Shown: in pieces, positions 1-39,398 of the stretch | Numbering within the stretch: the first letter of the stretch is position 1 | Layout: every line of letters begins with the position of its first letter | Source of the DNA: Planctomycetota bacterium | Lineage (GTDB): Bacteria; Planctomycetota; Planctomycetia; Pirellulales; Thermoguttaceae | Direction of reading: 5' to 3' | Assembly (NCBI GenBank): GCA_029550925.1 | Contig: JAKPGL010000126.1 | Coordinates: forward strand, 1 to 39,398 | DNA: 39,398 bases | Notes under the pieces: generated by a model | Database searches by the model: none | What the model was told of the DNA's origin: nothing | What the model saw: only the letters and a program-made list of their open reading frames with translations | Program-made: the position numbers and the translations under genes

Positions 1-782
1 ATCAGGAACAGTTCCAACCGTCGGCCCACCACACGGTGGTCCCGTCGTTTGGCTTCCTCCAACTGTCGCAGGTATTGGTCCAATTCCTCCTGGGTGAACC
101 AGGCCGTGCCGTAAATCCGCTGCAATTGCTGCCGGGAGGCGTCGCCCTTCCAATACGCCCCGGCTGTGGAGAGCAACTTAAACGCACCGATCCGGCCCGC
201 ACTCGGTACATGCGGCCCACGACACAGGTCGATAAACTCTCCCTGCCGATAAAACGAAACTTTCTCCTCCCCGGCCAATCCTTCCTGCAAGTGCTCGACT
301 TTTAACTCTTGGCCAAGCTCCCGACACAAAGCGACCGCCCGGTCGTGCGGCTCCTCGAACCGCTCGAAAGGTTCGTCCTCCTGGATGATTTTGGCCATTT
401 CGGCCTCGATCCGCGGCAGGTCTTCCTCGGAAATGGGCTGCGGGAGTCCGAAATCGTAGTAGAAACCGTTCTCCACGGTAGGACCGAATCCCAGTTGCAC
501 CCCTTCAAACAGCCGCATCACGGCCCGGGCCATCACATGGGCGCAGGAATGCCGCATGATATCCAGCGCCTCAGGCGTCGGTGGGGCAATGAAACGCAGC
601 GAGACTTCCCCCGTCTCCGGCAGCCAGGCGTCCAATCCTACCCGTTGGCCGTCCAGTTCCGCCGCCACGGCCGATCGGGCCTCCGTGGTCTTCGCCGCAG
701 CCGCCGCATCTTTGACCTGCACCCGCTTGGAAAACTCCAGCACCTTGCCGTCAGATAATTTTACCTTGAGTTTCATGGCCAT
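1..782 (-). CDS. thrS: Threonyl-tRNA synthetase, 5' part (cut by window edge)
   Basis: Charges tRNA-Thr with threonine in the cytoplasm. About 260 N-terminal residues are visible; the class II catalytic core and anticodon-binding domain lie outside the window. Residues 4-64 form a TGS domain. Residues 70-230 match the second additional (editing) domain: its zinc/editing ligand set is present as HSCAH (His78, His82), Cys187 in DLCRGPH and His191. The run RHSCAHVMARAV and the segment LGFGPTVENGFYYDF are highly characteristic of ThrRS. Start: ATG at 782 or the in-frame ATG two codons later at 776; the Shine-Dalgarno signal is weak for both. No T-box or other leader structure is recognisable in the 245 bp upstream. 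The identification is secure; only the exact start is open. Confidence 0.96.
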   Translation of the reverse strand, partial: MAMKLKVKLSDGKVLEFSKRVQVKDAAAAAKTTEARSAVAAELDGQRVGLDAWLPETGEVSLRFIAPPTPEALDIMRHSCAHVMARAVMRLFEGVQLGFGPTVENGFYYDFGLPQPISEEDLPRIEAEMAKIIQEDEPFERFEEPHDRAVALCRELGQELKVEHLQEGLAGEEKVSFYRQGEFIDLCRGPHVPSAGRIGAFKLLSTAGAYWKGDASRQQLQRIYGTAWFTQEELDQYLRQLEEAKRRDHRVVGRRLELFL

Positions 783-1027
783 ATTCCATACCGTATTGCG
801 TTCCCCTGGGCCGCCCGCGTGGACAAATGCGGTTCGGCAGGGGAAGCACTCGCTCGTAGTTTGCCCCCGGAGGGATTCGCTTCGGAAACAATTTTACTCA
901 TTCCGAAAAGCTCTTCAGTATATGCCTAAAAAGCGGCGGGATCAAGAGAAGGCGACCTCACCCGAAGATTTCGACCGCCCCCGAACGACAGGGAAAACCA
1001 CATCGGCGGATCGCTCCATCTATCCAT

Positions 1028-3430
1028 TTACGGCAGCGGGTTCCAAGGGGCGGGCGGTGCGGCGGCGGGCGGCCCCTCCGGACCGATTTCCCCCGGATCG
1101 ATCCACACTCCCCGAGGGTCCAACTCCATCGTCCCCAGTTCAAAATCCAGCGTCATCCGATCCGCCTCGTAGCCGGTCCAAATGTTCAAAAACGCATTCT
1201 GTTGGGTGAGCAGGTCCGAAAGGGCCTCCACCAGGTCCCGGGCCGCATTGGCCCCCAACTGCAATGAGCCGGCTTTCGGAGGCCGTTCCAGGTTCAATTG
1301 CGCCACATCTACCCGGGTGATCGCCACCAACACAGAAGCCCGCCGCACCTCGAAATTCCATTGACCCAACTCAATCGAACGCAAAAGGTCCCGAAGGTTC
1401 TGTGAAATCCGATCCTCGAACGCCATGTAATCCCGTCGGGCGCGTTGATAGGCGATCAAGGCGGCTCGATAGTCGTTTCGTTCCAAAAGCCGCGTAAGCG
1501 GCGTGTCCCAGGCCAAGCCTATCCGAAGTTGCCCATTGGCCGAACGAAACTTCAACGGATTGTCGCCTACCGTGCCCAGATCACCGTTAAACGTGAGGTC
1601 TAGATCGCTTCGGAGCCGATTGGCCGCCAATTCGATCTGCCGCCATTGATCTACCAAAGCCGCCCGAGCATTCATCCAATCCAGCCGATGCTCCTGAGCG
1701 ATTTCCAAAGCCCGCTCCGGGTCCAAATCCACCGGGACCAAACTGGCCGTGTCCAGCCTGGCACGCGCCTGCACCAACGAAAGCCGAAGCAATTGGCTAG
1801 AAAGCTGCGTCATTAGCTCGGCCAACTCCATCCGGGACTGGGCCAGCGGTTGCCCCTGATCCTTGGCTTTCTGCTCCAACACATCCAGATCGACCAACGT
1901 CCCTGTGGTCTGCTCAGCCAGATGGGCGGCGTCGTGATGGAGAAACATTACCCGCCGTTCCAACTCTTCCACCGTGCCGATCCCTTCGATCCGTTCCCCG
2001 GCCAGAATTCGTGATTGGACCAAACGGTGCAAATTCTTGCGTCGGTCCGGCAATGCCTTGCGAAGCTCTTGTTGATCCTGCTGAATGGTATCCAAGAGTT
2101 CTTTGCACCGACGCCGAATCTCACTCAACTGGGATGATAAATCTTCGGGCGGTTCCCGAACCGGGTCACGTAAGACCTCCAACAGGGCTGTTACTTGTTC
2201 TTGAAGCCGGGTGGTCGCCGGAGCGATCAAATCAAACTGTTCTAAAAGTGGGTCCTGAGCGGCCATCGGCAGCTCCGGTGGAAGCCCCAAGGTGATCTTA
2301 TAGGCGTCCAGGCGGGACTGATACCCGGCCGTGTCGGCCAGCAGCGAGCTTTGGGCGGCCAGAAGCCGTTGACGGGCCAAATCCACCTGGTAACTAGTGT
2401 CCAAAAGCCCCGCCTCAAAGAATGCCTGGAGTCGGTTCATACTTTCCCGCAGAGCCGCCACATTGGCCCGTTGATTCCGCAGCCGAACCTGATCCTCCAA
2501 CAGCCGAAACAATCCGCCTGTGCCAGAGCCGCCTGTCGTCGGGGCGGTCAAAGAAAGCGGTCCTGGGCTAGGGCCGGCCCCCGGATTACGGCCTGCAATG
2601 ATATAGGTATAAAAGCCCCGCCGGAATTGCTCCATCTGTCGAAGATTGGCCAGCAATGCACGTTCCGCCAACGTCAGCTTTTCCAGGGCCACGGCCCGAC
2701 CGCCTGCGCGCAACAGCGGCTGAACAAAAGAAAAGTCTAAAATCGTAAAGGCGGCGTTGGTGTCCGGCCCGGAAAATTGCCACATGAACGAATTGGCCAA
2801 CCCCACAATCCACTGCCCGCCGGTGGCCATCAACCACTTGGCCTCTCCCGAAGTGGGCTGCTCCAACAGACTGGAAGATTCCCCCCCGCCTCGAATCCGA
2901 CCTTGAGTGGTAAATCGCGTCGAAGTACGGGCAAAAAACTGCACATCAAACCGAAACCGCTCTGCCGCCACATCCAAGGCGGCTAAATACAGGTCCTCCA
3001 ATTCCCGCTGATAGTCCCGAGAATGCAACAGGGCCAGTTGGATCGCCGTATCCCGGTTCAAAAGGACCTGCCCCTCCTCGTCCACCGGCAGATACTCCTT
3101 CCATCGGCCGAAATCGACCGTGCTCACCCTGCCGTATTTCGCCCAGGCCTTCGACCCTCGTTTCCCGTCCACACATTCCATCAACCGTTGCGCCGCTGGA
3201 TCATCCGGCGGCATCGGCGGGAAATCCGGGTCGCAAGGATCGTAAAGCCGGGACCTGGGATCAGGCTGAATCGTGTAGTCGATCAGGGGGGGATCCAGAT
3301 TCTGTTGAGCTGCCGTCTGGACCACTTGGCAAACCTCGGTATCGGCTGCTTGGCGATAATGGGCACGACTACAACCCAAAAAGGAGAAGAGCACCCCCCC
3401 TATCAACATGTGGAAAAGAGTGGTTTTCAT
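1028..3430 (-). CDS. TolC-like outer-membrane efflux lipoprotein with long coiled-coil insert
   Basis: Predicted 800-aa member of the outer membrane efflux protein (OEP/TolC) family, which forms trimeric channels with periplasmic alpha-helical barrels for type I secretion or efflux. The start MKTTLFHMLIGG at 3430 gives a lipoprotein-type signal peptide ending FLGC; an upstream in-frame start at 3559 would add 43 basic residues and is less likely. The N-terminal part has a TolC-like helix-strand pattern (LNRDTAIQLALLHSRDYQ, then YLAALDVAAERFRFDVQF). The C-terminal half repeats it (DPERALEIAQEHRLDWMNARAAL). Between them about 200 residues are predicted helical and rich in Gln, Glu and Arg, making the protein much longer than the usual 430-500 aa. 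No membrane-fusion or RND/ABC partner is adjacent, so the transport substrate cannot be inferred. Family confident, function general. Confidence 0.82.
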   Translation of the reverse strand: MKTTLFHMLIGGVLFSFLGCSRAHYRQAADTEVCQVVQTAAQQNLDPPLIDYTIQPDPRSRLYDPCDPDFPPMPPDDPAAQRLMECVDGKRGSKAWAKYGRVSTVDFGRWKEYLPVDEEGQVLLNRDTAIQLALLHSRDYQRELEDLYLAALDVAAERFRFDVQFFARTSTRFTTQGRIRGGGESSSLLEQPTSGEAKWLMATGGQWIVGLANSFMWQFSGPDTNAAFTILDFSFVQPLLRAGGRAVALEKLTLAERALLANLRQMEQFRRGFYTYIIAGRNPGAGPSPGPLSLTAPTTGGSGTGGLFRLLEDQVRLRNQRANVAALRESMNRLQAFFEAGLLDTSYQVDLARQRLLAAQSSLLADTAGYQSRLDAYKITLGLPPELPMAAQDPLLEQFDLIAPATTRLQEQVTALLEVLRDPVREPPEDLSSQLSEIRRRCKELLDTIQQDQQELRKALPDRRKNLHRLVQSRILAGERIEGIGTVEELERRVMFLHHDAAHLAEQTTGTLVDLDVLEQKAKDQGQPLAQSRMELAELMTQLSSQLLRLSLVQARARLDTASLVPVDLDPERALEIAQEHRLDWMNARAALVDQWRQIELAANRLRSDLDLTFNGDLGTVGDNPLKFRSANGQLRIGLAWDTPLTRLLERNDYRAALIAYQRARRDYMAFEDRISQNLRDLLRSIELGQWNFEVRRASVLVAITRVDVAQLNLERPPKAGSLQLGANAARDLVEALSDLLTQQNAFLNIWTGYEADRMTLDFELGTMELDPRGVWIDPGEIGPEGPPAAAPPAPWNPLP

Positions 3431-4036
3431 TGGCCACCCAAAAGATGGGTTTGAATGCGAGGCATTTTGTGCGTCTTTTTGAGGGACGAATAGAACAACC
3501 CGGGAGGGCCTTCCTTTTAAGAAAAAAATTTTGTTGGGGGCTTCTCCAATCATGAGCAAAAAGAACCTAACGCAGGAAAAGAAGCCAACGAATCAGCAGT
3601 TATCACTCTTCCCTTCATCCTTCAGGTCAAAGGGGGAATCCTTCTCCTTGAGCCTGCTGCGGAAGGCTAGACTGTAGGATTGCCGGAGAACGCGCGAACA
3701 ATGGGAGGACCTCTTAAAATTAACTCTTTTAGGTTATACAATTCCCCTAATTTTAGTTATTTCCCCGCATCGCTAAAATTGGTGGATACCTACCCATTTT
3801 GTAGAGAGGTTTTGCAAAACTGGCGTCTCCGGGCAGACCCTTTTCTAACCATTCGGACAGGAAAATAGAGAGACTTAAACGATTGTGAGAGAATTAGCGA
3901 TAAAGATGAGTTTTTGCATAAGGAGAGATAGATCAAATAGGCTAGCAGGGTAAGTGTACCCAAAGGACTCCGGCAAACCGACGGCCAACCGGACGGCAGG
4001 ATCGCTCTGTGTTTTTAAGATTCCCAGGGCAGAATC
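3431..4036. other. Long intergenic region, no gene seen
   Basis: About 600 bp between the divergent TolC-like gene and the coiled-coil gene. It contains A/T-rich runs and only short reading frames (for example 3680-3868) without a ribosome-binding site or recognisable protein. It probably holds the promoter for the minus-strand TolC-like gene, but I cannot point to clear hexamers. No tRNA-like or other structured RNA was recognised. Confidence 0.5.
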
Positions 4037-4065
4037 TTGACAGGGCCAGGGGGTCGAAATACCAT
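4037..4065 (+). promoter_or_regulatory. Candidate sigma70 promoter
   Basis: TTGACA (4037-4042) matches the -35 consensus perfectly. After a 17-bp spacer comes TACCAT (4060-4065), four of six matches to the -10 consensus. It lies 112 bp upstream of the ATG at 4178 and points towards that gene. This is inferred from consensus only; planctomycete promoters are not well defined. Confidence 0.4.
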
Positions 4066-4177
4066 CGAAGTTGTAGGAGGCTACAAGAGGGCGGTTTCTA
4101 GCTCCAGGGAGGGGGGGCTAGGGCTGCCAGGCGGCTTTGGGAAAACGTAGATTTCTTTTCTTTGGTACGGCAATCCC

Positions 4178-5326
4178 ATGAGTATTTGGAACAAGGTGCT
4201 GTTGGGATTTATTTTTCTGTTGTCGTTGGGCTTTTTCTACATGGCGGCCCGAACGCTCAAAACCCATCAGGTTTGGCGTGAGTCCGCCCAAAAGTATGAA
4301 CAAGCCATTCGACAAACTCTCAAAGGTCCGCTGTCTTCGGAAGAGATCAGCGGCGAAATGCTTGGATTGGTAGCGAAAGGAACTCTTTCGCCCTACAACG
4401 AAACGATCCAAGAGATTCTCCAAGAGACCGAAGCGGTTCGGGAAGGGGAACAGAAAAGTCTCCGGAGTTTAAGAGCAGCGTTGGACCGGGAGCTTTTTAT
4501 GCGTGGCAGGGTCTGGCGGGATGTACGCCCTGCGAAGCGTCCCACCGAGCCGAACGAAAAAGGCGAGTTCGAGCTGATGGTGGATATGGCCTCCGAACAG
4601 CACCAGCTCACGGATAAAATGGTCCTTTATCTGTTCGAGGAGAAGCTCGCTCAAGACGGAGGTCGATATCTGGGCGAGTTTAGGGTCTCCGGGGTAGGGG
4701 GCAAGCAAGTTACCCTCAACCCAGCCAAGAAAATGGATCAGGAAGAATACAATCGGCTTGTTAAAAGCAGTGGGCCGTGGGTGATTTACGAGCGGCTTCC
4801 GATGGATCGGCATGATCTTTTTGAAGGGTTGTCGGAACAAGACCTGAAGGCGATGATGCCGTCGGCTTATCAAGAGATTCTTCGACATGGCCAACCCGCC
4901 AAGGCGGACGATCCGCCGGAATGTGTGGTAGATGGGAAATATCAGCGGCCTTTGATCGATTTTGCATTGGCGTTGAACCATGCGCATATACGGCGATCGC
5001 AGTTAATCGATCTGAAGAAGGCGGCGGAGCGGGACAAGGAAATGATCGACAAGGCCCTCGCCGTCGCCCAGGCCCAACAGAAAGTCTATGAACAACAAAA
5101 GGAGGAAGCCGAAAAAGCCCTGAAACAGATGGAATCCGAACGGAATGCGGCGGCGGCGCATCTGAAAGAAGTCGAAGAGCGATTGGCCGCCAACCAGGCA
5201 GAAATCCAAAAAACCATTGACCAAATCCAAAATCTCACCCGCCAAATCGCCCGGATTCAATTGGAAGTGAGTCGGAAAATCGAAGAGCGGACCCGCGCCG
5301 CTCTGCAGGCCGACGCCGTCCGATAA
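4178..5326 (+). CDS. Membrane-anchored coiled-coil protein of unknown function
   Basis: A 382-aa protein I do not recognise by name. Residues 5-25 (WNKVLLGFIFLLSLGFFYMAA) form one N-terminal membrane segment followed by a soluble domain, so it is probably anchored in the inner membrane. The middle (about 90-260) is a mixed domain without recognised motifs. Residues 270-375 are a long, highly charged coiled coil rich in Lys, Glu, Gln and Ala (repeated EEAEKALKQMESER type heptads). Layout suggests a structural or scaffolding role in the envelope, but this is inference. It stands alone on the plus strand, divergent from the TolC-like gene. Confidence 0.75.
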   Translation: MSIWNKVLLGFIFLLSLGFFYMAARTLKTHQVWRESAQKYEQAIRQTLKGPLSSEEISGEMLGLVAKGTLSPYNETIQEILQETEAVREGEQKSLRSLRAALDRELFMRGRVWRDVRPAKRPTEPNEKGEFELMVDMASEQHQLTDKMVLYLFEEKLAQDGGRYLGEFRVSGVGGKQVTLNPAKKMDQEEYNRLVKSSGPWVIYERLPMDRHDLFEGLSEQDLKAMMPSAYQEILRHGQPAKADDPPECVVDGKYQRPLIDFALALNHAHIRRSQLIDLKKAAERDKEMIDKALAVAQAQQKVYEQQKEEAEKALKQMESERNAAAAHLKEVEERLAANQAEIQKTIDQIQNLTRQIARIQLEVSRKIEERTRAALQADAVR

Positions 5327-5636
5327 CCTTCTCGGAACCAGAGGGAACCGTTCACAGGGCGGCCTGAAGGGTACACAGGCTGGCCCAAGCGTGAGTGGAT
5401 AGCGGTCTTGACAAACGTCGCTACACAGAGCGCAGAATGGGCCGAAAAAGGGGGTGTCTCCCGGGCGGTGAACGGTTACAACCAGAGACCACCGTGCTGT
5501 TTTCCTTCCGACGCCCCCGGACGCCCATCAAGGGTTTTCGGTTTCGGATGGGCGGCGAAGCAATCTTAACTTGGGACGGGGACCGCCGCAGATCGGCCTT
5601 TTCCCCGAACCTTTCTGTTCAAGGAGCCTGTTTCCG
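5327..5636. other. Intergenic region, no gene seen
   Basis: A 310-bp gap before the ribonuclease gene. A reading frame at 5395-5640 has no Shine-Dalgarno sequence and an arginine-rich translation typical of non-coding GC-rich DNA. A TTGACA occurs near 5409, but its best -10 partner (CAGAAT) is 19 bp away, so it is only a weak promoter candidate for the downstream gene. Confidence 0.4.
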
Positions 5637-7034
5637 GTGAGACTTCAGTTTTTAGGCGCCAATGGGCAAGTAACCGGCTCTCGCACGTGTCTGTGTGCGG
5701 GCCGAAGTAAAATACTCATCGACTGTGGGATGTTTCAGGAGCGGCAGTTTTTGGACTGGAATTGGCAGCGGAGTCCGATTCCGCCGCATCGGCTGGACGC
5801 CGTGTTGCTGACGCACGCTCATCTGGACCACTGTGGGCTGTTGCCCCGTCTGGTGCAGGAGGGGTTTCGGGGGCCGATTTACGCCACGTCGGCCACGTGC
5901 GATCTGGCCGAGATTGTGCTCCAGGATTCGGCCGAGATTCAAGTGGAAGACACCGCACAGAAGCGGAAACGGCACCATCGGGAAGGCCGACAAGGCGCCC
6001 ATCCAGAAATCCCCCTCTACACCCCGGTGGAAGTCCGTCGGACGATGAGACATTTCAAGTCGGTTGCTTACGGCGAGCCGGTGGCCGTGGCGGAAGGGAT
6101 AACGGCCGTCTTCCATGACGCCGGGCATATTCTCGGTTCAGCGATGATCGAGCTGCGGATCGACGAGGGCGCCGGCCAACAGCGGATCATTTTTACCGGC
6201 GACATCGGCCAGTGGGACAGGCCGATCCTCCGAGACCCCACCAGCTTTGCCGAGGCGGATTACATCGTCATGGAGGCCACCTACGGCAATCGGGACCATC
6301 CGCAGAACGGGCCGGTCCAGGAGCAGCTTCGGCGGGTGGTGGCGGAGACGTTGGCGCGAGGCGGAAATGTGGTCATCCCCGCGTTCGCCGTCGAACGAAC
6401 GCAAGAATTGCTCTATTACTTTCGCCAATTGGCCGAGCAACGGATATTGAACGGCGCGCCGGTGGCGGTAGATAGTCCAATGGCGGTGGAAGTGTCGGAG
6501 GTGTTTCGTCAGCATCGGGAGGATTTTGACGCAGAAATGCAGGACCTGACATCTGGCGACCGTTGGCCGTTGGAATTTCCTGGACTGCTGCAAACCCGAA
6601 CTCGGGACGAATCCAAAGCATTGAACAGCCTAGACCGGCCGGCGGTAATCATAGCGACTTCCGGCATGTGTACCGCAGGCCGAATCAAACACCATCTCGC
6701 GCACAACATCAGCCGACCGGAATCGACCATTCTTTTTACTTCCTACCAAGCGCCGGGTACGTTGGGCCGACAGATTTTGGACGGCCAGCCGGAAGTGCGA
6801 ATTCTCGGCCGATTCTATCCCGTATTGGCCAAGGTGGAGCAAATTCACGGGTTATCGGGCCATGCGGATCGCAGCGGATTGCGGCGCTGGCTGAGCGGCT
6901 TTGTCCGACCGCCGCGCCGGGTGTGGATTCACCACGCCGAACCCGCCGCTGCGGAGGCGATGCTCCTCTATCTGCGGAACGAACTCGGCTGGGACGCCGA
7001 ACTGCCGCAGTACGAACAAACCGTCTTGGGCTAA
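5637..7034 (+). CDS. Beta-CASP metallo-beta-lactamase ribonuclease (RNA-processing exonuclease)
   Basis: A 465-aa zinc-dependent MBL-fold hydrolase of the beta-CASP group, related to bacterial homologues of the eukaryotic CPSF-73 mRNA-processing nuclease. The MBL motif HAHLDH lies at residues 60-65, and a second metal-binding region is seen in HDAGHILGSAMIEL. The beta-CASP segment follows (FAVERTQELLYYF, DSPMAVEVSEVF, TSGMCTAGRIKHHL). The C-terminal RNA-specificity (RMMBL) domain contains GLSGHADRSGL. The start is taken as GTG at 5637 because AAGGAG (5621-5626) lies 10 bp upstream and residues MRLQFLGA begin the conserved fold; an upstream in-frame start at 5571 is unsupported. It is likely cytoplasmic and involved in RNA maturation or decay. 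The individual substrate is unknown. Confidence 0.92.
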   Translation: MRLQFLGANGQVTGSRTCLCAGRSKILIDCGMFQERQFLDWNWQRSPIPPHRLDAVLLTHAHLDHCGLLPRLVQEGFRGPIYATSATCDLAEIVLQDSAEIQVEDTAQKRKRHHREGRQGAHPEIPLYTPVEVRRTMRHFKSVAYGEPVAVAEGITAVFHDAGHILGSAMIELRIDEGAGQQRIIFTGDIGQWDRPILRDPTSFAEADYIVMEATYGNRDHPQNGPVQEQLRRVVAETLARGGNVVIPAFAVERTQELLYYFRQLAEQRILNGAPVAVDSPMAVEVSEVFRQHREDFDAEMQDLTSGDRWPLEFPGLLQTRTRDESKALNSLDRPAVIIATSGMCTAGRIKHHLAHNISRPESTILFTSYQAPGTLGRQILDGQPEVRILGRFYPVLAKVEQIHGLSGHADRSGLRRWLSGFVRPPRRVWIHHAEPAAAEAMLLYLRNELGWDAELPQYEQTVLG

Positions 7035-7040
7035 AGAGAC

Positions 7041-7074
7041 GCCCCGTGTTAAGCGAAAGAAAGGCCGACGGGGC
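7041..7074 (+). terminator. Hairpin after the ribonuclease gene
   Basis: Perfect 7-bp arms GCCCCGT (7041-7047) and ACGGGGC (7068-7074) with a 20-base loop begin 7 bp after the stop codon at 7034. No T-run follows, so termination would be Rho-dependent or weak. Confidence 0.35.
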
Positions 7075-7095
7075 CTTCCCCACCATGTGGTGGAA

Positions 7096-7184
7096 GAGGT
7101 TCTAACAAAACGGCCTTTCCTGCCTGCTTCTTCCAGGTAGGGGGAATAGTCGAATTTTTTGGAGGTTCGTTTTGTTAGAGCCTC
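7096..7184. repeat. Spaced inverted repeat, 16-bp arms
   Basis: GAGGTTCTAACAAAAC (7096-7111) is matched at 15 of 16 positions by the reverse complement of 7169-7184. The spacer is 57 bp. It lies in the 376-bp gap between the ribonuclease and TPR lipoprotein genes. It could be a mobile-repeat remnant or a large stem-loop; no function is evident. Confidence 0.6.
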
Positions 7185-7290
7185 TAAGGTTTCTGCGCCC
7201 TTTTTGGGGCCTATTCGCCCCGAGCAGGCCGGCTCGGAACCACTCGGACGCAACTCCTAGGATCGCCCCGCTGGACGTTTGACCTCCGTC

Positions 7291-7317
7291 TGGACAAGCT
7301 GGCGGATTCTTTATAAA
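7291..7317 (+). promoter_or_regulatory. Weak candidate promoter for the TPR lipoprotein gene
   Basis: TGGACA (7291-7296) and TATAAA (7312-7317) each match consensus at five of six positions, but the spacer is only 15 bp. The site is about 94 bp upstream of the ATG at 7411. Confidence 0.3.
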
Positions 7318-7410
7318 TTGTTTTTCCTTTCGGAAACCTCTTGGATCAGATTCGGTTTTCGTCGGCTGGGAGAAGTCGGCCTATTTCTTCCAAAGAAAAG
7401 GACGTTGGAA

Positions 7411-7944
7411 ATGGCGTCGTTGGCTGGGAGGAGCGTTAGAAGACAAGGATTGGCTTGGCGGGCTATTTGTATAGCTCGGATCGGGATAGTCCTGGGGATG
7501 GTGGGTGGATTGCTGGTCGGCTGCGGCGGGGGCGGTGGGAAAGGGGCGTCCGCGTCGGCCCCGCCTAGTCCCCAGGCCCGGGAAGCTTTCAACAAGGGGA
7601 AATCGCTCATCAATTCGGATCGGGCCGCCGCCATTGCCGCGTTTACCGAGGCCATTCAGGCCGCCCCTCAATTCCAGCAGGCTTACGTCTGGCGCGGCGT
7701 GGCGTATCAAGAAGACGGCCAAAGAGAAAACGCCGTGAAAGATTTCTCCAAGGCCATCGAACTCGATCCTACGGATAACTATGCCCTAGAACAACGGGCC
7801 GCCCTCTATCGCCGAATGGGCCAATCCGACAAAGCGCAGGCCGATGAAGATCGGGCCGCCCAATTGCGAGAAAAAAATCGTGAGCAAATTCGCAAAAACG
7901 TCGAAGACGCCAAAAACGCAAAAAAACGCAAAAAACGCTCCTAA
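7411..7944 (+). CDS. TPR-repeat lipoprotein
   Basis: A 177-aa protein with a signal peptide and lipobox LVGC (Cys38), followed by a glycine-rich linker, so probably a lipid-anchored envelope protein. Residues about 55-155 hold three tetratricopeptide repeats (AREAFNKGKSLINSDRAAA; AYVWRGVAYQEDGQRENAV; ALEQRAALYRRMGQSDKAQ), a protein-protein interaction scaffold. The C-terminal 25 residues are very Lys/Arg/Asn-rich. The ATG at 7411 is chosen because AAGGA (7398-7402) sits 8 bp upstream; an earlier in-frame start at 7279 would add 44 residues and hide the signal peptide. No partner gene is evident: the next gene is convergent. Confidence 0.82.
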   Translation: MASLAGRSVRRQGLAWRAICIARIGIVLGMVGGLLVGCGGGGGKGASASAPPSPQAREAFNKGKSLINSDRAAAIAAFTEAIQAAPQFQQAYVWRGVAYQEDGQRENAVKDFSKAIELDPTDNYALEQRAALYRRMGQSDKAQADEDRAAQLREKNREQIRKNVEDAKNAKKRKKRS

Positions 7945-7994
7945 ACGTCCCCCCGGTATATTGGTATCTTCGGCTCGACTGCTTCCGTGTGAAT

Positions 7995-8015
7995 AAAAGG
8001 CCGACGACGCCTTTT
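7995..8015. terminator. Bidirectional intrinsic terminator between convergent genes
   Basis: AAAAGGC (7995-8001) and GCCTTTT (8009-8015) form a perfect 7-bp stem with a 7-base loop. It lies between the converging TPR lipoprotein gene (ends 7944) and the ACT-domain gene (ends 8028). The T-rich arm makes it plausible in both directions. Confidence 0.6.
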
Positions 8016-8027
8016 GCCGAGCGTTTG

Positions 8028-8522
8028 TTAGTCATTCTCTTGCAGGTCGCCCTCGGTAACCATCGTAAAGCCCCGGTTGGCCAGCGTCTCCATAGCAAGT
8101 TCAAGATTATCGACCATCAGGGCGACGGCCGGTCGGCCATGCGGGCGCACCAAGAGCGGATATGCCTGGATGATATTGACCTCGGCCTGCAGCAGAGCAG
8201 TACAAACTTCCAGCAGGGCGTGCGGTCCGGGCGGCTGTTCCACGCCGATCAGGTCGGTTTCGATGATCGCCAGGCCGGCGCGTTCGAGAATCTCCCGGCC
8301 TTCTTCAGGATGGCTCAGCAAAAACCGCACAAAGGCGCACTCCGCCGAATCGAGGATCGACAAGGCCACGATCCGCACTTTACTGCCTTCAAACCGGCGG
8401 ATGACCTCCAGCAGTTGGCCCACCCGGTTTTCTAAAAAGACGGTAAATTGCCGGATTGTTGGATAGTTTCGGCCCCGGAGCGTGGAAAAACCGGCGCCTG
8501 CTTGGCCTCCGTCGTAACTCAT
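8028..8522 (-). CDS. Tandem ACT-domain protein
   Basis: A 164-aa protein that appears to consist of two ACT-like small-molecule-binding domains: about residues 20-85 (RQFTVFLENRVGQLLEVIRRFE, IVALSILDSAECAFVRFLL) and 90-155 (ALLEVCTALLQAEVNIIQAYPLLV). ACT domains usually bind amino acids and regulate biosynthetic enzymes. No catalytic domain is attached, so this is probably a free-standing regulatory subunit or amino-acid sensor. Similar stand-alone proteins are sometimes annotated as acetolactate-synthase-like, but no ilv gene is nearby. The ATG at 8522 has an AGGAG about 7 bp upstream. It is convergent with the TPR gene and divergent from the PEP-CTERM gene. Confidence 0.78.
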   Translation of the reverse strand: MSYDGGQAGAGFSTLRGRNYPTIRQFTVFLENRVGQLLEVIRRFEGSKVRIVALSILDSAECAFVRFLLSHPEEGREILERAGLAIIETDLIGVEQPPGPHALLEVCTALLQAEVNIIQAYPLLVRPHGRPAVALMVDNLELAMETLANRGFTMVTEGDLQEND

Positions 8523-8631
8523 AGCCCGCTCCTATTAGTTACTGGTCCAAAGGATTTCCGGCAGGCCCACTGCAAGCCCGCTTCCCTGATCGACTTTCTG
8601 GCCTTCTTGGCCACTCTTTCATGTGCCTAAG

Positions 8632-8658
8632 TTTATATTTTCCCAAAGGTTGTGTCAA
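8632..8658 (-). promoter_or_regulatory. Candidate promoter for the ACT-domain gene
   Basis: On the minus strand, TTGACA (8658-8653) is a perfect -35 and TATAAA (8637-8632) a good -10, with a 15-bp spacer; TAAACT two bases further on would give 17 bp. It lies about 110 bp upstream of the ATG at 8522. Confidence 0.45.
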
Positions 8659-8761
8659 CCGTGTTCCGACGGCCCTTTCGGAAGTTTTTCATAGAAACGG
8701 AACCGCTCCCTGGGAGGCATGGATTGTAACCCAGGCCGTCCTGCCTGGTTTGACGCCGTCT

Positions 8762-8818
8762 AACAACCGGCGTTACGATGCCTATACGATGCCTAAACAA
8801 CCGACGTTACGACGCCTA
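8762..8818. repeat. Two 23-bp imperfect direct repeats
   Basis: Positions 8762-8784 and 8796-8818 match at 21 of 23 positions, sharing AACAACCG, CGTTACGA and GCCTA. The period is 34 bp and the unit includes a partial third copy of ACGATGCCTA between them. They lie about 95 bp upstream of the PEP-CTERM gene start, where a regulator-binding site could be, but no regulator is identified. Confidence 0.6.
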
Positions 8819-8911
8819 ATACAAAATCCTTGCAATGGCTCGAAAAGGAGAGTATCCTAAAGGGCAGCTTCGTATCTTCCTTTCGGGCCTTTTTGTAGAG
8901 GAGATGCTCCG

Positions 8912-10744
8912 ATGAAGCCTTTTCGATGCTCCTTGGTTCTGGGGGTGAACGCCATTTTGTTTCTCGGAGGGGTTGCCGGCAGCTTGCAAGCTGGCACAAT
9001 CACCTACATTCCCTTCAACAATGACGCCCAGTCGCAGATCAGCCCTTTGAAAAACTACATCCAGAAGATCGACTTCGGCTCGACGCCGAATGTCGTGGCC
9101 AACATCAACGGCGTACAGTTTATCCGGGGAGAGGTGGGCAACCTGCCGCCCAACTTCAATTTTCAGGTCATCAGCGGCTCTGGCTCTCCTTCCAATTACA
9201 GCGGCACTTGGGCCAGTGTGAATGTCCCTTCGACCGACGGCGTTTATGAACTCCTGCGGGACATGATCTATTCCGGTTCCAATTCTGAGGGAGCCGTAAC
9301 ACGCGTTACCCTTTCTAATCTGGTGCCGGGCGTCGGGTATGATCTGCGGATTTACGTCCGCTCGGCAGGTTCCTCTCCAGGTACTCGGACCGCCAATATC
9401 ACCTTTGATCCCGACGGCGTCGGACCAGAAACCAATACTATTACCATCCGCGAAGACGACGCGTCGTACAATCCGCCCGGATTTGCCAATGTGAATCAGC
9501 CGTATGCCCTCTCCTACCGCTTTACCGCCGGGGCGCCGCAACTGACGGTGGATTTTGAACAACTGGGATCCAATTCGTCCTGGCACTTGTACGGCTTGAC
9601 GCTGGAAAAGTTTGGGCCGTATGCCACGGTGCGGATTCCGGGGCTTTACAATACCGGGGTTGATGCGGCAGGCCGGGCTTTGGTAACCCCATCGCCAGCT
9701 ACCGGGGTGCTGGACCTGCACTATACGGCGGACGGCCAGGGCGCCTACAAAATCCATAATCCGCCCGGCGCGTGGGTGGCCAATACCGCCACTTCCACCT
9801 GGATCAATCAGGCGGACGACGGCGACTGCAATGTGCCCGAAGGCACCGTAACCTATCGCACGACATTTAGCCTGGCTGGTTTGGATCCGGCCACGGCCAT
9901 CCTGAACGGCCGGATTGCCGCAGATAACAGCCTCACCGGGCTTCGGATCAATGGGACGCCGGTCAGTGTTTCCGGGGTAAACTACGGATCGTGGACGCAG
10001 TTTACCATCGACCGAGGTTTCCAGCCGGGCCTCAATGTCCTGGAGTTAGACGTGCAGAATGCCTCGCCGACGGAGAACCCGGCTGGTCTGCGTCTGGAGT
10101 TATGGGGCACTGCCCAAGTGGTCATCGGGCCGTTGGGTCAGGTCAATCCGATGGCTCTGGGACTGTTCAATACCGGGGTGGATAATGGGGGCAATCCTCT
10201 GCCCGACGGAGCGGTCGATCCGCACTATGCCTTGGTCCAAAGCCCCGATCCGACCTACGACGGGCCGGAGGCGTTTGCCACCACAACTATTCCCGGAGGT
10301 TGGCTCCCGAACAGCTCCAACAGCCGATGGATCAGCCCCCGAAGCGATACGACCAGTGTGGCCCCAGGAGAATATCGGTATGAATTGACTTTCGACATAG
10401 GGGACTGGAATCCCAATGGGGTGATCATCACGGGCAGGTTGGCAGCAGACGATCCGGGCAGTGGAAGCCGGATTCTTTTAAACGGCAGTAACACCGGGGT
10501 CTATGCCCAGTATTTCAACGATTGGACGGTCTTTACGTTGGCAGGTGGTTTCCGGCCAGGGTTGAACACGCTGACTTTCCGAGTTCTTAACGGTGGTCAG
10601 AATCCCAACGCTTCTGGTTTGCGGGTAGAGTTTTTGAGCGTACAGATGGTGCCGGAACCGGCCAGTATGGTGCTGTTGGCTCTGGGCAGTCTGGGGCTGA
10701 TCCTGGTAGGCCGGACGGTCCGGAAGAAGGCTCGGACTGACTAA
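8912..10744 (+). CDS. Secreted PEP-CTERM protein with a duplicated domain
   Basis: A 610-aa exported protein. An N-terminal signal peptide (MKPFRCSLVLGVNAILFLGG, ending near LQAG) is followed by a beta-rich domain, then two homologous domains of about 160 residues (residues about 248-410 and 415-575). The C-terminus carries the sorting signal VPEPASMVLLALGSLGLIL followed by a basic tail (GRTVRKKAR), as in proteins processed by exosortase in polysaccharide-producing bacteria. AGAGGAG (8897-8903) lies 8 bp before the ATG. The exosortase is not in this window. Expected location is the cell surface or extracellular matrix. The molecular role is unknown; the repeats contain no catalytic motif I recognise. 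Confidence 0.88.
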   Translation: MKPFRCSLVLGVNAILFLGGVAGSLQAGTITYIPFNNDAQSQISPLKNYIQKIDFGSTPNVVANINGVQFIRGEVGNLPPNFNFQVISGSGSPSNYSGTWASVNVPSTDGVYELLRDMIYSGSNSEGAVTRVTLSNLVPGVGYDLRIYVRSAGSSPGTRTANITFDPDGVGPETNTITIREDDASYNPPGFANVNQPYALSYRFTAGAPQLTVDFEQLGSNSSWHLYGLTLEKFGPYATVRIPGLYNTGVDAAGRALVTPSPATGVLDLHYTADGQGAYKIHNPPGAWVANTATSTWINQADDGDCNVPEGTVTYRTTFSLAGLDPATAILNGRIAADNSLTGLRINGTPVSVSGVNYGSWTQFTIDRGFQPGLNVLELDVQNASPTENPAGLRLELWGTAQVVIGPLGQVNPMALGLFNTGVDNGGNPLPDGAVDPHYALVQSPDPTYDGPEAFATTTIPGGWLPNSSNSRWISPRSDTTSVAPGEYRYELTFDIGDWNPNGVIITGRLAADDPGSGSRILLNGSNTGVYAQYFNDWTVFTLAGGFRPGLNTLTFRVLNGGQNPNASGLRVEFLSVQMVPEPASMVLLALGSLGLILVGRTVRKKARTD

Positions 10745-10827
10745 CCCACAAATCGGAGTGGCTAACCCACAAAAAATAGAGAGGATTCCGGGAAGGCCGA
10801 CTTTTCCAGACCCGAACTGTGGGTTAG
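10741..10827. repeat. Repeated CTAACCCACA with inverted partner after the PEP-CTERM gene
   Basis: CTAACCCACA occurs at 10741-10750 (covering the stop codon) and at 10762-10771, and its reverse complement TGTGGGTTAG is at 10818-10827. Either upstream copy could pair with the third to form a 10-bp stem. This could be a transcription terminator or a 3' mRNA stabiliser; no strong T-run follows. Confidence 0.5.
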
Positions 10828-10904
10828 ATTCGTGGTTGCGATTCAGGGTGCGGGGATCACATCAATTGACCCTAACCTTTCCGCCGAAAGGGGAATAGTC
10901 TCTT

Positions 10905-10987
10905 CTTGTCATTCCCGCGAAAGCGGAGACCCAGAGGAATTCACGTGTTTTTTCTGACTGGACTGCCGTTTGCGCGGGGATGACAAG
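10905..10987. repeat. REPIN/MITE-like small palindromic element
   Basis: An 83-bp segment bounded by inverted repeats CTTGTCATTCCCGCG (10905-10919) and its near-complement at 10973-10987 (14 of 15 match). It has no coding potential. The same TTGTCATTCCCGC terminus bounds a repeat near 38.35-38.47 kb, so it belongs to a dispersed family in this genome. It resembles REP doublets or miniature inverted-repeat elements; no mobilising transposase is seen nearby. Confidence 0.65.
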
Positions 10988-11094
10988 CAGGTTCGTGCCC
11001 GGAGAGACCTGGGCAAGTCCTTCGTTCGGTTGAAGTCTTCCAATTGCCCTTTTCAGTATCTCTAGATGTGGCCAGCGCCCTAAGGAGTCGAAAG

Positions 11095-11628
11095 ATGCGA
11101 TCTGGCAGTGGGGTTGAAAGGAGGTGGGAGTTGGGCGGCGTCTGGATTTTGAGCTTCCGCGGGAAAAGCAACCTACCGGCCGCATTGGCCCCTGGGAGTT
11201 TGGTGCTGCTGGTTCTTTTTGTTTTGGTGATGGGTTGTGGGAGGGGGGCGCCGTTTAAGTTCGTGCCAGTTCACGGCAAGGTAACCTACCGGGACGGTTC
11301 GCTGATCCAGGCCGACCGAATTGTGGTTACTTTTACGCCCCAGGGGCAAACGGCGGTCGGCAAAGACTCGGCGCCGTCGGCTACCGGCGAGGTGAATCCG
11401 GCCGACGGTACCTTCAACGGCCTGACCAGCCAAACCCATCTGGACGGCGTGGTCCCGGGAAAACACAAGGTGGCGGTGATCGCCCTGAAAAAAGGTCCCG
11501 GCGGCATCGAAGAACCCATCCGCGGCTGGCCTGCAAAGTATATGAAACCTTCCACTACTCCTTTGGAAGTGGAAGTAACCTCCGGCGGCAAAAACTACTT
11601 CGAGCTTCAGATCGACAAAGGGCCTTGA
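11095..11628 (+). CDS. Small carboxypeptidase-regulatory-like lipoprotein
   Basis: A 177-aa protein beginning at ATG 11095, with TAAGGAG (11081-11087) 7 bp upstream. An unusually long basic N-terminus of about 30 residues precedes the hydrophobic stretch LAPGSLVLLVLFVLVMGC; the VMGC lipobox suggests lipid attachment. The mature part (FKFVPVHGKVTYRDGSLIQ, TPQG, GEVNPADGTFNGLT, DGVVPGKHKVAVI) has the beta-sandwich pattern of planctomycete lipoproteins related to carboxypeptidase-regulatory/transthyretin-like domains. Such genes typically sit next to a DUF1559 gene, and the next gene here, 65 bp downstream, is one. Likely role is envelope structure; no enzymatic residues are visible. Confidence 0.75.
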   Translation: MRSGSGVERRWELGGVWILSFRGKSNLPAALAPGSLVLLVLFVLVMGCGRGAPFKFVPVHGKVTYRDGSLIQADRIVVTFTPQGQTAVGKDSAPSATGEVNPADGTFNGLTSQTHLDGVVPGKHKVAVIALKKGPGGIEEPIRGWPAKYMKPSTTPLEVEVTSGGKNYFELQIDKGP

Positions 11629-11693
11629 TCAGCGAGGAGGAGATGGTAGCGAGCGTCTCTTTAGTCTTCCCCTAGAGAAAGAAAGGAATGTCT

Positions 11694-12731
11694 ATGGAGG
11701 GCCGAGGTGGAGAAAAACACGGTTTCACCCTAGTGGAGCTTTTGGTGGTGATTACGATTATTGGGATTTTGATTGCTCTACTTTTGCCGGCGGTCCAGGC
11801 GGCTCGTGAGGCGGCCCGACGGGCGCAGTGCCAAAACAACCTCAAACAACTCAGTCTGGCCGTGCTCAACTACGAATCGACCTACAAAATCTTCCCACCA
11901 AGCGCATATTTCCGCAATGCGAACGTGGATACCGACACGGAACATTGGGCCAACTGGGTCATCCTGATCCTCCCGTTTGTCGAACAACAGGGGTTGTACA
12001 ATTCCTTTAACCTGAGCGTGCCGATTTCCTCGGATGTGAATCGAGCAGCGCGGGGAACGATTCTATCGGTGATGCTCTGCCCGTCGGACGGCGGGACGAA
12101 TCGGCCCCCTTTTAGCCGATCGGGCGAGGGCGATAACTGGGCACGGGGCAATTATGGGGCTAACGCCTCGTTAGGAGCCTATCATACGTCTTGGCGGGCC
12201 GCCGCCGGGCCGACGGGCGAACGCTGGCTCAGCCCCTATAGCCGCGGTATTATGGGCGCCAACGCCTCCGTCACCATGGGCGAAATCCGCGACGGCACAA
12301 GCAATACCATCCTCCTGGGAGAATTGCGAACCGGTTTGGCCGTCGTGGACCGCCGGGGCGTCTGGGCACTCAGCGGACCTGGGTCCAGCAGCCTCTGGAT
12401 GCACGGCTCCGACGACGCCATCGGACCGAACGCCTGCACCGGGGGGTCGGATAATATCCTCGGATGCAGTGAAATCATCTCGGCGGTCGGCCAAGATACC
12501 CTGAATCGAGAATGTATGACCTGCTGCAATGGCTGTTCAAGCACCCAAGGGGCGCCCCGGAGCCGACATACCGGCGGCGTCCATGTCGCGATGGCCGACG
12601 GAAGCGTCCGGTTTATCAGCAATTTCGTCGAAAAAGGCACCAGTTGGGACATCGACCCGAACGATTTTTTGACGTGGCAACGGTTGAACGCCTCGGCCGA
12701 TCAGATGCCCCTAGATGCCTCGAAATACTAA
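11694..12731 (+). CDS. DUF1559 prepilin-like protein
   Basis: A 345-aa protein of the DUF1559 family, greatly expanded in planctomycetes. A type IV prepilin-type N-terminus is clear: residues GFTLVELLVVITIIGILIA, with predicted cleavage between Gly10 and Phe11 and Glu at mature position 5 conserft as usual for N-methylated pilins. Downstream are the hallmark AREAARRAQCQNNLKQL region and a C-terminal HTGGVHVAMADGSVRFIS motif. ATG at 11694 is preferred over 11688 because AAAGGA (11682-11687) directly abuts the earlier ATG but is spaced 6 bp from the later one. It probably forms an operon with the lipoprotein gene upstream. Expected to be exported as a pseudopilin-like surface or secretion component; its exact function is not established. 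Confidence 0.93.
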   Translation: MEGRGGEKHGFTLVELLVVITIIGILIALLLPAVQAAREAARRAQCQNNLKQLSLAVLNYESTYKIFPPSAYFRNANVDTDTEHWANWVILILPFVEQQGLYNSFNLSVPISSDVNRAARGTILSVMLCPSDGGTNRPPFSRSGEGDNWARGNYGANASLGAYHTSWRAAAGPTGERWLSPYSRGIMGANASVTMGEIRDGTSNTILLGELRTGLAVVDRRGVWALSGPGSSSLWMHGSDDAIGPNACTGGSDNILGCSEIISAVGQDTLNRECMTCCNGCSSTQGAPRSRHTGGVHVAMADGSVRFISNFVEKGTSWDIDPNDFLTWQRLNASADQMPLDASKY

Positions 12732-12886
12732 CGACTTTTGCCTTGGCCGGGCTTGATCTTCCTTCAGAAAAACATTCTGCTCTGGGGACCAGAAAGTCTG
12801 GCTGTTCTCTGGGGGATATCCCTCTGCGAACCCGCAGCGAACTACATTCCTTGGGAAAATATTTTTCTCGAAGCGAGGACCTTCCG

Positions 12887-14104
12887 ATGAAGCGGATCGT
12901 CTCTTGGGCGGGGCTTTGGAACATAGGGACGCTATTTTGCGGGCTTCTAACAGTGGTTGGTCTTGGCGGTGAACCGGCGAAAGACTCTGACCAACTCCCG
13001 GCGGCTGGGAAGCATGTACCCTGGCTTCGGGAAATGCAGCAACCGCCCCCTGTAACCACAAAACCGCTCCCACAGGCCAAACCGGCGCCCAGTGGGCCGG
13101 AACTTTCGGACCTTCTGGCGGATTCGGCCGGCCAGCGAATTAATACACTGGCCGAGTGGCAGAAACGTCGGCAAGAGATTCGGCAATGGTGGTTGGAGTT
13201 TTTAGGTTTGCCGAAACATGATCCGAACCTGCCGAAAGCCACCCTGGAGGTTCTCCAAAAAGAAGAAGTCGGCCAGGCGGCGCGGTATTTGGTCCGTTAC
13301 CAGACCCTGCCCGGTTGGACGACTCAGGCCTATCTGCTTTTTCCCCGCTCGCACAACCCGCTGGACAAGCCGGCGGGTGAGCGATTGCCGGGCCTTGTGG
13401 TCTTCCATTCCACGACTAATGACACTATTCGGCAACCGGCCGGTCTGACCGAAGAGACGACCAAGGCATTTGGTTTACAAGCGGCCCAGCGGGGGATGGT
13501 GGCCGTGTGTCCCCGGTGTTTTCTTTGGACCGAGGCGACGCCAACCGACTACAAAGCCCAGGTGGCTCGATTCCAAAAGGACTTTCCCGGGGCCAAAGGG
13601 ATGGCCAAGATGCTCCTGGATGCAATGGCCGCTGTGGATCTATTGGCCGGTTTGCCTGGGGTGGATGCCCATCGCCTAGGAGCAGTGGGACATTCGCTGG
13701 GGGCGAAAGAGGTGCTGTATTTGGCGGCATTTGAGGAACGGATACAAGCCGCCGTGGCCAGCGAAGGCGGTATTGGACTGCGGTTTTCCAATTGGGATGC
13801 CCCTTGGTATCTGGGGGATGCTATTCGCTCGGAGCAGTTCGGCCATGAGCATCATGAACTGCTGGCACTGGTCGCCCCAAGGGCGTTTTTGCTGATCGGC
13901 GGCGATTCGGCCGACGGCGATCGCAGTTGGCCATTTGTTGCGGCAGCCATGAAGGTCTATCGGCTTTATACAGCAGAACCTGCGTTAGGGCTATGGAACC
14001 ATCGGCAAGGCCACCGTGTACCGCCGGAAGCGACGGAAAAAATTTTCCAGTGGCTTCGAACGTATCTGGAATCTCCTCCTGGGCGTCCCGCGGCGTCGTG
14101 GTGA
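12887..14104 (+). CDS. Secreted alpha/beta hydrolase (dienelactone-hydrolase/acetyl-esterase-like)
   Basis: A 405-aa alpha/beta-hydrolase. Residues 1-28 (MKRIVSWAGLWNIGTLFCGL) look like a signal peptide, so it probably acts in the periplasm or outside. The nucleophile elbow is GHSLG with Ser270, and His376 in QGHRVPPEAT is the likely catalytic histidine; an acidic residue in the GGDSADGDRSW segment (about 345) probably completes the triad. Layout resembles planctomycete acetyl-xylan-esterase-like or dienelactone-hydrolase-like proteins; substrate unknown. ATG 12887 has GAGGA 7 bp upstream; a longer in-frame reading frame from 12512 runs through the end of the DUF1559 gene and is not used. It follows the DUF1559 gene by 155 bp. 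Confidence 0.83.
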   Translation: MKRIVSWAGLWNIGTLFCGLLTVVGLGGEPAKDSDQLPAAGKHVPWLREMQQPPPVTTKPLPQAKPAPSGPELSDLLADSAGQRINTLAEWQKRRQEIRQWWLEFLGLPKHDPNLPKATLEVLQKEEVGQAARYLVRYQTLPGWTTQAYLLFPRSHNPLDKPAGERLPGLVVFHSTTNDTIRQPAGLTEETTKAFGLQAAQRGMVAVCPRCFLWTEATPTDYKAQVARFQKDFPGAKGMAKMLLDAMAAVDLLAGLPGVDAHRLGAVGHSLGAKEVLYLAAFEERIQAAVASEGGIGLRFSNWDAPWYLGDAIRSEQFGHEHHELLALVAPRAFLLIGGDSADGDRSWPFVAAAMKVYRLYTAEPALGLWNHRQGHRVPPEATEKIFQWLRTYLESPPGRPAASW

Positions 14105-14263
14105 ATCTTCTACCGGGCCGATCTATGGACCGTTCGGTTTGCCAGACGAAAAGGAACGGATTTCGGCGAAGAACAGGCCCGACTTCGTTGAAGGACAAGA
14201 TAAGAGATTGGAAAATTTTTTGTTTTCCGGAGAAGTTTTTCGACGTAGAATTGAAATGAAGTC

Positions 14264-14291
14264 TTGACGAGTGGAGAATCAAAGTCATAAT
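14264..14291 (+). promoter_or_regulatory. Strong candidate sigma70 promoter for the ATP-grasp gene
   Basis: TTGACG (14264-14269) and CATAAT (14286-14291) each match the sigma70 consensus at five of six bases, with a 16-bp spacer. It sits 68 bp upstream of the ATG at 14360 in an A/T-rich stretch. It is the best-matching promoter I noticed in the window. Confidence 0.55.
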
Positions 14292-14359
14292 GAAAAAGAA
14301 ACTTCCATTAACTTCTCGATGAGAGGCAGTCGAAACTTTTTCTCAGAGGGGCGAGACGG

Positions 14360-15490
14360 ATGACTAGGATGACCGTGAAGAACCCACAACCTGACGCTGC
14401 TTGCCGTCGAGCGGTGCGAAAGAATCGCCGAAGGCGGAGGACGCTTCCGGTGGTGCTTCTTTATGGGATCGATCCTTCGTGGACTCCGGAAGAACAAGAG
14501 GAAGTCATTCGCGAGTCTCGGCGGTTGGGCTTGGCCATGCGGCGGCGCGGCCATTCTGTGCGTTTCTTGCCTGTGAGCCATCCCGATTTGCGAAGCGTGC
14601 TTTCGGCCTACGAACCGCATCAGGTGGTGATTTTCAATTGGTGCGAAGAGTTGCCGGGCCTACGGCGCAGCGAACACAAAGTGGCCGAGACGCTGGAATC
14701 CCTTCGGTTCACCTACACGGGCGCTCCGGCCCATGTGATCCGGCTGAGCTATGACAAAGTGCGGGTGAAGCGGATTTTGGAGTCCCAGGGGCTGTCCACG
14801 CCCCGATGGAAACTATTCCGCAGCCCGGAGGAAAAAGGCTGGGATTGCTACCCGGCCATTGTGAAGTTGGCCCGGGAACATTGCAGCATCGGCGTCGATA
14901 CCGGCGCGGTGGTCTTCGGGCCGGAACAGTTGCGCGAACGGGTCGAATATGTGATCAATACCTATCGGCAACCGGCGTTGGTGGAGGACTTTATCGACGG
15001 GCCGGAATACCACGTCCCGATGTTGGGAAATGATCCGGTAGAGATGTTGCCGCCGGTGGAGATGGATTTTTCGGCGTTAGAAGACCCGGCCAAGCACGTC
15101 TGCACCTACAACGCTAAATTCACGCCAGACTCAGAAGAGTATCAGAAGATTGCTGCCTATGTACCGGCCCGCCTTTCCACGGAGCAGATGACCCAGTTGG
15201 AAGAACTCTGCAAAAAAGCCTATCTGGCCGTGGGATGCCGGGACTACGGTCGGATTGACGTACGGATGCGGGACGGTGTATTTTATGTCCTGGATGTGAA
15301 TCCGAATGCGGACATCAGCTCCGACGCCAGCCTGGCCTTAGCAGCCCAAAAGGCCGGGTATTGTTATGGCGAGTTGGGAAGCCGACTGGTTGCCTTGGCC
15401 GCTCAACGCCATCCGGCCGTCCAAAATCCTCCCATCGACCTGCCCCAGGAGGCCGCCCTGGCCAGTCTAGACGCCGCCTCGATAGGATGA
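14360..15490 (+). CDS. ATP-grasp ligase related to D-alanine-D-alanine ligase
   Basis: A 376-aa ATP-grasp enzyme, a family that joins a carboxylate to an amine or thiol through an acyl-phosphate. After a very basic N-terminus (RRAVRKNRRRRR), residues about 35-110 form the pre-ATP-grasp domain. The ATP-binding part includes YPAIVKLAREHCSIGVD and ALVEDFIDGPEYHV. The C-terminal metal-binding part, CRDYGRIDVRM and VLDVNPNADISSDASLA, closely resembles Ddl enzymes (Ddl has CRDFARID and EINTLPG). It is not the standard peptidoglycan Ddl context: no mur or fts genes are nearby, and the gene faces a C39-like peptidase. Amino-acid or peptide ligation is likely; substrate unknown. ATG 14360 is used; an in-frame ATG at 14369 is an alternative. 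Confidence 0.83.
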   Translation: MTRMTVKNPQPDAACRRAVRKNRRRRRTLPVVLLYGIDPSWTPEEQEEVIRESRRLGLAMRRRGHSVRFLPVSHPDLRSVLSAYEPHQVVIFNWCEELPGLRRSEHKVAETLESLRFTYTGAPAHVIRLSYDKVRVKRILESQGLSTPRWKLFRSPEEKGWDCYPAIVKLAREHCSIGVDTGAVVFGPEQLRERVEYVINTYRQPALVEDFIDGPEYHVPMLGNDPVEMLPPVEMDFSALEDPAKHVCTYNAKFTPDSEEYQKIAAYVPARLSTEQMTQLEELCKKAYLAVGCRDYGRIDVRMRDGVFYVLDVNPNADISSDASLALAAQKAGYCYGELGSRLVALAAQRHPAVQNPPIDLPQEAALASLDAASIG

Positions 15491-15579
15491 AGATCGCTCT
15501 TTGCCGGTTGCTCGGCGTCTGCCGCCGCTTTATGGACGTACAGTTCGGGGATTTTGGAAAGCGGCTACCCCCGTATGGA

Positions 15580-16476
15580 CTAGAACCGTGCTCCCCACCA
15601 ATAGGCCGACAGGATCGCCGTAATTTGGGCCACTAGGAGCGTGGTATCCGCATTCGGGGCAATTCGGATACCGGAGGTGCTGGCCACGGTAGTATAATCC
15701 CGGTAAAAGGTCCGCAGATCGCTTCGGGTGCGATCGCCGTTGCCGCCCGCCCAGTGGATGATGCTGCCGAGGATCGTCTCTTCGTGTTCTTCTAAAAACT
15801 CGGCCAGATAGGGGCCTTCTTCGATATTTTCCGTCGAAGGACTGGCCAAGGCGGCGATTTCCGCCAGGTCGTTGGCCATGTTCTCCGCCGTATCCACCGA
15901 GCCGCGCTCGCACAGCCGGAGCCAGGATTCGGAAATTTTCCATTTGGGCGGTTGCCCGTCTTTGCGACTCAACAAGATGGCAAAATACTGATTGGGCTCG
16001 TAGGAATAGGTTCCTTGGGCCTCATTCCATGCTCGACGAAGCAGCGTGGCTTCCGACCAACGGGAAAAGACCGCCCGCTTTTCCTTCGGATCGACAATGA
16101 TAAACTTCCGTTGCTTCGACAAGTAGCCGATCACCGCCACCCAATGCTCGAAATCGTTCGAGAGTAAAATAGCTGGGTTCCCTAGACGCAAATGGGCGCG
16201 GAGCCGACGGGTAAACTCCTTTCCCCGAGCCTGATCATCAATCAATATGAACTCCGATCGGACGCCGAACTGTCGGGCGGCCCGTCGCAGCCCCCGCTCA
16301 TCCACTCCGTGGATGAAGATACTCACCGGTTTCCCGGCGGCGGCAGCCAACTGCCGCTGGGTCGCCGTGATCCCCAAAATAAATAGACAGGCCGACAAAC
16401 TGCACGGCCCGCAATGGCTGGGAAGTTGCAACTCACACAACGGGGCAAAGGGACGTTTCTTCCTAGATTTGGGCAT
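15580..16476 (-). CDS. Stand-alone C39-like cysteine peptidase
   Basis: A 298-aa protein whose first 150 residues match the C39 (double-glycine leader) peptidase fold, a papain-like clan. Expected catalytic residues are all visible: Gln17 (oxyanion), Cys22 in LPSHCGPCSLSACL, His111 in DFEHWVAVIGY and Asp129 in FIIVDPKEK. There is no ABC-transporter membrane or ATPase part, as bacteriocin exporters would have, and no signal peptide. Residues 150-298 form an additional domain of unknown type (YEPNQYFAILLS, then a helical, acidic section). It converges with the ATP-grasp gene, leaving an 89-bp gap. It may trim or cleave a peptide or conjugate; substrate unknown. The start ATG at 16476 has no strong Shine-Dalgarno. 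Confidence 0.78.
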   Translation of the reverse strand: MPKSRKKRPFAPLCELQLPSHCGPCSLSACLFILGITATQRQLAAAAGKPVSIFIHGVDERGLRRAARQFGVRSEFILIDDQARGKEFTRRLRAHLRLGNPAILLSNDFEHWVAVIGYLSKQRKFIIVDPKEKRAVFSRWSEATLLRRAWNEAQGTYSYEPNQYFAILLSRKDGQPPKWKISESWLRLCERGSVDTAENMANDLAEIAALASPSTENIEEGPYLAEFLEEHEETILGSIIHWAGGNGDRTRSDLRTFYRDYTTVASTSGIRIAPNADTTLLVAQITAILSAYWWGARF

Positions 16477-16987
16477 GGTCGGGCTTCAACATGCTTTTGT
16501 ATTCTCAAGTTCCTTTTACCCAAGCAAAACTGACCCAACCCGGCGAACAGGTTCCCGTCGGTTTTTCCCTCAGGAAAAGGAACTGCTTTTTCCAAAAGAT
16601 GGGACGTTGAGAAAATTTTTCCTCTTTCTTTCCAGCCTGATCCCTTGGCCTTAGAGTGTCAAGGGCCATCCCCCAAAAGAGTATTTTTCAGGATCGTCTG
16701 GCAAATTAGAATCCTAAGTCCCAATTTTGAAAGCACTTAAGGAAATGTTTGTTTCCAAATCCACCCAGGAGGGGGGCAGAATCCATGAGCTTCTGACATC
16801 ATTTATAATTTATAATGTTGATCATGTTTATTGACAATAAGCTTCCCACTCCTGGCTGGTTTGCCTCCCTATTCGGAAGTGGAAAGAGCATTTTCCCCTA
16901 CGGATACCCTCCCGGAAGCAAAATCAGACATCCCTGGGGGCCTTGAGACCGTAAAATTAGGTAAAATGCCTTTCTGAGAGACGACGA
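16477..16987. other. Intergenic region, no gene seen
   Basis: About 510 bp between divergent genes. It contains A/T-rich sequence with two perfect TATAAT hexamers (16804-16809 and 16811-16816) lacking properly spaced -35 elements, and a short hairpin GGAAA/TTTCC near 16741-16756. It probably carries promoters for the C39-like and methyltransferase genes. I recognise no gene or RNA. Confidence 0.4.
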
Positions 16988-17932
16988 ATGGCCGATCCCA
17001 CATTAGGGGGGCAGCACATGCACACCTTTTTGCCGAAAAGGTACATGACGATGGCTGCCAGCATGGCATGGGGGGTATTGATCGGCGTCCTGCTGGGAGG
17101 ACTCGGTTGGATGGTGGTAGGATGTAGAGGAAACCGAGAAGAGGACACTTTAACCAAGCCCAACCGGTCTGCTCCCGACGCGGAGCCGACCGATCCCTTT
17201 TCGTCTTCCTCAACCCCGTCCCCTTCCCGCGACGAATCCCCGAGGGTAAAGGTTCCACCTTTGTCCGATGAAACAGCCGAACAAACCCAAGCCCGTCAAC
17301 GGATGATCGACCGGGACTTGCGCGGCCGGGGCATCCAGGATCGTCGGGTGTTGGAGGCGATGGCCCGCGTTCCGCGCCACCGGTTTGTACCGCCAGACCA
17401 GGTTCCGTATGCCTATGAGGACCGTCCGCTTCCGATCGGTCACGGGCAGACCATTTCTCAGCCGTATATCGTGGCCTTTATGACCGAACTGGCCCGCCCC
17501 AGGCCGGAAAGCAAAGCCTTGGACATCGGCACGGGGTCCGGGTATCAGGCCGCCATCTTGGCCGAACTGTGCAAAGAGGTCTATAGCATCGAAATCCTTG
17601 ATCCGTTGGCCCAGGAGGCGAAGAAACGTTTACAAGACCTGGGCTATAAGAATGTTACGGTCAGGACTGGGGACGGTTACCAAGGTTGGCCGGAAAAAGC
17701 CCCCTTTGATCTGATCATCGTGGCAGCGGCGCCGGAGTATGTGCCAAAGCCGTTGGTCGATCAATTGGCCCCGGGCGGTCGATTGGTTATCCCGGTGGGC
17801 CGACACTGGTGGAGCCAGGAACTGCTGCTGATCGAAAAACAACCGGACGGTACCATCCGGGAACACAGGGTGGCCTCGGTGTCCTTTGTGCCGATGACCG
17901 GCAAAGCCCAACAGGCCAAACCAGAAGAGTAG
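16988..17932 (+). CDS. pcm: Lipoprotein form of protein-L-isoaspartate O-methyltransferase
   Basis: A 314-aa protein that repairs isoaspartyl residues in ageing proteins by S-adenosylmethionine-dependent methylation. The catalytic part starts near residue 98 and shows the family motifs GHGQTISQPYIVA (151-163), the SAM-binding loop DIGTGSG (179-185) and GGRLVIPVG. The usual enzyme is about 210-230 aa; here about 95 extra N-terminal residues hold a hydrophobic signal sequence with lipobox VVGC (Cys46) and a Ser/Pro-rich linker. This suggests attachment to a membrane lipid outside the cytoplasm, where SAM is not normally available. The start could be 16988, or 17018 (MHTFLPKR) which follows a G-rich AGGGGGG at 17004-17010. 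Enzyme family certain; location inferred. Confidence 0.9.
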   Translation: MADPTLGGQHMHTFLPKRYMTMAASMAWGVLIGVLLGGLGWMVVGCRGNREEDTLTKPNRSAPDAEPTDPFSSSSTPSPSRDESPRVKVPPLSDETAEQTQARQRMIDRDLRGRGIQDRRVLEAMARVPRHRFVPPDQVPYAYEDRPLPIGHGQTISQPYIVAFMTELARPRPESKALDIGTGSGYQAAILAELCKEVYSIEILDPLAQEAKKRLQDLGYKNVTVRTGDGYQGWPEKAPFDLIIVAAAPEYVPKPLVDQLAPGGRLVIPVGRHWWSQELLLIEKQPDGTIREHRVASVSFVPMTGKAQQAKPEE

Positions 17933-17992
17933 CCCAGGAGGTTTCCCTTGGGTGTTGAGTAAAACAAACGATTTACAGAGAACCTCGCCGAT

Positions 17993-18295
17993 ATGGAAAG
18001 CTATACGCAAATTCTTTCTTTGCTTCGGGAAGCAATGCCTTATTTGAGAACGGAGTATGGAGTCAAGAGGCTTGCCTTGTTTGGCTCTTATGCGCAAGCT
18101 GCTCCTACGGAGAAAAGCGACGTGAATTTGGTCGTGAAGTTGGAACGTCCCATCGGGCTAAAGTTTATGGAATTAGCCGAGTACTTGGAACATCTTCTGG
18201 GGCGAAAAGTCGATTTGCTAACCTTGGATGGTTTGGCCGGTATAAGAATTCCTGCCGTGGCCCAAAAGATCAAAGCGAGTTTGGTGTATGTCTAA
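17993..18295 (+). CDS. mntA: MntA-like nucleotidyltransferase antitoxin, altered catalytic motif
   Basis: A 100-aa minimal nucleotidyltransferase of the MNT/HepT type, in which MntA neutralises the HepT toxin by adding AMP to a tyrosine. The motif is GS-X10-D-X-D; here Gly31-Ser32 and Asp43 are present but the second metal-binding Asp is Asn45 (SDVNLVV), which should impair catalysis. The rest of the fold is intact (VKRLALFGSYAQ, FMELAEYLEHLLGRKVDLLTL). Its TAA overlaps the ATG of the downstream hepT by 8 bp, the usual coupled arrangement. Because the hepT partner is frameshifted, the module looks like a decaying toxin-antitoxin unit, probably acquired horizontally. Confidence 0.85.
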   Translation: MESYTQILSLLREAMPYLRTEYGVKRLALFGSYAQAAPTEKSDVNLVVKLERPIGLKFMELAEYLEHLLGRKVDLLTLDGLAGIRIPAVAQKIKASLVYV

Positions 18296-18651
18296 ACGAT
18301 CGGACAAAGACCTCCTAGCGGATATTCAAGAGGCGGTTCAACGGATAAAGACTTATATTCAAGACCTGAACTACGACGCTTTTCTGGGGGATAGCAAAAC
18401 CCAACACGCCGGTTTCCGTAATCTGGAAATTCTGGGAGAAGCGGCCAAAATCTTTCCAATGCTTTCCGAAAAAGGTATCCTACTATCCCTTGGAAGTCTA
18501 TGCAGGATTTCGAGATCGTTTGATCCATCATTATTTCGGTGTCAACTTGGATGTTGTATGGCACATTATTCATGAGGAAATGGCTGTCTTGGCTTTTCAA
18601 TTGGAAGAAATCGCCAGACAAGGGGAATCCGGAAATCAACCACCACGGTAG
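18288..18651 (+). pseudogene. hepT: HepT-like RNase toxin, broken by two frameshifts
   Basis: The reading frame begins normally (MSKRSDKDLLADIQEAVQRI ... FRNLEILGEAAKIFPMLSEK) and matches HepT/DUF86. After the five-A run at 18469-18473 the conserved continuation YPTIPWKSM is found in another frame; one lost A would explain this (EKR-YP). At about 18502 the frame changes again and GFRDRLIHHYFGVNLDVVWHI, containing the HepT catalytic R-X4-H motif, continues to a TAG at 18649-18651; one lost G (ATG-GCA) would explain this. As written, translation ends at 18575 without the active site. Either a true pseudogene or two base-calling errors in homopolymers. The ATG overlaps mntA. Confidence 0.85.
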
Positions 18652-18702
18652 GAATTGGATTCCTAAGAATTCTCTTTCCTGCTGGTTTTTTGTTTCTCGT
18701 TT

Positions 18703-19842
18703 ATGAACCAACGAGAATTGGATCGTCGGTACATGGAGCGGGCCTTGGAGTTGGCCCGGCTTGGCCAGGGTTGGGTAGAACCGAACCCGATGGTCGGGTG
18801 TGTGATCGCCCATGGGCCGGAGGTGGTAGGCGAAGGCTGGCATCAGCGGTTTGGCGGCGCCCATGCCGAGGTGGAAGCCCTTCGCGAGGCGGGCCAGCGT
18901 GCCCGGGGAGCTACCTTGTATGTAACCCTGGAGCCGTGCTGCCATCAGGGCAAAACCCCGCCCTGTACGGAGGCGATCCTTGCAGCAGGCGTGCAGCGCG
19001 TAGTGGCCGCCATGAAGGACCCTTTTCCCCAGGTGGCCGGTCAGGGGCTTCGGCGGTTGGCCGAGGCGGGGCTTGAAGTCCATTGCGGTCTGTTGGAGGC
19101 GGAAGCCCGACGTCTGAACGCCCCCTATTTGAAGCTAATTCAAACCGGTCGGCCCTGGGTGATCGCCAAATGGGCGATGACGCTGGACGGCAAATTGGCG
19201 ACCCGTACCGGGCAAAGCCGCTGGATCAGCGGGCCGGAGTCTCGCGCACTGGTCCATCAGCTTCGGGGGCGGGTGGACGCGGTTTTGGTCGGAAGCCGAA
19301 CCGCCGCCTTGGACGATCCGCTGTTGACCGCCCGGCCGCCCGGACCGCGTACCGCGGTTCGTATTGTGGTGGATGGCCGGGCCAGGCTGACTTCGGAAAG
19401 TCAGTTGGTGCGGACGGCCCGGCAGGCGCCGGTATTGGTTGCGGCGGGACCGGAGGCGGCGGCGGTAGATCTGCGTCGGCTCGAATCGGCCGGTTGTGAA
19501 GTCTTCGTAGCGCCCGGTCAAACGCCTCAGGAGCGATTGCTCGCCCTGTTGGACGAGTTGGGCCGACGCCGGATGACCAATCTGCTAGTGGAAGGCGGAG
19601 GCCGATTGCTGGGCGCGTTATTGGATCTGCGGGCCATTGACGAGGTGCATGTCTTTATCGCCCCGAAACTTTTCGGCGGCTTGGATGCGCCCACGCCGCT
19701 TGCCGGTCTGGGGATCGACCGGACTGAACAGGCCGTCCAATTGGACTCGGTTCAGATCGAACGAGTCGGCCAAGACATCTACGTTACCGGCCGAGTCCGG
19801 TATCCGGCAGAGGGAGAGGGTCCGGAGATTTCCGCCGGGTGA
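18703..19842 (+). CDS. ribD: Bifunctional riboflavin biosynthesis deaminase/reductase
   Basis: A 379-aa cytoplasmic enzyme catalysing the second and third steps of riboflavin synthesis: zinc-dependent deamination of the pyrimidine, then NADPH-dependent side-chain reduction. The N-terminal deaminase shows HAE (54-56) and the zinc ligands in EPCCHQGKTPPC (Cys79, Cys88). The C-terminal reductase shows AMTLDGKLATRTGQSRWI, the NLLVEGGGRLLGALL nucleotide-binding loop and FIAPKLFGG. Length is usual for RibD/RibG. No other rib genes are next to it, and no FMN-riboswitch consensus is visible in the short upstream gap after hepT, so it is probably transcribed on its own. Start ATG 18703 begins the conserved N-terminus. 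Confidence 0.97.
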   Translation: MNQRELDRRYMERALELARLGQGWVEPNPMVGCVIAHGPEVVGEGWHQRFGGAHAEVEALREAGQRARGATLYVTLEPCCHQGKTPPCTEAILAAGVQRVVAAMKDPFPQVAGQGLRRLAEAGLEVHCGLLEAEARRLNAPYLKLIQTGRPWVIAKWAMTLDGKLATRTGQSRWISGPESRALVHQLRGRVDAVLVGSRTAALDDPLLTARPPGPRTAVRIVVDGRARLTSESQLVRTARQAPVLVAAGPEAAAVDLRRLESAGCEVFVAPGQTPQERLLALLDELGRRRMTNLLVEGGGRLLGALLDLRAIDEVHVFIAPKLFGGLDAPTPLAGLGIDRTEQAVQLDSVQIERVGQDIYVTGRVRYPAEGEGPEISAG

Positions 19843-19931
19843 AGAGCCGTCCGCCCCCTGACGGTTGAGATCTGAAAAAGCGATGTTCTTTCTGGTCTTT
19901 CTGGTGCGAGAAAAGGCCGAGAGGGGAGAGT

Positions 19932-21371
19932 TTATTCTTCGGAGGGATTTTCCGCTTCTTCTTGGAGTTGATGAAGCGAGAGATAGGTACTGGTTTCCGG
20001 CGGCTGGAGTTCTTGGAGTCGGAAGATTTTGGCGACGGCGGAATGGATTCGGCTCACAAACCATTCTGCGCCGATACGAAGCAGGACCCCGACGATTCCG
20101 CCGACGATCAGGCCCACAAAAGCGCCCATGAACATCCCGGGGAAGGTTTTTAGGAAAGCCATTCCCAGGTGGTCTGCGCTGGCGCCGATTGCGGCCCCGC
20201 AGGCGGCGCCGACAATAGCGCCGGTGATGACCCAGAGTACTTCGATGGCGGCGTCGCTGAAAAGATCAGCGAATTTCACGCCGACCAAAACGCCGAGCAG
20301 ACAACCGAGGATAGCCCCCAGTACGCCGCCCAGGAGCCAACCGCCGCCGATCGCAGCCGCCACGCCCCAAACAAAAGGCCAAAATACCTCGCGTCGTTTG
20401 GCCAGGCGGAGTTTGAGTTTGACCACCGAAGGTAGGTCCTCGGCGAGATCTTTTTTGGAGGGCGGCTCGGCGAGTTTTTCTCGGGCCAGTTCTTTACCGG
20501 TCTCGAGGTCCCAGATACGCCAGGAACCATCGCCCAGACTGGCAACCACCCTTCGGCCATCGGCTGTAAAGCCAACCTCAGCAATGGCGGCGCTCTTTCC
20601 AAAGGAGCGGAGCAGTCGGCCGCCGTCTGCGTCCTCAAGGTGTACTTGGTCTGTGCCGATCAGGACCAATCGGCTGTCTGGGCTGAAGGCCAGGGCTTGC
20701 GGGGGCGTTGGATGTTGGAACGCGTGAAGCAACTGCCCGGTCTGGGCGTCCCAGAGTTTGACGGCGTTATCCGCCCCGGCGGTCAAAATCAGCCGAGCGT
20801 CTGGACTCATGGCCGTATGGATGATCTCAGCCTCATGGTTGTAGGTTGCTAGAATCTTCTCGGTGAAGATGTTCCACAACCTGGCCAGACCGTCCTCACC
20901 GCCGGTGAGGATGGTTTTGCCGTCTGGACCAAACACCGCCGACCAGACCGACGCCGGATGCGCAAACGCCTGGGTTTGTTTACCGGTGCGAACGTCCCAA
21001 AGCCGGACGGGGCGTTTGGTCTGCTCCGAACAGGTCAATATCTGAAGGCCGTCGGGGCTGAAGGCCGCCGACCAGATGACCTCCTGGTGGTGGAAGACTT
21101 GCAGTGGGCTTCCGGTGGCGGCGTCCCAGACTCGGGCCGACCGGTCTTCGCCGCCAGTCAAGATTTTTTGCCCGTCGGGGCTAAAACAGGCGGAAAACAC
21201 ATCGCCCTGGTGCTCAAAGGTCTGCAGAAGGCTTCCGGTCCGAGCGCCCCATAGCATGACCGTCGGGCCAAAGACGCTAAGCACCCAATGGCCGTCCGGG
21301 CTAACCACCCGAAGCGAGGTACATCCCAGCACCATCGGCCTACTGGGCCGAGCATCCAACAGATCGTTCAT
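19932..21371 (-). CDS. WD40 seven-bladed propeller with glycine-rich membrane tail
   Basis: A 479-aa protein from ATG 21371 (MNDLLDAR); a GTG at 21422 would add 17 residues but lacks a ribosome-binding site. It has seven WD40 repeats of about 41 residues (residues about 15-305; for example FSPDGQKILTGGEDRSARVW), enough to close a seven-bladed beta-propeller for protein interaction. Residues about 330-440 contain four very hydrophobic segments packed with glycine zippers (GVAAAIGGGWLLGGVLGAIL; GAIVGAACGAAIGA; GAFVGLIVGGIVGVLL), so the C-terminus is a membrane domain. There is no signal peptide, so the propeller probably lies in the cytoplasm. I know no characterised protein with this architecture. 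The next minus-strand gene upstream (21490-22950) is also a propeller protein and may be co-transcribed. Confidence 0.8.
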   Translation of the reverse strand: MNDLLDARPSRPMVLGCTSLRVVSPDGHWVLSVFGPTVMLWGARTGSLLQTFEHQGDVFSACFSPDGQKILTGGEDRSARVWDAATGSPLQVFHHQEVIWSAAFSPDGLQILTCSEQTKRPVRLWDVRTGKQTQAFAHPASVWSAVFGPDGKTILTGGEDGLARLWNIFTEKILATYNHEAEIIHTAMSPDARLILTAGADNAVKLWDAQTGQLLHAFQHPTPPQALAFSPDSRLVLIGTDQVHLEDADGGRLLRSFGKSAAIAEVGFTADGRRVVASLGDGSWRIWDLETGKELAREKLAEPPSKKDLAEDLPSVVKLKLRLAKRREVFWPFVWGVAAAIGGGWLLGGVLGAILGCLLGVLVGVKFADLFSDAAIEVLWVITGAIVGAACGAAIGASADHLGMAFLKTFPGMFMGAFVGLIVGGIVGVLLRIGAEWFVSRIHSAVAKIFRLQELQPPETSTYLSLHQLQEEAENPSEE

Positions 21372-21489
21372 CTTAACCCGCCTTTGCTGCCAAGGACCTA
21401 AAACACCCTTTGATCTGCTCACTGGGTTGTTTTCTTCAAGCCGCCATTGCCTGGCCCGGAGGCGGTCGATTTCCGCTTCGCGTGGAAAA

Positions 21490-22950
21490 TCATTCGATCT
21501 GTTCTTCTATCAGAAAAGCGGTATCCTTTTCTACGGCGATGAAATGAATTTGTTTTTTCTTAGGATCGACAAACAGCGGTCGGCCCGGCGGCAGCCAGAT
21601 TTCGTTATACCGCGCTTCGGATTCTGCTTCATCAACCAGAGTGAAAGTTTTTCCGGCTTCGGTGGCGGCATAGACGAACAGTCGGCTATCGGGCGTAAAG
21701 GTCAAGTAGCCGACCATGTCGTAGCGGGCTTTTCGTCGGCCATCGACGATGACAAACCGCGCCCGTCCGCTGCGAGCTACATAGCCGAAGCGTCGGCCAT
21801 TGGGGCTAAAGACCAACGAGCCGTCGCCCACGGCATCCCAAAGCCGATCCTCTTTATGCTCCGGCGGTCCAGGGCCGAGCGAAACCATCACCACTCGCTC
21901 TCGGCCCTCGGTCTGGGCCACATAGGCCAGCCGGTCGCCCTGGGGACTGAAAAGCATCTGGCCCACGCCGTCATAACTGTCTTTCGGAACTACCCCATTA
22001 ACCACCACACACCATCTTGCCCCTGTGCGGGCCGTGTAGGCAAGATGTTTTCCATTGGGGCTGAAAAGGAGGGTTCCTTCACCCAGGGCGTCAAAGGCCG
22101 TCTGTTCCTGGCCGTCCAGAACCACCCGCCACTTCTGGCCTGTCTGGGCCATGTAGGCCAGACGTTTGCCGTCGGGGCTGAAGACTACCTGGGCCAAATT
22201 GTCGTAGGTTTTCTGCTTTTGGCCATCGACAAGGAGCGTCCACTGTTTACCTTCCAGCACCGAAAATGCAAGCCGACCATCCGCACTCCAGACCAGCCCC
22301 GTAGCCGACCCCAGATAGCTGTAGGGGCCATACTGTTGGTCGCCTGCGACGACAAACCATTGATCGCCTTGCCGGACGCCGTAGGCCAACCTCCCACTGT
22401 CCGGACTCCAGACCAAGAGGCCGTCGAAAATTTCGTCCCATGTTTTGGCCGGCTGATTGTTGACCACTACGGTGCGTTTTTGGTCGGTCAGCAGGGCCAC
22501 ATAGGCCACCTTTTTGCTATCGGGCGAAAAGACCGGCTCGCCCACCCGGCTGTAGCGGTTCTGGGGCTGATCGCCGAGAACCACAAACCACTCGGCTCCC
22601 TGGCCGGCCACATAGGCCAACTGTTGGCTATCCGGGCTGAAAGTCAAGGCGGCCGCTCGGTCGAACGTCGGCAAGTCTTTGCCGTCCAGGACGACCTGCA
22701 TTTTGCCGTCGGCCTTTTTGATATAGGCCAGATGCCGGCCATCGGGGCTAATTACCGCCGAGTCTTGAACTTCCTTCGGGAACGGCCCCAGCGAGGTTTT
22801 GGTATGTTTACGGTTGACCCGGACCTGGGCCGAAGTTTCTTCGATCGGTCCGAAAAGGCCGCCTACCCACAGCCCGAAGAAAATCCCTCCGAATAGTAGA
22901 GTCCGGGACCAGCTTTGCATCCGTCTCAAAAGGCTGCTATTGTTTGGCAT
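21490..22950 (-). CDS. Exported PD40/TolB-like propeller with ten repeats
   Basis: A 486-aa protein with an N-terminal signal/anchor sequence (residues 17-42, TLLFGGIFFGLWVGGLFG and then a TSAQ cleavage-like site). The rest is about ten tandem repeats of 37-48 residues with pattern FSPDGKRLAYxAxxG-W-VVxDG-YDxxG, the PD40 beta-propeller motif seen in TolB and DPP4-type propellers. It has no hydrolase domain. Ten repeats exceed the six to eight blades of one propeller, so it may form two stacked propellers or contain divergent repeats. Likely periplasmic or surface-located. The gene is 118 bp upstream of the WD40/membrane gene on the same strand and may be co-expressed. Function unknown. Confidence 0.82.
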   Translation of the reverse strand: MPNNSSLLRRMQSWSRTLLFGGIFFGLWVGGLFGPIEETSAQVRVNRKHTKTSLGPFPKEVQDSAVISPDGRHLAYIKKADGKMQVVLDGKDLPTFDRAAALTFSPDSQQLAYVAGQGAEWFVVLGDQPQNRYSRVGEPVFSPDSKKVAYVALLTDQKRTVVVNNQPAKTWDEIFDGLLVWSPDSGRLAYGVRQGDQWFVVAGDQQYGPYSYLGSATGLVWSADGRLAFSVLEGKQWTLLVDGQKQKTYDNLAQVVFSPDGKRLAYMAQTGQKWRVVLDGQEQTAFDALGEGTLLFSPNGKHLAYTARTGARWCVVVNGVVPKDSYDGVGQMLFSPQGDRLAYVAQTEGRERVVMVSLGPGPPEHKEDRLWDAVGDGSLVFSPNGRRFGYVARSGRARFVIVDGRRKARYDMVGYLTFTPDSRLFVYAATEAGKTFTLVDEAESEARYNEIWLPPGRPLFVDPKKKQIHFIAVEKDTAFLIEEQIE

Positions 22951-22997
22951 GGTAGAACTTCACTCTAAAAAAGAAAGTTCTTTAGGGAGGGTAGAGG

Positions 22998-23525
22998 TTA
23001 TTTCGCCGCCCATCGGTTGAACCAAGCCCGCCGGTCGAAAGGCATTTTTTCTTTTTGCACTCCTGGTTCCACGGCCACTCCCAACGGCAATACGACCCGA
23101 ACCTGTCGGCCCGACGGCACTCCGAGAAGCTCGGCTACCCGCTCGGCTACCTGATCGACCCGCAGCGCCCCGTCCAGCCAAACGGTGGCATAACCCAAGG
23201 CGGTGATCGCCAACCACATGTTCTCCACGGCTGCCGCACAGTCCTCCACAGCAAACGAAATCTCGCCAAAGACCGGCCTGGGATCGATCACACAGACGAT
23301 CATCGCCTTGGCCGTCTGGCAGACCGGCCGGTTGATGATCTCGGCCAACTGGCGCAAAAGCTCCGGCTGATCGACGATGATAAACGAGGTGGTTTGTTCG
23401 TTTTTGCCGGAGGGAGCGCGGATGCCCGCTTCGACAATTTTCACCAGGTCTTCCCTGGGGATCGGCTTGTCCAGAAACGCCCCCCGGTAACTATGCCGCT
23501 TGGCAATCGCTTCAAAAAGGTCCAT
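22998..23525 (-). CDS. Nitroreductase-family flavoprotein
   Basis: A 175-aa FMN-dependent oxidoreductase of the nitroreductase superfamily, which reduces nitro, quinone or flavin-type substrates using NAD(P)H. Seen motifs are the FMN-binding RHSYRGAFLDKPI near the N-terminus, AGIRAPSGKNEQ, and the GYATVWLDGAL region in the C-terminal half, in the usual order. The length fits the short nitroreductase class. ATG 23525 is chosen because an AGGAG motif lies upstream at a normal distance; a longer reading frame to 23552 adds nine residues. Substrate cannot be deduced. It lies upstream of the two propeller genes on the same strand, separated by about 45 bp from 22950, and could share their transcript. 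Confidence 0.88.
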   Translation of the reverse strand: MDLFEAIAKRHSYRGAFLDKPIPREDLVKIVEAGIRAPSGKNEQTTSFIIVDQPELLRQLAEIINRPVCQTAKAMIVCVIDPRPVFGEISFAVEDCAAAVENMWLAITALGYATVWLDGALRVDQVAERVAELLGVPSGRQVRVVLPLGVAVEPGVQKEKMPFDRRAWFNRWAAK

Positions 23526-23646
23526 TCGTAGGTCTCCTAAAGTAGCAACCACCCCACGGGAACGAATTGTTTGGAGAAAGGGCCTTTACAGTCGAATAGG
23601 GAAACCAGTCTTTTCCCCCAACCCTCTCCCGTCAGGGGGAAAAGGA

Positions 23647-23714
23647 GTACTCCATTCGGCTAAAATGTTCTGTCAGACGTTAAATTCTGGTAACATTTTA
23701 GCCGAATGCAGTAC
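23647..23714. repeat. Large hairpin, 23-bp arms
   Basis: Positions 23647-23669 are the reverse complement of 23692-23714 with one mismatch; the loop is 22 bp. The arms include ATTCGGCTAAAATGTT and AACATTTTAGCCGAAT. The right arm is the start of a repeat that also occurs at 38324. The structure suggests a mobile-element terminus or a fold-back element. Confidence 0.75.
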
Positions 23715-23824
23715 CATGTCCTTCCCGCTCTAGCGGGAATCCAGGCTTCTTGCAGCCGCTACTTGGGAAGGAATAACAAGGTAGCCGCCTCATAGGACCC
23801 TGAGTTCCCGCCTCCACGGGAATG
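23692..23824 (+). repeat. Dispersed repeat, copy 1
   Basis: About 133 bp that match 38324-38468 in order and orientation: AACATTTTAGCCGAATGCAG start, then CTTCCCGC, AGGCTTCTTGCAGCC, CTACTTGGGA, GGAATAAC, TAGCCGCCT and ATAGGA-like segments. It contains a small palindrome CCCGCTCTAGCGGG. It has no coding potential. It lies between the nitroreductase and acyl-CoA synthetase genes. Confidence 0.75.
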
Positions 23825-23908
23825 CCTTACAAGGGGGAGAACCGGCTTGCCGCTTGGCGGCAATGACGCCAAGGGCCGTCTTATCACAATGGTCAAGGTA
23901 TTTTTGTG

Positions 23909-26044
23909 TTACGGTTCGCTCAGCCGGATTCTTACATCGGCTACGCTATTGCCTCGCTCTCGAGGGCCGACGATCAGGGGGTTGATGTCGAGTTCGCAGA
24001 TGCGTGGGAAGTCGGCCGCCAATTGGCCGAGCCGCTGGATACACTCCCGGATGTTATCGACATCGGCCGGCGGACTGCCCCGCAAGCCTTCCAGGAGTTT
24101 GAAGGCCTTGACATGGTGGAGCATGCGTTGGGCGCCCTGTCGGCTGATGGGGGCTAGGCCGAAGGTTACATCTTTAAATAATTCTACATACAGGCCGCCC
24201 AGGCCGAACATCAGCACTGGGCCAAAGGAGGGGTCGCGTTTGACGCCAAGAATCACTTCATGGCCCGGCGGAATCATCCGGCGGACCACAGCCCCTCGGA
24301 TTTCCGCATTGGGCGCGGCGCGGCGGACGCTTTGAAGCATCTCCGCAAAGGCGCTGCGCACCGCGGAAGCATCGTGCAGATTGAGCTTCACCCCGCCAAC
24401 GTCCCACTTGTGGACCACCTGGGGGCTTACCACCCGCAAGACCACCGGATAGCCGACCTGCTCGGCAAATTCAGCCGCCTCTTCTGGACTGGAACAGAGC
24501 CGATGCGGCGGCACTGGCAATCCATAGGCGGCCAAGACGGCCAACGCCTCCGGTTCCTCCAAATAGCCGCTTGTCGCCTGGTCGATGATCCGAGCAGCAG
24601 CGGCCCGATCCACCGGAAACTCTGTCGGCTCGTCGAGTTCCAAGGCCCGCCAGGCGCGGATTCGTTGCACAGCGGCCATGGCGGCGCAGGCCCATTCCGG
24701 TAGGATATAATGTGGCAAATGCGCCTTCTGCAAAAGCCGAATCCCTGGGACCACGTCCTCCGCTCCCATGAACGAACAGGCGATCGGCTTGGCGGCGTTG
24801 CGACCGATTTCCACGACGCCGCGGGCGATCGCTTCGATGTCGGTCATCGACTGGGGGGTGAGGATGACTAGCACCTGGTCGATCTGAGGATCGTCCAGGA
24901 CATGGCGTAAGGCGGCCTGATAGCGGTCGGCCCGGGCGTCGCCGATCACATCTACGGGATTTTTTACGTTGGCGGTGGCCGGCAGAGATTCCCGCAAACG
25001 TGCTTGAGTCGTTTCGCTCAGTCGGGGTACCGCCAAGCCCATGCTGACGGCCGCATCGGTGGCCATCACGCCAGGCCCCCCGGCGTTGGTAACGATCGCC
25101 AACCGATTGCCCTGGGGCATCGGCTGATAGGCGTACATGATGGCGGCGTTGAACAGTTCGTCGATGGTGCCTACCCGCACAATACCCGCTTCTTCGAAGA
25201 CGGCGTCGCAGATGGGGTCTTCGCCGGCGAGGGAGCCGGTGTGGCTTGCCGCCGCATCCGCTCCCTGAGGGGTCCGGCCAGATTTGATGGCCAAGATCGG
25301 CTTGGCGTTCGGACCGCGAGTTACCCGCCGGGCCACCTCGACCAATTTCCGCCCTTCGCGCAACTCCTCCAAATAAAGCAGAATGATGTCCGTCTGAGGG
25401 TCCTGGTGCAGGTACTCGAAAAGGTCGGTTTCTGTTACCCCCGCCTTATTGCCGAAACTGACAAACTTGGAAAAGCCGATCTGCTTTTCCCGGGCGTAAT
25501 CCAAAACCGCTGTACACAAAGCGCCCGACTGGCTCAAAAAGCTAATCCGGCCTGCCAGCGGCATCTTGCGAGCAAACGAGGCGTTTAACTGTACGGACGG
25601 GTCTGTATTGATCACTCCCAGACAATTCGGCCCGATCAGCGAAATACCATATTCGGCGCAAATAGCCTTCAGCCGTTGTTCTCGTTTGACGCCCTCCGGA
25701 CCGATTTCCCGAAAACCAGCCGAAATCACAATGGCCGCCTTGATCCCTTTTTTCCCGCACTGCTCCAAGGCCCGATCCACCACCTCGGCCGGGAACACAA
25801 TGACGGCCAAATCCACCTGGTCCTCAATGTCAACCACATAGCGGTAGGCCCGAACAGCACAAATGCTTCGTTTGCCGGGCGCCACCGGATACAGCGTGCC
25901 TCGGTAGCCGCTGGTCAAAATGTTGTAAAAAATATCATAAGGAACTGTGCCGGGGGTGGTGGTTACCCCAAGGACTGCGACGGATTTCGGAGCAAAAATG
26001 GCGTCCAACGGATGCCCCTTCGAATCAGAACGTGGTGCATTCAT
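23909..26044 (-). CDS. ADP-forming acyl-CoA synthetase (acetate-CoA ligase, fused alpha/beta)
   Basis: A 711-aa fused protein that interconverts acyl-CoA, ADP and phosphate with free acid and ATP, typical of ADP-forming acetyl-CoA synthetases. The first part is a CoA-binding Rossmann domain (residues 15-110: KSVAVLGVTTTPGTVPYDIF), followed by succinyl-CoA-ligase-like domains with GPNCLGVINTD and SFLSQSGALCTAVL. The phosphorylated catalytic histidine is His268 in AAASHTGSLAGED. The C-terminal ATP-grasp beta part has EALAVLAAYGLPVPP and PVVLRVVSPQVVHKWDVGGV, ending in CELDINPLIV. Nucleotide specificity is not decided by sequence alone. It may conserve energy in organic acid or amino-acid catabolism. 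It is separate from holB by a probable terminator. Confidence 0.93.
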   Translation of the reverse strand: MNAPRSDSKGHPLDAIFAPKSVAVLGVTTTPGTVPYDIFYNILTSGYRGTLYPVAPGKRSICAVRAYRYVVDIEDQVDLAVIVFPAEVVDRALEQCGKKGIKAAIVISAGFREIGPEGVKREQRLKAICAEYGISLIGPNCLGVINTDPSVQLNASFARKMPLAGRISFLSQSGALCTAVLDYAREKQIGFSKFVSFGNKAGVTETDLFEYLHQDPQTDIILLYLEELREGRKLVEVARRVTRGPNAKPILAIKSGRTPQGADAAASHTGSLAGEDPICDAVFEEAGIVRVGTIDELFNAAIMYAYQPMPQGNRLAIVTNAGGPGVMATDAAVSMGLAVPRLSETTQARLRESLPATANVKNPVDVIGDARADRYQAALRHVLDDPQIDQVLVILTPQSMTDIEAIARGVVEIGRNAAKPIACSFMGAEDVVPGIRLLQKAHLPHYILPEWACAAMAAVQRIRAWRALELDEPTEFPVDRAAAARIIDQATSGYLEEPEALAVLAAYGLPVPPHRLCSSPEEAAEFAEQVGYPVVLRVVSPQVVHKWDVGGVKLNLHDASAVRSAFAEMLQSVRRAAPNAEIRGAVVRRMIPPGHEVILGVKRDPSFGPVLMFGLGGLYVELFKDVTFGLAPISRQGAQRMLHHVKAFKLLEGLRGSPPADVDNIRECIQRLGQLAADFPRICELDINPLIVGPRERGNSVADVRIRLSEP

Positions 26045-26130
26045 CGGTGGGTGAAGACTCCCTTAGTAAAAGCAATACATCGTTCGTAAAAGCGATATCC
26101 GTGCTCCAGACAACGTTCTATTCTGAAAAC

Positions 26131-26145
26131 TGCCTTCAAAAGGCA
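26131..26145 (-). terminator. Small intrinsic terminator after holB
   Basis: TGCCTT and AAGGCA form a perfect 6-bp stem with a 3-base loop; on the minus strand it is followed by GTTTTC. It lies about 180 bp beyond the holB stop codon at 26322 and ahead of the acyl-CoA synthetase gene. Confidence 0.45.
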
Positions 26146-26321
26146 ATCCGTTAAGTCCTCTTGAGACAGTTAGGAAGCAGAAGAAATTACTACTTTAACC
26201 TCCCGGAAACACAACGTAAAGTAGGCGGCCTTCCAAAGCAGAGAAGAGAAATAGCTCCTGGAGAAAAATTCCCCCCCCTGACGGCGGTTAAAAGAGCCAT
26301 GTCGGCCGACCGGCGGGGAAG

Positions 26322-27446
26322 TCAAGAGCAGGAACCAGCGGCGGCAATTGTCCCGGCCAAATCTACCAGCCACGCCTCGATCAGCAGGGCGAGATTGGCA
26401 TTCCGGTCGATCTGTTCGGCTGCTTCTAAACAGCGGTCCAGGCGTTCGGCGGCGGCCTCTAGGCCGGCGCCCCAATTCTGAATTGCCTCGGTCTCTTGAG
26501 GGTCCAAAAACATCCAAGTCCGAGGGGCTTGCGAACTACCCGGCTTGGAAGGCTCTCGGGGAGGGGCTTGCAGGGGCCCCCGCTCTTGCCCGCCGCTATG
26601 TTGATAAAGCACCTGTCGGTAATACTCGGCGGCCATACCCACGATCACGCGCAAGCGTTCTCGCCGGGCGGAGGCTTCTTGGCCGGCCGATTCTACCTGG
26701 GCCGATACCTGTTCGGCCAACCCCAAAGGATCCAACCGGGCTTGGCTCAGGCCGATCCAAAGGGTTTTGCGGAAGTCCCACAAATGAGCGTCGGCCAACT
26801 GGCGCGCCCGCTCCAGGCTGCCCTCCGAGAGCAAAGCCAATCGTCGGGCCTCGGCCGGGTCCGTGGCCGTCTGCTCCCGAAGCAAAATCTCCTGAACCAT
26901 CTCCGGTTCCAACGGCTGAAACCGGACCAATTGGCAGCGGGAGCGTATGGTCGGCAATTGACGGGCTGGGCTTACGCCAATCAAAATAATCACCGTCCGG
27001 GGCGGCGGTTCCTCCAGCGTTTTGAGCAGGCAATTGGCGCTTTCGGCGTGAAGGTAGTCGGCGTCGTCGATGATCGCTATTTTTCGACCGCCCAGGAAGG
27101 GCTTTAAACTCAGCTCGTAGATCAACCCTTCCCGCATCCGACGTTCCCGCTCGCCCACAAACGTCTCCAGAGGGATAAAGGATTTGTCCGGCGGCTTGCC
27201 GACGATGTGCAAATCCGGATGGTTACCGGCCAGCACCATCGAACAACTATTGCAGGAGTTACACGGGTCTAGCGCCGCCTCCGAACTGGTCTGGCACAGG
27301 AGGGCCTGGGCCAACCTGCGGGCAAAGGTCGCTTTGCCTACGCCGGGCGGCCCCACAAAAAGGAAACTACCGCCCAATCGGTCCTGGGCCGCCGCCCGTC
27401 GAAATCGCTCCACAATCCGGTCGTGTCCTAAAATGCCCTGCCACAT
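26322..27446 (-). CDS. holB: DNA polymerase III delta' subunit
   Basis: A 374-aa AAA+ clamp-loader subunit that helps load the sliding clamp during replication. The P-loop GPPGVGKAT lies at 32-40; four zinc-binding cysteines are present (Cys51, Cys62, Cys65, Cys68; CNSCNSC). The DNA/partner-binding region shows IAIIDDADYLHAESANCLLK and the sensor/arginine-finger motif SRC in TIRSRCQLVRF. C-terminal helices (residues 220-374) are longer and less conserved, as usual for delta'. It is on the same strand as tmk, 123 bp downstream, a common pairing in bacteria (tmk-holB), so they are probably co-transcribed. Start ATG 27446 begins the conserved IxGHDxIVERF motif. Confidence 0.94.
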   Translation of the reverse strand: MWQGILGHDRIVERFRRAAAQDRLGGSFLFVGPPGVGKATFARRLAQALLCQTSSEAALDPCNSCNSCSMVLAGNHPDLHIVGKPPDKSFIPLETFVGERERRMREGLIYELSLKPFLGGRKIAIIDDADYLHAESANCLLKTLEEPPPRTVIILIGVSPARQLPTIRSRCQLVRFQPLEPEMVQEILLREQTATDPAEARRLALLSEGSLERARQLADAHLWDFRKTLWIGLSQARLDPLGLAEQVSAQVESAGQEASARRERLRVIVGMAAEYYRQVLYQHSGGQERGPLQAPPREPSKPGSSQAPRTWMFLDPQETEAIQNWGAGLEAAAERLDRCLEAAEQIDRNANLALLIEAWLVDLAGTIAAAGSCS

Positions 27447-27510
27447 AAGGTGATACGTTGGCCGTTTTGAAGAGATGTCTATTTTGTACTATCCAAAGTG
27501 TTCTGGGATG

Positions 27511-27540
27511 CCATTCCTGCTCTAGCGACAATCCCGGGGC
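27511..27540. repeat. Degenerate copy of the palindromic repeat
   Basis: CCATTCCTGCTCTAGCGACA followed by ATCCCGGGG resembles the repeat ends near 23.7 and 38.45 kb (GACAATCCCGGG is shared exactly with 38466-38477). It is a short degraded relic in the gap between tmk and holB. Confidence 0.4.
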
Positions 27541-27569
27541 CTCCCAAGATCGGTTTGCAACCGACGTTG

Positions 27570-28187
27570 CTAGACCGGCCTCACCAACCCCCGACGGCGG
27601 AGAATCTCTTGGATTTGTTGCTGTACCTGCTCAACCGTCCCTGTACTATCCAGGACAACAATTTGGTCCGGGCTGCGGCGAGCTTCTTCTAAAAATCCTT
27701 GCCGCACCCGGGCGTGAAAGTCCCGGTCCCGAGCTTCGATCCGGTCTCGTTTGCTGCCCAGCCGGGCCGAGGCCACCTCCGGCGGAACATCCAACACAAT
27801 CGTCAGATCCGGCCCCAGCCCGCCCGTGGCCGCCCGGCCAATCTCCCACAACGTATCTACATCTAAACCGCCGCCATATCCTTGATAGACCACATTGGCC
27901 AGCAGATACCGGTCCGAGACGACTGCTTTTCCGGCGGCCAAGGCCGGGTGGATCACTTCTTCAACCATTTGGGCGCGGGCCGCCATATATAAAAGCATCT
28001 CGGCCTTCAGTGCCATGTGCAAATCATGCCGATCCAAAAGCAAACCCCGAATGGCTTCTCCCAGCGGGGTCGAACCGGGGTCCCGGCAGGTAACCACCTG
28101 ATAACCCAAACTGCGAAGCCAATCGGCCAACAGGCCTACCTGGGTGCTTTTGCCGACGCCGTCGGCGCCGTCTAGTACGATAAACAT
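27570..28187 (-). CDS. tmk: Thymidylate kinase
   Basis: A 205-aa cytoplasmic enzyme that phosphorylates dTMP to dTDP with ATP. The P-loop is GADGVGKST (7-15), close to the usual GxDGxGKST. The DR-loop appears as CRDPGSTPLGEAIR (other enzymes usually have REPGGTP). LLYMAARAQ and VVSDRYLLANVVYQG are standard Tmk motifs, and the LID region is RIEARDRDFHARVRQGF. The length is normal. It is followed on the same strand by holB. Start ATG 28187 begins with MFIVLDGADGVGKS, so the N-terminus is certain. Confidence 0.97.
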   Translation of the reverse strand: MFIVLDGADGVGKSTQVGLLADWLRSLGYQVVTCRDPGSTPLGEAIRGLLLDRHDLHMALKAEMLLYMAARAQMVEEVIHPALAAGKAVVSDRYLLANVVYQGYGGGLDVDTLWEIGRAATGGLGPDLTIVLDVPPEVASARLGSKRDRIEARDRDFHARVRQGFLEEARRSPDQIVVLDSTGTVEQVQQQIQEILRRRGLVRPV

Positions 28188-28489
28188 ACCTTATTGACCT
28201 CTATGCGGACGGTGCTTCAACCGAGCATCTGGAGGCGATACAATACGCTGTCTGCCCGGCGATCCGGCGGATACGAATCCGGCAAAGTATCCATTGTACC
28301 CGCCTGTTTGGAAAAACGAAGGAGGCCCGAATCCTTGGGAGGATTTTCCCTCGCCGCGATCTAAGGGCGTCTGCGCCTCTAGAACATTCGGACGCAGTAG
28401 AGTATCTTGGGGAGACATTCTTTCGCCAAGCCGGATAAGCGTGATGGATGGTCGTTTTAAAAATCTTTTTCTTTGAGGAGTTTTCCCCC
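28188..28489. other. Intergenic region, no gene seen
   Basis: About 300 bp between divergent tmk and the DUF1080 gene. It should hold promoters for both. Nothing beyond the ribosome-binding site of the downstream gene (GAGGAG at 28475-28480) was recognised. Confidence 0.4.
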
Positions 28490-29227
28490 ATGAGACGTGC
28501 TTGGATATGGTGGGTTGTAGGGGTGGTTATGGCGAGTTGGCAGATGAGCGGGGCAAGTGTTTGTGCTCTCGATGACGTCCCTCTCGAGGTGGGACAAGAT
28601 GGGCAACGGGAACGGGGAGACGGGCTTGGGGACTGTTCCGCTTCCGAAGGAAAGGAGGAAGGGTTTACGCCCCTTTTCGACGGCAAAACCTTCGACGGGT
28701 GGGAGGGGAACTTGCAGATATTTCGGATAGAAGAAGGGGCGATTGTCGGCGGGCGTCTGAAAGAGCGGGTGCCTCGGAATGAGTTTCTCTGTACCCGCCG
28801 AGAATACGGCGATTTTGAACTCCGATTGGAATTCAAACTCCTTGGCCAAGGGGCCAATGCGGGCGTCCAAATCCGGAGTCAGCGGATTCCCCAGCACCAC
28901 GAGATGATTGGTTATCAGGCAGACTTAGGAGAGGGATATTGGGGCTGCCTCTACGACGAATCGCGTCGGAAAAAGGTGTTGGACGGACCGCCCCCGGAAC
29001 AACGAAACCAATTGGTTCGTCCCAATCAGTGGAATGAATATCGCATCCGCTGCCAAGGCCGACGTATTCAACTTTGGATCAACGGTCGGCAAACCGTGGA
29101 CTATACCGAACCGGACGAAACGATCCCCCAACGGGGCGTAATCGGCCTTCAGATTCACGGTGGTCCGCCCAGCGAAGCCTGGTACCGGAATATCCGAATC
29201 CAGGAACTCCCAGCAACTCAACCATAA
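28490..29227 (+). CDS. Secreted DUF1080 (3-keto-disaccharide hydrolase-like) protein
   Basis: A 245-aa exported protein. A signal peptide (MRRAWIWWVVGVVMASWQM) precedes a DUF1080 domain, a laminarinase/LamG-like beta-jelly-roll abundant in planctomycetes and in some members shown to hydrolyse 3-keto-glycosides. Hallmark segments are GFTPLFDGKTFDGWEGN, RREYGDFELRLEFKLLG, NAGVQIRS, NEYRIRCQGRRIQLWINGR and GVIGLQIHGGPPSEAWYRNI. The ATG at 28490 has GAGGAG 9 bp upstream; an earlier in-frame start at 28448 would precede the Shine-Dalgarno. Role is likely carbohydrate or polymer processing outside the cytoplasm; enzymatic activity not certain. It stands alone, with the HAD gene 76 bp downstream. 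Confidence 0.9.
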   Translation: MRRAWIWWVVGVVMASWQMSGASVCALDDVPLEVGQDGQRERGDGLGDCSASEGKEEGFTPLFDGKTFDGWEGNLQIFRIEEGAIVGGRLKERVPRNEFLCTRREYGDFELRLEFKLLGQGANAGVQIRSQRIPQHHEMIGYQADLGEGYWGCLYDESRRKKVLDGPPPEQRNQLVRPNQWNEYRIRCQGRRIQLWINGRQTVDYTEPDETIPQRGVIGLQIHGGPPSEAWYRNIRIQELPATQP

Positions 29228-29303
29228 CAACGCCTGCTTCTTTTTTCGAGGCGTGTGCTTTTGAGTATTAGGACAATTCCTCCAACGGATAGGGCTAACC
29301 GGG

Positions 29304-29924
29304 ATGAAACCGCCGAAGTTCATCTATTTCGATTTGGGCAAAGTGTTGGTGGATTTTACCGTAGAGCAGATGTGTCGGCAGTTGTCCGAGGCTGCGCAGA
29401 CCACTCCAGAGGAAATCCATCGGGTGCTTTTTTCGGACGGGCTAGAACTGCGGTATGAACGGGGTCTGCTTTCGACGGAAGAGTTTTACGAAGAGTTTTG
29501 CCGACAGATAGGCCGACGGGTGGATTTTCCACCATTGGCCCAGGCAGCCGCCGACATTTTCACCTGGAAGCCAGAATCGGCGGCTTTGGCGGTGCATTTG
29601 CGCCAGGCGGGGTATCGGCTCGGCATCCTGTCGAATACCTCGCCGCTGCATTGGGAACACTGCCTGCACCGGTACTGCGTGCTGCGGGAGACGTTCGGCG
29701 TCTATGCTCTGAGCTATCGGGTGGGCCATCTGAAGCCAGCGCCGGAAATCTATCAGGCCGCTGCAGAACTGGCCGGTTGTCGGCCGGAAGAAGTATTCTT
29801 CGTCGATGACTATTTGCCCAATGTCGAAGGGGCGCGGGCCGCCGGCCTGGATGCCGTCCAATATACCGGCCCGGCCGACTTGGCCGCAGAACTCCGCCGG
29901 CGCGGCTGCCGATTCAATTATTAG
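29304..29924 (+). CDS. HAD-superfamily phosphatase (YihX-like)
   Basis: A 206-aa haloacid-dehalogenase-type hydrolase. Motif I is IYFDLGKVLVDF, with nucleophile Asp10 and Gly where many phosphatases have a second Asp, a variant known in YihX-like sugar phosphatases and epoxide-hydrolase N-domains. Motif II is ILSNTSPLHWEH, the motif III lysine is in GHLKPAPEIY, and motif IV is FFVDDYLPNVEGARAAG. A four-helix cap lies after motif I. Predicted to dephosphorylate a small phosphorylated metabolite; substrate unknown. It follows the DUF1080 gene by 76 bp on the same strand and may be co-transcribed. Confidence 0.88.
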   Translation: MKPPKFIYFDLGKVLVDFTVEQMCRQLSEAAQTTPEEIHRVLFSDGLELRYERGLLSTEEFYEEFCRQIGRRVDFPPLAQAAADIFTWKPESAALAVHLRQAGYRLGILSNTSPLHWEHCLHRYCVLRETFGVYALSYRVGHLKPAPEIYQAAAELAGCRPEEVFFVDDYLPNVEGARAAGLDAVQYTGPADLAAELRRRGCRFNY

Positions 29925-30013
29925 CGACCGGGGCCGGGCTGCCAGAATCCCACCCGGCGTCCAAGAATGAGATCGAAGGGAGCTTCTACTCCGCTTGCCG
30001 TTCGGCCAATGGG

Positions 30014-30598
30014 CTACTGTTTTTCTTTAAAGACCATATCGATGGCCAGGCCAGCGGCCAGCAGCAAGGCCGAGGCGGCCGGTGAGGACTGTTCAGGGTT
30101 TAGGACGATCATGTAGTTGTCGGCGGTGGTGAACAATTCTTTGCCGATGCCGGCCCATTTCTTGGTTACCTGGCCCAATTCCCGACCGGTTGCATCGAGG
30201 AAGCGAAAGTTCCAGCCGATCCAATTGCCGCGGATTTCCGCCACCTGCTGGCCTTGGTGGTCATAGACCCAGAAACCGCCGCCCAGAGAAAACAGTTTGC
30301 TGTGAAAGTACCCCAATGGTTGGCCGGAAGGACCCTGAATGTGGACCTTGGCCCGAAAGAAAAAACCCCGGCGCTGCATGGTCAACAAAAGCCGCTCCGA
30401 AGGAAACTCCGCCACCTCGATCCGGGTAGGCAACACCCGCTTGTCGATGATCAGACGTAGATATTTCCAAATAGCGCTGGGATTTTCCCGTGCAATGCCG
30501 ATCTGCTGGCCTGTGGCGGGGTCAAAAATGTCATACACATCCACCAGTTTCAAGAATCCTACACGCTCTTTGACCAGAAATTGGGTTCGATCCAGCAT
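30014..30598 (-). CDS. Scramblase/LURP-one-related protein
   Basis: A 194-aa protein resembling phospholipid-scramblase/LURP-one-related proteins, a 12-stranded beta-barrel around a hydrophobic helix. Segments YDIFDPATGQQIGIARE, GFFFRAKVHIQGPSGQPLG, WVYDHQGQQVAEIRGNWIGW and FRFLDATGRELGQVTKKWAG repeat the fold's beta-hairpin pattern; the C-terminal AASALLLAAGLAIDMVF is the characteristic buried or membrane-associated helix. The function of bacterial members is unclear; lipid-related or structural roles have been proposed. The ATG at 30598 has AAGGA upstream at a normal distance. It converges with the HAD gene (90-bp gap). Confidence 0.66.
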   Translation of the reverse strand: MLDRTQFLVKERVGFLKLVDVYDIFDPATGQQIGIARENPSAIWKYLRLIIDKRVLPTRIEVAEFPSERLLLTMQRRGFFFRAKVHIQGPSGQPLGYFHSKLFSLGGGFWVYDHQGQQVAEIRGNWIGWNFRFLDATGRELGQVTKKWAGIGKELFTTADNYMIVLNPEQSSPAASALLLAAGLAIDMVFKEKQ

Positions 30599-30948
30599 GG
30601 AAAGGTCCTTCGAGAAAGGAGGAAAACGTCCAGGTTCACATCCCGGCCAGGGGTTCTGTGGGGAGACAGGCTTTCAAAAGAGATGGGATTGATTGTACTT
30701 TTCTTTGAGGGTGAAAAACAGGGGAAGAATCCGCTTTGCCCCCCAGAAAGGTGGAAAAAGCCGAAAAGGGTTTGTGATGACGGCGGGCTTATGGATGTCA
30801 TGGGGGACGTCCGGCAAATCCGGGAAAAATTGGGTGTTTCAGGAGGATCGGGCATGGCATAATCAATCCCGCCGCAAGCAACATTCCCGAAGATCGGCGA
30901 GAAATGGTTTGGCCAGTGTTCGGGGTAAGAGCAGGACCGATTCTGGAG
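30599..30948. other. Intergenic region, no gene seen
   Basis: About 350 bp between the divergent scramblase-like gene and the thioredoxin-like pair. Only short reading frames without convincing starts or families are present. Upstream promoters for both neighbours must lie here or just beyond. Confidence 0.4.
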
Positions 30949-30954
30949 TATAAT
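30949..30954 (+). promoter_or_regulatory. Perfect -10 hexamer upstream of the TlpA-like pair
   Basis: TATAAT at 30949-30954, 59 bp before the ATG at 31014. The sequence 17 bp upstream (TAAGAG) is a poor -35, so the promoter could need an activator or another sigma factor. Confidence 0.35.
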
Positions 30955-31013
30955 TGTTTGACCAAGAAGTTTCTTGTATTTTTCCGTCAGCCCCTCTTTA
31001 GTGGGATGCGGCT

Positions 31014-31679
31014 ATGGAGTCTTCCCCGCTTCCGGTTAGGCCCTCCTCGTCGCTATCAGGCCCTCCTCAGCCGGTTCTGACATCGGAAACAAAGAACTGG
31101 TGGTGGAATGTGGCGATTCTGTTGTTGGTGATTGGGGGGGTGTATGGGGTGTTTTATTTCCGGCCGTTTCGCTTGTCCGGAGGTACAAGCCACACTAATG
31201 TGGGAACGCCGCTGCCAATCGTGGAACTGGAGTCGGTCGAACCGGATCAGCGTCCTGTTAGCCGGGAGGACCTCCAGGGCCAGGTGGTGCTTCTCTGTTT
31301 TTGGGGACCGTGGTCGGAGATGTCGCGTCGGGCGCTGCCCCGAGTGGTGGAAGTAGCCGCCCCGTATCAAAAACGGCCCGACTTCCGTCTGCTAACCATC
31401 GCCTGTCCTCAGCAGCCTGGCGACAATAGAGAACAACTTCGGCAACAAGTCCGCGCGGCCCTTCGGGAGTGGAACGTCTCTGCGCCGGTGTATGTGGATC
31501 GGCAGGGCAATACCTTGGTCAGTTTCCGGGCGATGGCGGGCTTGGAACGAGTGCCCTGTGTGTATTTGGTCGATCGGCAGGGGATCATCCAGGCGGTTTG
31601 GCCCGGCTACCGCGACGGGGTAGAAAAGGAAATCCAAGAGCTTTTAGAAGAGTACCTGCCCGAAGCCAAAATCCGATGA
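31014..31679 (+). CDS. Membrane-anchored TlpA/thioredoxin-like protein lacking CXXC
   Basis: A 221-aa protein with a short proline/serine-rich N-terminus, one membrane segment (residues 29-50, WWWNVAILLLVIGGVYGVFY) and a thioredoxin-like domain (about 65-215) that should face the periplasm. The position of the redox motif reads FWGPWSEMSRR: Trp100-Ser101-Glu102-Met103-Ser104 instead of WCXXC, so both redox cysteines are serine. The fold otherwise follows TlpA (LQGQVVLLCFWG, VPCVYLVDRQGIIQAVW with the usual cis-Pro region). Thus it probably cannot catalyse disulfide exchange and may bind partners or act as a chaperone. A normal TlpA-like gene follows 43 bp downstream; the two are likely co-transcribed. 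Confidence 0.85.
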   Translation: MESSPLPVRPSSSLSGPPQPVLTSETKNWWWNVAILLLVIGGVYGVFYFRPFRLSGGTSHTNVGTPLPIVELESVEPDQRPVSREDLQGQVVLLCFWGPWSEMSRRALPRVVEVAAPYQKRPDFRLLTIACPQQPGDNREQLRQQVRAALREWNVSAPVYVDRQGNTLVSFRAMAGLERVPCVYLVDRQGIIQAVWPGYRDGVEKEIQELLEEYLPEAKIR

Positions 31680-31722
31680 AGGCCCTGCTGGCCAAGTCGG
31701 GGGATCGAGGGGGATTCATTCT

Positions 31723-32376
31723 ATGGACGCCTGGAAGGACCAATCGGACGACTCGGCCTCGAAGTGGATTTCTGAAAATCTCGAGCCGAAGGGGTGCCTG
31801 CCGGGCGCAGGCGCCGTGTACGTCCTGGCAGCAATTTTGGCGGTTGCCGGCGGGGTAGGGGTCCTCTGGCTATTGGGCCAAACACAAAAAGACCTCGGAA
31901 GCCGAAAACTTCGCCTTCCAAACGTACAATTGGAACCCCTGCTCCATGCCGAAAAACCGATCCGTTTGGAAGACATGCAGGGTAAAGTCGTCGTGCTGAA
32001 CTTTTGGGGCGCATGGTGTCCGCCCTGTCTGATGGAACTACCGCACCTGGCCGAACTGGAACGCACTTACCGCGGTCGGGAAGGATTCCTCTTTTTGGCC
32101 GTCTCTTGCGGTCCTGGGCCTCAGGAAGACATGGAAGAAATCCGTTCCAATACGGCAGCCTTGCTGGCCAACCAGGGACTGGATATGCCGACCTATCTGG
32201 ACCCTGGTTTTCTGACCCGCCAGGCGGTGGATCAGGCCGTGGGGTTTCAAGGCTATCCGACCACTTTGCTGCTGGATCGGCAAGGATATATCCGGCGGGT
32301 ATGGGTCGGTTTTGATCGACGATTGCCCCACGAACTGAACCAACTCGTCCAACAACTGCTGGCCGAAGGACCATAG
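31723..32376 (+). CDS. Membrane-anchored TlpA-like thiol-disulfide oxidoreductase
   Basis: A 217-aa protein with an N-terminal membrane segment (about residues 30-52) and a periplasmic thioredoxin-like domain. The active site is present: FWGAWCPPCLMELPHL with Cys99 and Cys102, and the cis-Pro loop is in GFQGYPTTLLLDRQG. It should reduce or exchange disulfides in exported proteins, for example during cytochrome c maturation, but no ccm/res genes are adjacent. A cysteine-free paralogue lies just upstream in the same orientation. The ATG at 31723 is preceded by GAGGGG, spaced somewhat long. The next gene, trkH, is convergent. Confidence 0.9.
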   Translation: MDAWKDQSDDSASKWISENLEPKGCLPGAGAVYVLAAILAVAGGVGVLWLLGQTQKDLGSRKLRLPNVQLEPLLHAEKPIRLEDMQGKVVVLNFWGAWCPPCLMELPHLAELERTYRGREGFLFLAVSCGPGPQEDMEEIRSNTAALLANQGLDMPTYLDPGFLTRQAVDQAVGFQGYPTTLLLDRQGYIRRVWVGFDRRLPHELNQLVQQLLAEGP

Positions 32377-32461
32377 CCTGCCCCCGAAGTCTCCTTCTTT
32401 ATAGGTTATAGGGAGGGACTTTTTTCCAGCGGAAGCCCGTACGGGTTCGGCCAGGAGTCGG

Positions 32462-34015
32462 CTAGGAAGTTTTCCAGAATCGGGGCATCAGTAGCAGGAT
32501 CAACGGGAAGACTTCCAAACGACCCAGGAGCATCAGCAGCGTAAGCACCAGTTTGGATCCAGGTTGCAGGGCGGCGTAATTGGTCATTACGCCGACCAGC
32601 CCAATGCCAGGGCCGACGCCGTTAATCGTGGCGGCCACGGCGCTTGCGCAATCGGCCAGTTTTTCCCGGGGGTTATGGCCGGCCTGGGTCCAGGTGGCGT
32701 CCGGTTCCAGAGCCAACAAAGCCAACCAACCCGCCAGCGAAAGGACCCCGATCAGGCAGAAATACAACGGCACTTTATGCAGTTCTTCCGGTTCCACCGG
32801 CTCGCCGTTCAGCCGAATCTGCCGAACCACATTTGGCCGAAACACATGTTCCAACTGGAGCCAGAGGCTCTTGGCCAGTAGCACATACCGAACCACTTTC
32901 ACCGAGCAACTGGTGCTGCCCACACACCCGCCGACATACATGAGGAACAAAAGCACTCCCTTGGCAAAGCCGGTCCATTGGTCGAAATTGGCCGTGCCGA
33001 AACCTGTATTGGTGGTGATGGACACCACCTGGAAAAGGCTGTACTGAATCGCCTCCAGGAAGTTAGAGAACGTACCAGCGATCCGTCCGTATCCGACCAC
33101 CACCAAGGTGGCCGCCAACAGAATGCTCACATACACCCGGAATTCGGTATTGTGGAGGATCTTTTTCCCCTCCCCGATCACCAGGAAATAGAGGAGCGTA
33201 AAGTTGGTGCAACCCAGAAACATAAACAGCACAATGGTCATTTCGATGCCGGCGTTTTGGAAATGGCCGACGCTATCGTTAAAGGTGCTGAAGCCGCCGG
33301 TCGCCACTGTGCCGAAGGCATGGCAAAGGGCGTGATAGATCGGCACCCCCTGGACCATAAGCAGCAGAGTCAGCAGGGCGTTCAGACCAATAAAGATGAA
33401 GGCAAAAGCCCACGCGGCCTGTTGGGTCCGTTCATGAATCGACTGTTGGGCTGCGCTAGGGGCCTCGACCGTCATGAGGGCCTTGCCCACCGAGCCCATC
33501 CCTAAGATGGCTACAAAGAGAACCACAATCCCCAAACCGCCTAGAAAATGCGTTTGCGACCGCCAGAAAAGGATGGATCGGGGAACCAACTCGGGGTCTT
33601 CCACATTGCAGAGCACACTGGCCCCAGTGCCGCTAAACCCTGAGGCCGATTCAAATAGCCCATCAAATAAGTCCATCCGGACCGACTGACCCTGGGCGTC
33701 TCGCTGTCGGCAGGCGCCGCTAAGCCAATAGGGCACTGCACCGAGCACGGTGGCCAAAAGCCAACTCAGGCCCACCACCACGAGCGCCTCTTTGCGGAAC
33801 AGCCGCTCTCCAGCGGCGGATCGGCCCCACCAACTGAGCACTCCCCCCATCACCACACAGGCGGCCATGGCGCCTAGTAACCCCCATAGCCCATTCCATT
33901 CGATGGTTTCCACCTGGCCGAAGGCCGGAAACGCCCACATCAGGCTGGCCGCCATCGAAGCCCCTAACAAAAGTACCACTCCGCCCAGCAGACGGGCAAT
34001 CAGCCGATAATTCAT
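32462..34015 (-). CDS. trkH: TrkH/KtrB-type potassium uptake channel subunit
   Basis: A 517-aa inner-membrane protein with about ten transmembrane helices, the pore subunit of Trk/Ktr potassium uptake. The four selectivity-filter-like pore loops can be traced: SASGFSGTGASV, GTVATGGFSTFN, VSITTNTGFGTANFD and GGCVGSTSCSVKV, each with the conserved glycine. A regulatory NAD-binding TrkA/KtrA partner is needed in known systems and is not in this window. The start ATG at 34015 (MNYRLIARLL) begins the first membrane helix; a longer frame to 34156 adds a basic stretch unlikely to be coding. It is downstream of aroB on the same strand, with a 70-bp gap, so co-transcription is possible. Confidence 0.92.
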   Translation of the reverse strand: MNYRLIARLLGGVVLLLGASMAASLMWAFPAFGQVETIEWNGLWGLLGAMAACVVMGGVLSWWGRSAAGERLFRKEALVVVGLSWLLATVLGAVPYWLSGACRQRDAQGQSVRMDLFDGLFESASGFSGTGASVLCNVEDPELVPRSILFWRSQTHFLGGLGIVVLFVAILGMGSVGKALMTVEAPSAAQQSIHERTQQAAWAFAFIFIGLNALLTLLLMVQGVPIYHALCHAFGTVATGGFSTFNDSVGHFQNAGIEMTIVLFMFLGCTNFTLLYFLVIGEGKKILHNTEFRVYVSILLAATLVVVGYGRIAGTFSNFLEAIQYSLFQVVSITTNTGFGTANFDQWTGFAKGVLLFLMYVGGCVGSTSCSVKVVRYVLLAKSLWLQLEHVFRPNVVRQIRLNGEPVEPEELHKVPLYFCLIGVLSLAGWLALLALEPDATWTQAGHNPREKLADCASAVAATINGVGPGIGLVGVMTNYAALQPGSKLVLTLLMLLGRLEVFPLILLLMPRFWKTS

Positions 34016-34085
34016 CGCTGCACCGCCTTCATCGCATCCTGTAGCATCACCTCTTTTGGCGTCAAGGCGTCTCGCCTTCCTTGTA

Positions 34086-35201
34086 CTACGTATTATTCCC
34101 TGTTCGGAGCACCACTCGTACTTCGTCGGCCGGGACACTTTCGACCAGTTCCACATGGCCGAGTCGGTCGGGCAGGATAAACCGAAGCCGACCGTGGCTT
34201 GCCTTCTTATCCCGCCGCATTACCTCCAGCACTTGCTCAGGGTCAAGCGACGGCGGCTGGATCGGCAGACCGAGGGCCTCCAGGAGCCGACGTTGCCGAA
34301 GCGCCGTCTCCGTATCCAGCCGACCGAGCCGAACCGCCAATCGGGCCGCACAATCCATCCCCATCGCCACCGCCTCGCCGTGCAACAACTGGCTGTAGCC
34401 GGTCAGCGTCTCAAAGGCATGGGCAAACGTATGGCCATAATTCAGAATGGCCCGCAGGCCGGTCTCCTCCCGCTCGTCCTGTTCCACCACATCCGCTTTC
34501 AGCCGACAGCAGCGGGCAACCACCCAGGCCAGCTCTTCTTCGTCCCGGCGGCGGATGGCCTCCACCTGCTGCTCCAGCCGGACCAATAGATCGGCGTCCA
34601 GGATCATGCCGTATTTGACCACCTCGGCCAAGCCGGAGATGTATTCTCGCTCCGGCAGGGTGTGTAACGTGGCCGGGTCGATCAGTACGCCGACCGGCTG
34701 CCAAAAGGCGCCCACCATGTTTTTGGCCTTCGGCAGATCGACGCCTACTTTGCCGCCCACCGAGCTATCCACCTGGGCCAAAAGCGAGGTGGGTACCTGA
34801 TACAGGCGGACGCCCCGCGCATAGGCGGCGGCCACAAAGCCGGCTAAATCGCCCACCACGCCGCCGCCCACGGCCACCACCACCGTTTTCCGATCCGCCC
34901 CATCCTGCAAAAGGGCTTCCCATAGCCGGGTGGCAACCGCAATGGTTTTGGACGCCTCGCCCGGTTCCACCACCAGAACGTTGGTGGGAATACCGGCCGA
35001 TTGGAATTGTTTTTGGAGCGGGGCGGCATAGAGCGGCTCGACGTTCCGATCCGTAATCAGCGCGGCCTGGGAAAGGTTGGGAGCTGCCGCCCGGAGATGC
35101 TGGGCTGCCTCGGCCAAAAGCCCCCGGCCAATCCGGATCGTATAACTACGCGGCCCCAAGGCCACCTGCACGCAATGCTGACGGCAATCGGAAGCGGACA
35201 A
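34086..35201 (-). CDS. aroB: 3-Dehydroquinate synthase
   Basis: Second enzyme of the shikimate pathway, turning DAHP into 3-dehydroquinate with NAD+ and a divalent metal. Motifs: VVEPGEASKT, the NAD-binding VAVGGGVVGDLAGF, VPTSLLAQVDSSVGGK, and metal ligands in GLAEVVKYG, LNYGHTFAHAFE and LLHGEAVAMGM. The length of about 371 aa fits the family. Start is uncertain: the reading frame is open to a TTG at 35282, but the first 27 residues look non-coding (ALPFSKRTTFFRKRRQG). A TTG at 35201 has an AAAAAGG about 9 bp before it and fits the family N-terminus; a downstream GTG is also possible. No ATG is available. Upstream is a 450-bp gap. Confidence 0.95.
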   Translation of the reverse strand: MSASDCRQHCVQVALGPRSYTIRIGRGLLAEAAQHLRAAAPNLSQAALITDRNVEPLYAAPLQKQFQSAGIPTNVLVVEPGEASKTIAVATRLWEALLQDGADRKTVVVAVGGGVVGDLAGFVAAAYARGVRLYQVPTSLLAQVDSSVGGKVGVDLPKAKNMVGAFWQPVGVLIDPATLHTLPEREYISGLAEVVKYGMILDADLLVRLEQQVEAIRRRDEEELAWVVARCCRLKADVVEQDEREETGLRAILNYGHTFAHAFETLTGYSQLLHGEAVAMGMDCAARLAVRLGRLDTETALRQRRLLEALGLPIQPPSLDPEQVLEVMRRDKKASHGRLRFILPDRLGHVELVESVPADEVRVVLRTGNNT

Positions 35202-35282
35202 ACCTTGTCGCCTTTTTCTGAAAAAGGTGGTTCTTTTGGAGAAGGGAAGGGCTGCCGTAGCACCCCCCGAAAAAGCCGACAA

Positions 35283-35658
35283 ATCACCCAGGTCTTCCCA
35301 CCCCCAAAATCCTCGATTCTAAAAGGGTTCTATTATAGCGGGCGGTGGGGGTCAAGACTATGGCCGGATAGCTGCCGGAACCCCTTAAGCGGAGAGGACA
35401 ATCTATACGTTGTGGCCATGAAGAGTCGGCCACCATATATGGTGGTGTGTGGGAGGGGCTCTCCCTTTAGGAGACACTACCAATCCACCAGAAACCCCCC
35501 GTTGCAGAAAGACCGTGCATGGCCCAACAGCCGGGTGAGGTTTGGCCCCGAGGGGAGACAGAAGGCCTGAAACTAGGGGGTGGATCCGCCCTCGGCCTCC
35601 CGCCTCTCTATTGGGCGGCAGGCCCTTTCTGACGGGTAAGGCTCGGTTTTCCCTCTAC
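35283..35658. other. Intergenic region with a perfect 16-bp palindrome
   Basis: Between aroB and the SMP-30 gene, both minus-strand. The only clear feature is CCACCATATATGGTGG (35431-35446), a perfect palindrome of the size expected for a dimeric-regulator operator. It is upstream of aroB by about 230 bp and downstream of the SMP-30 gene. Nothing else was recognised. Confidence 0.45.
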
Positions 35659-36630
35659 CTATGGTTTGGCCCAGCGGGTGCCGGGACCGGCTACTTTCAT
35701 CTGAAGCCGATACAAGGCGGTCGAAGCAGTGATGAACATTTGTTTGCGATCCGGGCCGCCAAAACAGACATTGGCTGTCCAAGGCTCCGGCACCTGGATA
35801 TGTTCGATCTGTTTGCCCTGAGGATCGAAGACGAAAACGCCCTTCCCGGTGAGATAGACATTACCTTGGTCGTCGATGGTCATGCCGTCGGACCCCATGG
35901 GGCAGAAGAGGGTTTTGTCGGCCAGAGTGCCGTCCGGCTGGATGCGGTACCGGTAGGTTTTGCCGTCGCCGATGTCGGCCACGTAGAGCAAAGAACCGTC
36001 GGGCGCGCCGACCAGACCATTGGGCCGAACCAGGTCGTCGGCCACTCGGCGCAGGTGTTTGCGATCCGGCGAGAGGAAATAGACCCCTTCGATTTCGATC
36101 TGTTTGGTGGTTCGCTTCCAATACGGTCGGCGATAGAACGGATCGGTAAAGTACATGCCGCCGTCGGGCCGGATCCACAGGTCGTTCGGCCCATTCAATA
36201 ATTTGCCCTCAAAATCTTTGACGACTACGGTAACTTTGCCTGCCGGATCGATGCACCAGAGTTGATTTTCGGCGTCGGCGCAGGCCCAGAGGTTGCCGTG
36301 GGCGTCGAAGTAAAGGCCGTTGGCTCGGCCAGCCGGTTGCAAAAAGGTACGCAGTTTGCCGTCCACGGTCCAGCAGAGGATACGGTCGTTCGGCTGGTCG
36401 GTGAAGAAGACGTTGCCTTTAGCGTCGGCGGCCGGTCCTTCGGTGAATCGGAACTGGTCGGCGAGTTTTTCTAGCTTGGCGCCGGGAGCGACCACGGAGC
36501 CAGGTTCAGCGGCCCGGCTTTGGCTGATCGACCAGCAACATCCTCCCCAAAAAACCGCTCCCAGAAAGACCGGCTGAACTAAAACTCTACCCACAACGTG
36601 CCAACCGATTCGGCCAATGCGCATCATCAT
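35659..36630 (-). CDS. Secreted SMP-30/gluconolactonase-like protein
   Basis: A 323-aa exported six-bladed beta-propeller of the SMP-30/gluconolaconase/LRE family, many of which hydrolyse sugar lactones with a bound divalent metal. After a signal peptide (about 1-40) come hallmark segments: FTEGPAADAKGNVFFTDQ, ANGLYFDAHGNLWACAD, NGPNDLWIRPDGGMYFTDP, RPNGLVGAPDGSLLYVADIG and GSDGMTIDDQGNVYLTG. The Glu (TEGPA), Asn (PNDLW) and Asp (SDGM) metal ligands of the family are all present. The likely role is carbohydrate metabolism outside the cytoplasm. Its ATG overlaps the stop codon of the upstream GYF_2 gene (ATGA), so translation is coupled. Starts at 36627 or 36624 are also possible in the ATG-ATG-ATG run. 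Confidence 0.92.
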   Translation of the reverse strand: MMMRIGRIGWHVVGRVLVQPVFLGAVFWGGCCWSISQSRAAEPGSVVAPGAKLEKLADQFRFTEGPAADAKGNVFFTDQPNDRILCWTVDGKLRTFLQPAGRANGLYFDAHGNLWACADAENQLWCIDPAGKVTVVVKDFEGKLLNGPNDLWIRPDGGMYFTDPFYRRPYWKRTTKQIEIEGVYFLSPDRKHLRRVADDLVRPNGLVGAPDGSLLYVADIGDGKTYRYRIQPDGTLADKTLFCPMGSDGMTIDDQGNVYLTGKGVFVFDPQGKQIEHIQVPEPWTANVCFGGPDRKQMFITASTALYRLQMKVAGPGTRWAKP

Positions 36631-38141
36631 TCTTTCTCCTTGGAAGGTTCTTTGGGAGGAACAGGGGTATCCAGTTGATCGAGGAGGTCCTGTCCGGGAA
36701 GCCGAGGACGCCGGGGTTTGGTCGGCTTGGAATCCGCAGGTTCGGTTTCTTCGGCGGGTTCGGTCTCTCCCTTTCCGGGAGCCGACGATTTGCCTTTCGG
36801 AGGCTTTTTCTGCTCAGGTCCACTGGGTGAGGGTTCCTCTTTTTCTTCGAGTTCTTTCATAAGCCGCTCCAATTCTTCTCGCCCGGGGTCCAATTTCCGC
36901 TTTGGAACAGGGGGTGGTTCTTCTTCCTTGGAGGGGGCTGTTTTTGGCGGCGTTTTGGAGGGTTTACTTGGTCCGAAAAGTTCTTCCGCTTTCGTTGCAG
37001 GCGCCGACGATTCCTCCCCAGTTCGGATCATCTTGGCGGCAATCTGAAACCGAAACGGCTCGAACTTTTCTTTGGGGAAGGTCCGGCCTGGCAATTCCAA
37101 TCGGAAATACTCGATCCCTTCCAGTTGCTTGGGCGGCTCAAAGACCAATGTGTCTTTGGCCGTCCCGCCTGGAGGAATCCTCTCCAAAGACGCGCTATCC
37201 CCTCCCAACAAATCCATGCGGGGCGTCTGCCGATAGGTGGTCCCTTTGTTATCCACCAGACGCAGAAGGGTTCCGTCTGGCAACCCCCGACTCCAACCAG
37301 CAAAAAAGAGGAATTTGTCGTCGGCGTGGTTCCTGATCTGAATATCCAACAGCAGATATTCCCCCGGTTTTTCTACCCATGCAGCAGGCGGAGCCGCCAG
37401 TCGGGCCGAAAGAATAGACACCAAAGTCGTCCCCCGCCGGATACCCTTTTTGGAGGCGTCCACCCAAGTAATTTCCGTAGCCTCGGAAAGTTCCGCCTGG
37501 TTCGCCGCGGCGAGGTTTTTGTCAGAATCGGTCGGTTTCTTCTGGGCCTCCGGGTTCTGCAAAGGAATGACGCCAGTAAGCATCAGGATCACCACCACCA
37601 ATAGAACCACGGCCGTTACCGCCAGGCCGACGATCATCAACACATTATTTTGCGTCCGACGCCGTTGGAGCGCCGTCGGCAGCGGGACGCCTGGGACGGC
37701 GGAAATAGGGGGGCGTGGGGCTTTGGGCAAATCCAACGCCGACCCCTCGGAAAAATCGGCTTCGTTTGTTTCGGCTTGTTGCGTTTTGGAAATAGTGTCC
37801 TCCGGCAGCGGGGGCGGCTGGGACAGAAGGCGGGCTGTCGGAACACCCTCTCCGGCTCTGCCCGTTTGACTCCCGGACGATGCCATTCCCCCGGAGCCGA
37901 TCAGCTCTACGAGGGGTACCTCTTCAGAGGAAGCCGATTCCAAAGAGTCGTTCGGTCCAGAACGCCTTGGCGGACCAAACAATCCCCGAACGTGCCTGGC
38001 CGCAACCCAAGGGCCTTCTGCGCCTTGGCGGACCAGATCGTCCGGGGCTAGTTTACCGCTGTCGGCCAATGCCCGAAGTTCCGAGGCCTTCAACGGGCCG
38101 GTCGTTACCCCAGCCAACTTACAAAACCATAGTCCAGCCAT
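36627..38141 (-). CDS. GYF_2 (DUF4339) domain membrane protein
   Basis: A 504-aa protein. Residues 4-52 form a GYF_2 domain (WFCKLAGVTTGPLKASELRAL ... DDLVRQGAEGPWVAARHVRG), a short interaction module common in planctomycetes. A Ser/Pro-rich linker leads to a membrane segment (about residues 152-178, VLMIVGLAVTAVVLLVVVIL), then a beta-rich domain of about 180 residues (GEYLLLDIQIRNHADDKFLFFAG) and a Pro/Lys/Glu-rich C-terminal tail that is probably disordered. The ATG at 38141 is preceded by AAGGGCGG; a longer frame to 38210 lacks this. Function unknown; the layout suggests a membrane scaffold. It is the first gene of a probable two-gene operon with the SMP-30 protein. Confidence 0.83.
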   Translation of the reverse strand: MAGLWFCKLAGVTTGPLKASELRALADSGKLAPDDLVRQGAEGPWVAARHVRGLFGPPRRSGPNDSLESASSEEVPLVELIGSGGMASSGSQTGRAGEGVPTARLLSQPPPLPEDTISKTQQAETNEADFSEGSALDLPKAPRPPISAVPGVPLPTALQRRRTQNNVLMIVGLAVTAVVLLVVVILMLTGVIPLQNPEAQKKPTDSDKNLAAANQAELSEATEITWVDASKKGIRRGTTLVSILSARLAAPPAAWVEKPGEYLLLDIQIRNHADDKFLFFAGWSRGLPDGTLLRLVDNKGTTYRQTPRMDLLGGDSASLERIPPGGTAKDTLVFEPPKQLEGIEYFRLELPGRTFPKEKFEPFRFQIAAKMIRTGEESSAPATKAEELFGPSKPSKTPPKTAPSKEEEPPPVPKRKLDPGREELERLMKELEEKEEPSPSGPEQKKPPKGKSSAPGKGETEPAEETEPADSKPTKPRRPRLPGQDLLDQLDTPVPPKEPSKEKE

Positions 38142-38323
38142 GGTCCGCCCTTTTCTTTGAAGGGGAAAAGACGTTTGGCGGAAATCCGCAAGGAAGGAAG
38201 CGTCGGCCAAAATCGCCGCATAGTTGCTTTTCGGGAGGCGGCCTATCCTCTAACTATTATTTAACAAAAAATCCTCCAAAAAATCCATGCCCTCTTTTTA
38301 GTCCATCGACGGTGCCCCAAGGG

Positions 38324-38468
38324 AACATTTTAGCCGAATGCAGTACCTTGTCATTCCCGCAAAAGCGCCCAATCTAGGCTTCTTGCAGCCTCTACTTGGG
38401 AGGAATAACGAGGAATAACAACATAGCCGCCTTACAGGACTCTGGATTCCCGCTAGAGCGGCAATGAC
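38324..38468 (+). repeat. Dispersed repeat, copy 2
   Basis: About 145 bp matching the repeat at 23692-23824. It has a 10-bp duplication of AGGAATAAC that copy 1 lacks. Internally, TTGTCATTCCCGC (38348-38360) and GCGGCAATGACAA (38458-38470) are inverted partners (12 of 13), the same termini as the small element at 10905-10987. It is non-coding and lies 75 bp from the IS630 relic. Confidence 0.75.
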
Positions 38469-38545
38469 AATCCCGGGCAGATTTCGCCCTATTGATTCCT
38501 GTATAGCCAATGAACCAACTGGGAGGGAGGTGCGTATGGTAGGAT

Positions 38546-39271
38546 ATGAGGCCGAAAGGAAGTGCATCGGAGCTGCAAGCTCGTCGGATGTTGGCCGGGC
38601 AGGCGTTGTTGGCCGGCCTGGACATCCACGAGGTTGCCGAACTGGTTGGTGCTTCGGTTTCTTCGGTAAAGCGGTGGCGTCGGGCTGTGGAGAAAGGAGG
38701 ATTGGAAGCCTTATTAGCCAAGCCACATCCCGGCCGCAAGCCCCGCCTGAACGCGAAGCAGAAGCAGCAACTCATCCGAATTCTCGCGGCTGGGCCACGG
38801 AAGGCCGGATATCCGACCGAGCTGTGGACCTGCCGTCGGGTGGCCGAGGTGATCGCCAAGACGTTTCACGTCCACTACCACCCCGACCACGTAGGCAGAC
38901 TCCTCCACCAGTTGGGCTGGACCTGCCAGAAGCCTGAACAACGGGCACGCGAACAAGACGAAGAAGCGGTGCAACGGTGGCGGCATCGGGCGTGGCCCCG
39001 GATAAAAAGGGGGCACGGCGGAGTGCCTACTTCGAGGAACACCATCCGGATTGGTTCACTTTCGAGTGGTTGCCGTCCTACGCCCCGGAACTGAATCCCG
39101 TGGAGCAATGTTGGAACCATACGAAGTGCCACGATCTGGCCAATTTCATTCCCGAGGATCTCCAGCACCTCCAAAAGGCGGTGAAGGTCGATGACCCGGC
39201 AGAGCCATGACCAAACCATTCTCCGATCCTTTTTCGCCTACGCCAAACTTCCCCTGAAACCGTCGCATTGA
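38546..39271 (+). pseudogene. IS630-family transposase, internally deleted and frameshifted
   Basis: The 5' part from ATG 38546 is a normal IS630/Tc1-type N-terminus with helix-turn-helix (MRPKGSASELQARRML, EVAELVGASVSSVKRWRR, VEKGGLEALLAKPHPGRKP). After AWPRIKK the sequence jumps directly to YFEEHHPDWF, losing the segment with the first two catalytic aspartates. The A-run at 39004-39008 also shifts frame. The C-terminal part (FEWLPSYAPELNPVEQCWNH, with the last DDE-type Glu) is in a second frame, and another shift near 39190-39210 is needed to reach RSFFAYAKLP and a TGA at 39269-39271. The element cannot encode an active transposase. About 100 of the usual 340 residues are missing. Terminal inverted repeats were not found. 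Confidence 0.85.
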
Positions 39272-39398
39272 TTGCGCAGGGGTCAATAGGGAATCCGTCA
39301 CCTTAGGCAACCTGGAGTTTACCCAGTGTGGGATGATCGCCAAATAGCGGGCAGAAGCTAAAATTCGCTCATCTTTCGGGTTACCGCCGGGATGGCGT

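Follow-up and report, generated by a model that had tools for sequence, protein, structure and literature searches.

A TlpA/ResA-like protein without its redox cysteine pair, encoded beside a CXXC paralogue in a planctomycete genus

What could a membrane-anchored protein with a TlpA/ResA-like thioredoxin fold do once both of its redox cysteines are gone, when a paralogue with an intact CXXC motif is encoded directly downstream? This question is raised by two neighbouring genes in a 39,398-nucleotide stretch of planctomycete DNA, which is called the window here. Its source genome (G000) comprises 4.9 Mb on 233 contigs and belongs, with G001 and G002, the two other genomes analysed from it, to the genus labelled g1; other g and G codes stand for further genera and genomes.

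The gene pair

An earlier, sequence-only reading had placed in this window a tandem pair of thioredoxin-like genes, with WSEMS in the first product where the second has WCPPC. Both open reading frames were found as described, in tandem and 43 bp apart, with these motifs. The features of the pair are as follows.

31014-31679, + strand: gene 1 (P0001), 221 aa; TlpA/ResA-like thioredoxin fold, membrane-anchored, without the redox cysteine pair
31098-31169, + strand: transmembrane (TM) helix (residues 29-49) and juxtamembrane FRPF (residues 49-52) of gene 1
31311-31325, + strand: WSEMS of gene 1, replacing WCxxC (Ser101, Ser104)
31332-31334, + strand: Ala107 of gene 1, replacing the buried active-site Glu of the ResA/CcmG/StoA type
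31404-31406, + strand: Cys131 of gene 1, directly after the second core strand
31554-31556, + strand: Pro181 of gene 1, the retained cis-Pro position
31680-31722, + strand: intergenic gap of 43 bp without a + strand terminator-like site
31723-32376, + strand: gene 2 (P0002), 217 aa; TlpA/ResA-like thioredoxin fold, membrane-anchored, WCPPC
32014-32037, + strand: active site of gene 2, WCPPC (Cys99, Cys102) and Glu105
32257-32259, + strand: Pro179 of gene 2, the cis-Pro position
32392-32418, + strand: terminator-like hairpin 3' of gene 2, 12 pairs (3 G-C) and a T run; weak

The two genes are paralogues. Both products matched the AhpC-TSA (PF00578) and Thioredoxin_8 (PF13905) families over the curated cut-offs, with E-values for gene 1 of 1e-8 and 2.9e-7, respectively, and AlphaFold2 modelled each of them as a complete thioredoxin fold with one N-terminal helix (residues 29-49 in gene 1 and 30-52 in gene 2; mean pLDDT 88.4 and 89.2, respectively). 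When the gene 1 model was compared with the PDB, its best matches included the DsbE-like protein 3gl3 (Z 18.6), ResA 2h1b (Z 17.6), and TlpA 1jfu (Z 17.4), as well as the C74A/C77A double mutant of ResA, 2h1g (Z 16.9). Both proteins fell below the NCBIfam cut-offs for ResA (NF002854; 42 bits for gene 1 and 59.9 for gene 2, against 170) and for TlpA (NF047696; 23.7 and 50.6 bits, against 230). Gene 2, which carries the full TlpA/ResA-like feature set of anchor, fold, CXXC, Glu, and cis-Pro position, is predicted to be TlpA-like with no named equivalog.

The active-site stretch reads FWGPWSEMSRRALP in gene 1 and FWGAWCPPCLMELP in gene 2. In the gene 1 product the anchor, the fold, and the cis-Pro position are present, and the CXXC dyad and the buried Glu are absent. 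The earlier label of a cysteine-free protein fits this missing redox pair and does not fit the protein as a whole, in which Cys95, Cys131, and Cys182 are still there; the first two of these are invariant in the g1 trio. We use Cys-free below for proteins without the redox pair.

Because the spacing is short and the gap holds no terminator-like site on the + strand, gene 1 and gene 2 are probably co-transcribed in g1. The hairpin behind gene 2 is weak evidence, because five terminator-like sites were found in the region where shuffled sequences gave 3.3 (sd 2.1).

Conservation and loss across the family

The WSEMS gene is followed by the WCPPC gene in 3/3 g1 genomes, in constant order and with a gap of 46 bp in G001 and 53 bp in G002. 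Identity to the congeneric copies is 63-66% for gene 1 and 65-67% for gene 2, and NG86 dN/dS within the genus amounts to 0.17-0.20 and 0.15-0.20, respectively, values that are only rough because dS lies near or above 1 (NG86 1.08-1.74; the other estimates go down to 0.83, and ML in one case gave 10.7 for gene 2). As far as such rough ratios can tell, purifying selection acts on both genes with comparable strength. Since the motif occurs in all three g1 genomes and the Glu is substituted as well, WSEMS is no chance event or sequencing slip. Sequencing error was ruled out by the identical residues across three assemblies, and a recent loss or pseudogene by the conservation in 3/3 g1 genomes together with a dN/dS of about 0.2. 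The sequence-only reading had argued that gene 1 is not a dead copy, which agrees with its gene 2-like dN/dS, with the presence of pair and motif throughout g1, and with the intact modelled fold. It had also named in advance what would contradict it, namely CXXC in the first gene of close relatives, and none was found within g1.

How far this trait extends was determined by searching 60 relatives (52 matching at 1e-3), 119 genomes of the family (25 matching at 1e-15, and 42 at 1e-12 with a Cys-free profile), 396 genomes of the order (at least 169 matching at 1e-20), and 397 genomes from the class, 47 of which matched at 1e-30; active sites were read in the fetched proteins, which are a subset of the matches listed. 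At 100 bits or more, the fetched TlpA-like proteins numbered 99 distinct ones from 17 families and 64 genera. Ninety of these have CXXC, 65 outside the window's family and 25 inside, and nine, gene 1 included, are without the pair. All nine fall in the window's family (apparently Thermoguttaceae), where they are spread over six genera. Outside the family, 65/65 motifs were CXXC among the matches listed and fetched, and a rare Cys-free protein may exist elsewhere.

The motifs of the nine are WSEMS (the three g1 genomes), WSELS (G018), DSAPS (G012), WIPTS and WVPTS (g25), NNALC (G009), and EHDSV (G024). Conservation of Ser-X-X-Ser, which the earlier reading had proposed to examine by aligning orthologues, thus extends to g1, g11, and g17 and breaks down beyond those genera. 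As the serine pair is limited to three genera, the trait common to the nine is the absence of the redox dyad and not the serines. A general Ser-X-X-Ser chemistry was ruled out, the two positions being I/S, V/S, N/C, and H/V in g25, g8, and g23.

Residues around the active site were counted in the nine Cys-free proteins and in 89 short CXXC proteins. The Glu six residues past the first motif position is present in 89/89 CXXC proteins versus 0/9 Cys-free ones; it is the residue that, in CcmG, ResA, and StoA, is reported to be buried and highly conserved (PMC3961690). The Pro two residues beyond this Glu is found in 89/89 and 5/9, respectively. The cis-Pro position is occupied by Pro in every protein of both sets (89/89 and 9/9), and all nine Cys-free proteins have kept the core Asp/Gly residues (162, 187, 190, 198) and an intact open reading frame.

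The membrane anchor of gene 1 is also constrained. With regions picked post hoc, after seeing the data, 17 of 24 residues in its TM and juxtamembrane segment (residues 29-52) are invariant in the g1 trio versus 5 of 23 in the TM segment of gene 2 (Fisher p 0.0012), and with windows chosen by hydropathy the counts are 17/24 versus 6/24 (p 0.0034). In the thioredoxin domain, 59% of gene 1 and 65% of gene 2 is invariant in the trio. The ratio of TM to domain conservation is 1.21 for gene 1, 1.11 for the Cys-free proteins of g25, and 0.39 for gene 2, with a range of 0.58 to 1.06 in five CXXC control sets; the highest of these is that of g25, in which the TM segment is conserved like the domain. 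Part of the contrast between gene 1 and gene 2 is contributed by the unusually variable anchor of gene 2.

The pattern [FYWH].?RP directly after the membrane helix occurs in 7/9 Cys-free versus 3/90 CXXC proteins. One of these three, from G032, contains the strings SEWSNW and FRPF, as does the Cys-free protein of G018, yet has WCPPC and the Glu. It looks like the state that preceded the cysteine loss, a reading that the tree does not prove. A CXXC version of gene 1 was not seen within g1; G032, from another genus, does have a CXXC protein with a similar anchor.

Linkage and origin of the two genes

That gene 1 is the partner of an active paralogue is plausible, and gene order agrees with it in part of the family: the Cys-free gene neighbours a CXXC gene in g1 and g23, and probably in g17, and the picture is a different one in g25, g8, and G012. 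In G024 (g23), the Cys-free gene is directly followed by the CXXC gene, the full order being CYTH, Cys-free, CXXC. The Cys-free gene of G018 (g17) lies at one contig end and the CXXC gene at another, and these ends share a 53-bp repeat (98%). Adjacency is probable here; the shared repeat suggests it and does not prove it, because it may be dispersed. The G018 contig ends (L057 1-107, L058 1-60) hold palindromic CCCGGGTG-type repeats, perhaps dispersed, perhaps breaking the assembly at these points.

In G026 (g25) and G009 (g8), the Cys-free and CXXC genes are unlinked. In both g25 genomes (L186 7424-9294, L187 36-1510), a carbon-nitrogen hydrolase gene ends where the Cys-free gene, read from an assumed GTG codon, starts, an arrangement that suggests translational coupling to another partner, the hydrolase. 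G012, which is 95% complete, contains a Ser-X-X-Ser protein, and a gene-2-type partner was not found in it; the next matches there were a protein of 849 aa and a WCPPC protein that belongs to another type and is likewise without the Glu. No gene-2-type protein was seen in G114 (about 1,120 pieces), and three genomes from the genus of G114 have one.

In G018, G009, and G024, a CYTH gene (PF01928) lies next to the Cys-free gene in divergent orientation; its homologue stands beside a CXXC gene, likewise divergent, in G006, G016, and G032. The G032 protein with the FRPF anchor (L060 5518-6108, + strand) is the one that adjoins this homologue. In G015, the CYTH homologue and the CXXC gene are about 3.8 kb apart on one contig. 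In the stretches read from g1, g25, and G012, no CYTH gene was seen next to the genes in question.

In the window, the pair is surrounded by HAD hydrolase, scramblase-family, 3-keto-disaccharide hydrolase-type, and TrkH genes, and in other genomes the neighbours are CYTH, carbon-nitrogen hydrolase, FtsX, transglutaminase, and hemerythrin genes. None of the neighbours in the window and in the relatives' stretches read indicates a specific client. The scramblase-family gene (PF03803; 30014-30598, - strand) is divergent and lies before the pair. The HAD-type hydrolase gene (29304-29924, + strand) is 83% identical to L055 11462-12079 (- strand), near the pair in G002, and no homologue of it was seen in the 12.8-kb stretch of G001.

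In a tree of 58 proteins, built with the motif columns removed and with a bootstrap that had not settled, the nine Cys-free proteins fell into two supported groups, one of g17, g11, g8, and g23 (97/87) and one of g25 and g1 (100/99); the G024 copy has a very long branch. Topology tests did not reject the nine as one clade (AU p 0.381), the nine plus the G032 CXXC protein as one clade (p 0.419), or a genus-level duplication giving gene 1 and gene 2 of g1 (p 0.207). Because the CYTH synteny spans Cys-free and CXXC genes, the simplest reading would be an old tandem duplication at the CYTH locus, after which the CYTH-proximal copy may have lost its cysteines and the pair may have moved together in g1.

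Possible roles of the Cys-free protein

Since the dyad and the Glu are gone and the fold, the cis-Pro position, and the anchor are maintained, the gene 1 product would be expected to bind rather than to carry out redox chemistry, and disulfide exchange in the TlpA/ResA manner is unlikely. We propose, with moderate confidence, that it is a non-catalytic, membrane-anchored binding protein descended from a TlpA/ResA-type reductase, probably made together with gene 2 and perhaps helping with the clients of gene 2. In this proposal, duplication of a TlpA/ResA-type thiol reductase gene would have given rise to gene 1, which would then have shed the redox cysteines and active-site Glu and retained the fold, the cis-Pro position, and a constrained TM/juxtamembrane segment. 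In g1, a single transcript would encode gene 1 and the WCPPC reductase of gene 2. The TM segment of gene 1 may dock on a membrane component, its thioredoxin face and cis-Pro groove could keep a client protein bound but unreacted, and gene 2 or its electron donor would subsequently act on the thiols of that client.

By analogy, a client common to gene 1 and gene 2 seems most likely in g1. Candidates would include apo-cytochrome c and a CuA subunit, after the example of ResA and TlpA. The genome of the window encodes a DsbD_TM and a Cytochrom_C_asm protein over the cut-off; the former could supply the electrons and the latter would use the reduced apocytochrome. These suggestions draw on the role of TlpA reported in PMC9145763, and on that of ResA.

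A more specific form of this proposal, which we regard as tentative, is a two-subunit thiol reductase of the envelope, in which a redox-dead paralogue on a dedicated TM segment would recruit clients or the electron donor for its active twin, the FRPF protein being the docking half and the CXXC protein the catalytic half.

The gene 1 product might instead be a stand-alone holdase or assembly chaperone at the membrane surface that has nothing to do with the reductase, with the linkage as a leftover of tandem duplication. We consider this rather unlikely. The genes are indeed unlinked in g25 (G026) and g8, G012 yielded no gene-2-type partner, and the g25 Cys-free gene overlaps the carbon-nitrogen hydrolase gene instead; however, the g1 pair is adjacent in 3/3 genomes that have no CYTH neighbour, as if it had moved together, and the order of Cys-free then CXXC recurs in G024.

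Gene 1 could also encode a monothiol protein acting through Cys131 or Cys95. A precedent is CnoX (YbbN) of Escherichia coli, a thioredoxin-domain protein with SXXC in which Cys63, outside the motif, is reported to form protective mixed disulfides; it is described as a cytoplasmic TPR fusion that forms client complexes and is a partner of GroEL/ES (PMC8129009). The likeness to gene 1 consists of a thioredoxin domain with a broken motif, and Cys131 and Cys95 are both invariant in the genus trio. Gene 1 differs from CnoX, however, in that it is membrane-anchored, has no TPR match (Pfam E<=0.001), and has a thioredoxin domain that reaches the C-terminus. Moreover, Cys95 is confined to g1 among the compared proteins, and Cys131 is no special mark of the Cys-free proteins (6/9), because it is equally common in those with CXXC (66/89). 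We therefore consider a monothiol role improbable.

It is still more doubtful that gene 1 acts as a brake, in that competition with gene 2, over the membrane reductase or over clients, would limit reduction in the envelope: the shared fold and cis-Pro position without the dyad, and the co-directional neighbouring gene, would suit such a role, but the similar long-term retention of both genes is uninformative on the sign of the effect. Finally, that gene 1 is a decaying duplicate is very improbable, given a dN/dS of about 0.2 at dS near or above 1, frames open in 9/9, the cis-Pro position and core Asp/Gly in 9/9, and a conserved anchor, even though the motif has drifted outside g1 (IPTS, VPTS, NALC, HDSV) and the G024 branch is long.

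The non-catalytic binding protein proposed here shares with TlpA, ResA, and CcmG (DsbE) the single N-terminal anchor, the thioredoxin fold, and the cis-Pro position, all of which are common to gene 1 and gene 2; the CXXC and Glu of these proteins are also found in gene 2. Gene 1 differs from them in that neither cysteine of the pair nor the buried Glu is present, and in its own conserved FRPF anchor. Redox-dead thioredoxin folds are already known as a kind. PDILT has a Ser-X-X-Ser (Ser-Lys-Gln-Ser) and a Ser-X-X-Cys domain and reportedly neither oxidizes nor reduces disulfides, ERp29 has a thioredoxin domain without the motif, and TMX2 is membrane-anchored with Ser-Asn-Asp-Cys (PMC3500226). 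All three belong to the PDI family of the eukaryotic ER, and their likeness to gene 1 is one of principle only. In an atlas of 4,082 thioredoxin-fold sequences, both cysteines were reported for 56.8% and no Cys motif for 22% (69% of those being GSTs), and Cys to Ser or Thr was given as the most frequent change (PMC2757866). A limited search of open-licence PMC papers found no description of a TlpA-type Cys-free lineage kept beside an active paralogue.

Inactive relatives that persist beside an active enzyme offer a natural test of the non-catalytic roles of a fold. The split is a clean one here, as the cysteine pair and Glu were lost, the cis-Pro position and anchor were kept, and both genes are under similar selection. 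The pair thereby provides a prokaryotic system in which to ask if client binding and thiol exchange of the TlpA/ResA type can separate into two subunits. In addition, the annotation 'thiol-disulfide oxidoreductase' may be wrong for such planctomycete genes.

Other departures from the dyad were observed among thioredoxin-like proteins. A second loss in the window's own genome concerns a Redoxin-type frame of 254 aa (L235 320-1081, + strand; G000:C88:56000-57700), which reads FWNSQSLSG, has no C..C, and looks unrelated. Long frames of about 830-920 aa recur in the family (L008 283-2976, - strand; L181, L179, L204, L205) and contain a TlpA-like CXXC domain that is not followed by the Glu. Within that long-frame lineage, L180 (G117, 702 aa read) has GEATC, a partial loss.
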